Assembly (NCBI GenBank): GCA_029232285.1
Contig: JAOXFI010000053.1
Span: 1 to 50,346 of the forward strand
Length of the DNA: 50,346 bases
DNA from: Agmasoma carcini (nom. nud.)
Taxonomy: Eukaryota > Microsporidia > Thelohaniidae
Reading direction: 5' to 3'
Shown here: one piece after another, positions 1 through 50,346 of the stretch
How the letters are laid out: each line of letters begins with the position of its first letter
How positions within the stretch are numbered: position 1 is the stretch's first letter
Made by a program: the position numbers and the translations under genes
Notes under the pieces: model-generated
The model's input: the letters and a program-made list of their open reading frames with translations, nothing else
Databases searched by the model: none
Told to the model about the DNA's origin: nothing

Positions 1-307
1 TATTACCTATTATTAGACTGTATGTAGAGAGGGTACAGTGATCCATTCTGATGAATGGCAATCATATTCTAGAATATTTACTCGGCTCGGTTTGATTCAT
101 CGCACAGTTAATCATAGTGTTAACTTTGTTGATTCTTCAACCTCCACTCATACTCAGAATATTGAGTCATATTGGGGAAAGGTCAAGACACGAATAAAAG
201 CAAGAAAAAGGTTTGGAAACTACAATAAAAGAAGTTTTCTAGAGAGAATGATGGCAAAAGACAGCATCATAAGAGGTGATTTTTTAAAAAAAATTGTTTT
301 GATTTAA
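1..307 (+). pseudogene. Merlin (ISXO2-like) transposase, 3' part, frameshifted
   Basis: The reading frame at 38-307 encodes the C-terminal half of an ISXO2/IS1016-type transposase, the bacterial-like superfamily called Merlin in eukaryotes. Diagnostic motifs are the catalytic-region IHSDEWQSY, then VNHSVNFVDSS, HTQNIESYWGKVK and a basic tail. The frame opens at a GTG and a TAG precedes it at 14-16. The expected upstream motif LPIIRLYV is readable in another frame at about 3-26, so there is a frameshift near 24-37. The element runs off the left edge of the window. The downstream 50 bp show no clear terminal repeat. It is one of five Merlin relics in this window. Confidence 0.85.
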
Positions 308-359
308 ATTCATAATAATTGAATGGTATCACACGTATATATTTTCTTTTTTATATTCG

Positions 360-1305
360 CATATACTTAATTCAATGCCCCTTCCAGTTAAAATTTGTGC
401 AATTTTAAATCTTGTTCTATGTTTTCCTTTTTTTGATAAGAATCCTAAAAATCTAGCATATTAGAATGTGTCTGCCGAGCTTCTGTATTGAGACAATGAT
501 GCCATGCTTCTAAAATGTTTGTAGTTTTTGTATATTGTTTAATACCCTAGTATAGCATGACCAAAATTTAATCTTATATTGAGATATGACATCACGTTCA
601 TTACCAAATAAATTTAACTTAAAATAATTTAAAAATAAGTTAATATTATTATCATCTTATTGTTTTTTAAATTCATATTTTATCTTTTTAAATTCAACTG
701 TAACTTTATTAATTGGAACAAAAGACAACAAGAAACATTTTCTAAGTATTGTTCACTTCCATATCTGTTCTTTATATTTAACTGATAAACCAAATTGTTA
801 AATATTTCTCCATATCATTTGACCGAAAACTAGTGCATCAGAAAATGCACTGTTGATTGAATTCATAAGCACTTTTCAAAATCTATTATTATAGTATATG
901 GTGTACCTTGATTAATTTTTAAAATACTTCACTGTAAGGTTTTTCTGTTTTTGTTTGTTATGAAAATGTGAGGGTTCACTCTTTAATGTTCCATCAATTA
1001 ACCAATAATTATTATTTTTTGATAATATTTCTGCTTGAAAATCTGTATAAAAATACAAAAACGATTTACATCATATATACCTGAATCAAATCGGTAAAAA
1101 CCACCTCTTAAATGGTAATGAATGGATTTAGGAATTTCTGGAACCAAAGGTATAAAATTTGGTACCTGCTTTAATCTTATTCTACTTACAAGATTCTGCA
1201 TAAATTTATCTTTTGGTAAAACCCCAAAAACATCTTCAGAACAATTACTTATTACTGATGCAATAAGTGAGCTTGTGTGTATTAACAAATCCTTAGACCC
1301 TTTTT
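360..1305 (-). pseudogene. Mutator-like (MULE) transposase relic
   Basis: Read on the minus strand, this stretch carries ordered fragments of a MULE transposase in shifting frames. The N-terminal part (about 1288-998) includes SEDVFGVLPKDKF, LVSRIRL and RFDSGIYDVNRFCIFI. Next comes WLIDGTLKS near 1010-980, matching the WxxDGTF catalytic-Asp motif. DFEKCLVESINSAF near 890-850 matches the second-Asp motif. IWRNI, FGLSVKYKEQIW and FVPINKVTVEF follow, and the C-terminal TNILEAWHHCLNTEARQTHSN lies near 535-465. Many stops and frameshifts separate the pieces, so it is dead. No terminal repeats were identified. It is the only Mutator-like copy seen here. Confidence 0.75.
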
Positions 1306-1559
1306 AACCTCTCCTTAATTTCAAAGGGTTTCAATTTTATTGTCTTTAAGTGATGTTAAATACATGAAATTATACTATTATCAGAAATGACCAATCTTGA
1401 GCTACATTTCTATTTTTTACAAATCCAAGCCTATCATAATTAAATAAATGTTTATTAATAAAACATGTTTACTATGCTTTGTTGCTTCATATATTATAAA
1501 TCATTTGAAATAAAAAAATTTAAAAATATATTTTATAATACATGTTTGTTTTATATATA

Positions 1560-3000
1560 CACTGCTTTGCAAAAAAAAGTAACACCCCAAAAAATAAAAA
1601 TCTTGTGCTAGATAAAACTAGATAGAAAAAATATATAATAAAAAAACTCTTTAAATGCATATATATTCTTTTGTTTTTTCAATATTTTAATATGAATTCT
1701 AAATATAATATTTAGTGTAAACATGTTTGCAAAAAAAAAGTAGCACCCTAAAGTTTCTATCTGTTTTTATAATAAAATTTTATTTAACGAATAACCCATG
1801 TCAAAACATCTTTTAGAAGAGCAAAAAATCAATGTTATTAGTGATTTAATAAATGGTTTAACCAAAAATTCTATCTTTTTAAAACACAATATTTCGCGCA
1901 GAACAGTGCAAAACATCAATAATAAATAGAAAAAAACAAATCAATAAATCGAAGAACGTGATCTAGACGAAATATAACGCTTAATTCTTTATCAATGATT
2001 TTTTTATAAAGTGTATTAATAAAAATCTATTTATCATTATTTCAGAGATGAAAAACACCTGTTAAAGCAATACGATATCAATGTATCTATATCAAACTAT
2101 ATCAAGAGCTATAAATAAACAAAGTATCAACACATTTATTCCTGTTATTAAGCCATTATTAAGTGAGAAGAACATTATTATATGAAAAAATAAATAATGA
2201 ATTATTAAAATTTTTAAAAAAATGAGCTTGAATCATTTATTTTTTCTGATAATGTTGATTTATATTTCATCAGCCAGATAATTCTTATTTGGTGCGACTA
2301 AGAAATAGGAAAGGTTAAATTCAAAGTATATTTTACCATCAGTAAAGCATGGTGGTGGATCAGATCTAGTATGGAGCTGCATATCACCATAAATGGTAGA
2401 TAGGCTTGTGTTTATTAATCGAAATATTGACGCTGCTGCGTATAAACAACTTTTTGCTCAAAATCTCAAAGAATCTGCATTAATGATGGGATTTTAGGTT
2501 TTTATTTTCCAGCAAGACAATGCACCTTGTCACAATAAAAGTCAGTTCAAACAATGATTAATTCTAAAAATCAGTATTTAATTAAAAGGCTACTAAAATC
2601 ACCCGATCTAAACCCCGTCGAACACATTTAAGCATATATAAAGCAAAAATTAAGAGGTTTTGGGTTTTTGAAGAAACATGAATTAAAGGATAAAATCTTT
2701 AAATCTGGAACAATATGGATCATGAAATAGTGAGGCATTTTGTTTTAAGCTTTCAAAAAAGAGCTTTGGCTATTTAATGAGCTGAGAGAAGACATGTTTA
2801 TAAAAAAAATCAAGGTACTACTTTTTTTTGCAAGCATGTTTACACTAAATATTATATTTAGAATTCATATTAAAATGTTGAAAAAACAAAAGAATATATA
2901 TGCATTTAAAGAGTTTTTTTATTATATATTTTTTCTATCTAGTTTTATCTAGCACAAGATTTTTATTTTTTGGGGTGTTACTTTTTTTTGCAAAGCAGTG
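1560..3000 (+). mobile_element. Tc1/mariner element, family A copy 1, near-perfect ~190-bp TIRs
   Basis: The element starts CACTGCTTTGC and ends with the complement, GCAAAGCAGTG. It is bounded by TA at 1558-1559 and 3001-3002, the Tc1/mariner target duplication. Terminal inverted repeats span about 1560-1749 and 2813-3000 and differ at only a few positions by eye. Each TIR carries two direct copies of a TTTGCAAAAAAAAGTA(A/G)CAC-type motif, one at the tip and one about 165 bp inside, which is the IR/DR layout known from some Tc1 elements. Inside lies a plus-strand transposase relic. The length, 1441 bp, is normal for a Tc1 element. Confidence 0.92.
1798..2812 (+). pseudogene. Tc1 DD34E transposase relic (family A copy 1)
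   Basis: The ATG at 1798 opens an N-terminal helix-turn-helix region, with SIFLKHNISRRTVQNINNK before a stop at about 1930. Further fragments are FSDNVDL (first catalytic Asp), HGGGSDLVWSCISP, FQQDNAPCHNKSQFKQ (second Asp codon at 2516) and LLKSPDLNPVEH (Glu codon at 2620). The two codons are 104 nt apart, one short of the 105 that would leave 34 residues between them, so the family is DD34E with a one-base deletion. The tail WNNMDHEIVRHFVLSF is also readable. Several stops and frameshifts make the gene non-functional. Confidence 0.85.
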
Positions 3001-3009
3001 TATATTAAA

Positions 3010-4117
3010 AAAAGTTTTGGAAGAAAAATCGCACCTTAAAATCAATGCCTAACACTATTCCATTTTGCTCTATAAATGAAAATACTTTTTATAAAATCTT
3101 AAAATATATATTTTAACATCAATATATCCAAGTCGTATTACATTTAAAATCAACCTTTTTATAAAACCCAACCCACTTAATCTACACTTAACATGAGCAC
3201 AAATATACTCGATAAAAATTTATATTGTAATACCCTCATATTTCATTTGTCGCAATTTAAATAAATCGTGAATATATTGGAAATGTGCATCATCATACTG
3301 AAAATAAAAATCTTGTCACAATTACCGATTCTTTAAGATTTTAGGCTTATGTTAGTTTATGTGAAGCTGTACATTTTATGTTATCAACAAAAACAATTTT
3401 CGTTAATCATTTAGATGGTTTAAAGCTTTTTTATAATTCGACAAATACGATGCTTTACAAAGGAGAGAAAATATAATAATTTAGACTTTCTTAATAATAT
3501 CTAACAGACAAATTCTTTTATTTTCATTCATCAAAAAAATATTATAACTTTTACCTTTTTATTCGATTACACTAAAATTCTATTAAATGGAATTTTCAAA
3601 ATCTATTGTTTTTTCATACCTGGAGATAATTTGTCTTTGACTGTATCACTGCTTTATATATTCTTTATTTGTTGGTAAATCTTTTAAATTATAAATATGG
3701 GGTTTTAGGTATTTTAAATAAGGTTATAATTTGATTTTCCTTAATTAGTATCGAGAACAATTAGATTCATAAGAGTTTAGCTTTCTTCCACACACTGGTC
3801 ATATTCTGAAATCAAATGTATTATTATTTTCAATTCACACTTTTTTGCGTAAAATACCAAAATTATATGATATAAAATTTTAACTCAAAACTGATCCAAA
3901 TCACTTACTAATTAAATTTTCTTTTTCCGTGAATAGATTTGGCATGAGTATTTTCTTTTACAACTTTTAAATAATTAAATATAAGCAACTTCTTGCATGC
4001 GACATTTTTTTTACAATATGATCAAGATATTCTATATTATTCAATTTATTGTATTTTTGTTGTAAAGTGGGCACAAGAATAATATTTTTTGGGGTTCTAC
4101 TTTTTTGCAAGGCAGTG
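3010..4117 (-). pseudogene. Tc1 relic on the minus strand, family A-like (copy 3)
   Basis: The right edge, about 4085-4117, reads GGGGTTCTACTTTTTTGCAAGGCAGTG followed by TA, a diverged family A terminus. Inward on the minus strand are transposase fragments: MPNLFTEKENLISK (N-terminal linker), QYDDAHFQYIHDLFKLRQ (second-Asp motif, QQDN changed to QYDD), then FIEYICAHVKCRLSGLGF (the Glu motif and following helix, with the SPDLNP part deleted). The left terminus is not clear; a motif resembling the inner direct repeat sits at about 3016-3036, just right of copy 1. This copy is older and more decayed than copy 1. Confidence 0.65.
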
Positions 4118-4439
4118 TATTTATAAAAAGAATTGATCTTAAGCAGTGATCATAAAAATAAAATGACAAAATAGAGGCATAAATCACAATTGTTTACTTT
4201 TTGTTTCTTGCAACAATATAAAGGCCTCATCAAAACCCTAAAAGATGAAAAAATAAATAAGAAAGTAAAATAATTAAATAAAAAGATAAAAAATAAGATT
4301 TATTAAAGAAGAGGTGAATAGTGTGAGATAACGACAATACACCTATGTGATTTACTAAAGATATAACGAAAGTGTTATACTGGTTTAAATTATATATATG
4401 ATGGTAATGCTAAGAATTTTTAGACACAATATCATAAGA

Positions 4440-4760
4440 TCTGGTTGCAGCTTGGTTTAATGCATTTATATACAATAATCAGCACTCTGCGAAGAGTCCA
4501 GACCTCCACATGGTGTAGAGTGGTAACGTTGTATAAAAGCGACGGCTAATTGGACTATAACAGGTTGGGTCCTGCAGGGGTTTAAGCAAGCTCAAATGTA
4601 TATGGAATATCTTGTTCACTCTGGAAAACCAGTTTGCGGCGAGTGAAATACACCTTTTCTATCAGTAGGGAAGTGCCACTTTAAAGTCTCGAATATATAA
4701 GATTGTTAAAGTGTGTAATAACACTAATCCCATCTGAAACCGCATCCTATATTTTGTTGT
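4440..4760 (+). ncRNA. candidate structured RNA in a GC island (weak RNase P/MRP resemblance)
   Basis: Two counted 60-base blocks here (4501-4620) are 43% G+C against roughly 20% around them, as expected for a structured RNA in an AT-rich genome. Visible hairpins are CACTC/GAGTG at 4617-4621/4641-4645 enclosing TGG-AAAA-CCA, and GTGT/ACAC near 4710-4725. The segment GAAGAGTCCAGACCTCC followed by GAGTGGTAACG resembles conserved region I and the next segment of RNase P/MRP RNAs. AGCAAGCTCAAAT at 4585-4597 resembles the AGCAAG..CAAAT region. A T4 tract at 4752-4755 could end a Pol III transcript. I could not find the 3' strand that should pair with region I, so the family call is tentative; ends are approximate and strand is inferred. 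Confidence 0.35.
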
Positions 4761-4965
4761 CTTTAAAATCTTGCTGAAACCTTTTAAAAATGGTTCAAAA
4801 TTGCCTGAAGAACTTATCTACTTGTTAATAAGCGCTTTTGCGTATGGTTGTGTTATCCACTCTCTATCTGTTTCTTCTTTGAGTTTTTTATGTTTGATTT
4901 TACTGAGTTTAGGTGTTTTTACTTGCTGGTTCGGCTTTTCATCGTTTAGTAAATAATAACTGATA

Positions 4966-4997
4966 TTATTTCCTGTTTGTAGAAAAACAGGAAATAA
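4966..4997. other. perfect 13-bp hairpin with 6-nt loop
   Basis: TTATTTCCTGTTT at 4966-4978 and AAACAGGAAATAA at 4985-4997 are exact reverse complements around the loop GTAGAA. It sits just after a 61-codon TTG-started open frame (4771-4956) in the GC island. It could be the 3' end of a structured RNA, a bacterial-type terminator on foreign DNA, or chance. Confidence 0.6.
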
Positions 4998-4999
4998 GC

Positions 5000-6370
5000 G
5001 GACAGGATTTCTGCCTCTTTTGTTTAGTGTTTGTTTTTATAATAGATTGATAAAAGTGATTTTTACAATCGCTAGATGAAATGTAGATAAAATAAATCCA
5101 TTATAATTATATACAATAATCAGCTTATATTTTTGAAATTACGATAATAATGTTGTCGTTCACATGATTGCATATTAGTTTTTAGTAGCTAACAAGATAG
5201 TCCTTATACCTTGTCAAGTATTAACCTGTTAATGTTTAATTGTCGTTTTCAATGTTTCCACTCTTCGCCACGTAGACCTGCTTGACTCTTTGCAAAGCTT
5301 TCATTCTTTGTAAAAAAATACTAGATCGCAAATCAAAACATCACCCAATTTTCAAATTTTATTAATTAATTATTTCAGTGTTTTACCATAACCAGTTATA
5401 TGTATATTGTCATCTTTAGTTGTATTTGTGATGTTATTAATGATAAAAATACATAAATTAATTAAGAACTTCAATAAGGAACACAAATAAATGTTGATTT
5501 CTACATAATTTTTATTTCCATCTATTTCAATGGATATAAATTCTTGAATTTCAACAATTTTACGTCTTTATTTAAATTTTGTATATATTTTAAAGGTGTT
5601 GTATTATAAAAATAAACAATATTGATAAATATATTCTTACAACGTATTGATTTATACTTATATGAAGTTTTTTAGAATTTACAACATATTTCTTTAACTA
5701 TGATTACATTTATTTATTTGAATAATAAATTGTAAAATTATATTCTATACTAAATATACCTTAATTTTTTTCTAATAAAAATATATAAATGAATTTAAGT
5801 CTTTATATACTAACTAATATCTTTTTAAATATAATTTTTTAATGAAAACAAATATAAACTTAATTTAAACTGAAATAATAATATTAAATATATGTAAATA
5901 TACATTTATCTTATATATACATGATTTAAAATAACATTGGTGCTAGGAATGATGAAGAATTCAAAATATATAAAATTAAAAAAAACTAACAAAATAAGTT
6001 TATTTAAAGTAAAATTTGATATTTTATTTATTAAATTATATTATTTTACCAGAAAAGGCTTAATTTGATTATAACAAGCACTAAAGCCTGCAAAATATTT
6101 AAAAATACTTGTTCGGTGGTTCAAATTCACTCTTTTAATAACAGATTTGTGATGGAAAGATACTTAAAATATACGATAATGTTATTTGCTAGTTACTATC
6201 AAAAATATGTTAATATTAAATATTAGTTTATAATAGTCTAAGCTTATGATAAATACATAAGAAGAAGTATCAATAATAAAATATACAGACTATGCAAAAT
6301 ATTATAAAATACTAGAATATAAAAAATATACAAAATATTATAAAATATATTTAGAATAATTTAAAAATCG
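5000..6370. other. AT-rich gap, nothing recognised
   Basis: I see no open frame with recognisable protein similarity, no tandem repeat and no clear transposon motif. A short inverted pair AGGCTT/AAGCCT lies near 6056-6090. Confidence 0.5.
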
Positions 6371-6374
6371 TTTT

Positions 6375-9300
6375 TTATTTCTTAATAGCCTTTAACAGAT
6401 TTAATAGCTCTTCTACATTTTCTAAATAGCAATCAGCATAACTTCTGCCACCCCCTATCTTAACACTTATTCCTTTGCAACTATAGAACATATCCTCATC
6501 AGTAACATCATCACCAACACAAAGATCAGGATTCTCTCTAATGCATACCTTGTCTTTTGATGAAGATACAACCTCAACCACTTTCTTACCATGTATGATA
6601 TTGTGTGTTCCAATTCTTTTACATTCTTCTACCATCCTTTCAGGGTTAAAATCATCATTTCCTCTATAGTGGAATGCATATCCTGTTGATTTATCTTCAA
6701 TCTCTGTCCCTGGATATCGTTTTTCATAATATTCAAGAATACTCCTGTAGATGATTGGACTCTTCTTTTCTATAAGTTCACTCCATTCACCATCTACTCT
6801 TACATAAGCACCATGTTCAGCATATACCTTGATTTCCTTAGGGAACCACTCGTCTACAACCTTTTTAGAACGTCCAGTGCACAAAATCAAATCATCTTTA
6901 TAAAAACTCAAGATCAAATTGATCAATTCTTTTGTAGGTTTGGCATTCTCTGGTGATTTTTGAACAGGAAAGAGTGTGCCATCGTAATCAAGCAATAGCT
7001 TGCAAGGTGACTTAGCTTTACAATAATCAACAATTGTATCAATATCGCCTTTCTTTAATTCTTTAACCAATTTCTTCAATATTTTTGTTTCTTTATCAGC
7101 TTCACTAACTTTAACCTCCTCAAATGAAGGTGAAGATTTTGAACTTATAAATGAAGGCTGTTTTACTGGAGTGGAACTACTTTTATCATTACCTGATGAT
7201 GATAAAAGTACACTGTCTTCATTTACTGAAACATTTGTTATATTTTCTTCAATTTCTGGTGAATCAAGCTTAGATAAAGTGCTAAGCTTTTCATCTCCTT
7301 CAACCAAATGGCAGCTATCATTTTCTTCACAAACCTTAACCTTTGATATTTTTACTTCAACTGTCTTTGGTTCTTCTTTTGAAATATATTTTTGTCTATT
7401 GATTTTTAGTGTGATTTTATCATCCTTAGCTGGTTGATCTTCAACATGACAGCTTATCTTTTCAGTAACAGGTTTTGATTCTTCTTCAACCTTTATATTT
7501 TTACTTGGATATTCTTCAATATGACAGCTTTTCTCTTCACTGATAGATTTTGTTTCCTTTTCAGTTTTTATACTTCCACTTTGTTTCTCTTCACAAATAG
7601 ATTTTGTTTCCTTTTCAGCTTTTATACTTCCACTTTGTTTCTCCTCAAGATGACAACTTTTCTCTTCACTGATAGATTTTGTTTCCTTTTCAGCTTTTAT
7701 ACTTCCATTTTGTTTCTCTTCACAAATAGATTTTGTTTCCTTTTCAGCTTTTATACTTCCACTTGTTTGTTCTTCAATATGACAACTTTTCTCTTCACTG
7801 ATAGATTTTGTTTCCTTTTCAGCTTTTACATTTTCACTTGGTTGTTCTTTAATATGACAGCTTTTCTCTTCAACAACAGGTTTTGTTTCTTTTTCAGCTT
7901 TTATACTTTCACTTTGTTTCTCTTCACTGATAGATTTTGCTTCTTTTTCAGCTTTTACATCAACAACTTTTATAACTTCATTTTCAGGTTTTAAAGATTT
8001 AACTTCCTTCTTTTGATCTTCACAAGGCTCTTCCTTAATTGAAGCTTCTTTTTTTGATCTCACAGATGAAGCATCTGACATAACACACTCTTGATATTTA
8101 TTAACTGTTTTTTCATGTATTGATATTGCTTTCTTAGACTTACTTTTATCTTCCTTGACACTAACAACCTCTTCTTTCTTTTCTAAAGACTTTTTATCGC
8201 TCATAACACTCTTAGAGCTACTATCAGACATGACAGCCTTAATAATCTCAGAAATGGTTGATTTTATTGAAGAACTGGCTTTGCTTATAACAGATTGTTT
8301 CTCATCTTTAAACATTTCCTTTTCTTTTAATTCAGATAAAGTTTGTTGTAAATTTAAAGATTTTTCATCAATTTTGATTGGTTCAGATTGTGCTTTAACT
8401 TGATCATTTTCTTCTTTTTCATCGGTCCCTTTTAATGGAACATCTACAACAACACCTTCTAAATTCTCAATTTCTAAAGGAGGAACATCTGCCGTTGATT
8501 CAGTTGAGCTTTGAATGCTTCTAGTCAGAGCAGTTATGATATCAATTTGTTCTTTTACATCTGATGTTGTTTCTTTTGCTATTTTTTCAAATTCTTTCAT
8601 TTTTAATTTTTTTGATAATTCTTCCTCAACAAAAGATTCTCTATTCGGATGGCTTTCAGGTACTTTTAATAACATATTTTGGACGAGAATCTTCAATAAT
8701 TCTTGATCTATTGTTGAATATAGATTTAAAACATCTTGATCACTCAATATGTCATTTCTAGATTCAGAGTATAGTTCTGGAGAATAACCATAGATATTCA
8801 TTTCTTCTTCTTTAGGTTCATTTCTATCTTCTATATGAATATTTAAACCTTTAATGTCTTCTGTCATATAAATTGATGTGACTTGACATGTACCATCACA
8901 CTCCTCGTTTTCTTTTTTATTGCAAGTACAAATAACTATTTTTTGTCTTAATGTTGTTTTTTCCTTTAGATTGTTCAACATGCAATAGAATTGCTCCTCG
9001 TTGAAGTAATCAGATACGATTTTGACATCAACATCAACTAATGATGTTGATTTTCCAAATTTTGTAGATTTGAACTTATTTCTAACATCTAAAATAAAAT
9101 TATCTTTGTCATAATAAATATTTTGTTTTTCATATGTGGAATTGGTATTGAATTTATCTTTAACTAAGAAGTTGTTGATTTCGGTATCAAAGTTGATGTA
9201 ATGGGCCAATAAGTATTCTTCTATTGTTTTGAAGTATCTTACGTTGTAGTTATCATTCTTATAAGTAAAATCATCCACTAATAATCTTTTTCTGCCATCA

Positions 9301-9551
9301 ATTTCTAAATTTTTGTTAGAAATTAGTTCTTTAAGTGTTCTAAAATATTTTGATTTATCAATGAAGGGTTTAACTGTGTTAAAACCTATTTTATTGTCAA
9401 AAGAGACGACAATTGCTTCTGATGTTATGCTTTTTATGATTTCTTTGATTCTATCAACTGAAAAGCTATCAATAGTGACTAAGTCCTTAGTGTATTCTAT
9501 TTTTTCTTCATCACTTAGACTAACCAAAAATATTTGGATCATTGAAATCAT
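6375..9551 (-). CDS. TPS2: trehalose-6-phosphate phosphatase (Tps2-type) with a long repetitive middle
   Basis: The 1058-residue product ends in a HAD-type trehalose-phosphatase domain of about 230 residues, which removes phosphate from trehalose-6-phosphate. DYDGTLFPV is the nucleophile motif, CTGRS motif II, AEHGAYVR and GKKVVEVV family motifs, and VGDDVTDEDMF the Mg-binding motif. All catalytic acids are present, so it should be active. The N-terminal ~330 residues might be a degenerate GT20 synthase-like region, but I cannot show that. Between them are about 500 low-complexity residues rich in Glu, Lys and Ser, including repeats around KAEKETKSISEEKSCH at roughly 7440-7990. Two ATGs three codons apart could both be starts. 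Microsporidian Tps2 proteins normally lack such a large insert. Confidence 0.85.
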   Translation of the reverse strand: MISMIQIFLVSLSDEEKIEYTKDLVTIDSFSVDRIKEIIKSITSEAIVVSFDNKIGFNTVKPFIDKSKYFRTLKELISNKNLEIDGRKRLLVDDFTYKNDNYNVRYFKTIEEYLLAHYINFDTEINNFLVKDKFNTNSTYEKQNIYYDKDNFILDVRNKFKSTKFGKSTSLVDVDVKIVSDYFNEEQFYCMLNNLKEKTTLRQKIVICTCNKKENEECDGTCQVTSIYMTEDIKGLNIHIEDRNEPKEEEMNIYGYSPELYSESRNDILSDQDVLNLYSTIDQELLKILVQNMLLKVPESHPNRESFVEEELSKKLKMKEFEKIAKETTSDVKEQIDIITALTRSIQSSTESTADVPPLEIENLEGVVVDVPLKGTDEKEENDQVKAQSEPIKIDEKSLNLQQTLSELKEKEMFKDEKQSVISKASSSIKSTISEIIKAVMSDSSSKSVMSDKKSLEKKEEVVSVKEDKSKSKKAISIHEKTVNKYQECVMSDASSVRSKKEASIKEEPCEDQKKEVKSLKPENEVIKVVDVKAEKEAKSISEEKQSESIKAEKETKPVVEEKSCHIKEQPSENVKAEKETKSISEEKSCHIEEQTSGSIKAEKETKSICEEKQNGSIKAEKETKSISEEKSCHLEEKQSGSIKAEKETKSICEEKQSGSIKTEKETKSISEEKSCHIEEYPSKNIKVEEESKPVTEKISCHVEDQPAKDDKITLKINRQKYISKEEPKTVEVKISKVKVCEENDSCHLVEGDEKLSTLSKLDSPEIEENITNVSVNEDSVLLSSSGNDKSSSTPVKQPSFISSKSSPSFEEVKVSEADKETKILKKLVKELKKGDIDTIVDYCKAKSPCKLLLDYDGTLFPVQKSPENAKPTKELINLILSFYKDDLILCTGRSKKVVDEWFPKEIKVYAEHGAYVRVDGEWSELIEKKSPIIYRSILEYYEKRYPGTEIEDKSTGYAFHYRGNDDFNPERMVEECKRIGTHNIIHGKKVVEVVSSSKDKVCIRENPDLCVGDDVTDEDMFYSCKGISVKIGGGRSYADCYLENVEELLNLLKAIKK

Positions 9552-10192
9552 AATAATTTTCTTTTTTATATTTAACAGGAACCAATAAAAAAGGTTACCC
9601 TTAAAAGGGGTGAATATTTTTAAGGATAAGGGGGTGATAATATAATATTAGTTTTGTATTGAGTAATAGTTTTGTATTGAATAATAGTTTTGTATTGAAT
9701 AATATTTGAATATTGATTATTGGTTGAATATTACTTGTATATTGATTATTGGTTGGATATTGATTATTAGTTGATTATTAGTTGTATAATAGTTGAATAT
9801 GGATTGATTGTTATTTATTATTGGTTGATTATTATCATATTATTATTAGTTGAATTTGGATTATTGTTCAAGTTGACCAATATTTTTTAAAGATATCATA
9901 TTTGATCCAAAAATGTATAAATTTAGTATAAATGATGTAATTTAAGTATGTAGTAAATATATACTTATATGTAATAGATTTATTATATATAATTATAGTT
10001 ATATCAGGTTTGATATGTCATATTTCACTAAAATATTGAAAAAATAAGACTATAATATAATTATAATCTTAATATTATGACTTTATTATAATAACGTTAT
10101 TAGTGTAACATTATTAGCGCAACATTATTAGTGTAATATTATTAAAATATGTCATATTTCATAAAAACATTATTATATGTAAAATAACATTT
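9552..10192. repeat. intergenic gap with degenerate minisatellite
   Basis: From about 9645 to 9860 the sequence cycles through variants of TAGTTTTGTATTGAATAATA and TTGATTATTGGTTGAATATT. The remainder up to the next gene is AT-rich and has a short cluster of ATTATTAGTGTAACATTATTAG repeats near 10085-10145. No gene is seen. Confidence 0.6.
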
Positions 10193-11146
10193 TTATTGAT
10201 TAATTACTCTTTTAAACTCTTCAAGTGATGATTCTTTTTCAAATTTAAGTTTAAAACTTCTTTCAACTATTTTTTCATTGTTATCTTCATCAAATATTTT
10301 AATTTTCATCTTAAAAAAAATATCATTTGAATCATTAAAAATAAATTTTAAGTCTCTAATGTTGTCCTTAATAATTTTAGTAATGAATTTTCTAGAAAAT
10401 ATAAAAATATCATTTCTTATATAAATATAACCTTCTCCAAATTCTAAATATTCATCCTCATCCATATAAAAGAGTGTACATTCACCAATACAATCATTTG
10501 ATACCTTTACGTCTTCTTTTTTCTTGATATCCTTGATTTTCATTGTTAAAAATGAAGATTTAATACCTTTTTTATTATTATTACTATTAGTAGTATTATT
10601 TTTTTTTAAAAAAATATTTTCAGATTGTTCAGTTTCAATTTTAAAAACAGATTTGGTGGTTTTTACCTTCTTTGGAGAGTCGAAAACGGTAGTATCTGAC
10701 TTTGTAGGTTTGTAAGTATTATTTTTTTCAATATTTTGAATAGTATCATCATCCTTATCAATAATATCATTAATAGAATTATTCTTATCTTTTATATCAT
10801 TACCATAATTTTTGTTATTTCCATTATCATCATCCTTATTATTATTATCATCATTATTATTTCCATTATTTCCATTATCATCATCATTATTATTATTATC
10901 ATTTTTTATTTTTTTAACATTTGAGCTATCTTTATTGGATATATCACTACTTTGAGATTGATTAGAAGCTTCTTGAGTCTTTATACTATCATTTTCTGAA
11001 TCTATATCATCTGAGAAAGTTATATTAGTTGATTCTTGTGTTTCTTTGATAGTACTTGAAGTATCTTTAGTCTTATGATCTTCTTGTAAAGATTTATCAC
11101 TTGATAGATTGTCATCACTATTCTCTTCATGGTCTAAACCAACCAT
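10193..11146 (-). CDS. RanBP1-like domain protein with acidic/Asn-rich N-terminus
   Basis: The 317-residue product has a hydrophilic, Ser/Asp/Asn-rich N-terminal ~200 residues, including a D/N/G stretch coded by near-triplet repeats. A compact C-terminal ~115 residues follows. That part reads like a RanBP1/Nup2-type Ran-binding domain: ECTLFYMDEDEYLEFGEGYIY corresponds to the LFRFDxExxEWKERGxGxV strand, and the end (FKLKFEKESSLEEFKRVI) to the final strand and helix. I infer a Ran-binding nucleoporin or Ran cofactor acting at nuclear pores. A plain PH-like domain is the alternative. The start ATG follows TTTCCTATCCT with AAATTTT upstream. Confidence 0.5.
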   Translation of the reverse strand: MVGLDHEENSDDNLSSDKSLQEDHKTKDTSSTIKETQESTNITFSDDIDSENDSIKTQEASNQSQSSDISNKDSSNVKKIKNDNNNNDDDNGNNGNNNDDNNNKDDDNGNNKNYGNDIKDKNNSINDIIDKDDDTIQNIEKNNTYKPTKSDTTVFDSPKKVKTTKSVFKIETEQSENIFLKKNNTTNSNNNKKGIKSSFLTMKIKDIKKKEDVKVSNDCIGECTLFYMDEDEYLEFGEGYIYIRNDIFIFSRKFITKIIKDNIRDLKFIFNDSNDIFFKMKIKIFDEDNNEKIVERSFKLKFEKESSLEEFKRVINQ

Positions 11147-11583
11147 AGGATAGGAAATTCAAAAAAAATTTTCTTAAGAAAATAAGGAAAATAAAAAATA
11201 TAAGTAAGTATTGATATTTATACAGTAAAGGAATATTAAATCATAAATAAAATACTATAATAGTTAATATAATAGTTATATAGTTAATATAATAGTTATA
11301 TAGTTGATATAATATTATATAGTTAATATAATAGTTATATAGTTGATATAATAGCTCTATAGTTAATATAATAGCTCTATAGTTGATATAATAGTTATAT
11401 AGTTACTATAATAGTTAGTAACCTTTTAAAATAAGCTTAGACTATGATATATCTTAAAATAATATATTATAAGATGATTATATATTGATTTAACTAACAA
11501 AGATTATTAAAAAAATCACTTGATTTGTACTTTTTTATAGATATCAGCCCTTATAAAAATTATTTACTTTGAATTACAACATT
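11147..11583. repeat. intergenic minisatellite (TATAGTTGATATAATAG type)
   Basis: About 11255-11415 holds some nine copies of an AT-rich 16-18-bp unit alternating GTTATATAGTTAATATAATA and GCTCTATAGTTGATATAATA. The flanks show no gene. Confidence 0.8.
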
Positions 11584-11715
11584 TTATTTAAAATAACCCC
11601 TCAAACCGTCACATAATTGACAAATATCACTTCCAAGAACAGTAAGTCTTTCTAAATCAGCATCAAATGCTTCTAGCTTTGTCAGAACCTCCTCAAGTCT
11701 TTCTTCAGTTGGCAT
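11584..11715 (-). CDS. 43-residue microprotein, unknown function
   Basis: A complete short frame encodes MPTEERLEEVLTKLEAFDAD, continuing with a heptad-like pattern and ending LCDGLRGYFK. Three things support it as a gene: its base use is much less AT-rich than the surrounding spacer, the ATG is preceded by an AAATTTTTATTTCATCC start-site motif like its neighbours, and it is co-oriented in a row with eS12 and Ubc9, 127 bp past the eS12 stop. It should form one amphipathic helix or coiled coil with two cysteines (CQLC). Size and character recall small kinetochore (DASH-type) subunits, but that is only a guess. It is too short for most gene finders. Confidence 0.6.
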   Translation of the reverse strand: MPTEERLEEVLTKLEAFDADLERLTVLGSDICQLCDGLRGYFK

Positions 11716-11842
11716 TGGATGAAATAAAAATTTGCTTTAAAAATAATTTATAAAACATCAAAAAAAATATTGATTTAAATTTTTGAAGCAAAATGACAGT
11801 AATAATATTTTTAATATAATATAATTTCTTATAAAAATTAGT

Positions 11843-12202
11843 TTATTTTAATAAATTCTCAATGAATTCAGCTTCCCTTGTCTTACCTATCATTTCCTTC
11901 ATAAGAACAGCTCCACATTTCTTAAATTTCCTTGATTGGATACATTCAGACAATTGTTTGCTAGTTTCCATTTCAATAACAGAAATATCGCTTTTCTTAG
12001 CTAAGTTCATCAAAATAGAAACGTAGGTCTGATCTAAGTCCTTAGAAACAACAAGGAAACGTACCTTCTCTTGTTCTCTAACTAAGCATTTGATAATTTC
12101 ATTGGCTCCAATTAGAATTGTGTTGTGATTCAAACCTTCAGTGAATACCTTCGTTAATGAAGTGGATAGTGTTATTTCATCGTTTATTACTTCTTCAGAC
12201 AT
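11843..12202 (-). CDS. RPS12: 40S ribosomal protein eS12 (L7Ae family)
   Basis: The 119-residue product has the L7Ae/L30e fold pattern: LTKVFTEGLNHNTILIGANE, then FLVVSKDLDQTYVSILMNLAKKSDISVIEM and KKCGAVLMKEMIG. The D-x-x-Y-V-x-x-L-x-x-L spacing fits eS12 better than Nhp2 or Snu13, which have a conserved P-x-D-hhxHhP segment here. It belongs to the small ribosomal subunit. Its length is near that of other eS12 proteins. The ATG is preceded by TTTTACCCAA, a C-rich start-site motif typical of highly expressed microsporidian ribosomal genes. Neighbours are the microprotein downstream and Ubc9 upstream on the same strand. Confidence 0.75.
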   Translation of the reverse strand: MSEEVINDEITLSTSLTKVFTEGLNHNTILIGANEIIKCLVREQEKVRFLVVSKDLDQTYVSILMNLAKKSDISVIEMETSKQLSECIQSRKFKKCGAVLMKEMIGKTREAEFIENLLK

Positions 12203-12216
12203 TTGGGTAAAATTTT
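12203..12216 (-). promoter_or_regulatory. CCC-type start-site motif of the eS12 gene
   Basis: On the coding strand the sequence immediately before the ATG is AATTTTACCCAA, with a further AAATTTTTTATAAAAATTTT just upstream. CCC- and AAATTT-like motifs hugging the start codon are an established microsporidian promoter/start signal. Confidence 0.6.
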
Positions 12217-12234
12217 TATAAAAAATTTATAAAT

Positions 12235-12445
12235 TTATATATAATAGTTCATATTGATATATAATAGTTCATATTGATATATAGTTATACTTATATTTAT
12301 ACACTATATACTTATACACTATATACATATACACTATATATTATATATACTATATACTTATATACATATACTTATACACTTATACATATACATATACATA
12401 TACTTATACATATACATATACATATACTTATACATATAACACTAT
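12235..12445. repeat. TATACATA-type simple repeat
   Basis: Runs of TATACATATACTTATACA and ATATACACTATATA fill the gap between the Ubc9 stop and the eS12 start. Confidence 0.85.
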
Positions 12446-12479
12446 GTAATTAAATCATTAATTTATCAAATTTTATTCA

Positions 12480-12926
12480 TCATTTCCTTAAAAAATTATA
12501 ATATTTATGATTCGTCTCATTCACATCGTTAAATTTTGATTTATAAAAATCAAGTCCTTTCTTATAAACTGATGATGCATGAGTATTAGCTGGGCTACTA
12601 AAGTTAGGTGTATTAATAAGATTAGCTAAGCCTTCAAGTATATCAATAATTGTTAATGAAGGACTCCAATTACTACTAAGTAAATCTAAACAGACAGAGC
12701 CACTCGTATAAATATTTGGATGAAAGACAGATTTTTTAAAAATAGCTGTTGGTGGGGTTGAAGGATAAGTTTTTTTAAAATTTAAAGTGATTGGATAGAA
12801 ATAGCCATCAACCATTATCTGACAGTTCCATTTATATATGTTAGTGGTAGGTCTAGCATAAAAACCATATTTTCTATTACTTCTTAGCTTCTTATATTCA
12901 TTGTGTAATCGTGATGAACCATCCAT
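12480..12926 (-). CDS. UBC9: ubiquitin-conjugating E2, Ubc9 (SUMO E2)-like
   Basis: From the ATG at 12926 the product is 148 residues of UBC fold. It opens with SSRLHNEYKKLR and GFYARPT, as in Ubc9 (GFYAKP). It contains YPSTPPTAIFK, then FHPNIYTSGSVCLDLL with the catalytic Cys in the HPN...CL motif, and WSPSLTIIDILEGLANLINTPN. The HPN(I/V)Y.SG.(V/I)CL form favours the SUMO E2 Ubc9. The loop after the active site (CLDLLSSNW) is shorter than in Ubc9, so another E2 class is possible. The open frame extends 16 codons upstream, but the chosen ATG follows AAATTTATAAAAAAATAACC, the usual start motif. Confidence 0.75.
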   Translation of the reverse strand: MDGSSRLHNEYKKLRSNRKYGFYARPTTNIYKWNCQIMVDGYFYPITLNFKKTYPSTPPTAIFKKSVFHPNIYTSGSVCLDLLSSNWSPSLTIIDILEGLANLINTPNFSSPANTHASSVYKKGLDFYKSKFNDVNETNHKYYNFLRK

Positions 12927-13180
12927 GGTTATTTTTTTATAAATTTTTTTAAATAGTAAAAGTGAAAAATACAAATTATAAAATTATGGATATAAATACT
13001 AGTAAAAATAAAGATATGATACTCCTATTATAAAAATGATTAACATATAATATATTTATAATAGAAGTATCAATAAAAATGGGATTTAATATAAATGGTG
13101 GTTTATAAATATTATCATTTTTATTTAAAACTTAACAAGAAACACATTTTATTCTTAATATATATTTCTTATAGTAATTT
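12927..13180. other. AT-rich spacer
   Basis: No gene seen between the Ubc9 start and the Tc1 relic. Confidence 0.5.
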
Positions 13181-13850
13181 TAATCATATGTCTGGATTTT
13201 ATAAGGGTTGTATTATTTCTGATCTGGATTAAGAGATGGAGGACATGTAAAGGTATATACATGAAACAAGGTATTGTATATCTTAAAGTTTATCAATAAG
13301 TAATATTAAAAATCTCAATAATGAATATGAAATTGATTTTCTATAAATAAAAATATTTTTGATATCTAAAAAATGGTTGTATTACAAGAAATTGAGTCTT
13401 TCTTTTGTCGAATGAATATAAAATATACATAGTGAACAATATTACATGTGTAAGTTAGATGAATAAACAAATTACAACACTCAAGGGTGTTTTAGTTGAT
13501 GAAATCTATTTAATAACTAATATGATATATCAATATGTGTTTTTTTTAACAGAACATTGAGTTGAATCTATAAAAGACTATTTTCTAATATGACAATTAT
13601 AAAGTTAATAATTTTATGTCTCGCCTCATAAACATTTGAAACACTCGAATGATACCTTCAGTCACCAGATTTAAGTCTAATTGAAAAAATTGGGTGATAA
13701 TCAGGTAAAATTAGCTGGTTTTAGGTTTTAAAGCAAGAAGAATGGTTAAAATTGATGCCACAAACTTATATTAAGTATAAAAACAGTTAATTGATTGTTA
13801 TAAAGTAAAGATCGAACATACTAATGGTTAAATATTGTTTAATTGTATTT
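13180..13850 (+). pseudogene. Tc1-like transposase relic, heavily decayed
   Basis: The best-preserved motif is LQSPDLSLIEKIG at about 13650-13690, matching (W)P(A/S)xSPDLNPIExxWG, the third catalytic motif of Tc1 transposases. About 30 codons upstream, in another frame, is a DN-x-K segment that could be the degraded QQDN motif. No terminal repeats were identified, so the limits are rough. It sits between two genes of island 1. Confidence 0.55.
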
Positions 13851-13954
13851 TTTTTATACAATATGAAATGATTTATAATGTTTAATTAATATAAAGAATG
13901 CAACACATAGTGATATTCAATTGTTGTAATTGTTATAGATTTATAAGTTTGAAC

Positions 13955-14150
13955 CCTGTACATATACTTATAAACTATATATTATATACTATATACAAAT
14001 ACTATATACATATACATATACTTATACATATACATATACATATACATATACTATATACTATATACATATACATATACTTATAAACTATATATTATATACT
14101 ATATACAAATACTATATACTATATACTATATACATATACTTATATCAACC
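13955..14150. repeat. TATACATATAC simple repeat
   Basis: Near-perfect ATATACATATACTTATA repeats; a 61-codon open frame across them is repeat-derived and not reported as a gene. This is the shared upstream region before the thioredoxin-like gene. Confidence 0.85.
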
Positions 14151-14216
14151 AATTATCTAAAATTATATTACTTTATGTTTTATTTATTCTTTTGAATCAA
14201 AATTTTTAATAATTTT

Positions 14217-14504
14217 ATGATAAAAAAGATTGAAGATATAAAAGAAATTGAAGAAAATAATATAATAATGTTATTCACTGCACCAAGAAGTGCTAAATCA
14301 ATGGATTTATTAAGTAAATTGAACCAAATCAATACTAACGTTGAAATAAAGAATGTAGATGAAACATTTGATGATTTTGGATTGGTTTGTGCAAAATATA
14401 AAATAAGAATTTTACCATCAATTGTTCTTGTGTTAGAAAGTGATTCAGAAGTGTTTGATAATGCTGATTTAGATAAATGTAAAGAAATAATTAATAAATT
14501 ATAA
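14217..14504 (+). CDS. thioredoxin-fold protein lacking the redox cysteines
   Basis: The 95-residue product matches a thioredoxin in length and order. IIMLFTAPRSAKSMDLLSKL aligns with the strand and active-site helix (VxFxAPWCGPCKxxxPxL), VEIKNVDE with the next strand, and the cis-proline loop is RILPSIVLVL. The WCGPC motif is replaced by PRSAKS, so neither catalytic cysteine is present and disulfide exchange is not expected. It may act as a binding scaffold. The start follows AAAATTTTTAATAATTTT. The next gene, same strand, is 153 bp downstream. No membrane segment or signal is seen. Confidence 0.65.
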   Translation: MIKKIEDIKEIEENNIIMLFTAPRSAKSMDLLSKLNQINTNVEIKNVDETFDDFGLVCAKYKIRILPSIVLVLESDSEVFDNADLDKCKEIINKL

Positions 14505-14657
14505 ATATATGTAAATATATTTATATATAATATATGTAAAATGAAATATATACAAATATACAAATATATAATATATGTAAATATCTATATATACAAATAT
14601 CTATATATAAAATATACAAATATTTTTACTATAAAATTTTTTTAAATTTTTATTTAA

Positions 14658-15131
14658 ATGTTGGTTCCAAATAATAAAGACAATGAAAAAGATATTTCAC
14701 AAGAAAAGTTTGATGAAGCAATGAAAGTATTGATAAATCCTGCATATGTATCATTTAAGAGAACTTTAGATCAATTTAAAGACTCTCCTACTTCTAAACT
14801 TGCTTCCGACTTCGTCCTTATATTTTGCATACCAGGAGCTGATTCAAATGATGGCATAATTAACTTAATTCCTGAATTAGTCCCATTTCTAACAAAATTC
14901 TATGATGAACTCATGATGTTCTTCTCTACATCCGTTCATTACAATAAAAAAGTTTTTGAAAAAGTCAGAAATACTAAAATTTTTGATTATTTAAATTTTG
15001 ATAAAGAAAATACTTTTTTTTTCTTATTTACATATTCTGATCATAATGAAGAAGGATTAAATGATATTAAAAAAAATATAAGTGAGGAGAATTATAAGAA
15101 ATTTTTAGAATATAAAAATAAAAATAATTAA
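14658..15131 (+). CDS. hypothetical protein, 157 residues
   Basis: I do not recognise this family. The product is soluble in character, with no signal peptide or membrane span. The middle has two hydrophobic segments (FVLIFCIPG near residues 51-60 and IINLIPELVPFLTKFYDELMMFF). The C-terminus is basic and helical (KKNISEENYKKFLEYKNKNN). The ATG directly follows AAATTTTTATTTAA, a strong start motif. It is co-oriented with the thioredoxin-like gene upstream and converges on the Hop2-like gene, with a tandem repeat at the junction. Confidence 0.7.
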   Translation: MLVPNNKDNEKDISQEKFDEAMKVLINPAYVSFKRTLDQFKDSPTSKLASDFVLIFCIPGADSNDGIINLIPELVPFLTKFYDELMMFFSTSVHYNKKVFEKVRNTKIFDYLNFDKENTFFFLFTYSDHNEEGLNDIKKNISEENYKKFLEYKNKNN

Positions 15132-15265
15132 AATTATGCATTTTAATCTTTCAAATTGTTATAAAATTATGCATACTAATCTTTCAAATTTCTATAATTT
15201 AAAATTTTATGCATACTAATCTTTCAAATTTCTATAAAATTATGCATACTAATCTTTCAAATATT
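15132..15265. repeat. tandem repeat, about 4 x 33 bp, at a convergent gene end
   Basis: Four copies of a unit containing ATTATGCATACTAATCTTTC separate the 157-residue gene from the Hop2-like gene. The copies differ by small indels. There are no unique spacers, so it is not a CRISPR array. Confidence 0.9.
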
Positions 15266-15286
15266 TTTCACTAAATCAACATTAAT

Positions 15287-16666
15287 TTATTCATCAATTT
15301 CAGCATCGTTCAATAATTCCTTTTTACTCATCCCCGTTCCTTCAATTACACCATCAATAATATCCTTTAATAATCTTTTCCTTTGTTTAAATAATTTTTC
15401 AACTTTAAATAAGGTCTCCTTTCTTTTGTCCCAACTTTCTTTATCTACAATTTCTTGATTCAACAAATCTTCATTCTCTTCTGCCCTTCTCTTAAAGTCT
15501 TCAACCTGAATTTCCATATCTTCATTACTTAATTCCGTCTCTAATTCGTTCAAATCCAATTCTAAATTAACACAAATGTTCTTTAATTCTCTAAACACTT
15601 CCATTTTCTCACTATACCTCTCTTCAAGATCTTCACTATATTCATCATTTTGAACTAAGCAATAAAAAACAGATTTTGATAGATTTTTTGAAAAAATTAT
15701 ATTCTTTTTAACCAAAGACTCTAAACCTTGTTCTAACATCTTCTTTTCTGATTTAAATTGTAAATTAAGCTCAGTCATGTTAACTGGCTTGTTTAGGAAG
15801 TAAAAATATGTGTATAAACGATTTCTAAAGGCTTTTAAATCTTCATCCGTTATTTTAGATTTTTTTACCTTTTTATTTCCCTTATTTTCATCAGTAACTT
15901 TCTTCTTATTTTGTTTCTTTTTAGGTTCTATTGATACATCAGTAGAGTCGTCATCATTACTTTGTTTGTTCTTTCCTTTCTTTTTAAGAACAGGTGAAGC
16001 ATCAGTAGAGTCATCATCATTACTTTGTTTGTTCTTCCCTTTCTTTTTTGGTGTAAGTGATGATACATCATCATTAGGTTGTGATTCTTTAATATTTTGA
16101 CTATATTTCTTTTTTGAAGCTGTTGATGATGATACATCATCATTAGGTTGTGATTCTTTAATATTTTGACTATCTCTCTTTGATAAAATCGAATTTTCTT
16201 TATTTTTAGTTACTAAAGCTTTTGACTTATCTTTATGATTTGATCCTTTTGATTTAGCTGACTTCTTCTTAGATGGTGTTGACATATCTGTAGAATCTTC
16301 TACATCTGATTCAATATTATCACCATCTGAAGATGTAAATAATGAGGTTGTTTCATCATCTGATTCTAAATCATTCACACCTCCTCTTCTTCTTGATTTT
16401 ATTATAACTTCTTCTGACTTAACTTCTTCTGACTTAACTTCTTCTGACTTAACTTCTTCTGACTTAACTTCTTCTGACTTAACTTCTTCTGGCTTAACTT
16501 CCTCTGACTTAACTTCTATCTTAAATTTCTTGCTATTCTGTGAATCTAAGTTGTCATCAGTGCCTTTTTGTTGTGATTCTGTGCTTAGTATGTTAAAAGA
16601 ATCTGTGAATTGACTTATATCTACACTTAATTTGCTTATATCTTCATCTTTGTTCTCCTCTTTCAT
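15287..16666 (-). CDS. HOP2: Hop2/TBPIP-like meiotic protein with repetitive N-terminal extension
   Basis: The 459-residue product has its recognisable part in the last ~190 residues. A winged-helix segment (LYTYFYFLNKPVNMTELNLQF ... LESLVKKNIIFSKNLSKSVFY) is followed by a coiled coil and the segment WDKRKETLFKVEKLFKQRKR. This order matches Hop2/TBPIP, which with Mnd1 promotes strand exchange by Dmc1/Rad51 in meiosis. The N-terminal ~265 residues are low-complexity Ser/Lys/Glu with near-exact repeats (VKSEE x about 7; NIKESQPNDDVSS x 2; KKKGKNKQSNDDDSTD x 2). Normal Hop2 is about 220 residues. The ATG at 16666 is preferred over an in-frame TTG two codons upstream. A generic winged-helix coiled-coil protein is the alternative. 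Confidence 0.65.
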   Translation of the reverse strand: MKEENKDEDISKLSVDISQFTDSFNILSTESQQKGTDDNLDSQNSKKFKIEVKSEEVKPEEVKSEEVKSEEVKSEEVKSEEVKSEEVIIKSRRRGGVNDLESDDETTSLFTSSDGDNIESDVEDSTDMSTPSKKKSAKSKGSNHKDKSKALVTKNKENSILSKRDSQNIKESQPNDDVSSSTASKKKYSQNIKESQPNDDVSSLTPKKKGKNKQSNDDDSTDASPVLKKKGKNKQSNDDDSTDVSIEPKKKQNKKKVTDENKGNKKVKKSKITDEDLKAFRNRLYTYFYFLNKPVNMTELNLQFKSEKKMLEQGLESLVKKNIIFSKNLSKSVFYCLVQNDEYSEDLEERYSEKMEVFRELKNICVNLELDLNELETELSNEDMEIQVEDFKRRAEENEDLLNQEIVDKESWDKRKETLFKVEKLFKQRKRLLKDIIDGVIEGTGMSKKELLNDAEIDE

Positions 16667-17130
16667 ATACAAAATTTGTGTGGAAAAAAAATTATTTGTA
16701 TATTAAATGCTTATTTCTTTATTCTTTGTAAATTATGTGAAATTCACAAATTTATTTGCCACGAAGACTTATATTGATCTTGTTAAATATTTTTAGCCGT
16801 GGAAAAAATAGATAATTTGATTTAAAACTTTAGGGTTTACAGGATATAAGAAATTATATTTATTCGCTAAATTAAGATAAATAAACGTCTCTTGTTATTG
16901 GTAGAGAGGGTAACCATCTCAAAGGTATAAATTGTATTTAACTTTTACCATGTAAAAACACAACATTCTAATTTAAAATGTTACAAATTATGATTTTTAT
17001 CAATATCTATTTTATTTTGTTATTTTGGTGTTTTATATAACTGATTAAAACAACTAAAATCGTTAGGTTTTAATAAACTTTGAAAATATTTAAATAAATA
17101 TACAAGCAGCAAAATTACAGTTTCTTATAT
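16667..17130. other. AT-rich spacer, nothing recognised
   Basis: No gene or repeat seen between the Hop2-like start and the left inverted repeat at 17132. Confidence 0.5.
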
Positions 17131-17131
17131 A

Positions 17132-17176
17132 GGTTTTTCGATCTATATGAGCAGCATTTCAATCAAAATGAGCAAT
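17132..17176. repeat. left member of a distant inverted repeat pair
   Basis: CGATCTATATGAGCAGC and AATCAAAATGAGCA here match the reverse complement of 20654-20698 (CGATCTATATGGGCGGC, AATCAATAGGAGCA), with five substitutions in about 35 bases from CGATC onward. The pair probably marks the ends of one element whose interior took further insertions. Confidence 0.75.
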
Positions 17177-17339
17177 GTTGCCATAATTATATTAAATTTA
17201 AAAACTAAAAACCTTTTTTTTATTTAAATATAAATCTTTTCTCTTAAACTCGAGAGATTTAGAAATCTAACCATCCTTCGATGGTATTCCTCATATCATT
17301 TAGATGGTATTTAAAAACCCATCATATATCAAACATTTT

Positions 17340-18190
17340 AATTCTGTCTCATGTCTAGTATACCTCTAAATACCATTTTCTCGATAAGATACAGAATAAA
17401 GTAATAGATAAAACAATTTAAATCCACCATTTTCAACCAAATCTTTAATACTATAATAGTGATAAATCTTAGCATTATCTAAAATAAAAACAAAGTTAAA
17501 AATACCACGTTCTTCATAATGTTGTTTTAATTTAAACAGACAAAATTTAAAATCATCACCAATGATACTGCGCATATGAATTTTGCTGTATAGCGTACAG
17601 TATTTGTTCATTGCAGCAAAAACAGAAATATTTCTTGTCTTTACAGCAGGAACATTTGTTGTTGCTGGACTCTCGACTACTGAACACCCCTAGATGTCCT
17701 TGTTGAAACAGAAAATCTAACTTTATCAATAAAGAATAGGTTTTTGTCGTATATAGTTTCCTCTAAACTCTTAGATTTACTTGCATATGTCTCCATCAGA
17801 TTCATTGTATTTCACAATTTGTCTTTTGGGAACCATTGAAAATTGTTTTAAAGAATAATGAAATTCATTTAGGCACAAATTAACAGTGCATGTAGAAACA
17901 TGAATGTTATAACTTTCACTAAGCTTATTTGAAATCTGCTTGAATGTTAATTCACAACACTCGCTAATCTAGCCACATATTGCTTCTTTGCCTTCTAAAC
18001 GTATTTTAGAACGTTTATCACCTCCCGTTTTTTTGATTGAACAGAACCAGTATCAAGATAATGTATTATAATTCTTGATGCTGTTTGGTAGGAGGTTTCT
18101 AGAGCATTTGTGATTCCTATTATCGACCACCCAGCATCAGCTTTTGTAATCATGTCTAAAAATTTGCACAAAAATATAATCATTAATTTA
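17340..18190 (-). pseudogene. IS630/Tc1-superfamily transposase relic
   Basis: The minus strand carries, in order: a helix-turn-helix segment GWSIIGITNALETSYQTASR and YLDTGSVQSKKR (18183-17995), then FFIDKVRFSVSTRTSRG with the first catalytic Asp and VPAVKTRNISVFAAMNKY (about 17735-17600), then FVFILDNAKIYHYYSIKDLV and KLFYLLLYSVSY (17520-17366) with the second Asp. This is the DDE_3-type (IS630-like) transposase order. Frameshifts and stops break it into at least three frames. The final Glu motif is eroded. Confidence 0.8.
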
Positions 18191-18749
18191 TTTAAATAGG
18201 CATCAACTAAAGAATCTTTGTTATTTTAATTGAAACAAGATTCGAAAAGGGTAAAATAAAGGGCTGGAGGGTTTTTTTTAAAATTCAACTAAATATATAT
18301 ATAACAAAAGTAAATGAAAATATAATTATTAAATTAAAATTTTAAACCAAACATATATTATTTAAATTTTAATTAAAATAAAAAACTTATACAATTTAGT
18401 ATTAATTATTACCTTTAAAAATTAATTTTTGTATTTTTGCTATTTCTGATATATTTATCAAATTTATTTCTTTTTTAAAAATAAGCTCAAATTAAAACCC
18501 CGAAAATTTGTTACCCTAAAATATAAAAATTGGTGGGTTTTAACCACACTATAAGATACAAAATTTGAAATTAATTAAATGCTTAAAAACTTGATACCCA
18601 TATGATTGATTTTTGATGTTGTTTATAATTTTTGGGAAAAATCATTTTTATATATTAATTTTTAAAATATTAGGTATTTTGTGTTTAAAATAATATCTCG
18701 TCTTAAAATCATTATTATAATTTACTTTTTTAATCTTTATTAACTCCTT

Positions 18750-19700
18750 TAATGTTCTTAATAATGTTAAATAGTTCTCGAAGTAATGTCTGATATTTTA
18801 AAAATTTCTCTAAAAATATAATGTTTTTGCTTTATTATGGATAATGCTAAAAACAACAGAATATTTGGGCGGGCAATTTATAAACCTTCTTTAAGGATCA
18901 AATGTTAATAAAACAAGATGTTTAATTTAAAGGTTGTTCTGATGCCATGTTATTGACACAAACGACAAAGGATGATTTTTAGGTTCATAAGTGTAATAAA
19001 TGTAAAATCCAAAGTTTCAATTTAGAAAAGTTAAATATTCCTAGGTAGTAAGCTCTCTATACAAGACATTCTAAGGATAGTCGTTGCATTTTGTGAATTC
19101 TAAAGATTTCTAGAACTGTTGGGGATTTAGAAATATCAAGCCTTCTGTAATAATTTGGTATAGAGGTTTAGGAAACCTTATCTAAACACAAAATGATACA
19201 AAATTTCGTAAGCTACAGGTACTATGTGCATTATTGAAATCGATGAAACATCACTTGGTAAGTCGAAGTATACTAAAAGACAGAAGCATACACTTAATAG
19301 ATATTTGTAGCAATTAACAACAAAAAGATGATATTTTTATTAAATGTGTTGATAGTCGGTCAAAAAGAACTCGGGCAATTGATAAAGACGTCATATCTGA
19401 AGAATCAATAGTAATGTCTGATGAATGACCTGTCCATGTTTCCTTTTTGTTTGGAAAAGATAAACCGGATTATTAAGAATATATCATGGTTGAGCATAAG
19501 GAAAATTTTATAGATCCCAACACTAAAGCACATACTTAAATCATTGAGAATCTTTGTATGCTCTTTAAGAAATGGCAGAAGAAATATTTTTGTGTCAGTA
19601 AAACGGCTGGTTTCTATCTTATTGAATTGAAGTTTAGGAAAGAATATGAATGAAAGGCTTTTTATTGAAATTTTAAAGTTTTATAATTTTATTTTTATCT
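18750..19700 (+). pseudogene. Merlin (ISXO2-like) transposase relic, copy 3
   Basis: On the plus strand, in order: a cysteine segment HKCNKCK near 18988-19010 (N-terminal zinc ribbon remnant), IEIDETSLGKSKYTKRQKHT at 19234-19300 with the first catalytic Asp, MSDE at about 19414 (second Asp motif SDEW), and VEHKENFIDPNTKAHT then IIENLCMLFKKWQKK at about 19488-19580 (the HTQxIExxW motif). Stops and frameshifts lie between pieces. Confidence 0.8.
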
Positions 19701-19769
19701 AAAATTATTATATATATTTTACTCAACTTTAAATTCATTTAGAATTTCAGCTTTTTTCAGTAATTACCC

Positions 19770-20640
19770 CTTTTTGATTTTAAACTTTAATTCATTATTA
19801 AATGACATAACCGCTTTTGTATTAACCCCATGAAATTGATTTATGAACTCATACATATGACATATCATTCCATGATTAAAATTATATTCAAATATTACCG
19901 CATAAGATTGATGTTCATCAGTCTATATGGTTGAATAAGAAGCCACTTAACCCATTATTATGAAAATTAGAGTAGTTTTCGTCCTATCAAGGAATTATAA
20001 CTGCAAATACTTTTTTTATGATCTGTTTAATTTCAGAAATGCAAAGAGCATCTGTTCATATTTAAAAATGTTCTCTCTCGATGACTCTAACACTTATAGT
20101 TTAGCATTGATTCATCAACTTGAACAATCCTATTAGACCTTTAAGAAGATCATTTGAGAAATCGGAATGATTCATCAATTTTTCAATTGCACTTATCACT
20201 TTAGAAATCAAATTGCGATACATACAGAAGATATTTAAAATACAAAATCTTAGATGCATAATTAAACTCTTTTTATTTAAAAATCTTAAAAATTTTAAAT
20301 TCTCACAGAAAAGTATTTATTGTGGTTTTCACAAGATCTACTCATACACTCCAAGCTTTCCCTTCTTTGTTTCTTTTATAAGAAACATGTTTACAAAATG
20401 GCTCGCATTTATTGCAAATGTAAAAACTATTAAAAATATGTTTAATTTGTGTTTATCGGTCTGGTACGTTTTTTTAATCATTGTAGGTAAATTATTAAAA
20501 AAAATAACAGGTCTGTTTTCACCCAATGAAAAAACAGATTTGATCCGTTTTTGCTGCAATTCTCTCTTTATCTTTTTGTAAGATTTGCCTGTCATAAGGC
20601 AAAATAAATGAAAAAATAAATTCATATTTTTAAATGATTT
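19770..20640 (-). pseudogene. Merlin (ISXO2-like) transposase relic, copy 4
   Basis: Read on the minus strand: an N-terminal zinc-ribbon-like region (KHVSYKRNKEGKLGVYE near 20390-20340), VQVDESMLNYK at about 20130-20095 with the first catalytic Asp, TDEHQSYAVIF near 19920 (second Asp), and FINQFHGVNTKAVMSFNNELK at 19852-19790 (HTQxxESxNNxxK). It belongs to a different Merlin subfamily from copy 3 (SFNN instead of W at the third motif). Its 5' end lies next to the inverted repeat at 20654-20698, which is probably its own terminus. Confidence 0.75.
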
Positions 20641-20653
20641 ATTAAGATATTAG

Positions 20654-20698
20654 ATGCTCCTATTGATTGAGACGCCGCCCATATAGATCGAGAATCCC
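20654..20698. repeat. right member of a distant inverted repeat pair
   Basis: Reverse complement matches 17132-17176. It borders the 5' end of Merlin copy 4. Confidence 0.75.
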
Positions 20699-20849
20699 TA
20701 TAAATATTATTATCCTTATGAGTAGATATTGATTTTTGAACAAAAATCTATTTAAAGAGGATAGAATGTTAATAAGATATAATTCTAGAAATAAAAATTT
20801 GACTAAGTCTTTAGTACAAGATATTCGGATCGAAGCTCAAATTTTTCTC

Positions 20850-21700
20850 TAAAAATAAATGAAATAGAAAATGATGACATTTATGTAAGATTTCGAGTTC
20901 ATAGAATTACATTTGTTGCTGAGTTGGACACATGAAATATTATACTTATGTGTCGAGTATAAAAGTGGTTAATAAAATTAACACAATGGTATATTTTTAG
21001 ATATGAACTTAGCGTGGTTACAGAAATCTATACGTTAATAATTGTAATCATGAAGTTGGTTAATTAGGATTCAAATCTCAATCAAACGTAACAAAAGTGG
21101 TTACGCATAGAAGTGTATCAAAAGGAATTGTGGAGAATTCAAAGCTTACACCCCTTTATGTAAAGATTTATTTTCTGTAGACTTAATATTATTATGAGAA
21201 AAACATAAAGTAATTATTCGGTATTGCAAGTAAGGTGGGCTGATAAGTACAGTCATAGGGTGTGATGGTATGGGATTAAATACAGTAAAAAGAATAGTTC
21301 AAAATTTTGTTCAAATCTTACCAAACTTATATTTCAGTTATAGTAGACTCAAAGGTATAAACAAAACAGTTCAAGCAATGACGAATTTGAATTAAAGTAT
21401 CATCGTGGAAAAGTTCCATTTAACAGGTCGGATATATTGTATATAATTGAGTTTAAAAAGGTCATATACAAGCACATTTGCAAAGGTTATTCTACCAATA
21501 ATATCTGAGCAAATAGTATAATACATCCCGATGAAGCATCAATATATAAAAAACTAAGTAAAATATGTTATAAAAATACCGAAATTCATACTTAAAATGT
21601 TGAAATTTTCTATAATTTATTAAATAAGAAGAGGGGTAAGAACAAGCACCAGATGGCAGTTTATCAAAGAATTTTACTTTGTGTGTAATAATAGCCATTC
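20850..21700 (+). pseudogene. Merlin (ISXO2-like) transposase relic, copy 5
   Basis: Plus-strand pieces in order: GCDGMGLNTVKRIVQNFV near 21260-21320, IVDSK near 21345 (first Asp motif, eroded), ELKYHRGKVPFNRSDILYII near 21385-21445, SIIHPDEASIYKKLS at about 21515-21560 (SDEW region changed to PDEA), and NTEIHT-stop-NVEIFYNLL with KKRGKNKHQMAVYQ up to about 21675. A single TAA replaces the Gln of HTQ in the last part. The C-terminal half is otherwise in one frame with one further stop, so this is among the less decayed copies. Confidence 0.75.
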
Positions 21701-22274
21701 TATTATTAAAAAATTATATAAAAGATATCAAACCCCAGATTCACCCAGAAATTAAACTTTGATCCGTTTATTAATATTTATTTAAAATATTTTCCAAATC
21801 ATCAAAAACTAATCATTTTTGGGTCTAAGAGTTTCCACAGTATACAATTTTAATTAACAGCATTATAATGTTATAACATTTTATTAACCAATTGTGTTGA
21901 TATCAATCTATTCTTAAAATAAATGAAAGCGCCTTTAAACAATATTTATAAATTAGTTGACAAAGTAAATAATTGCTTAAAATATCAATCAGTTATTATT
22001 ATTAACAACCAATTTATTAAAAAATAAACCTAATATTCTTATAACAAGGTTTATAAATCAATATTGTTATTCAATCAGATACATTAGATATCATACTTTA
22101 TCAATAGGAATAAAACCCCATTGATAAATTTAACCCAATTAAATATTTATAGGATAAATAACGTTATAAATTATAGTTTTTTAAAATTATGACAATACAA
22201 AGCATATTAAGTTAGTAAATAACAAAAAATCATAATAATTTTACAAAAATATTCGTAAAAAACCTTTTTTATTT
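21700..22274. other. AT-rich spacer, nothing recognised
   Basis: No gene, transposon motif or tandem repeat seen before the stop of the WD40 gene. Confidence 0.5.
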
Positions 22275-23189
22275 TTATTTAAAGCAAGCAGGTTCAAAAA
22301 TAGTTATACCATCCTGTGATGTGCAAATAACCTTATCCTCTTCAAAAACTATCTCTTTATACTGTGATTCTCCATCATGAACAAAGCTTAAGAATCTATG
22401 ATGCTCATTCTCTTCTTCTATTGTTGTATCCCAAATAATTAGCTCACTTTCAGATGATGATGAAAAAAATCTAGAATCTCTCCACTTAACACAAGCTATT
22501 GGTTTATCATGTACTTCAATGATTTCTTCTGTCTCGGCTTCCCCATTAGTGTCAAACAGTCTTATTACACCATTATCATCTCCAAATATTACCCTACCAT
22601 TCATAACATCAACTGAGTTAACATCACTGTCATTTTTATATTCATAAATCATGTTTCCATTAAGATCATGTATTCTGAAGAATGAATCATTAGATCCACT
22701 ATAAATCTTATCATCTGTTACTTTAAGACCATCAATACTGGCAGAAGCGACCTTAAATTGTTTAATAAGTGCCATATCTTCACTCAACACCATCACATCA
22801 CCATTTTTAGTACTTACATAGATACATTTATCATAAAAACTGAGACCATATCCAAAATCAGCCTTAAATTCTTTAATCTTCTTTAAATTAAAGTCATACT
22901 TGGCCAAACTCTTATCACTAAGACATAAAATAAATTCATCTATTAATATTTTGTTTATATATTCAGATTTTACTTTATTTTGTTTACAATTTTCCATGTT
23001 AATTTCTAAAAGATGTGATCTACCATTCTTTGGGTTAGTTCCGGCATAGATATAACCATTTTTAGAGGCGAGAGACTGTGATGGCCACTCCATATTGATG
23101 TGGTTAATCATAATATAAGGATTTTCTTCACTAATTTCATCCTCATTTTCAACAAAACTTACTTCACTTGACTCTTTCTCTTCTGACAT
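22275..23189 (-). CDS. RRB1: WD40 protein, Rrb1/GRWD1-like ribosome-assembly chaperone
   Basis: From the ATG at 23189 the product is 304 residues. After an acidic N-terminus comes HINMEWPSQSLA, resembling the WPCLSFD-type motif of Rrb1/GRWD1. Degenerate WD blades follow (SGSNDSFFRIHDLNG, FGDDNGVIRLFDTNG, HDKPIACVKWRDSRF, SSSSESELIIWD). The end, LSFVHDGESQYKEIVF ... TSQDGITIF, matches the Rrb1 C-terminal LLFxHxGxxxIKELxW...STxxDGxxxF. Rrb1 binds ribosomal protein uL3 during 60S assembly in the nucleus. It is shorter than yeast Rrb1, as is usual for microsporidian proteins. The upstream in-frame ATG is rejected because the inner one follows AAATTTATTAAAAATTTT. Confidence 0.65.
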   Translation of the reverse strand: MSEEKESSEVSFVENEDEISEENPYIMINHINMEWPSQSLASKNGYIYAGTNPKNGRSHLLEINMENCKQNKVKSEYINKILIDEFILCLSDKSLAKYDFNLKKIKEFKADFGYGLSFYDKCIYVSTKNGDVMVLSEDMALIKQFKVASASIDGLKVTDDKIYSGSNDSFFRIHDLNGNMIYEYKNDSDVNSVDVMNGRVIFGDDNGVIRLFDTNGEAETEEIIEVHDKPIACVKWRDSRFFSSSSESELIIWDTTIEEENEHHRFLSFVHDGESQYKEIVFEEDKVICTSQDGITIFEPACFK

Positions 23190-23637
23190 AAAATTTTTAA
23201 TAAATTTTATTTTATACAAAAATTTTATACTTTTGTGTGTATAATAATTATTTTATATATGCTATGTTGGTTTTAAATATATTTTATGGTCTTATGTGTA
23301 CTATTGTTGATTCATATACTATTTATAAATTTTATTAAATAAAAATACCAAAATATATAATTAATATTTATTATTGAATCATTACGATGTTAAAATTGAT
23401 CAAAAAATATATTTAAGCCTGTGTTTGAAAGACAAGATAAAAACCACGTTATATATTATTATAAGCAATGGCTTTTAATTTATAAATAAAACCAAATAAT
23501 AAAATAGTAATTAAAATATATATTTTTGATATATATCACATTTAAACAACATTTCTAATACAATCACCCATAAATCAATTTTTAAACAAAATATTACTAT
23601 AAAATAATTCCGTAAAATTTGTTTAATTATTCCTTTT
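23190..23637. other. AT-rich spacer
   Basis: No gene or clear repeat. It contains the start region of the Rrb1-like gene and the 3' end of AGM1. Confidence 0.5.
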
Positions 23638-25212
23638 CTATTGAAAATAATCAATTTCAGGATGAATCCCAACACCACAGCAATTGTCATAGATCAACTG
23701 TGCTACCTTCAATGCCAATGAATCACACTGATCCATATTCGTCTTACATTCAGCTGTCACTCGTATTACATCACTTTCAGTACCACTCAAACGTATCAAT
23801 GTCCTACCTTGCATCCTATCAGATATTGTGTCAATTTCATTCTGTAGCAGTGGCATATTAGAAATCTTATACTTACAATCAACTTCTATCATATTCCTGT
23901 CCTTCACATGTACCTTCAAATGCCTAGAACAATACTCATCAAATAATAAAAAATTATTTTTGTGCTTAATTAAACATTTAAATATTAAAAAATTGGAAAA
24001 ACCATCACCAACATGCCTTCCAAACATTGATGAAAGTACGTTTAGAATGTGAATGTTCTTTGAATTCTGTCTTATTGGCTCTCTAATTATTTTTAGAAAA
24101 TTCTCAGAGAAATATACAGAGCCATGTCCAGATAACTCAAAAAATACGCCAACATCAAAGTTTTTGGCATTTTTGCTAAAATTTTTAATTCCGTTCGGAC
24201 TTAAAACCATACTGAATCGACTTTCAAGAAACTTAACAGCGCCCAAATTAGTTAAAAGACTATAAACAACACCAAAACTGCATTCAATCTCCTCCTCATC
24301 AATTATTTTCTTTAAATACGTAGCTATAAAGGCTGCTTGGTAATCACCAGTGAAAACATTAAAATCTCTATTGTAAAGCACCATCATATCAGCATCACCA
24401 CTAAAGGAAGCAATTAACGAAGCATTCTTAAAAGGTAACCTGCATCTTCCCTTATCATGAATTACTTTATAAGCCCCACAGTTCTTATTTAAAATACCAT
24501 TTGGATGATTAACTATTTCAGAACAAAAATCTGGTACTTTTGATGAAAAATCAGTGATAAGTCTTTCTATTACACCATTACCCGAATCAACATTTATTTT
24601 TATGTTGTTGCCTGTGAGTTTTCTTAGTTTTAGATATCCTTGTAGCCTTTTTTCAGAGTATAAAGACTTATCGACTAGTTTATTTTCAAAGTTAGATTCT
24701 CTTACTAATAAAAATAATTCTGATGTTATTGTTAGACCATATTCAAAAACGTTACATCTATAGGCTTCAAGGGTGGTTGTGATGTTTTTGATGAGGTCAA
24801 TACAGTTGTTTCGAGTGTCATGTCCGATTACGACATTGCCTTTTATACGCTCATCCTTTTTTGAAAGTATATCGTGTTTTCTAAATGTTTTGTCAATAAT
24901 ATTGTCAAATTCGTGATTCTCGCAATTGACCAAATCGTTAGCGCTTATTTCCCATTTATTTTCCAACATAGAGCCGTTATAGTCGATGAATTTGATGCCG
25001 TTATAGTTTACCGAGCAATGACTGCCTGTTACCATGATTCCGATATATTTACCTGCAAGTGTGGCACTTCTTATGTAAGCGATGAGACTTCCTCTACAAA
25101 CTACTTTATTAAGGTCGTTAGTGTTTAATCTGTAGCCTGATGTTCCATAGTATATATATTTGGAGGGTTTATGAAGGTTTGGATTAAGTTCTAAGTTTTT
25201 AATTTGCTTCAT
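23638..25212 (-). CDS. AGM1: phosphoacetylglucosamine mutase
   Basis: The 524-residue product interconverts GlcNAc-6-P and GlcNAc-1-P, a step towards UDP-GlcNAc for spore-wall chitin and GPI anchors. Visible motifs: YYGTSGYR at the N-terminus; VTGSHCSVNYNGIK, the active-site loop with the phosphoserine (TASHNP in relatives); SFSGDADMMVLYN, the metal loop; and LSGTESDVIRV, the phosphate-binding loop. The metal loop differs from the usual DGDADR: the first Asp is Ser and the Arg is Met, so metal binding may be altered. The length is normal for AGM1. The ATG at 25212 follows AAATTTTTAGTAAAATTTCAACC; a TTG or ATG further upstream is less likely. Confidence 0.88.
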   Translation of the reverse strand: MKQIKNLELNPNLHKPSKYIYYGTSGYRLNTNDLNKVVCRGSLIAYIRSATLAGKYIGIMVTGSHCSVNYNGIKFIDYNGSMLENKWEISANDLVNCENHEFDNIIDKTFRKHDILSKKDERIKGNVVIGHDTRNNCIDLIKNITTTLEAYRCNVFEYGLTITSELFLLVRESNFENKLVDKSLYSEKRLQGYLKLRKLTGNNIKINVDSGNGVIERLITDFSSKVPDFCSEIVNHPNGILNKNCGAYKVIHDKGRCRLPFKNASLIASFSGDADMMVLYNRDFNVFTGDYQAAFIATYLKKIIDEEEIECSFGVVYSLLTNLGAVKFLESRFSMVLSPNGIKNFSKNAKNFDVGVFFELSGHGSVYFSENFLKIIREPIRQNSKNIHILNVLSSMFGRHVGDGFSNFLIFKCLIKHKNNFLLFDEYCSRHLKVHVKDRNMIEVDCKYKISNMPLLQNEIDTISDRMQGRTLIRLSGTESDVIRVTAECKTNMDQCDSLALKVAQLIYDNCCGVGIHPEIDYFQ

Positions 25213-25725
25213 GGTTGAAATTTTACTAAAAATTTTAAAATTGAAATATTTATTAATCAAGAACAGTATAATTGAAAATAATTTTAAAATATTTTTTAAA
25301 ATTTATTAATAAAAAAATAATTAAAAATGTATTAAATAAGTTTTATAAATAAAATAAACACAGTAAACGAATACTTTTATTTAAATAATCTTTATATTTA
25401 AAATATTAATAATTAAATTTAAGCAATATCAACCCCAATAATTGATCCATAATTTATTTAGTGATAATTTTTTTACTGATGATTTTTAATATTTGGAATT
25501 GACGTCAAATAAAAAAATTTTTAAATATCAAAAATCTTGTCATAAATTCAATGACATGTTAGAAGAGATATATGTTCAATTTATACTATATAAGTATATT
25601 AGAACTGATTAAGACTATTTTTTACATATTATGAGACATTTAATGTTGATTTTTTCTCTATAAAATTAAATAATTACAATCATTTCCATTTTCTATTATA
25701 AAATAAATTATTTTAATGTTTTTAT
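25213..25725. other. AT-rich spacer, nothing recognised
   Basis: No open frame with known motifs and no tandem repeat. Confidence 0.5.
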
Positions 25726-26727
25726 TTATGACCATGGATTCTCATCAACCTCTTGATATATAGAATTTGGTTTTTGTTCTTTTTCTATAAAATTTTTAAA
25801 ATTTGATATAAACTCTTTTTTTTTGGATATCTCAGAGAAGCGAAGCTTAGAGAATTTTAATAGCTTGGACAGCTTTGACTGGTCTTTTTCGGTTATTTTG
25901 ATCTCATTGTTATTATCAATTAACATTAAAGTATTTTTCTTAAAGCTTGTCATGTTATCTAAATTAAATATTTTTATAAAGTTTTTCTCTATGTCACTCT
26001 CAGATAGCTTATGATACTTCTTTAGATCAATAATAAATATGTGATCTTTGGTCATCATAAGAAGACATGATGTAAAATCAACAAACATTGAACTCTTATA
26101 CATTATTTTAGACTTAAATATCTTATCTACATACTCATAGCTATTAATTGAACAAAAATAATTATTTTCAATATTAAGATCAATGTAATTATGAAAAAAT
26201 GTGTTATAAGTGTCAAAGAAGGCTTGAATAAGGCCTGATAATTGATTATGTAAGTTTATAATTGTTTGTTTGAAGTTATTAACAATTATTTCAATCTCCT
26301 CTTCATGATCAACACATACCTTATTTACTTCATTCAGATATATGTGCTTTATGTATTCATGTAAAAGAGGATCATTAAGCTTCTGGCTGCTCTTATAGGC
26401 ATTGTTTATGTCGCTAAAGAATACATTCAGCTTTCTATCGTAGTCATGACGTCTTTCTTCTAATAATTTAACGAAGTCTTTCATTTTTAATAAAATTTTC
26501 GTTTCTACAGAATTTCCAAAAGTTTCAAATGTTTTAGCGAATTCTTGAGATTGTTGTATAATTGATTTGACGTATTGCCATGAAGCTGGTTTTGGGTTTG
26601 AATAGTTCCCTTTTATAATTTGTGCTAGTTTATCTTGCATAGTAACAAAATTTTCTATATAATTCAATACGTATGTGGCCTGACCATATAAATTTTCATA
26701 TTCATCATCCACAGCTAATAAAAACAT
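25726..26727 (-). CDS. helical BAR-like plus PH-like protein
   Basis: The 333-residue product has an N-terminal ~200 residues of long amphipathic helices, including FETFGNSVETKILLKMKDFV and EERRHDYDRKLNVFFSDINN. These resemble BAR domains of the Sip3/ACAP type, with the recurrent RRxYDR pattern. A segment that alternates strands follows (SSMFVDFTSCLLMMTKDHIFI ... FKKNTLMLIDNNNEIKI) and ends in a helix before the C-terminus, as in a PH domain. I infer a membrane-curvature or Arf/lipid-binding role. The call rests on overall pattern, with no catalytic or ArfGAP zinc motif visible. The inner ATG at 26727 is preferred because AAATTTCTAAATGTTAAAAC precedes it. Confidence 0.4.
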   Translation of the reverse strand: MFLLAVDDEYENLYGQATYVLNYIENFVTMQDKLAQIIKGNYSNPKPASWQYVKSIIQQSQEFAKTFETFGNSVETKILLKMKDFVKLLEERRHDYDRKLNVFFSDINNAYKSSQKLNDPLLHEYIKHIYLNEVNKVCVDHEEEIEIIVNNFKQTIINLHNQLSGLIQAFFDTYNTFFHNYIDLNIENNYFCSINSYEYVDKIFKSKIMYKSSMFVDFTSCLLMMTKDHIFIIDLKKYHKLSESDIEKNFIKIFNLDNMTSFKKNTLMLIDNNNEIKITEKDQSKLSKLLKFSKLRFSEISKKKEFISNFKNFIEKEQKPNSIYQEVDENPWS

Positions 26728-26835
26728 TGTTTTAACATTTAGAAATTTATTTATAATATGAAACAATGTGTCATGAATTTATTCACTTAAAATAGAGATT
26801 GATTTTAATAGTAATTTAGTATATGTTGTTGTACT

Positions 26836-27022
26836 TTAGACTAAAGGGGTTTTAGTTAGACTAAAAGGGTGTATATTAGACTAAAAGGTTGTATATTAGA
26901 TTTAAGGGGTTTATATTAGACTGAAAGGTTGTATATTAGAATAAGGGGTGTATATTAGACCAAAAGGTTGTATATTAGATTGAAGGGTTGCATAATAGAC
27001 TGAAAGGTTGTATATATGACTA
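26836..27022. repeat. minisatellite, ~21-bp unit (GGTTGTATATTAGACTAAAA)
   Basis: About eight copies of a TTGTATATTAGACTAAAAGG unit fill the divergent gap between the BAR/PH-like gene and Kae1. Copies vary by a few bases (GTGTATATTAGA, GTATATTAGATT). Confidence 0.9.
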
Positions 27023-27069
27023 ATAACAGTCAAATATAAAACCAACTAATTTTGCTTTATTAAATACTT

Positions 27070-27087
27070 TTTTTATAAAATTTTTAT
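27070..27087 (+). promoter_or_regulatory. AAATTT start-site motif of Kae1
   Basis: TATAAAATTTTTAT lies immediately before the ATG, the most common arrangement among genes of this window. Confidence 0.6.
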
Positions 27088-28077
27088 ATGTACATTCTTG
27101 GATTAGAAGGAAGTGCTAACAAACTTGGTGTTGGCATCATGAAAGACGACATTGTATTATCTAATAAGAGAAAAACATACACACCTCCTAATGGAGAAGG
27201 TTTTATACCAAAACAAACTGCAAATCATCACAAAAATAATATTATCAACTTAATAACTGAATCTCTAGAAGAAGCTGCCATAAAAATAACTGATATTGAT
27301 CTAATTTGCTATACAAAAGGGCCAGGAATGTATCAACCATTATGTGTTGTTATGATAGTGGCCAGAACACTCTCCATAAAGCATCAAATTCCATTAATAC
27401 CAGTCAATCACTGCGTAGCACATATAGAAATGGGAAGGTTTATAACTAATGCAGTAAATCCTGTAATATTGTATGCTTCAGGCTGTAATACTCAAATTAT
27501 TGCCTACAACAACAATAAATATAAAATATTTGGTGAGACTTTGGATGTCGCTGTTGGAAATTTGCTTGATAAATGTGCTAGAATTCTAAATTTAGACAAT
27601 TTTCCATCCCCTGGGTTTTCTATAGAGAAAAAGGCACGTGAAGGATCAAAATATATAATTCTTCCTTATTGTATTAAAGGAATGGAAATGTCATTTTCTG
27701 GTATTTATCAACAAGTAACTACTTTAGTTGGTAAACATTCAGTAGAGGACATTTGTTATTCACTTCAAGAGACGATATTTAGTATGCTAGTGGAAGGGAT
27801 GGAGAGATGTCTTAGCTTTGTTAACTCAAATGAAGTTTTAATGGTTGGTGGTGTTGGTTGTAATCTAAGGTTACAAGAAATGATGAAAATCATGTTAGAA
27901 GAGAGGGGTGGTAAGTTATATGCGACAGATGAGAAATATTGTATTGATAATGGGTTGATGATAGCTAGGACTGGTTATTTAATGTATAAAAGTGGACATA
28001 GGTATGATCTTAAGGACTGTGATATAACTCAAAGGTTTAGAACAGATACAGTTTTTGTTGATTGGAGAAATAAATGA
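27088..28077 (+). CDS. KAE1: KEOPS complex ATPase-like subunit Kae1 (t6A37 tRNA modification)
   Basis: The 329-residue product is full length for Kae1/OSGEP and transfers the threonylcarbamoyl group onto A37 of ANN-decoding tRNAs. Motifs: MYILGLEGSANKLGVGI (N-terminal phosphate loop), GEGFIPKQTANHH, CYTKGPGMYQPL, VNHCVAHIEMGR with the two metal-binding histidines, YASGCNTQII, EMSFSGIYQQV, VGGVGCN, DNGLMIARTG and the family-typical end RTDTVFVDWR. One deviation: the usual SGGNTQ is SGCNTQ. It is divergent from the BAR/PH-like gene and its end faces the Polo kinase gene. Confidence 0.95.
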   Translation: MYILGLEGSANKLGVGIMKDDIVLSNKRKTYTPPNGEGFIPKQTANHHKNNIINLITESLEEAAIKITDIDLICYTKGPGMYQPLCVVMIVARTLSIKHQIPLIPVNHCVAHIEMGRFITNAVNPVILYASGCNTQIIAYNNNKYKIFGETLDVAVGNLLDKCARILNLDNFPSPGFSIEKKAREGSKYIILPYCIKGMEMSFSGIYQQVTTLVGKHSVEDICYSLQETIFSMLVEGMERCLSFVNSNEVLMVGGVGCNLRLQEMMKIMLEERGGKLYATDEKYCIDNGLMIARTGYLMYKSGHRYDLKDCDITQRFRTDTVFVDWRNK

Positions 28078-28110
28078 TTTTATAATAAAATTTTGTATTA
28101 ATAAAGTATT

Positions 28111-28221
28111 ATGATGCATATTGTGATATTTACATTGTCAGGTACGAACAAGCAAGCTTTTTTGAGACCCACAAGTATAAAAAGTGATTTTTTCATTACT
28201 AATGGTAGGTTATCAGTATAG
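28111..28221 (+). CDS. possible 36-residue ORF, doubtful
   Basis: An ATG-to-TAG frame (MMHIVIFTLSGTNKQAFLRP and 16 more residues) lies 33 bp after the Kae1 stop and is preceded by AAAATTTTGTATTAATAAAG. Its base use is slightly less AT-rich than the flanks. No family is recognised. It could equally be the Kae1 3' untranslated region. Confidence 0.2.
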   Translation: MMHIVIFTLSGTNKQAFLRPTSIKSDFFITNGRLSV

Positions 28222-28354
28222 ATTAAATAAAAAAATGAAATCAAGTTCATATACACAAAATATTATTGAGACTTGACACACCATCATACCACTACAACAT
28301 ATATTAAACTAACTAACATATAATATTCATAAATTAAACAAATATATTTATTAT

Positions 28355-29773
28355 TCATTTGTTGCTGTAAATCTTTAAAATATCAATTACAGAACTTTTT
28401 AAATCATAATCAAAACACAAAGCTTCACAATCATTAAAGGCAAATATTTCACTGCCATTTTTACTTATTGCTACTTTTATACCACTTGAAAAGTCAAATA
28501 TCATTGTGTTGTTGGTCATTATAAAAATAATTCCTTGATCAATTCTTTTTACTTTAGCTAAGAATACATTTTTATTTACAATATTTTCCCTTCCAAAATG
28601 TCTAGAATATTTGCCATAATTATTAATAAAATAATTAATATCATCTAAATACCTAGAAAACCCATTAGGGACTTTGCTTAGCTTATGCTCTTCACTGACC
28701 AAAGTCTTTTTACCATTTTTGCTTTGAAGTGTAACAACAACCAATGCTTGATTTCTTATATAACAATTCACATTGTTGTTGTAAAATATACCAACTGCAC
28801 CCGATCTTAAAATATAGCCAATCCCTCCGAATTTGGTGCATGGTAGCGAAAATACAACATATTCATCATTAAAATCATAAATTTTGTAATTACAATCTGA
28901 AATATTTCTAAGTATTTTTTGAGCAAGATTATCACTAAGACTAAGAAAAGTATGTGATTCTATTTCTTCAATTGATGGTCTCATTAAAGGATCATTGTTT
29001 AATATCATAGTTATGATTTCTGTAGCATCAGATGATAGCATACAGTCATCTGGAAATGTATATTCATTTCTTTCAATCATTTTATATATATCTTTGACAT
29101 CCTTTTGTTGGAAGGGGGGTGTTCCTACCAGGAGTGTATAAAGTATTACACCTACTGACCATATATCAGCCTCATATGAGTGTCCGTGTGCCTTGTTAAA
29201 GAGCACCTCAGGTGCAATGTAGTTGGGTGTGCCACAAACTGTTATTCTTTTCTGTCCATCCTTCATAGTAGCACTTAAACCAAAATCACCAATTTTTATA
29301 TTGAGTTGACCATCAAGAAATAAATTTCCAAGTTTTAAATCTCTGTGTACGATAGATCTATCATAGTGGAGATACTTAAGTCCATTTAAGAGTTGTAGTA
29401 GAAACTTTTTAACGTATTTTTCTTTGATTTTTTTGTTTCTTTTTAATAGTTCATCTAGAGCCCCTCTTTCACACAGTTCTAAGACCATTATGACGTAGTT
29501 ATTTAGCTTAAAGTATGTGTAAAGCTTAACTATGTTGGGATGGTCAAGTGCAGAGTGTATTTCTATTTCTGTTTTAAGTTTTTCTTTGACTCTTTCATTC
29601 TTAAGGGAGTTAAAATCAACTATTTTGAGAGCGTATGGTTGATCTTGTACATATGCTAAGTAACATTGAGCATAAGCACCCATTCCTATGTTTCTTTTTA
29701 TATAATAATTAGTACCAATGTTTGGATCTGTTATGACAGAGTCTGGTTGAAAAAATGGATCTTTATTCTTCAT
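28355..29773 (-). CDS. CDC5: Polo-like kinase (Cdc5/PLK1 type)
   Basis: The 472-residue product has a complete Ser/Thr kinase domain (about residues 25-280). The Gly-loop GMGAYAQC carries the Polo-typical Cys; YALKIVDF, VHRDLKLGNLFL, IGDFGLSA and the activation loop VCGTPNYIAPEVL with its Thr follow. The C-terminus is a Polo-box region: GGIGYILRSGAVGIFYNN aligns with KYGLGYQLCDNSVGVLFND, and TNNTMIFDFSSGIKVAI with the second box. Residues equivalent to the phosphopeptide-binding Trp and His/Lys pincer appear to be missing (SEIF where relatives have DHTKLIL). It should control mitotic progression at the spindle pole. The start follows AAATTTAACCACTCCAA. Confidence 0.88.
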   Translation of the reverse strand: MKNKDPFFQPDSVITDPNIGTNYYIKRNIGMGAYAQCYLAYVQDQPYALKIVDFNSLKNERVKEKLKTEIEIHSALDHPNIVKLYTYFKLNNYVIMVLELCERGALDELLKRNKKIKEKYVKKFLLQLLNGLKYLHYDRSIVHRDLKLGNLFLDGQLNIKIGDFGLSATMKDGQKRITVCGTPNYIAPEVLFNKAHGHSYEADIWSVGVILYTLLVGTPPFQQKDVKDIYKMIERNEYTFPDDCMLSSDATEIITMILNNDPLMRPSIEEIESHTFLSLSDNLAQKILRNISDCNYKIYDFNDEYVVFSLPCTKFGGIGYILRSGAVGIFYNNNVNCYIRNQALVVVTLQSKNGKKTLVSEEHKLSKVPNGFSRYLDDINYFINNYGKYSRHFGRENIVNKNVFLAKVKRIDQGIIFIMTNNTMIFDFSSGIKVAISKNGSEIFAFNDCEALCFDYDLKSSVIDILKIYSNK

Positions 29774-30201
29774 TTGGAGTGGTTAAATTTTTAAAGATAA
29801 AATTTTTTATTGTTTGCCAATAATCATCTAGTAGTTTAGTGTAAATATATATGTGGCTAGTTGTATGGTATATAAGGCTAGTAAATAATGTGTATTATTA
29901 GGCTATTGATATAATATATCATATAATAATGATAGGATTGTCTTTATATTTATCTTAAATAATATTTTTTATTATAAAATTTTTATAATGATCATAAGTA
30001 TTGATGGTTAATCATATTGACTATAATGTTAAATAATAATTTTTACTATAATTAATAAGATTTTGATATATAAAATTATTATTTTCTTTATAATATGGCA
30101 CCTGATCTGATGTAACCTGGCCTTGAGCATTACTGACCATGACCGACCTTGAACATTACTGACCACGACATGACTAAATAAAAATTTTTTCCTTATCCAA
30201 A
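29774..30201. other. divergent spacer with a 27-28-bp duplication
   Basis: The right end, about 30110-30172, is less AT-rich and contains two copies of a CCTTGA(G/A)CATTACTGACCA unit just upstream of the CID gene. An AAATTTTTATA motif at about 29977 is followed by an ATG with only seven codons, so no gene is called there. Confidence 0.5.
30181..30201 (+). promoter_or_regulatory. AAATTT plus CC start-site motif of the CID gene
   Basis: AAAAATTTTTCCTTATCCAA directly precedes the ATG. Confidence 0.5.
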
Positions 30202-30660
30202 ATGCACGTAGCCAAAGACTATTTGTTAAATGAGCTTTATATGCTACAACCTATCAGTGATAGTATAATGGCACTATCTTTATATGTTAGAACCTTTGAC
30301 TATGACCATGTTAACATCATGGAAGTGTTTGAATATGCTTTTAGTAAATCTAGTATTCATCATAGGCTTAACATATTTTACTTAGTAAATGAAATACTAC
30401 AAACTGAACAACAAAAAAATAGTCTTATTGCAAAAATAAAGCTCTTTGTTAAAAAATATATTGAAGAATGTAAAAATGATGCAAATTTTAACAAACATTT
30501 CGTTAAGCTTGAAAAAATTTGGAGAGAAAAGAAATTGATAGATTTTGATACAATTTATAGCAAAGAAGAGGTTTTATACAACATTGATAGGTTATTTGAG
30601 TCTAAGGAAGGGTTGATTGTGTATTTGAACGATGTTATTGGTCATTTTAATAAAAATTGA
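30202..30660 (+). CDS. CTD-interacting domain (CID/RPR) protein
   Basis: The 152-residue product is essentially one CID, the all-helical domain that binds the phosphorylated C-terminal repeats of RNA polymerase II. Signatures are SIMALSLYVRTFDYDHVNIMEVF (helices 1-3), HHRLNIFYLVNEILQTEQQK (the KLxxLYLxNDVxQ-type helix), and FVKLEKIWREKKLID. The layout resembles Rtt103/RPRD1 or the N-terminus of Pcf11/Nrd1, without RNA-binding or coiled-coil extensions. I infer a role in 3'-end processing or termination. It is divergent from the Polo kinase gene; its 3' side runs into repeats and a Tc1 element. Confidence 0.7.
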   Translation: MHVAKDYLLNELYMLQPISDSIMALSLYVRTFDYDHVNIMEVFEYAFSKSSIHHRLNIFYLVNEILQTEQQKNSLIAKIKLFVKKYIEECKNDANFNKHFVKLEKIWREKKLIDFDTIYSKEEVLYNIDRLFESKEGLIVYLNDVIGHFNKN

Positions 30661-30689
30661 TTTGTTTTTAAGGTTAAGTAAAAATATAA

Positions 30690-30820
30690 AATTTATTTAT
30701 GCATGATAGATTTGTTTATATATGGAAGATTTAATTATGCATGATAGATTCGTTTATGCAAAAGTATTTATGCATGATAGATTTATTTACACGTGAAAAA
30801 ATATTTATATATGATAGATT
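30690..30820. repeat. imperfect repeat (TTTATGCATGATAGATT)
   Basis: Five variants of TATTTATGCATGATAGATTT lie between the CID stop and the left tip of the Tc1 element at 30823. Confidence 0.7.
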
Positions 30821-31634
30821 TACACTATTTTGCAAAAAAAGTAGCACCCCAAAAATAAAAAATTTGGGCTGATAAGGCTATATTAAAAAATATAATAGAA
30901 TTAAGTCTTTAAATACATATTTATTGTTATATGAATTCAAAAATTTAATATATTAAAGTTTTCAAAAAAGGAGCATCATAAAAGTTAACTCTGTTTTATA
31001 ATAAAATAATTTGGGGTTGGTTGTATTAACGGGACACGATGCATTAATAGAGGCATAAAAAAATAACAAATTATTTAAAGTTATTAATGTGTAAAATAAA
31101 TGTAAAAAGTAATATTCAAGATTATGACTACAAATGTATAAAATTTAATGTTTTATTGAGTATTAAAATTTTGAAGTTTTAAACTATAATGCCAAGTATT
31201 TACTTAATTAATACGTTAGAGCCCCTTTTTTGAATAATAATGATATGTTAATGTAATATTTAATGGATATAAGTACCCTTAAACGAATTCATGAATGACC
31301 ATCTTGTGAAATCAATTTGTTATGATAAAATACAAAAGATCAATAGATTAAGATGTATGCATAAGAATAGTTATAAAGGAATTTAACACTTCATTTTAAA
31401 AGCTATGTAACTATTAAAAAGGCATATGAATCAATTTATCATAAAATACTGTTTTATGATTAATAAAACATTTATTTTAAACAAAATCCAATATGTCTGG
31501 GCGTTGAAGAGATCATATGTCAAAATCGATGAAAGTAAATTTAACCACAAGAGGCAGAATAGGAAAAAGGGATTTCAGATGAAGATTTTTAGAATTTAAG
31601 AATAGCTGATAAATCCTTTATACCCGCAAAGGTA

Positions 31635-32984
31635 CAGTACTCCTAAAAAAATTGGACACCTCAAAAAGATTATATAAAAAGTGTAAATTTTTAAAAAATA
31701 ATAATTTAAGTTTAATAGTATAAGTATATCTATTTTATTTTTTAATCAAGCATTTATAAAAACTCTTTTGATAAAATTTTTATTTAAAACCCAATAAAAA
31801 AACCAGACACTTAGAAAAAAATACAATGAAATTTACCCTTTTTTATAAATATAAAACAAATACACTAATTTGTAAACATGTTTCTAAATTCGACATAGCT
31901 TGAATTTTTCAGCTAATTTTTATGGGGTTTTCAATACGCAAAATCAGTGTAAAAACCGACGTTATTAGATCTAGAATACATGATTTCGTTAGAAAATACA
32001 AAATGATAAAGAGGATAAAGGAAAAGGTGGTAGTGGCAGGAATAAATTAATTGATATCAGCAATATCAAATTAGTTGAAAAAGGAATAAAAAACTCTACA
32101 CTACATACCCTAATATTAAAATAATGATTGAAAATGAGTCAAATATAAGTATCTGTGATGAAAGTTTGCGTCATTTTCTAAAGAAAAATCATTTTAGATG
32201 TGTTTACCCTTCATCTAAGCCAAAATTATCAAATGTGCAAATCATTAACAGATTAAGAATTTGCAAAATGTGGTTGTTTAGAGACCAAGACTACTTTAGC
32301 GATGTTTTTAACATTTATAATGACTCTGAGAGGTAAAATGTACAAATTTAAGAAATAAATCAACGCCTATGAATGAAATTGTTAAATTTGGTAAGAAAAA
32401 ATGTTAGAAATTTGGTGTTTTTGAATGAAACCTTAAATATTAAGTAATTATTTAAATGAAAGTTTTGAGGAAAAAATAATTTTCAAAATCTAAATTTTAA
32501 CAAGACAATGATCCAAAGCATAAAAGTAAGATGGCATCAGAGTTTGTTAAATATATGAATATTGGGGCGTTAGAATAGCCGTCGCAGAGCCCATATCTTA
32601 ACTCTATAGAACATCTATGGGCTTTTTTAAAGAAAAAATTAAGAAATGTTGTTTTTGAAAACGAGACACATTTAATATCAAGAATTAGTGAAATATGGTC
32701 TGATGTCGGTATTTTATATTGTAGAACATTAATAGATCCATGTATGACAAAATTTAAGAAGTTATCGTAAGAAAAGGTGGTCATACATCATATTAAATAA
32801 AAGGTCTGGTTTTTTATTTGTTTTTAATTAAAAATTTTAAAAGGGTTTATATAAAATGCGCGATTTAAAAAATCAGAAGTAATTAAAGATTTATTTTTAC
32901 TATTAAGCTCAATTTGTTTTTAAATTGTAAATTTACACCTTTTAAACAAAGTTTTTGGTGTGTCTGGTTTTTTTTGGAGTACTG
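31635..32984 (+). mobile_element. Tc1/mariner element, family B, nested in family A
   Basis: It starts CAGTACTCC and ends GGAGTACTG, with TA on both sides (31633-31634, 32985-32986); total 1350 bp. Inverted repeats run about 31635-31810 and 32803-32984. They carry a direct-repeat pair inside each arm (AAAAAAACCAGACAC-like at the tip and again about 165-180 bp in), the same IR/DR plan as family A. The interior encodes a plus-strand Tc1 transposase relic. Confidence 0.88.
31980..32770 (+). pseudogene. Tc1 DD34E transposase relic (family B)
   Basis: Pieces in order: a basic linker GKGGSGRNKLIDIS, then LRHFLKKNHFRCVYPSSKPKL and NRLRICKMW, IYNDSER at about 32312-32332 (first Asp, SDESRF in relatives), and QQDNDPKHKSKMASEFVKYM from about 32501 leading to PSQSPYLNSIEHLWAFLKKK. 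In this last part the second Asp and the Glu are in one frame with exactly 34 residues between them. A TAG sits where relatives have a Trp codon. At least one frameshift separates the first Asp from the second. Confidence 0.85.
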
Positions 32985-33639
32985 TATTTATTTACGAAAA
33001 AATATGTAATGGATTTTTATAATTATTAAAAGAATGGCTTGAATTAACTATTTTCTTGATGAGTGCTAATTTAGCCTTTATCAGTAAAAAATTGAAACTT
33101 TGTGCGACTAAGGAAATGGGAAAGGTTAAATCATAAGTATATTTTATCATCAGTAAATCATTCGAAGGAGTAGGTAAAGTTGTGTTCATTAATCAAGTTA
33201 TTGATGTCTGCTGTGTTTTGCACAAAACTCAAGGAATCTGTATTTATGATGATTTTTTCTACTTTTATTTTTCAGTTCAGGCATTAAATAGTTCTAAAAA
33301 TTGGAATTTAAGGAAATATTTACCATGATCACCAAATTCAACTATATTAAGCGAAAACTAAAAGGTCAAAAAACTGTTAAATATGGAACCATATGGACTA
33401 TGAAATGGTAAAGTACTATGCTTTGGTTATTTATAGGCCTCATGGAATACATGTTAATCATTAAATCTCAGGATACTACATTTTTGCAAACATGATCACA
33501 ATAAATATTATATTTTGAACTCATATAAAAAATATAACAATACATATATATTTAATTTCATTATAATTTTTCAAAGCAGTGTAAATGCTTAATATATAAA
33601 TAATATCAAATTGACTAATCAACTTCTAACATATTTTAT

Positions 33640-34497
33640 TTATTCAATAGAAAAGGCTTCAACCTCATTTCTTAGACATTTACATCTCTCTATTAATACT
33701 TTTATAGCTTCTTCAAATAGATAAAGTGGGTCTTGATAAATGCTTTCTATTGTAAAACAATACCATCCAATTTCCCTAGTTAGAACAACATGATCTTTAA
33801 ACTCTTCATGCCTTAAAACTTCTCTTGTCACTGTATCTAGTCTAGGATTGGCAACAACAGCTTTATTATTGATAATATCAATAACACCTTTTGGAAAGCA
33901 ACTCTGTAGCTTAATAGCTTGATCACCAAGAAAATCCTTTTCTAAAATTATTAAAGGCATGAGTCTATACGAACATAAAGAGACTGGTCTATACTTGGCA
34001 TGAGTCTTAGCTACACCTTTGTTTACTGTCATAGTAATATCAACCTTATGGCCAGGTGCTAACTTACAAATAGTAATGTTTGGTTTGGCTCTAAAAGAAG
34101 GACTTGATGCTATTAATTGATCAGAAGTTAAATTTACATTTTCTGATGTTTTATTTTCGTATTGTAAGGTAAAGCCAGGATAGCTTACATTATATTTAAA
34201 TTTTGAAGGATCTGCTATTATAGGTATCAATCCTAATCTATGAGCTAAGAATTCGTCTGGAAAGATTGTGTTGTTTTCGGCAATAGAAGCAGTTTTTATT
34301 GCTATGGTTGGTAGTTCTGAGTCTAGAATGCGTCTTATTGCATTTGCTAGACTTGGATGGATATTCTTTACATCAATCTCTAATTCATTTGCTTCATGTC
34401 TAATAATGTTTATTTGAATGTCATTTAAGAACTCTTCTAAGCTCTTTTTAGATAGTAATGACTCTTTTATGATAACATCATGCTCATATTTGTACAT
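33640..34497 (-). CDS. RPC40: RNA polymerase I and III subunit AC40 (RPAC1)
   Basis: The 285-residue product is the alpha-like subunit shared by Pol I and Pol III. Motifs: HPSLANAIRRILDSELPTIAIKTASIAENN (the dimerisation helix and strand), FLAHRLGLIPIIADP, GVAKTHAKYRPVSLCSYRLMP, CFPKGVIDI, RLDTVTREVLRH and FTIESIYQDPLYLFEEAI. HAK(F/Y)xPVxxxSYRLxP and the NPRxDTxxRE segment distinguish it from Rpb3, and no Rpb3-type zinc cysteines are present. Its length is slightly short of yeast AC40. The start follows AAAAAAATTTACAAGACC. Confidence 0.92.
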   Translation of the reverse strand: MYKYEHDVIIKESLLSKKSLEEFLNDIQINIIRHEANELEIDVKNIHPSLANAIRRILDSELPTIAIKTASIAENNTIFPDEFLAHRLGLIPIIADPSKFKYNVSYPGFTLQYENKTSENVNLTSDQLIASSPSFRAKPNITICKLAPGHKVDITMTVNKGVAKTHAKYRPVSLCSYRLMPLIILEKDFLGDQAIKLQSCFPKGVIDIINNKAVVANPRLDTVTREVLRHEEFKDHVVLTREIGWYCFTIESIYQDPLYLFEEAIKVLIERCKCLRNEVEAFSIE

Positions 34498-34979
34498 GGT
34501 CTTGTAAATTTTTTTATTTTTTAAAAAATAATTTGAAAAATATCATTGAATAAGTATGTTGTGATAGAAGGTTAGAAATATAAATATTTAGCATTTATAT
34601 AATTTATTATAAAGCTATGAATAATTATAAGTAAGTAGAAAGACATAGCAAGTCAATACAACTGTCATAAGCGGTATAAATACAATAGAATAAATTTTTA
34701 TAATATTTGTATGGTGTGAATTAAATAATCTTATTAATACTAAAGATATATTCATACTTAATTTATATATATTAGACTGATTAACTGACTAACTAATCTG
34801 ACTAACTAATTTGACTAACTAATTTGAATAACTAACTAATATATACACTAAATTTAACATACACAAATATAATAAACATAACATCCTTTTCATTGCTTAT
34901 ATCTACCACATCAACATATATAAAAGCACTAAAACTATATTTTAAATCAACAACTATTTTGTATTAAATTTACGATTAT
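34498..34979. repeat. spacer with CTAACTAATTTGA repeat
   Basis: About 34780-34840 has five copies of GACTAACTAATCT/TTGACTAACTAAT. The rest is AT-rich with no gene. Confidence 0.6.
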
Positions 34980-35402
34980 TTATTGAAGGCTTTTCACATT
35001 CTTTACCAACCAAGTCAAGCCATCCCTGCAGGATTCCGTGTTGTTGTTCTTCAAAGTAGCAAAATAAGTCTTTGGTGTATTTTCAGTGTTTTTTTGATTA
35101 TTTACTGACACTGAAAGAACATAAGCATTGTTCTTACCCAAAGTCTCATCACAATCAACAGCAATGATACCATTAGAGTTACCCTCAAATATTGTGTGCA
35201 AGTATGTCAAATTATCATTTATAACAAGAACTCTTATTGTAAGATTTGCTCCATTATGAGAAACAGTGATTTCATCGAACAAATTGGTACAAGTTGTCCA
35301 TCCCATGCAGCTTAAGAATGATTTAAGAGACTCTTCCCTTCCCAATAGAAGTAATTGCATGTTTTCAATCTTTTCTTCATAGCAGCAATTGAAGAAATTC
35401 AT
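34980..35402 (-). CDS. degenerate ARF/ARL-family protein, probable pseudo-GTPase
   Basis: The 140-residue product keeps the ARF order but not its nucleotide-binding residues. MQLLLLGREESLKSFL aligns with the P-loop strand and helix (GLDNAGKTT; here the Gly before Lys is Leu). LVINDNLTYLHTIFEGNSNG IIAVDCDE aligns with [28 protein letters not shown], with DVGG lost. NNQK stands where NKQD should be. The ending NTESCRDGLTWLVKNVKSL matches the ARF C-terminal CAxxGxGLxxGLxWL helix. The N-terminus MNFFNCC has no Gly2 for myristoylation but has two cysteines. I infer a non-hydrolysing ARF paralogue in membrane traffic. The start follows AAAAATTTTTAAAAAACAAAT. Confidence 0.55.
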   Translation of the reverse strand: MNFFNCCYEEKIENMQLLLLGREESLKSFLSCMGWTTCTNLFDEITVSHNGANLTIRVLVINDNLTYLHTIFEGNSNGIIAVDCDETLGKNNAYVLSVSVNNQKNTENTPKTYFATLKNNNTESCRDGLTWLVKNVKSLQ

Positions 35403-35912
35403 ATTTGTTTTTTAAAAATTTTTATTTTATAAAATATTTGAAACATTTTTATGAACCAATAGTATTAAATATTATATAAATACACATAAAAATGTATTAA
35501 TTGATGATCACGTGGTTTTATTTTAAGCTTATGATCATATGAAATGGATCATTTTAATTTATTAATTTTTAAGTATGTATCACGTTATATACTCAAATTA
35601 TAAACCAATAATGTGATAATCACGTTATATTATCTATAATATACTCATATGATGTGATCAAACGCGTTATATAATAATATTATATACATATAACTACCTT
35701 TATCACGTTATATCTTCTATATTATAATCATATCGCTTGATCATGTACGTTTCACGTTATATAATAATATTATACACATATAACTACTCCTTATCACGTT
35801 ATATCATCTATATTACACACATATAACTATATATCATGATCATACAATACCTCTAATCATTTTCATGTTAAAGTACAAAATAATTTTTTTTTCCAGAATA
35901 CAAAAAAATTCA
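35403..35912. repeat. divergent spacer with TATCACGTTATAT repeats
   Basis: Between about 35510 and 35800 a TCACGTTATAT element recurs at least six times with variable spacing, mixed with CATATAACTAC motifs. Being palindrome-like (CACGT core, ATCACGTGGT once) and lying between two divergent genes, it could be promoter-related or just a minisatellite. Confidence 0.7.
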
Positions 35913-37001
35913 ATGCCATTTCCAACCAACCTAATTGACTATGTCAACATTGAAAAACCCCCCTTAACAACCAAATTATCGTTAGTTATACTTAAATTCT
36001 TACCTTCAACCACTCAAAGGCTGATATTCGACCTTCTTCATACAAATATTAACTATTCCTTTCTTATGGATTTGGAGAATATAAAAGAAGATCTAAAATT
36101 GCTATTTAACCTAAATTTAATCACAAAAGACAACAATTTAATAAAACTAAGTCATAAATTTAGAGATAATCTGCTTCAAGGTTTCTTAAAACAACCAGTA
36201 GGTTTTAAAATGATCAATAAAAGCTTTTCTAAGATTCTAAAAGCAATAGTTCAGCCAAGACAAGATCCTTTCCTTAATTTTTGTAAGTTAATAGACATGA
36301 ACAATCAAATAACCAACAAAGGATTTGAATTTCTGATGTTTAGCAAGAAAAATCAAGGTTGGTTCTTGATATTTAATGCTATTAAGTATGTTGGGAATGA
36401 AAAAAAAAATTTTGAAAATCTTTTAGATTTGATCTTTGAACCTTCAACAGAAATAAACAAAGAGTTTTATAGAATTCTTGAATCAATTGGATTTATAGAA
36501 AATAACAAATTTAAACTTGAAGATTTATTTATGGAACATCAGCCATCTGAAAAATATTTAATTTTAGAAACGAATTATAAAATTTACGCATACACTGAGC
36601 AAGAGTATGAGAAAAGTATATTAAAATTGTTTTCTGAGATAGAATATGAGTTACCTAATTTGGTTAAAGCTAGATTTAGTGAAGGTTCTGTGTTTAGAGC
36701 GTTTTCAAAGGGGATAACTGCTGATCAAATTATTAAATATTTAAATAGTTATAGCTTTGAGGTGCCTGCAGTTATTAAAAATCAACTATACATTCTTCAG
36801 AACAAACTTAGAAGGCTGGAAATGTCAGATTCGATCTTGATTAGAGATTTTATACATTTGTATGATTATCAAAGTGTGCTTAAGTATGTTAAGGAGAAGG
36901 GTGCTTTGATATTTGAATCAGAGTCTATGAGGATGATTGTTGCTGATGAATCAATTATAGATGATTTAAAAGATTTTGTTAGGGAGATAGAAAATAATTA
37001 A
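35913..37001 (+). CDS. TFB2: TFIIH subunit Tfb2 (p52)
   Basis: From the inner ATG at 35913 the product is 362 residues. It has the helical N-terminus of Tfb2, TQRLIFDLLHTNI and LKLLFNLNLI with LIKLSHKFRDNLLQGF, then FLMFSKKNQGWFLIFNAIKY and KLFSEIEYELPNLVKARFSEGS VFRAFSKGITADQIIKYLNS. The C-terminal SDSILIRDFIHLYDYQSVLKY and KEKGALIFESESMRMIV is the Tfb5-binding domain that anchors XPB/Ssl2. It acts in transcription initiation and repair. It is shorter than yeast Tfb2 (about 510), as usual here. The open frame begins 16 codons earlier, but the alignment starts at the inner Met. Confidence 0.85.
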   Translation: MPFPTNLIDYVNIEKPPLTTKLSLVILKFLPSTTQRLIFDLLHTNINYSFLMDLENIKEDLKLLFNLNLITKDNNLIKLSHKFRDNLLQGFLKQPVGFKMINKSFSKILKAIVQPRQDPFLNFCKLIDMNNQITNKGFEFLMFSKKNQGWFLIFNAIKYVGNEKKNFENLLDLIFEPSTEINKEFYRILESIGFIENNKFKLEDLFMEHQPSEKYLILETNYKIYAYTEQEYEKSILKLFSEIEYELPNLVKARFSEGSVFRAFSKGITADQIIKYLNSYSFEVPAVIKNQLYILQNKLRRLEMSDSILIRDFIHLYDYQSVLKYVKEKGALIFESESMRMIVADESIIDDLKDFVREIENN

Positions 37002-37298
37002 TAAATTTATAGTTTTTTGATTAGTTAATCTAGTATATGTTAGGTTAGTCAGTTAAGTTAAGGTGATGATTAGTCGGTCAGATTAGATAATCAGGCTAGT
37101 ACAAGTTAATCAGTTAAGTTAAGGTGATGATTAGTCGGTCAGATTAGATAATCAGGCTATTACAAGTTAATCAGGCTATTATAAGTTAATCAGGCTATTA
37201 TAAGTTAATCAGATTAGCTAATCAGACTAGTACAAGTTATTCAGTATGTCTAGTTAGTTAATAATATGGTTTAATATTTTATAGCTTTTCTCTTAATA
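37002..37298. repeat. tandem repeat, ~61-bp unit (GATTAGTCGGTCAGATTAGA)
   Basis: Two adjacent near-identical 61-bp units (AGTTAAGTTAAGGTGATGAT.. GATTAGTCGGTCAGATTAGA ..) at about 37050-37170 are followed by shorter ~21-bp sub-repeats (ATTATAAGTTAATCAGGCT) to about 37245. They lie downstream of Tfb2 and stop just before the Tc1 tip at 37299. Confidence 0.9.
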
Positions 37299-37879
37299 CA
37301 CTGAAAAGAAAACCGGAACCCCTTAAAATGATTGATTTGGTGATGTATCAAAAAAATTTAATAAATATTGTTATGATTTTAAGGTTAGCTTGTGTTTTTA
37401 ATTTTTCATATCATGTTAAATATTTTTTACGAATTTTGTAAATTTGGCTAAAAAAATCTTAATAAATGCATTATATATATTTCTCATGGTATAAATTAAT
37501 TTTTAACAAGGTTATCTGGTATATTATACCATATTTATAACATTTCATTATTAAGATCATTTATTGATTTAAACCTTTTTTAGCTTGTAAGTAAAAGGAA
37601 TGACATTAATAAATTAATAATTGTTTCATATATAAATATTATTATAAATATATTGATATTATAAATGCAACGGTTGCTTGTATATAGATACAAATTTAAA
37701 AAGGGTAACATGTTTATGAAACCGTTCCTTAAAAATATCCTAGTTAATAAATCGAAGATATCTATGTATATACAAACTTTTAGATGTATATAAGATTTAT
37801 ATAATTTGAAAATATATTTAAAATTTTATTACACATCATAAATATTAATAATCAATAAATAATACGCAATTTTAATAAA

Positions 37880-38560
37880 AAGAATATTTAAAGTAAATGC
37901 TCAAAAACTACTCTTGTTAATGATTTATAGTTTCTTTCGAATACAAATCTACTTAAATATAACTCAATGCAGTGTCTTCTTCTGTAATCACTTCCAAAAA
38001 GCCATTTTTAAATAATCCCCAAATACATTCAATTGACTGAGTATGAACTATCCTGTTGGTTGGCAAGACGAAATTCAAAGAGTGGTTAACCGAATCATAT
38101 GCACGCTTATCATTTCACTAAAGAATGACATATATACAGAACTACAATCGTTAAAAAACTAGTGTTTGCAACAATGAAGTCTTTTTTCACACTACATAAT
38201 GTTTTTTTATCAACGTATCGAAATTTGTTATTTTTCTTTTTTTGGCTAATAAAGTTTCATCGATTTCTATTTTATGTTCGACTCCCAGTGAATTGAGCAA
38301 AGGTCAAGATGAGTCTTAATTTTCTGTCACCATTTTAATAATTTTTGGTACAATCTTACGAAATATTTGAATTTTTAAGGATATTTTTGTTTCATCAAAC
38401 AAAAAAGATTAATACTCATAAAATATCATTGATTCTTATACCTTCAAACATCTTACTCCCCCTTAACATCACACTTCTTCCTGCAATAAGATCTAAAACC
38501 CATTGCTTTAGAATTGTTAAAATGTATACTTAGAGTATTATTACACCTTTAAAAATACAA
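37880..38560 (-). pseudogene. Merlin (ISXO2-like) transposase relic, copy 2
   Basis: Minus-strand pieces: VEHKIEIDETLLAKKRKIT at about 38283-38227 with the first catalytic Asp motif, then AYDSVNHSLNFVLPTNRIVHTQS and IECIWGLFKNG at about 38105-37995, one uninterrupted frame through to a stop near 37953. The SDEW motif between them is eroded. It resembles copy 1 (VNHSVNF, HTQNIESYW) more than copy 4. Confidence 0.8.
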
Positions 38561-38599
38561 AATTATATTGTTTTGATTTAATTCAGATAGCAAGCAAAC

Positions 38600-39650
38600 C
38601 AATTACAGTTCTTCGTTAAGTTTAAAAAGACAAAATTTTCAAAACCCCAATGCTTGTCTAAACAGAGCAACAAGCAGAGCCAAAAAACCGACCGGAGAGA
38701 TGAAATAAACCCTCTGAGATGGAACAAACCCTTTGAGATGAAACAAATCCTCTGAGATGAAATCCATTTATATATTTATTGAGATACGATCTGCTATGGC
38801 AATATTTTTTATCTCCTGTTTCGTTTAATCTTGCACCGTTATATAACGATTTATATAGAAATTCTATTATATAAATATTCTATGTTAGTTCCTAATGTCT
38901 CTCCTATTAACTCACAAGCCCCTCTTTTTATATAACCCTAAATATATTCTATTGGATTTAAATCGGGTTGCTAATCTGGTCAATCCATGATATTAATATA
39001 ATTTTTATTTAAATATGACTTTGTCTTGTTGAAAAGTAAACTAACTTAATCACATTATTTATGCTGAAGGATGTGAATTTTGTATATAAATCAATATAAT
39101 CACATAAATTTAACCTTTTATTTAATAGAACTAATCTTTTGCCTGAAACACAACCCCAATACATTAAACTACCACCTCTGGATTTTGTGTTTTTATTGAT
39201 GCACTCTTCTTTGCCCTTTCATTAAGCTTAGAATTGAACCCATAGTTTTATATTATTTTAATGGTATTTTGAATTTGAAATATTCTTTTATTTCCACCTT
39301 AAACGAGTTTCTTTGTGTAGTTTTAGTCAAAAAAGATTTATTAGTTGCAACTCTTGCATATATATTTATATAATACAATCTGTTTTTATAGTTATTGGTG
39401 TTGCATATAATGACAAGGTTTTTGTGAAAAACGGATTTTTTATAATTATTATTTTGCATTTCTAAACTATTGATATTGTTGTAAAATATCTTGCATTGAT
39501 GACTTTGTTAAGGCTGTGTTTTAGAAATATTTCTTATTGAAAATTATCCTTTAGAATTCTCATACGATTTTTAAAAATGATGGATTGAAATGGTTTTTTT
39601 TTCCAAATTTATAAAATTCGATCTAACCTAATAATTATAACAATATTTAT
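38600..39650 (-). pseudogene. Tc1 transposase relic (family C)
   Basis: Minus-strand pieces: SLMYWGCVSGKRLVLLNK at about 39178-39120 (the VMVWGCxSxxG motif), FQQDKVIF near 39035-39012 (QQDN motif with Asn changed to Lys), and QPDLNPIEYI near 38973-38940 (SPDLNPIE). The distance between the second Asp and the Glu codon is only about 25 codons, so part of the spacer is deleted. Stops occur within each motif region. Confidence 0.75.
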
Positions 39651-39754
39651 TAAAATGTTTTAATACGTCACCAAAAATAAATCATTCGAGGGGTGTCCGG
39701 GTATTTCCCGCTATTGTATTATAACTAACTAAATATAACTAACTAACTAATCAT

Positions 39755-39940
39755 TTATAAATAAAAACCTCTCAACTCATTTCCCCTTACTTTCACTACT
39801 TTATTGTTCTTCTCATCCAAAAGTACAGTTATATTCATTTTGCTATCTATTTCTAATATTTTACCATCCATTTCACCTTTCTTAAGGAATATTTTTGTTT
39901 GTTTGTTGATATTTTTCTTAAGATATGTTAAAATTTTCAT
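39755..39940 (-). CDS. SMD1: Sm protein D1-like, minimal
   Basis: The 61-residue product is a bare Sm fold: MKILTYLKKNINKQTKIFLK resembles the SmD1 start ([20 protein letters not shown]), then GEMDGKILEIDSKMNI is Sm1 with the conserved G and D..MN. VKVRGNELRGFYL is Sm2 (IRGNNIRYFIL). The family-typical RG-rich tail is absent and the linker between Sm1 and Sm2 is short. It belongs in the spliceosomal snRNP core ring. The ATG follows TTAAAAATAACCAT. Another D-type Sm or LSm assignment is possible. It starts only 38 bp from the tip of the family C transposon at its 3' side. Confidence 0.7.
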   Translation of the reverse strand: MKILTYLKKNINKQTKIFLKKGEMDGKILEIDSKMNITVLLDEKNNKVVKVRGNELRGFYL

Positions 39941-39949
39941 ATGGTTATT

Positions 39950-40125
39950 TTTAATCTAATTTATACTATACATAGCCTAATGTATATAACCTGATAATCT
40001 AATATATATAACCTAATATATAATAAACTAATGTATATAATCTGATAACCTAACACATATAACCTGATAATCTATATTATACATAACCTAACATATATAA
40101 CCTAATATATACTTAATCTTCTATA
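39950..40125. repeat. minisatellite (TATATAACCTGATAATCTAA)
   Basis: A run of ATATATAACCTAATATATAA / ATATAACCTGATAACCTAA variants fills the gap between the SmD1 start and the stop of the next gene. Confidence 0.85.
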
Positions 40126-40135
40126 CTAACTTTAT

Positions 40136-40570
40136 TTAAATAAGTTCCCTAACATGAAATGCTGCTTTACAACCTGCCCCTGATATTACAATAGACTCAT
40201 CATTCTCTGATAATTCATCAATACAAACTAACTCTGGTCTTTTTTCCAAATCATAAATATTTTTATCTAATATCAAAGTATTAGCTTCAAATGAATTATC
40301 AGATGTTGTTACTTCATATTTATTGTTATTAAATTCAATTTTTATAATATTTTCATCAAATATTTTAATTCCCATGTTTTTTGCTTGGTTATAGCAATTT
40401 TCCAAAAAATCTTCATTATTTATATTTGGAAAGCCACCAATGAAAGTACACTTAGATTGCAATACTTGATTTGTTCTTATAATAAGAGGTACTTTGTTGG
40501 AAGTATGTAAATAAATGGCAGCTACATATGAACCTGGACTGTTACCTATAATAATTGTTTGTATTTCCAT
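40136..40570 (-). CDS. miniature thioredoxin-reductase-like FAD-fold protein without NADPH domain
   Basis: The 144-residue product begins like thioredoxin reductase: QTIIIGNSPGSYVAAIYLHT (FAD dinucleotide fold), FIGGFPNINNEDFLENCYNQ, then MGIKIFDENIIKIEF and NTLILD. It then jumps straight to ELVCIDE...ESIVISGAGCKAAFHVREL, matching the extreme C-terminal FAD segment (GVFAAGDV...AAGxGxxAAxxAxxYL). The whole central NADPH-binding domain with the CxxC site (about 130 residues) is missing without breaking the frame. The GxGPAG loop reads GNSPGS. It cannot be a working reductase. The ATG follows AATTTTTTTTATCC and the frame is clean, suggesting a maintained gene. Confidence 0.7.
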   Translation of the reverse strand: MEIQTIIIGNSPGSYVAAIYLHTSNKVPLIIRTNQVLQSKCTFIGGFPNINNEDFLENCYNQAKNMGIKIFDENIIKIEFNNNKYEVTTSDNSFEANTLILDKNIYDLEKRPELVCIDELSENDESIVISGAGCKAAFHVRELI

Positions 40571-40755
40571 GGATAAAAAAAATTATGCAAAAAAATATAT
40601 TATAATGCATAAAAAATAATCAATATCATAATGCATAATAATTCAATACTAACATAAAAAAAATTCAATATCATGATGCATAATAATTCAATACTAACAT
40701 AAAAAAATAATTCAATACTAACATAATAACTTAATTAATTTAATAATTAAATTTC
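40571..40755. repeat. AT-rich repeat with ATGCATAATAATTCAATA
   Basis: Three or four copies of a CATAATAATTCAATACTAACATAAAAAA unit separate this gene from Elp4. Confidence 0.8.
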
Positions 40756-41529
40756 TTAAAATAACGTACAATCATTCTTTTGATCATTTTCCTCAGGTGG
40801 GATATCAATTTTCTCCAATAAACAATTAGTACGTCTCGTCCTTAATCCATACTTAACACTATCTAAATCATTAACTCTAAGTCTTTTATAACTACAAAAC
40901 CTATTTATATTCAAAATACAACTATAAATACTTCTAGTCTGAACTGTAACGGTATTTTCAATCTTAATTACATTATCAAAGAATTGATGAACTTTTATAT
41001 CATTTAAAAATAATGGCATTGATAAATAAATTGCATGATTATTTTTTCTTGTAATTTCTTTTAAATTATATAAAAATTCTTCTTTTTGATCAATTTTATA
41101 AAAAAGAGGTGAAAACAATGAAAATATAACGAAAATCTCGTTTTTCGTATCACTTAATTTCATAAGAAAGTCGTCCAATGATAAATCTTCACTTCTACTC
41201 TCTTCCTTTGTCATATCAAACTTAAATGAATTATCATCTAATACTAAATTGTTGTATCTCCAAGCAATTTGCATCTCTTTGTTTAAGCCTGTGCAAATAT
41301 TTGTCTTGTTCTGGTATCGAAACCTTTGTTTTTCATCTACACACATAACATTTGCTTTTTTATTCTCAGAACAAAATATTTTAAGTATTAAATTATGCAA
41401 ATTAGTTAGAGGATCTTCTAAGAATAAAGTTAGTGTTCCTCTTTCTACATCTATAAGTGAATCAAGTGTTGGTATTCCTGTTTCTATCTTTATTTTATTA
41501 TCTTTTGATGTATTTCTTACGAAAGGCAT
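40756..41529 (-). CDS. ELP4: Elongator subunit Elp4
   Basis: From the ATG at 41529 the product is 257 residues. It has the RecA-like fold of Elp4 in reduced form: IKIETGIPTLDSLI (GxPxLDxLLGGG in relatives, Gly-rich loop lost), LTLFLEDPLTNLHNLILKIF, FVIFSLFSPLFYK for the Walker B-like strand, and at the end VKYGLRTRRTNCLLEKIDIPPE, the clearest Elp4 signature. In the Elp456 ring it supports tRNA wobble-uridine modification by Elongator. The upstream in-frame Met codons lie within repeat sequence; the chosen ATG follows AAAAATTTATCCA. Confidence 0.8.
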   Translation of the reverse strand: MPFVRNTSKDNKIKIETGIPTLDSLIDVERGTLTLFLEDPLTNLHNLILKIFCSENKKANVMCVDEKQRFRYQNKTNICTGLNKEMQIAWRYNNLVLDDNSFKFDMTKEESRSEDLSLDDFLMKLSDTKNEIFVIFSLFSPLFYKIDQKEEFLYNLKEITRKNNHAIYLSMPLFLNDIKVHQFFDNVIKIENTVTVQTRSIYSCILNINRFCSYKRLRVNDLDSVKYGLRTRRTNCLLEKIDIPPEENDQKNDCTLF

Positions 41530-41569
41530 TGGATAAATTTTTATATAAAATATTTTATGCATTTGCATA

Positions 41570-41758
41570 AAAATTAATATTACCAAATTTATGCCTATTA
41601 CCAAATTTTTATATATTATACCTATTATTAAATTTATGCATTTACATAAAAATTAATATTACCAAATTATATATATTATGCCTATTACCAAATTATATAT
41701 ATTATACCTACTACCAAATTTATATATATTATGCCTATTACCAAATTTATATTATTAC
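41570..41758. repeat. minisatellite (TTATGCCTATTACCAAATTTATATA)
   Basis: Six or so copies of a ~27-bp unit containing CCTATTACCAAATTTATATA lie between the Elp4 start and the next gene's stop. Confidence 0.9.
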
Positions 41759-41764
41759 TTTATT

Positions 41765-42541
41765 TTATATCTTTTGCCACTCTTCTAAATAAATTTTATT
41801 CTCTTTTATTCTAATATCAAAAAAATTATTAGTAATTTTTTTAACTGTTCTTAAAATATTTATGCCTTCTGCATAATCATTTTCTCTTAATCCATATTTC
41901 AACTCATCCCAAACTATATTACAAAGAACATAACAATTATCATTATCATAATCTAAAACATCTATTTTAAGGTCTACTTTATCATTATTTATTATCTTTT
42001 TATCCATTTCATAGTATTTTATTAATATTTCATCAATTAATTTAAATTTATAAAAATTTCCATTGTTAGAATCTAAATAAATTATTTCTTCAAATATTTT
42101 TCTTAAGGTGCTTCTTTTTAAAAATTTTATACATTTTCTAATAAGTATAAAATTAAATATTTGATTTTTATTTATGCAATCTTCAAATAAATTATGCATA
42201 TTTGTTAATTTTTTTAAAATAATTTTATCAATATTTAAATTAATTTTTAAATAAGGAATTTCATTTATAAAAGAATCTAAATTATTTTCAATTATATTTT
42301 TTAAATTAAAAAAATAAGAAAAATAATGCAAATCTTGAAAGTTGCATAAATAAAATTTAGTTAATTTTACAAGAGTTAGATTTGAAATAGAAAGTGATGA
42401 TATATTTGGTAAAGTAAGATTATGGTCATTAGTACTGATAGAATTTGATATGTAAGAGTCTAAACTACCATCTAAAGTTGAAATTTGAATATTAGAAGTA
42501 GATTTGGAAAGTTTTTTAAAAAGTTCATCAAGTTTATGCAT
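41765..42541 (-). CDS. hypothetical protein, 258 residues
   Basis: I do not recognise the family. The product is Asn/Ile/Leu/Lys rich and mostly helical, with no membrane segment or signal peptide. It starts MHKLDELFKKLSKSTSNIQI. The C-terminal 70 residues look like a small mixed domain (LKIDVLDYDNDNCYVLCNIV ... GINILRTVKKITNNFFDIRI). The ATG follows AATTTTTTTTCCAT, as for its neighbours. It is part of a run of six minus-strand genes (SmD1 to the CM1 protein), which does not by itself imply a shared function. Confidence 0.65.
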   Translation of the reverse strand: MHKLDELFKKLSKSTSNIQISTLDGSLDSYISNSISTNDHNLTLPNISSLSISNLTLVKLTKFYLCNFQDLHYFSYFFNLKNIIENNLDSFINEIPYLKINLNIDKIILKKLTNMHNLFEDCINKNQIFNFILIRKCIKFLKRSTLRKIFEEIIYLDSNNGNFYKFKLIDEILIKYYEMDKKIINNDKVDLKIDVLDYDNDNCYVLCNIVWDELKYGLRENDYAEGINILRTVKKITNNFFDIRIKENKIYLEEWQKI

Positions 42542-42559
42542 ATGGAAAAAAATTATGCA

Positions 42560-42668
42560 AAAATATATAATTTAAAAATAATAAAATATATAAAATATAA
42601 AATATAAAATATAAAATATAAAATATAAAATATATATAAAAATATATATAAAAATATATAATAAAATA
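42560..42668. repeat. AAATATA simple repeat
   Basis: ATATAAAATATAAAATATAA repeats between two minus-strand genes. Confidence 0.8.
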
Positions 42669-42669
42669 A

Positions 42670-43086
42670 TCATTCATTCATTTTGCATAAATCTGAATTC
42701 TTTATGTATTCCCTTAACTTATTAACATCTAAATATTCTCTATTTCCTAACTTTTCAAATCCAACAAGAGTATCAACCAAATAACCATCTTTGAAAAAGG
42801 CAATGAAAGGTAAAGTTTTAATTTTCAAGTCTAAAACCATTTTCTTAGCATTTTCTACATTAATTTTACAGAAATGAACATCGTTAAACTCATTTGAGAG
42901 AAAATCTAATTTTTCATTGACCATTTGACATTTTTCAAATTCTTTATGATAAAAATGAATTATCATTGTTTTTGACATGACCATTTCAATAAGACAGTCT
43001 TCATCATATTCTTTAACACTAACTTCACACTTTCTTCTAACATAATCATTGTAAAAGTCTTCATCAATGTATTCATCATAATTCAT
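42670..43086 (-). CDS. PLP1: TXNDC9/Plp1-like phosducin-family thioredoxin-fold protein
   Basis: From the ATG at 43086 the product is 138 residues. After a short acidic helix comes a thioredoxin fold typical of phosducin-like Plp1/TXNDC9: MIIHFYHKEFEKCQMVNEKL (VCHFYxxxFxRCKIMDKHL in relatives, one Cys instead of CxxC), FCKINVENAKKMVLDLKIKT LPFIAFFKDGYLVDTLVGFE KLG. These proteins assist the CCT chaperonin in folding tubulin and actin. An open frame continues 77 codons further upstream through a 66-bp tandem repeat; the inner start is chosen because AAATTT TTATGTAAAAAAATTTGC precedes it and relatives end there. Confidence 0.75.
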   Translation of the reverse strand: MNYDEYIDEDFYNDYVRRKCEVSVKEYDEDCLIEMVMSKTMIIHFYHKEFEKCQMVNEKLDFLSNEFNDVHFCKINVENAKKMVLDLKIKTLPFIAFFKDGYLVDTLVGFEKLGNREYLDVNKLREYIKNSDLCKMNE

Positions 43087-43330
43087 GCAAATTTTTTTAC
43101 ATAAAAATTTATAATTAACAAATAAATTATGATCGAGTTCGATTCCCATATAAGACCATAAACTAGGACTAAATATAATTTCTATATATAAATTATGATC
43201 GAGTTCGATTCCCATACAAGACCATAAACTAGGACTAAATATAATTTCTATATATAAACTATTATCGAGTTCGATTCCCATACAAGACCATAAACTAGGA
43301 TCGAATTCAATTCCCATATATAAACTATGA
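43087..43330 (-). repeat. in-frame 66-bp tandem repeat upstream of the Plp1-like gene
   Basis: Three to four copies of a unit containing GATCGAGTTCGATTCCCATA and CATAAACTAGGACTAAATA. Each encodes, on the minus strand and in frame with the downstream gene, 22 residues of the type MGIELDHNLYIEII + FSPSLWSC, with an ATG in every copy and no stop. Confidence 0.9.
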
Positions 43331-43401
43331 TCAGTTCAACTCATATTTATAAACTTATATACTAACTATTTATTTAAATACAATATTATGATATTATCAA
43401 T

Positions 43402-44541
43402 TCATAACTTTAGCTTAAATGACCCTCTTGCTTTCTCTATTAATTTATCTTTTTTCAAAGATTGTGCCTCAAGCTTTGCATTCAAATTTCTTAATTCTTT
43501 GTTTTCTTGTCCTTTTCTAATGAGATATTTTTGACAATTGATCAACTCATTTTTAGCTAAATTAAAATCTTTTGTAAAATTTTCAACAAGATTTTTAACT
43601 TGTGCTTCAATCTTTCTATTATTATCAGCAAACATAGTTGCATTCCCAATTTCTTGTTTAAAAAAGCTTTGTTTTTCTTTTAAATCAAAAATTATCTTTT
43701 TGAATTGAACTACTAAGCTATTGACGGACGAGAATTTAATTTTAAGCTTTTCTAAGAATTTTAAGTTTTCTTCAGAAATTTGCAAATTCTGCTTAATTTT
43801 TTGTATTTTCATATTTAAATGCTCAATTTCTTTGTAAGAACGTTCAAATCCATTGTTTATGACTTGTAAACCATTATAATTCTCGTTTTTAGATCTTTTA
43901 AGCTCAATTTCAAGGCCATTTTTCATATTTTCTAAATTTTTATTTTTTCTTTTTAAATCAAAATATTCAGTTTCTAAATTTTTGATTTTTATGTTAAATT
44001 CATTAAAATTTTGATCATTTGAGACTCTCATTCGTTCTAATTCGATATTTCTTTTATTTATTTGGTTTTCAGCACTTATTTTTATATTTTCGAGTTCTTT
44101 TGTATGAGAAGAGGTGATATTGTTGATTTGGAGTTGTAAGTCTCTTATGATGGTTTCTCTATCATTGATTTTGGTTATACAATTGTCAATTTGGGTGTTT
44201 AGACTTTTACAGTGATTATTTAGTCTTAGGTTTTCGTCTTGTAGCATATTTAGGTTTTGGGTGGTGTTGATGGCTTCATTGTTTAGTTTAGAGTTGAAGA
44301 GTTCTCTTTCAGAGTGTAAGATGTTGATTTCTTTGTCTTTAGATGATATTTCTTGTTTTAAATCCTGATTTTGAGAGGTTAGATCAAATAAAGCCTTTGG
44401 TATGTTATTTGGAGTGTTATTAGATATTTGAGACTTAAGAGAGTAGTTTTCCTTCTTAAGAGACTCTATTTCGGCTTCATAATCCTTAATAGACTTTATA
44501 TTCTCAACAGGGTTAAATGCCATTGAGAAATTATTTTCCAT
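43402..44541 (-). CDS. coiled-coil protein with CM1 (centrosomin N-terminal) motif
   Basis: The 379-residue product is almost entirely coiled coil. Near the N-terminus, residues 11-36 read PVENIKSIKDYEAEIESLKK ENYSLK. This matches the CM1 motif (EqekxIxxLkKENFxLKLxI) of Spc110, Mto1, Cnn and CDK5RAP2, which recruits and activates gamma-tubulin complexes. I infer a spindle-pole-body receptor for the gamma-tubulin small complex. The remainder has long heptad runs with one break around the NSLVVQFKKIIFDL segment. The start is 372 bp from the divergent Csm3-like gene, across a simple repeat. A second Met at residue 7 is a possible alternative start. Confidence 0.65.
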   Translation of the reverse strand: MENNFSMAFNPVENIKSIKDYEAEIESLKKENYSLKSQISNNTPNNIPKALFDLTSQNQDLKQEISSKDKEINILHSERELFNSKLNNEAINTTQNLNMLQDENLRLNNHCKSLNTQIDNCITKINDRETIIRDLQLQINNITSSHTKELENIKISAENQINKRNIELERMRVSNDQNFNEFNIKIKNLETEYFDLKRKNKNLENMKNGLEIELKRSKNENYNGLQVINNGFERSYKEIEHLNMKIQKIKQNLQISEENLKFLEKLKIKFSSVNSLVVQFKKIIFDLKEKQSFFKQEIGNATMFADNNRKIEAQVKNLVENFTKDFNLAKNELINCQKYLIRKGQENKELRNLNAKLEAQSLKKDKLIEKARGSFKLKL

Positions 44542-44599
44542 TGGAGGTAAAATTTTATAAACATTTTTTTAAAAATGTGGAGGGATTTTTTATATTTGA

Positions 44600-44888
44600 A
44601 AAATGATATAAAAATAAAGTATATAAGTATATATAAGTATAATATAAGTATGGAATATTTAGTATATATAAGTATATAGAATAGAATATAAGTATAGAAT
44701 ATACAAGTATATAAGTATAGAATATACAAGTATATATAAGTATATAGAGTATATAAGTATATAAGTATAATATAAGTATGGAATATTTAGTATATATAAG
44801 TATATAAGTATACAAGTATATAAGTATACAAGTATATAGAATATACAAGTATATAGAATATATAAGTATATATAAGTATATAATTACA
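44600..44888. repeat. AGTATATAAGTATA simple repeat in a divergent promoter gap
   Basis: ATATAAGTATATAGAATATA variants fill the space between two divergent genes; overlapping minus-strand open frames here are repeat artefacts. Confidence 0.9.
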
Positions 44889-44912
44889 ACAAAATATCAT
44901 AAATTTTTAGCC

Positions 44913-45326
44913 ATGGACGAAAATGAAAGTTTTTTAAAGAGTGACACTTCGAACCAACCAGCCTCAATGACGAACATCAATTCATTTATGAAGGATGACT
45001 CATTCTTTAAGACCAATTCTTCCATGGTAAACAATGAGGATAACGTTAAGGAGGAAGAAAAGAAAAGATTTGTTGAATCTGCCGAAATGAAAAATTTTCT
45101 TACTTCTTCAAAAGGAATGTCATTTTTAGTTAAATATCAGAGCGATTCAGATAGGAAGATGAATTTAATTGAACAGGTTGACAATCTTATTGATTTTTAT
45201 GTGGCTTGGACTACAAATTTTCCAGTTAGAAAAAATCTTAAAGTTAGCAAATATGATTTTATCAAAGCAGTTGAAGATTTTTGTTCAAAAGGTGAAATTT
45301 CACAAATGTTTGAATATATGAAATAA
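44913..45326 (+). CDS. CSM3: Csm3/Swi3/Tipin-like replication fork protection protein
   Basis: The 137-residue product has a polar N-terminus (FLKSDTSNQ, FMKDDSFFKTNSS). The C-terminal ~70 residues resemble the Swi3 domain: IDFYVAWTTNFPVRKNLKVSKY, then DFIKAVEDFCSKGEISQMFEYM. In relatives this is LxxYQxWAxxLFPKAxFxDxIxxVEKLCxxKRMxxxxxEW. Csm3 pairs with Tof1 to stabilise replication forks. Only this half is family-like, so confidence is moderate. The ATG follows AAATTTTTAGCC. It heads a plus-strand pair with the diflavin reductase. Confidence 0.5.
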   Translation: MDENESFLKSDTSNQPASMTNINSFMKDDSFFKTNSSMVNNEDNVKEEEKKRFVESAEMKNFLTSSKGMSFLVKYQSDSDRKMNLIEQVDNLIDFYVAWTTNFPVRKNLKVSKYDFIKAVEDFCSKGEISQMFEYMK

Positions 45327-45329
45327 AGA

Positions 45330-45610
45330 TTTAGTATATTAGTCTAGTATCATATTAGTATATAGTATATTAGTCTAGTATATAGTATCATATTAGTATA
45401 TAGTATGTCTTGGCTACATTGTATCATATAAATCTAGTATGTCTTAGCTACATTGTATCATATTAGTATATATTAGTATATAATATATTAGTATATAGTA
45501 TCATATTAGTCTATTATATTAGTATATTATATTAGTATATATTAGTATATAATATATTAGTATATAGTATCATATTAGTCTATTAGTATATAGTATGTCT
45601 GTATATATTA
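45330..45610. repeat. minisatellite (TAGTATATAGTATCATATTAGTC)
   Basis: Interspersed copies of TTAGTATATAGTATCATATT and a 46-bp duplicated segment with GTATGTCTTGGCTACATTGT (45405 and 45437) lie between the two plus-strand genes. Confidence 0.9.
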
Positions 45611-45641
45611 TTTTATTTTCTCAATTTTATATATTTTTTTA

Positions 45642-45656
45642 TAATAAATTTTTATC
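45642..45656 (+). promoter_or_regulatory. AAATTTTTATC start-site motif of the diflavin reductase gene
   Basis: ATAATAAATTTTTATC abuts the ATG. Confidence 0.6.
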
Positions 45657-47237
45657 ATGACAATTCCAATTCTATTTGGCTCTCAAACTGGCAATTCTTA
45701 TCATTTAGCTAATTTATTAAGTACAAACTTTGATTCTTATGTTATGCCAGTCAGTGATTTTACAAAATATGACGGTTTTGTGGTTTTTATAATCTCAACT
45801 GCTGGTGATGGTTCATTCCCAGTTGAATCTATGAAATTTTATAATTTTTTAAGAAATTCAATTGGAAAAATAAAAATAAATATAAAATTTGCTATACTTG
45901 GCTTGGGTGATTCATCATATGAAAAATATAACTTTGCTTCTAAAATAGCATCAAATCTACTTGAAAGGTTGGGAGGTGAGTGTGTATTGAAGGTTTTTAG
46001 TGATTCACAAGATAAAAATGGGTTTTATGATGGTTATTATGAATTTACAAAGAATTTAAGAAGTATTCTTAAGACAACTTTATACAAAGTTAATGATAAA
46101 TATTATAATGAAGATTTATATAATAGTCATTATACTAAATGTGATACTAAATATGATAATAAATGTGATACTAAATGTGATAATAAATGTGATAATAAAT
46201 GTGATAATAAATATGATAATAAATATGATAATAAATATGATCATGATACTAATTATAGTCATGATAATGTTACTATTTATAGTCATAAATATGATCATAA
46301 CACTAAATATGATCATGACACTAATTATGGTCATCCTTCAGAACCTTTCACTGTTGAAATTATTGATAAAAAATCAATCACTTCTGATGTATTAGAAATA
46401 ACTTTTAATATTGATCATAATTTTACACCTGGTGATTCAATTTTAATTAGTTTTTTAACAAATCGTACATTTTTATATCAAATTGATTTCTTATATTTAT
46501 CTACCCTAACTAACACAAAGATATACAAAGATAAGCTAATATCCATCTATAATCACTATGACGAGTATTATTCATACATTGTACTACCAAAAAGAACATC
46601 TATTGATGTATGCAATGATTTTAACATAAATTTTGAATTTTATAGTAAAATATTTAGATTTTACACAATATTCAAATCTGGTAATTTTTACAAAATTTAT
46701 ATTAAGAAAGTTCAACATAAATTTAACAATAGAAAAATTAATGGAATTTGCAGTCACATTTTACAATATTCAAATATTTTAAATATTAACAAAATTTGTA
46801 AATCTAATTTATATATTAATTTTGATAAAAAGGTTTTAATATTTTGCACTGGTGTTGGTGTAAGTCTTGCCAGGTGCTTTGAATCGAATAATTCTACTAT
46901 TTACTATAATTTTAAACATTTAGATGATTCAATTGATATAGGAGATGGTGTATATGTGGCTAAAGATGATCAAAGTTATCAAAATAATTTAAATTTTTTA
47001 AAAAATAAAAAAGTACAAATTTTATCAGAAGATAAAAGAATTGATGCTAAAGTTTACTATTGTAGTAGTAGAGATTGTAATTCTTATATAACTGAAGCAT
47101 ATAAGCAGAATTATATTGAGAATATTGATGATTATATAATATTTGCTTGTGGTACTTACAAAATTAATAGAAGCTTAAGGGATATGTTTAAAGAAATATA
47201 TAAAAGAGATATAAAGTTTCAATCTGAGACATGGTAA
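45657..47237 (+). CDS. TAH18: diflavin reductase Tah18/NDOR1 with a Cys-Asp-Asn-Lys repeat insert
   Basis: The 526-residue product passes electrons from NADPH through FAD and FMN to Dre2 in cytosolic Fe-S cluster assembly. The FMN domain (about 1-140) shows ILFGSQTGNSYHLA, IISTAGDGSFPVESMKFYNF and FAILGLGDSSYEKYNF. Residues ~160-228 are an insert of CDNK/YDNK tetrapeptides coded by a 12-bp repeat (TGTGATAATAAA), followed by YDHDTNYSH-type units. The FAD/NADPH half is shortened: FTPGDSILISF, RFYTIF, KVLIFCTGVGVSLARCF, and the C-terminal YIIFACG ... FQSETW with the family's terminal ETW. The insert sits in the flexible linker between the domains, so activity may survive. Confidence 0.85.
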   Translation: MTIPILFGSQTGNSYHLANLLSTNFDSYVMPVSDFTKYDGFVVFIISTAGDGSFPVESMKFYNFLRNSIGKIKINIKFAILGLGDSSYEKYNFASKIASNLLERLGGECVLKVFSDSQDKNGFYDGYYEFTKNLRSILKTTLYKVNDKYYNEDLYNSHYTKCDTKYDNKCDTKCDNKCDNKCDNKYDNKYDNKYDHDTNYSHDNVTIYSHKYDHNTKYDHDTNYGHPSEPFTVEIIDKKSITSDVLEITFNIDHNFTPGDSILISFLTNRTFLYQIDFLYLSTLTNTKIYKDKLISIYNHYDEYYSYIVLPKRTSIDVCNDFNINFEFYSKIFRFYTIFKSGNFYKIYIKKVQHKFNNRKINGICSHILQYSNILNINKICKSNLYINFDKKVLIFCTGVGVSLARCFESNNSTIYYNFKHLDDSIDIGDGVYVAKDDQSYQNNLNFLKNKKVQILSEDKRIDAKVYYCSSRDCNSYITEAYKQNYIENIDDYIIFACGTYKINRSLRDMFKEIYKRDIKFQSETW

Positions 47238-47244
47238 CCTTGTA

Positions 47245-47345
47245 TAGGGGCATGGATAGTTTATATAGGGAATATAGTTTATATAGGACATGGTAACCTC
47301 ATATAGGGGTATAATAACCTTATATAGAGGTATAGTAACCTTATA
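47245..47345. repeat. minisatellite (GTAACCTTATATAGGGGTATA)
   Basis: Five variants of TGGTAACCTCATATAGGGGT directly follow the reductase stop. Confidence 0.9.
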
Positions 47346-48510
47346 TATTATTATAATAAATTTTTATAATATTACAAGTATGAGTTAAAGATTAAATTTT
47401 AAACTTAAATAAATTATTATTAATATTTCACTATAAATTAATTAGACTATGAAGCGTACACCTGTAGGTTTATCTAGAATTTTATTATATATTTTGAATT
47501 GGTGTTAAAGAAGGTATAATGTGCAGTCTTTAGATAAAGAGATTGTGGTGTTGTTGTAAGTTAAGAAAACTGAAATAATAAACCACAGCAGTCTTGTTAT
47601 TTATCTTGGTGGTTTCTTTTATAAAATTGAATATGACACCAAACATTTCTATATTTTTCACTAATATAGTATATTTGATATTCGTTCTTACACTTTATTT
47701 ACTTTAACAATATTATATATTAAGCCAGAGTAATGAAAGGTGCTGCCCAGGAATTTCATAATATATTATATATATATATAATGTTACACTTTTAATCTTA
47801 GATTTATACTAATATCTCTTTATGTATTGGGGTGTGTGTCCTATTAGTGAGTTAACATAGTTTAACTAAAAATTGTTAGTTTAATAAATAACTGAAATAT
47901 CTTTAGCCTTTCACTCAATCATAAGAATTATATGTTATTAAAAATAGAAAATTATTTTTAGATAATAACGATGAATTATTTGTATATTTTCAAATTATAG
48001 GAGAAATTAGATAAGGAATTTATTAGATAAGGAATTGATTAAATAAGGAATTGATTAAATCCTTTATAAACCCCAAAACAACTGTTGGGAAATCGTGTAA
48101 CTTTACCTTGTGAGTAGTATTGTAAGAGAATAGATTTATTTTATACTGCGTGTGCACGATTGGTTTCACCATAAGGGCAGTCTTTAGAGTTTTCTTTTAT
48201 AGTGCCAGTTATAAATTTTTGTTATTTTGATTGTATTTTCTAATATATTGATTCTTATTTACTTGATCATTACTTTTGTAATTAATTGATAAATCATTTA
48301 CTATTATATTATAAATTTTATATCAGAGTGTATGAATTATTTTGATAAAAATTGATGTTGTTTATCAAATTAATAAATAACACAATAGAGAAAATAAAAG
48401 AGATAGATATAAGAATAAATTATGTATATGTGTTATGTATTACCAATACCTTATCAATACCTGCCAAATTATACATGGAACATATTACTAACAGAAATAC
48501 GCTAACCTTA
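47346..48510. other. long spacer with a mild GC rise at 48060-48200
   Basis: No gene recognised. The stretch 48060-48200 is less AT-rich than its flanks and contains an inverted pair AATCGTG/CACGATT (about 48091-48097 and 48157-48163). GCAGTCTTTAGA occurs at about 47523 and again at about 48177. This could be an RNA gene or a solo long terminal repeat; neither is shown. Confidence 0.4.
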
Positions 48511-48514
48511 TCAT

Positions 48515-48925
48515 TTATTGTCACTTATTATCACTTTATTTATTTATTATCACTTATTGTCACTTATTATCACTTATTATCACTTTATTTATTTATTATC
48601 ACTTATTGTCACTTATTATCACTTATTATCACTTATTGTCACTTATTGTCACTTATTATCACATATTGTCACTTATTATCACTTATAATCACTTATCATC
48701 ACTTATCATCACTTATCATCACTTATTATCACTTATTATCACTTATTGTCACTTATTGTCACTTATTATCACTTATTATCACTTATCATCACTTATCATC
48801 ACTTATTATCACTTATCATCACTTATTATCACTTATCATCACTTATTATCACTTATTGTCACTTATTGTCACTTATTGTCACTTATCATCACTTATTATA
48901 ACTTATCATCACTTATTATCAGATG
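48515..48925. repeat. 10-bp minisatellite, ~40 copies (CACTTATTAT / CACTTATTGT / CACTTATCAT)
   Basis: A decanucleotide TCACTTATNN is repeated about forty times with three main variants (TATTAT, TATTGT, TATCAT). Open frames across it are products of the repeat. It is the longest tandem array in the window. Confidence 0.97.
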
Positions 48926-49260
48926 TTGTCTATAGAGAATGTACTTTTATAAATAACAATCATATTATAGAATATTCTCTTGCTTTGACTTGGTTTATCG
49001 TACAATTAAACAATTTTTGATTTTTTAATTTCAACCTATTTTCAAAATATTGAATTATATTTATAAACACGTATAAAATACAAGAATTAAAGTTTCTCTA
49101 GCAGAAAAGCTGGTAAAATAGCATAATTAGAGAAGATTTTCAAAATAAAAAAATATTTTTGTATAGAAGAGAAAAATTGTTCCTGATCCAGAATTAAAGT
49201 TAATATGTTCATTCTTCTAACATTTAGCCTATTCCTAAGTTTCTATTACCTGACATGACA

Positions 49261-49521
49261 CTATTTAAGACTATAACAGACAAACCCTGTTAATTTTAAA
49301 TCGTATATAAAACATATTTTTTCAAAATATTCACAGATACTATCACTGCTTATAATTGATGTATCATTCTGAAATTGTGAAATAAAATTTAATATTTGAC
49401 AAATTATTAAGTGAATACCCGTCTCATGGTTCAAATTTATATAATTGAGTGTTTTTATGTATATCTTTGTTAATAGAATTTCTCTATTTCCTCTATAAAC
49501 TTTCTTATATTGTGTTAACAA
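49261..49521 (-). pseudogene. 86-codon open frame without ATG, unknown origin
   Basis: The minus-strand frame (KVYRGNREILLTKIYIKTLN ... CEYFEKICFIYDLKLTGF) starts only at a TTG and has no start-site motif. Its composition is protein-like but no family is recognised. It may be a fragment of a decayed gene or mobile element. Confidence 0.25.
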
Positions 49522-49771
49522 TTCCTTTCTCTACCAGTCTCAGTTAATAACCCTTCTTTTCTCAAGAATTAAACCATTTTGATCATTAAATAAGTCCTTC
49601 CCCACATATTTAATAATTAAAAAATATAAAATTGAATAATATTTTAATGTTTTAATGTTGAATATCATTTAAGGTAATTATTAACAAGCTATTAATATGT
49701 GATTTCAAACATTAAAGTCGTATTTATTCTGTATATATAGTATTATTGATCACTTATACAATAATTTATTC

Positions 49772-50113
49772 TTAAATAAATAATTTTATTATAATTGCTA
49801 ATAAAATAGATGATGAACATAAACCATATCCCATTGCTGAAAAGTCAGGATTTGCAATCCTATCATTTATAATTTTATCATTAATTATTAACTCAATACC
49901 TCTTTCTGAATCATTATCATATTCAAATACATATCTAAAAGGTTTTATAATCTTAAATACCCTTCCTTTATATACATCACCTTGTCTGCTGGTGTATTTT
50001 GTTACATAAACGTTTTTTGGTACTTTTATCATTGATTCTTCATCCAATTCTATATAAGATTCATATGGATAAGGTAAAAATGTAAGACTTTTTATAAAAT
50101 AAATAAAATTCAT
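49772..50113 (-). CDS. hypothetical small membrane protein, 113 residues
   Basis: Not recognised. The N-terminus (MNFIYFIKSLTFLPYPYESY) could be a weak signal sequence, and the last ~20 residues (MGYGLCSSSILLAIIIKLFI) form a clear tail membrane segment. The central part is a beta-rich soluble domain (NVYVTKYTSRQGDVYKGRVF, KPFRYVFEYDNDSERGIELI). The topology suggests a tail-anchored or ER-lumenal protein. The ATG follows AAATTTTACATTTTA on the coding strand, matching the start motif of the other genes. It is the last gene before the contig edge. Confidence 0.6.
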   Translation of the reverse strand: MNFIYFIKSLTFLPYPYESYIELDEESMIKVPKNVYVTKYTSRQGDVYKGRVFKIIKPFRYVFEYDNDSERGIELIINDKIINDRIANPDFSAMGYGLCSSSILLAIIIKLFI

Positions 50114-50169
50114 TAAAATGTAAAATTTTACTTTTTTTGAATAAATTAAAATAAAATTATTTAAGTTTA

Positions 50170-50272
50170 ATTAAATAATAATAATAAAAATAATTTTTTT
50201 TTATTATTTTTTATTATTTTTTATTTTTTTGTTATTTTTTTTTTTTTTTTTGTTCTTTTTATTTGTGTTTTT

Positions 50273-50346
<74 letters not shown>
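50170..50346. repeat. simple-sequence run ending in (GT)n(GA)n at the window edge
   Basis: TTATT-rich low complexity passes into a poly-T run, then about eleven GT dinucleotides, then about 24 GA dinucleotides running off the end. An assembly break at a microsatellite is the simplest reading. Confidence 0.95.

Follow-up and report, generated by a model that had tools for sequence, protein, structure and literature searches.

An open reading frame on the minus strand (P0001, 40136..40570) of the window, the whole 50,346-nucleotide stretch analysed, would encode a pseudoenzyme of 144 aa with an FAD-type fold, derived from thioredoxin reductase (TrxR), reduced to the FAD domain by loss of the NADPH/CxxC domain, and constrained for a non-catalytic binding role, a reading given a probability of about 0.6 on the strength of sequence comparison. 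A low-molecular-weight TrxR would be the ancestor of P0001, which probably arose when the gene was duplicated within the microsporidia and which has lost the NADPH/CxxC domain along with the neighbouring stretch of the second FAD segment. The first FAD segment would thereby have been joined almost directly to the probable last FAD helix with the FAD-type hydrophobic pattern kept, and the product would act as a non-catalytic binding partner.

Homology to Thioredoxin Reductase

The first FAD segment (residues 4-101; 40268..40561, minus strand) is evidently homologous to TrxR by sequence, in keeping with the origin proposed in the initial annotation. The NCBIfam model TIGR01292 matched at E 3e-11 in the protein and 3.6e-10 in the genome, with 42.7 bits over profile positions 2-106 of 300, the model's cut-off for a whole protein (343.45 bits) lying far higher. 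The families that followed gave far weaker matches; Pfam Pyr_redox_2 reached E 3.3e-4, under its cut-off. Solved TrxRs were matched by phmmer from E 2e-6, and a TrxR profile (n = 121, the TrxR of the same genome and 120 of the matches listed) scored 33.6 bits over residues 4-101. Across the first 101 columns identity was 16-33% to 35 TrxRs and 21% to the genome's own TrxR. Against the same 35 TrxRs, P0001 keeps 26 of 31 hydrophobic columns in the first segment while 5 of 47 polar columns have turned hydrophobic, and none of 5000 shuffles kept as many hydrophobic columns.

Loss of the NADPH/CxxC Domain

The CxxC, GGGxxA and HRRxxxR motifs are absent from P0001, in which cysteines occur at positions 41, 59, 116 and 134 only, and the domain is likewise missing from the nearby frames, the best other of 216 translated fragments (37001-42600) scoring 1.3 bits against the TrxR profile. 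The domain loss first proposed is as such confirmed. The junction lies at about residues 102-110 (40241..40267, minus strand), the ATG motif being absent, and by the numbering of the genome's own TrxR the gap runs from about residue 105 (the ATG motif) to 259, before GLFACGDV (260), taking in CAVC at 129, GGGDTA at 146, HRRDDFR at 169 and FYAIGH at 224. In M. mazei TrxR, residues 116-240 make up the NADPH domain and strands 112-114 and 242-244 the hinges, as given in the available part of that account (PMC6262447); by these limits P0001 has lost the entire NADPH domain, the two hinges and approximately 35 residues of the second FAD segment. A 10-residue FAD loop containing GGQLTTTT has also disappeared, a loss separate from the NADPH-domain gap, and the description of the domain as cleanly excised goes too far.

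Gene fission, with the NADPH domain surviving as a gene of its own, was considered and is not supported, TIGR01292 (E up to 10) finding only the genome's own TrxR and P0001. A genome search with PF00070 (E ≤ 1) returned the own TrxR, an adrenodoxin-reductase-like ORF and a glycerol-3-phosphate-dehydrogenase-like ORF, the latter two named by sequence reading.

The C-Terminal Tail

Residues 125-144 (40139..40198, minus strand) form the probable C-terminal FAD helix according to alignment and shuffle tests, set against the possible, though unlikely, reading that P0001 is a C-terminally shortened TrxR paralogue in which residues 1-101 are homologous, the 43-residue tail is new sequence and no domain has been re-joined. 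With the C-terminus anchored, the score of the tail was reached by 74 of 20000 shuffles and by 2 of 1217 43-mers from 21 other window proteins, which speaks against new sequence, and a local diagonal in the last 30 profile columns was reached by 24 of 2000 shuffles. Aligned end to end onto the joined FAD segments the tail was matched by 87 of 1000 shuffles and by 20 of 312 control 43-mers, so that in its strictest form the test falls short of significance and leaves room for a shortened paralogue, and the neat fit in this joined alignment is partly by construction because the cut point was chosen by the analyst. Running the tail straight on into the NADPH domain gave a score reached by 637 of 1000 shuffles, with the difference between the two alignments reached by 44 of 1000; against the NADPH domain itself the tail scored 9.2 bits, under the mean of its own shuffles, which counts against a shortened paralogue. 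The MAFFT full-length alignment places residues 125-144 on the last helix, although residues 102-124 are scattered, and codon usage in the tail is more gene-like than in the head (0.355 vs. 0.135 bits per codon), both points against a shortened paralogue. In favour of the latter, BLASTP of P0001 against the own TrxR found nothing significant, helix included (best E 0.97), and phmmer gave about 0 bits or less for the tail among the matches listed.

Over the whole profile the local diagonal was reached by 107 of 2000 shuffles, weaker because a competing register, where the first FAD segment ends, scores 15.5 bits against 14.5 bits for the helix. The likeness of the tail to that register (5 of 2000 regional shuffles) was considered as an internal duplication of a beta-hairpin and set aside, with 2 of 30 identities by eye.

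Given the TrxR alignment, AlphaFold2 returned a closed FAD-type fold (pLDDT 82.9, pTM 0.80) with residues 129-143 helical, a model biased because the alignment already put residues 125-144 on the FAD helix, whereas the single-sequence model (pLDDT 33) had no usable fold. The closed fold envisaged at the outset is thus seen in the alignment-fed model and not in the single-sequence one. Likewise, of the claim that both ends of the discontinuous FAD domain are kept, the first segment stands by its TIGR01292 match, and the last helix is probable, with moderate statistical support, stronger in the anchored test than in the end-to-end one.

The FAD Site and Comparison With Known Systems

The FAD motifs of TrxRs are GxGxxG, ATG and GxFAAGD in the portion of the account consulted (PMC5627308). 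In P0001 the glycine loop (residues 9-14; 40529..40546, minus strand) reads GNSPGS in place of GSGPAA/G, so the change in the GxGPAG loop described earlier is present. The ATG motif of TrxR is absent and GxFAAGD is reduced to VCID, in which the aspartate (D118) alone is kept. Among the columns conserved at ≥80% in TrxRs, 13 of 33 are retained, and the conserved residues lost include G11, A13, G33, T38, T39, N43, P45 and T103. On these alignments the hydrophobic pattern is clearly preserved and the cofactor site lost. With GxGxxG altered, ATG absent and little of GxFAAGD left, FAD binding is doubtful, and is probably weak or none.

These changes bear on a further reading, an improbable one, in which P0001 is a minimal redox protein, a free-standing flavin domain that binds FAD and transfers electrons without NADPH. 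Gly9, Pro12 and Asp118 are retained, the last aligning to the Asp of GxFAAGD, a flavodoxin-domain, diflavin-reductase-like gene lies 5 kb off and a short TrxR-related protein, TTHA0370, exists; but such a protein would have to bind FAD with GNSPGS for GxGxxG, no ATG motif, the GGQLTTTT loop deleted and G33, T38, T39, N43 and P45 all changed.

TTHA0370 of Thermus thermophilus (PDB 2cvj, 2ywl; 180 aa) has an FAD domain of TrxR type but, at that length, no room for an NADPH domain, its likeness to P0001 being one of chain length and match extent only, and it is bacterial, unlike P0001. The joined TrxR profile finds 2cvj through the first FAD segment (E 2.5e-9), while 2cvj is not among the 51 phmmer matches of P0001 (E up to 10). 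The idea that a pseudoenzyme with an FAD-type fold would be new is weakened by this already known 180-residue protein. In comparison with low-Mr TrxR (TIGR01292), P0001 shares the sequence and hydrophobic pattern of the first FAD segment and probably the last FAD helix, but has 144 aa rather than about 300, is without NADPH domain and CxxC and has degraded FAD motifs.

GliT, HlmI, DepH and AclR are FAD-dependent oxidases. By their PDB titles they have the TrxR-type FAD domain fold, as P0001 would, but they are two-domain proteins about 300 residues long; the title for AclR names its CXXH motif. DvTRi (5nii, with a pseudo-NADPH domain) and FFTR (6gnd, ferredoxin-dependent) resemble P0001 in having a TrxR fold without the usual NADPH function, but each keeps its second domain and FAD in the parts of the accounts consulted (PMC5627308 for DvTRi; PMC12796991 for FFTR).

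The Genome's Own Thioredoxin Reductase and the Origin of P0001

A search of the genome (4.26 Mb, 69 contigs) for a full-length reductase found one elsewhere (L001, 297 aa). Among the matches listed it is nearest to microsporidian TrxRs (up to 54%), with 51% to named ones such as those of Glugoides, Nucleospora, Enterospora and Vairimorpha, and when a tree is built from the first FAD segment it groups with Nucleospora, Hepatospora, Enterospora, Ecytonucleospora and one further row (99/93), which makes the source a microsporidian of this type. The absence of a significant BLASTP match between P0001 and this TrxR means that the two copies parted long ago or that P0001 evolved fast. In the tree (36 rows, 101 columns; the Terramyces and Salinispira rows, mostly gaps, were dropped) the P0001 branch is saturated at 10 changes per column. 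A clade of P0001 with the microsporidian-type TrxRs (23 vs. 13 rows) had p-AU 0.497, and one with the 7-row Enterocytozoonidae-type group p-AU 0.378; the p-AU for the former clade favours neither acceptance nor rejection and the origin is not decided by the tree.

Coding Signal and Neighboring Genes

The window is AT-rich (GC 21-29% in 2-kb steps). The PAXNEB (Elp4-like) gene at 40756-41568 (minus) is the direct upstream neighbour of P0001 and shares its strand; the earliest of its in-frame ATGs stands 39 nt ahead of the ATG at 41529, which has the better start signal, and just downstream of P0001 is a 61-aa ORF (39755-39940, minus) with a weak LSM-domain match (E 0.084). A thioredoxin-fold ORF at 42670-43317 (minus; Pfam Thioredoxin E 8.7e-10, Phosducin 4.3e-4), which resembles TXNDC9/phosducin-like proteins, opens with in-frame repeats (MGIELD...NLYIEIIFSPSLWS), its true start probably being near 43086. 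Repeats also occur in the flavodoxin-domain, diflavin-reductase-like ORF at 45657-47237 (plus), as a long inserted run of KYDNKCD / HDTNY units, and in a 1058-aa ORF at 6375-9551 (minus) with a trehalose-phosphatase domain near its C-terminus and long EKETKSISEEKSCH-type repeats.

P0001 runs from ATG to TAA through 144 codons on the minus strand. Within 38000-43000 no overlapping plus-strand ATG ORF of ≥60 aa was found, and plus-strand frame 1 across P0001 has stops throughout. Scored against intergenic trinucleotides, its codon log-odds is 0.196 bits per codon, compared with a mean of 0.177 (range 0.011-0.326) in a leave-one-out comparison with 18 of the window's 21 other genes; the ORFs at 10193-11146, 15287-16666 and 45657-47237 were excluded as repetitive or of low complexity. 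None of 134 intergenic chunks reached the level of P0001 (maximum 0.060), and its five other frames all lay below it (maximum 0.015). The start signal TTTTATCC adjoins the ATG upstream (40571..40578, minus strand); a CC ≤8 nt upstream of the start is shared by 11 of 21 other window genes, counted with the inner, likelier ATG for two of them, as against 97 of 1006 intergenic ATGs. The normal start motif and single open coding frame of the initial annotation are in keeping with these data, with gene-like codon usage in head and tail alike and no stops.

The data thus disfavour the initial annotation's own counter-explanation, a pseudogene in frame by chance. When random coding strings were allowed to drift neutrally to 25% amino-acid identity they gained 10 stops on average and none of 1500 remained open, with 0 of 2000 open at 35% identity and 4 of 2000 at 50%; P0001, by comparison, has no stop and does not show pseudogene-type decay at such divergence. 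The figure taken is divergence from other TrxRs, and the stop-codon argument is overstated if much of that divergence arose before enzymatic function was lost, so that recent loss of function is less firmly excluded than the raw neutral-run figure implies. The very long tree branch would suit a decaying pseudogene, open by chance or by recent function loss, as would an empty orthologue search within its shared-word reach. A protein search with P0001, which needs shared 5-residue words, gave 6 candidates, all with E above 1, and pattern matches in viral contigs (14) and prokaryote genomes (52) included no relative; the orthologue with the same deletion that had been looked to for support was therefore lacking among protein, viral and prokaryote sequences, to the extent that exact shared words reach. 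Against the gene-like codon usage of both parts, the kept hydrophobic pattern, the normal start signal and the rarity of open neutral runs, decay is nevertheless very improbable. P0001, found in one genome only, is very probably a real gene, and its coding sequence appears constrained, as judged from that one genome by means other than dN/dS.

Short Thioredoxin Reductases in the Databases

A profile of P0001 with 10 joined TrxR rows was used to examine the best 120 of at least 8000 candidates. By motif patterns, 20 of these 120 had both FAD halves without the NADPH glycine motif, some through strictness of the patterns, and nine of the 20 (P0155, P0156, P0185, P0186, P0194, P0200, P0206, P0218 and P0221; 184-245 aa) have lost some or all of the NADPH domain. 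In P0162 (244 aa) part of the domain is likewise gone but the glycine motif is kept. All nine short TrxRs retain GxGPAG and a GD motif, with ATR for ATG in P0156, and each is represented by a single sequence. Rather than being kin to P0001, they look like products of recent deletion or of a fault in the gene model or assembly. P0154 (VICG_00568, Vittaforma corneae, 135 aa) was rejected as an orthologue, its FAD loop, GGQLTTTT and ATG being intact; it is an ordinary TrxR N-terminus that ends after FWQKGY, likely a truncated gene, a frameshift or a broken gene model. Among the titles listed in the literature searches, none concerned such a TrxR relative from microsporidia.

That P0001 itself is an assembly or gene-model artefact, its missing domain lost during assembly, is scarcely credible: there is one assembly only, tandem repeats flank P0001 on both sides and the nine short TrxRs may be artefacts likewise, but the repeats sit outside P0001, the degeneration of its FAD motifs is what a loss of function would lead to, and its low identity to the 35 TrxRs and to the own TrxR means that it is not a gapped copy of a working gene.

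Possible Function

The presence of a full-length TrxR elsewhere means that P0001 need not be the parasite's reductase, and by the family's chemistry a protein with no CxxC and no NADPH site cannot run the TrxR reaction; given its degraded FAD site, P0001 is probably a binding protein. One partner might be the own TrxR. In the available part of one account (PMC6262447), FAD domains account for two thirds of the interface in the E. coli TrxR dimer, which favours such pairing, while in M. mazei TrxR without FAD dimer formation is compromised and the dimer abnormal, which counts against it and led the estimate to be lowered from a quarter to a fifth. Such pairing is unlikely. Less likely still is the fuller proposal that a eukaryotic FAD-fold pseudoenzyme, rebuilt from both domain ends and without cofactor, regulates the only full TrxR found through mixed dimers at the FAD-domain face.

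TrxR is under trial as a target for controlling Nosema ceranae, a bee parasite, according to the part of that report consulted (PMC11320372), and an endogenous partner of TrxR would therefore matter. If P0001 is the constrained pseudoenzyme proposed here, it would show how far a TrxR can be cut down with its coding sequence still under constraint, by taking an inserted domain out of a discontinuous fold and afterwards letting the cofactor site decay. That a 4.26-Mb genome keeps a catalytically empty TrxR relative beside a full TrxR suggests that P0001 may have a non-catalytic job.
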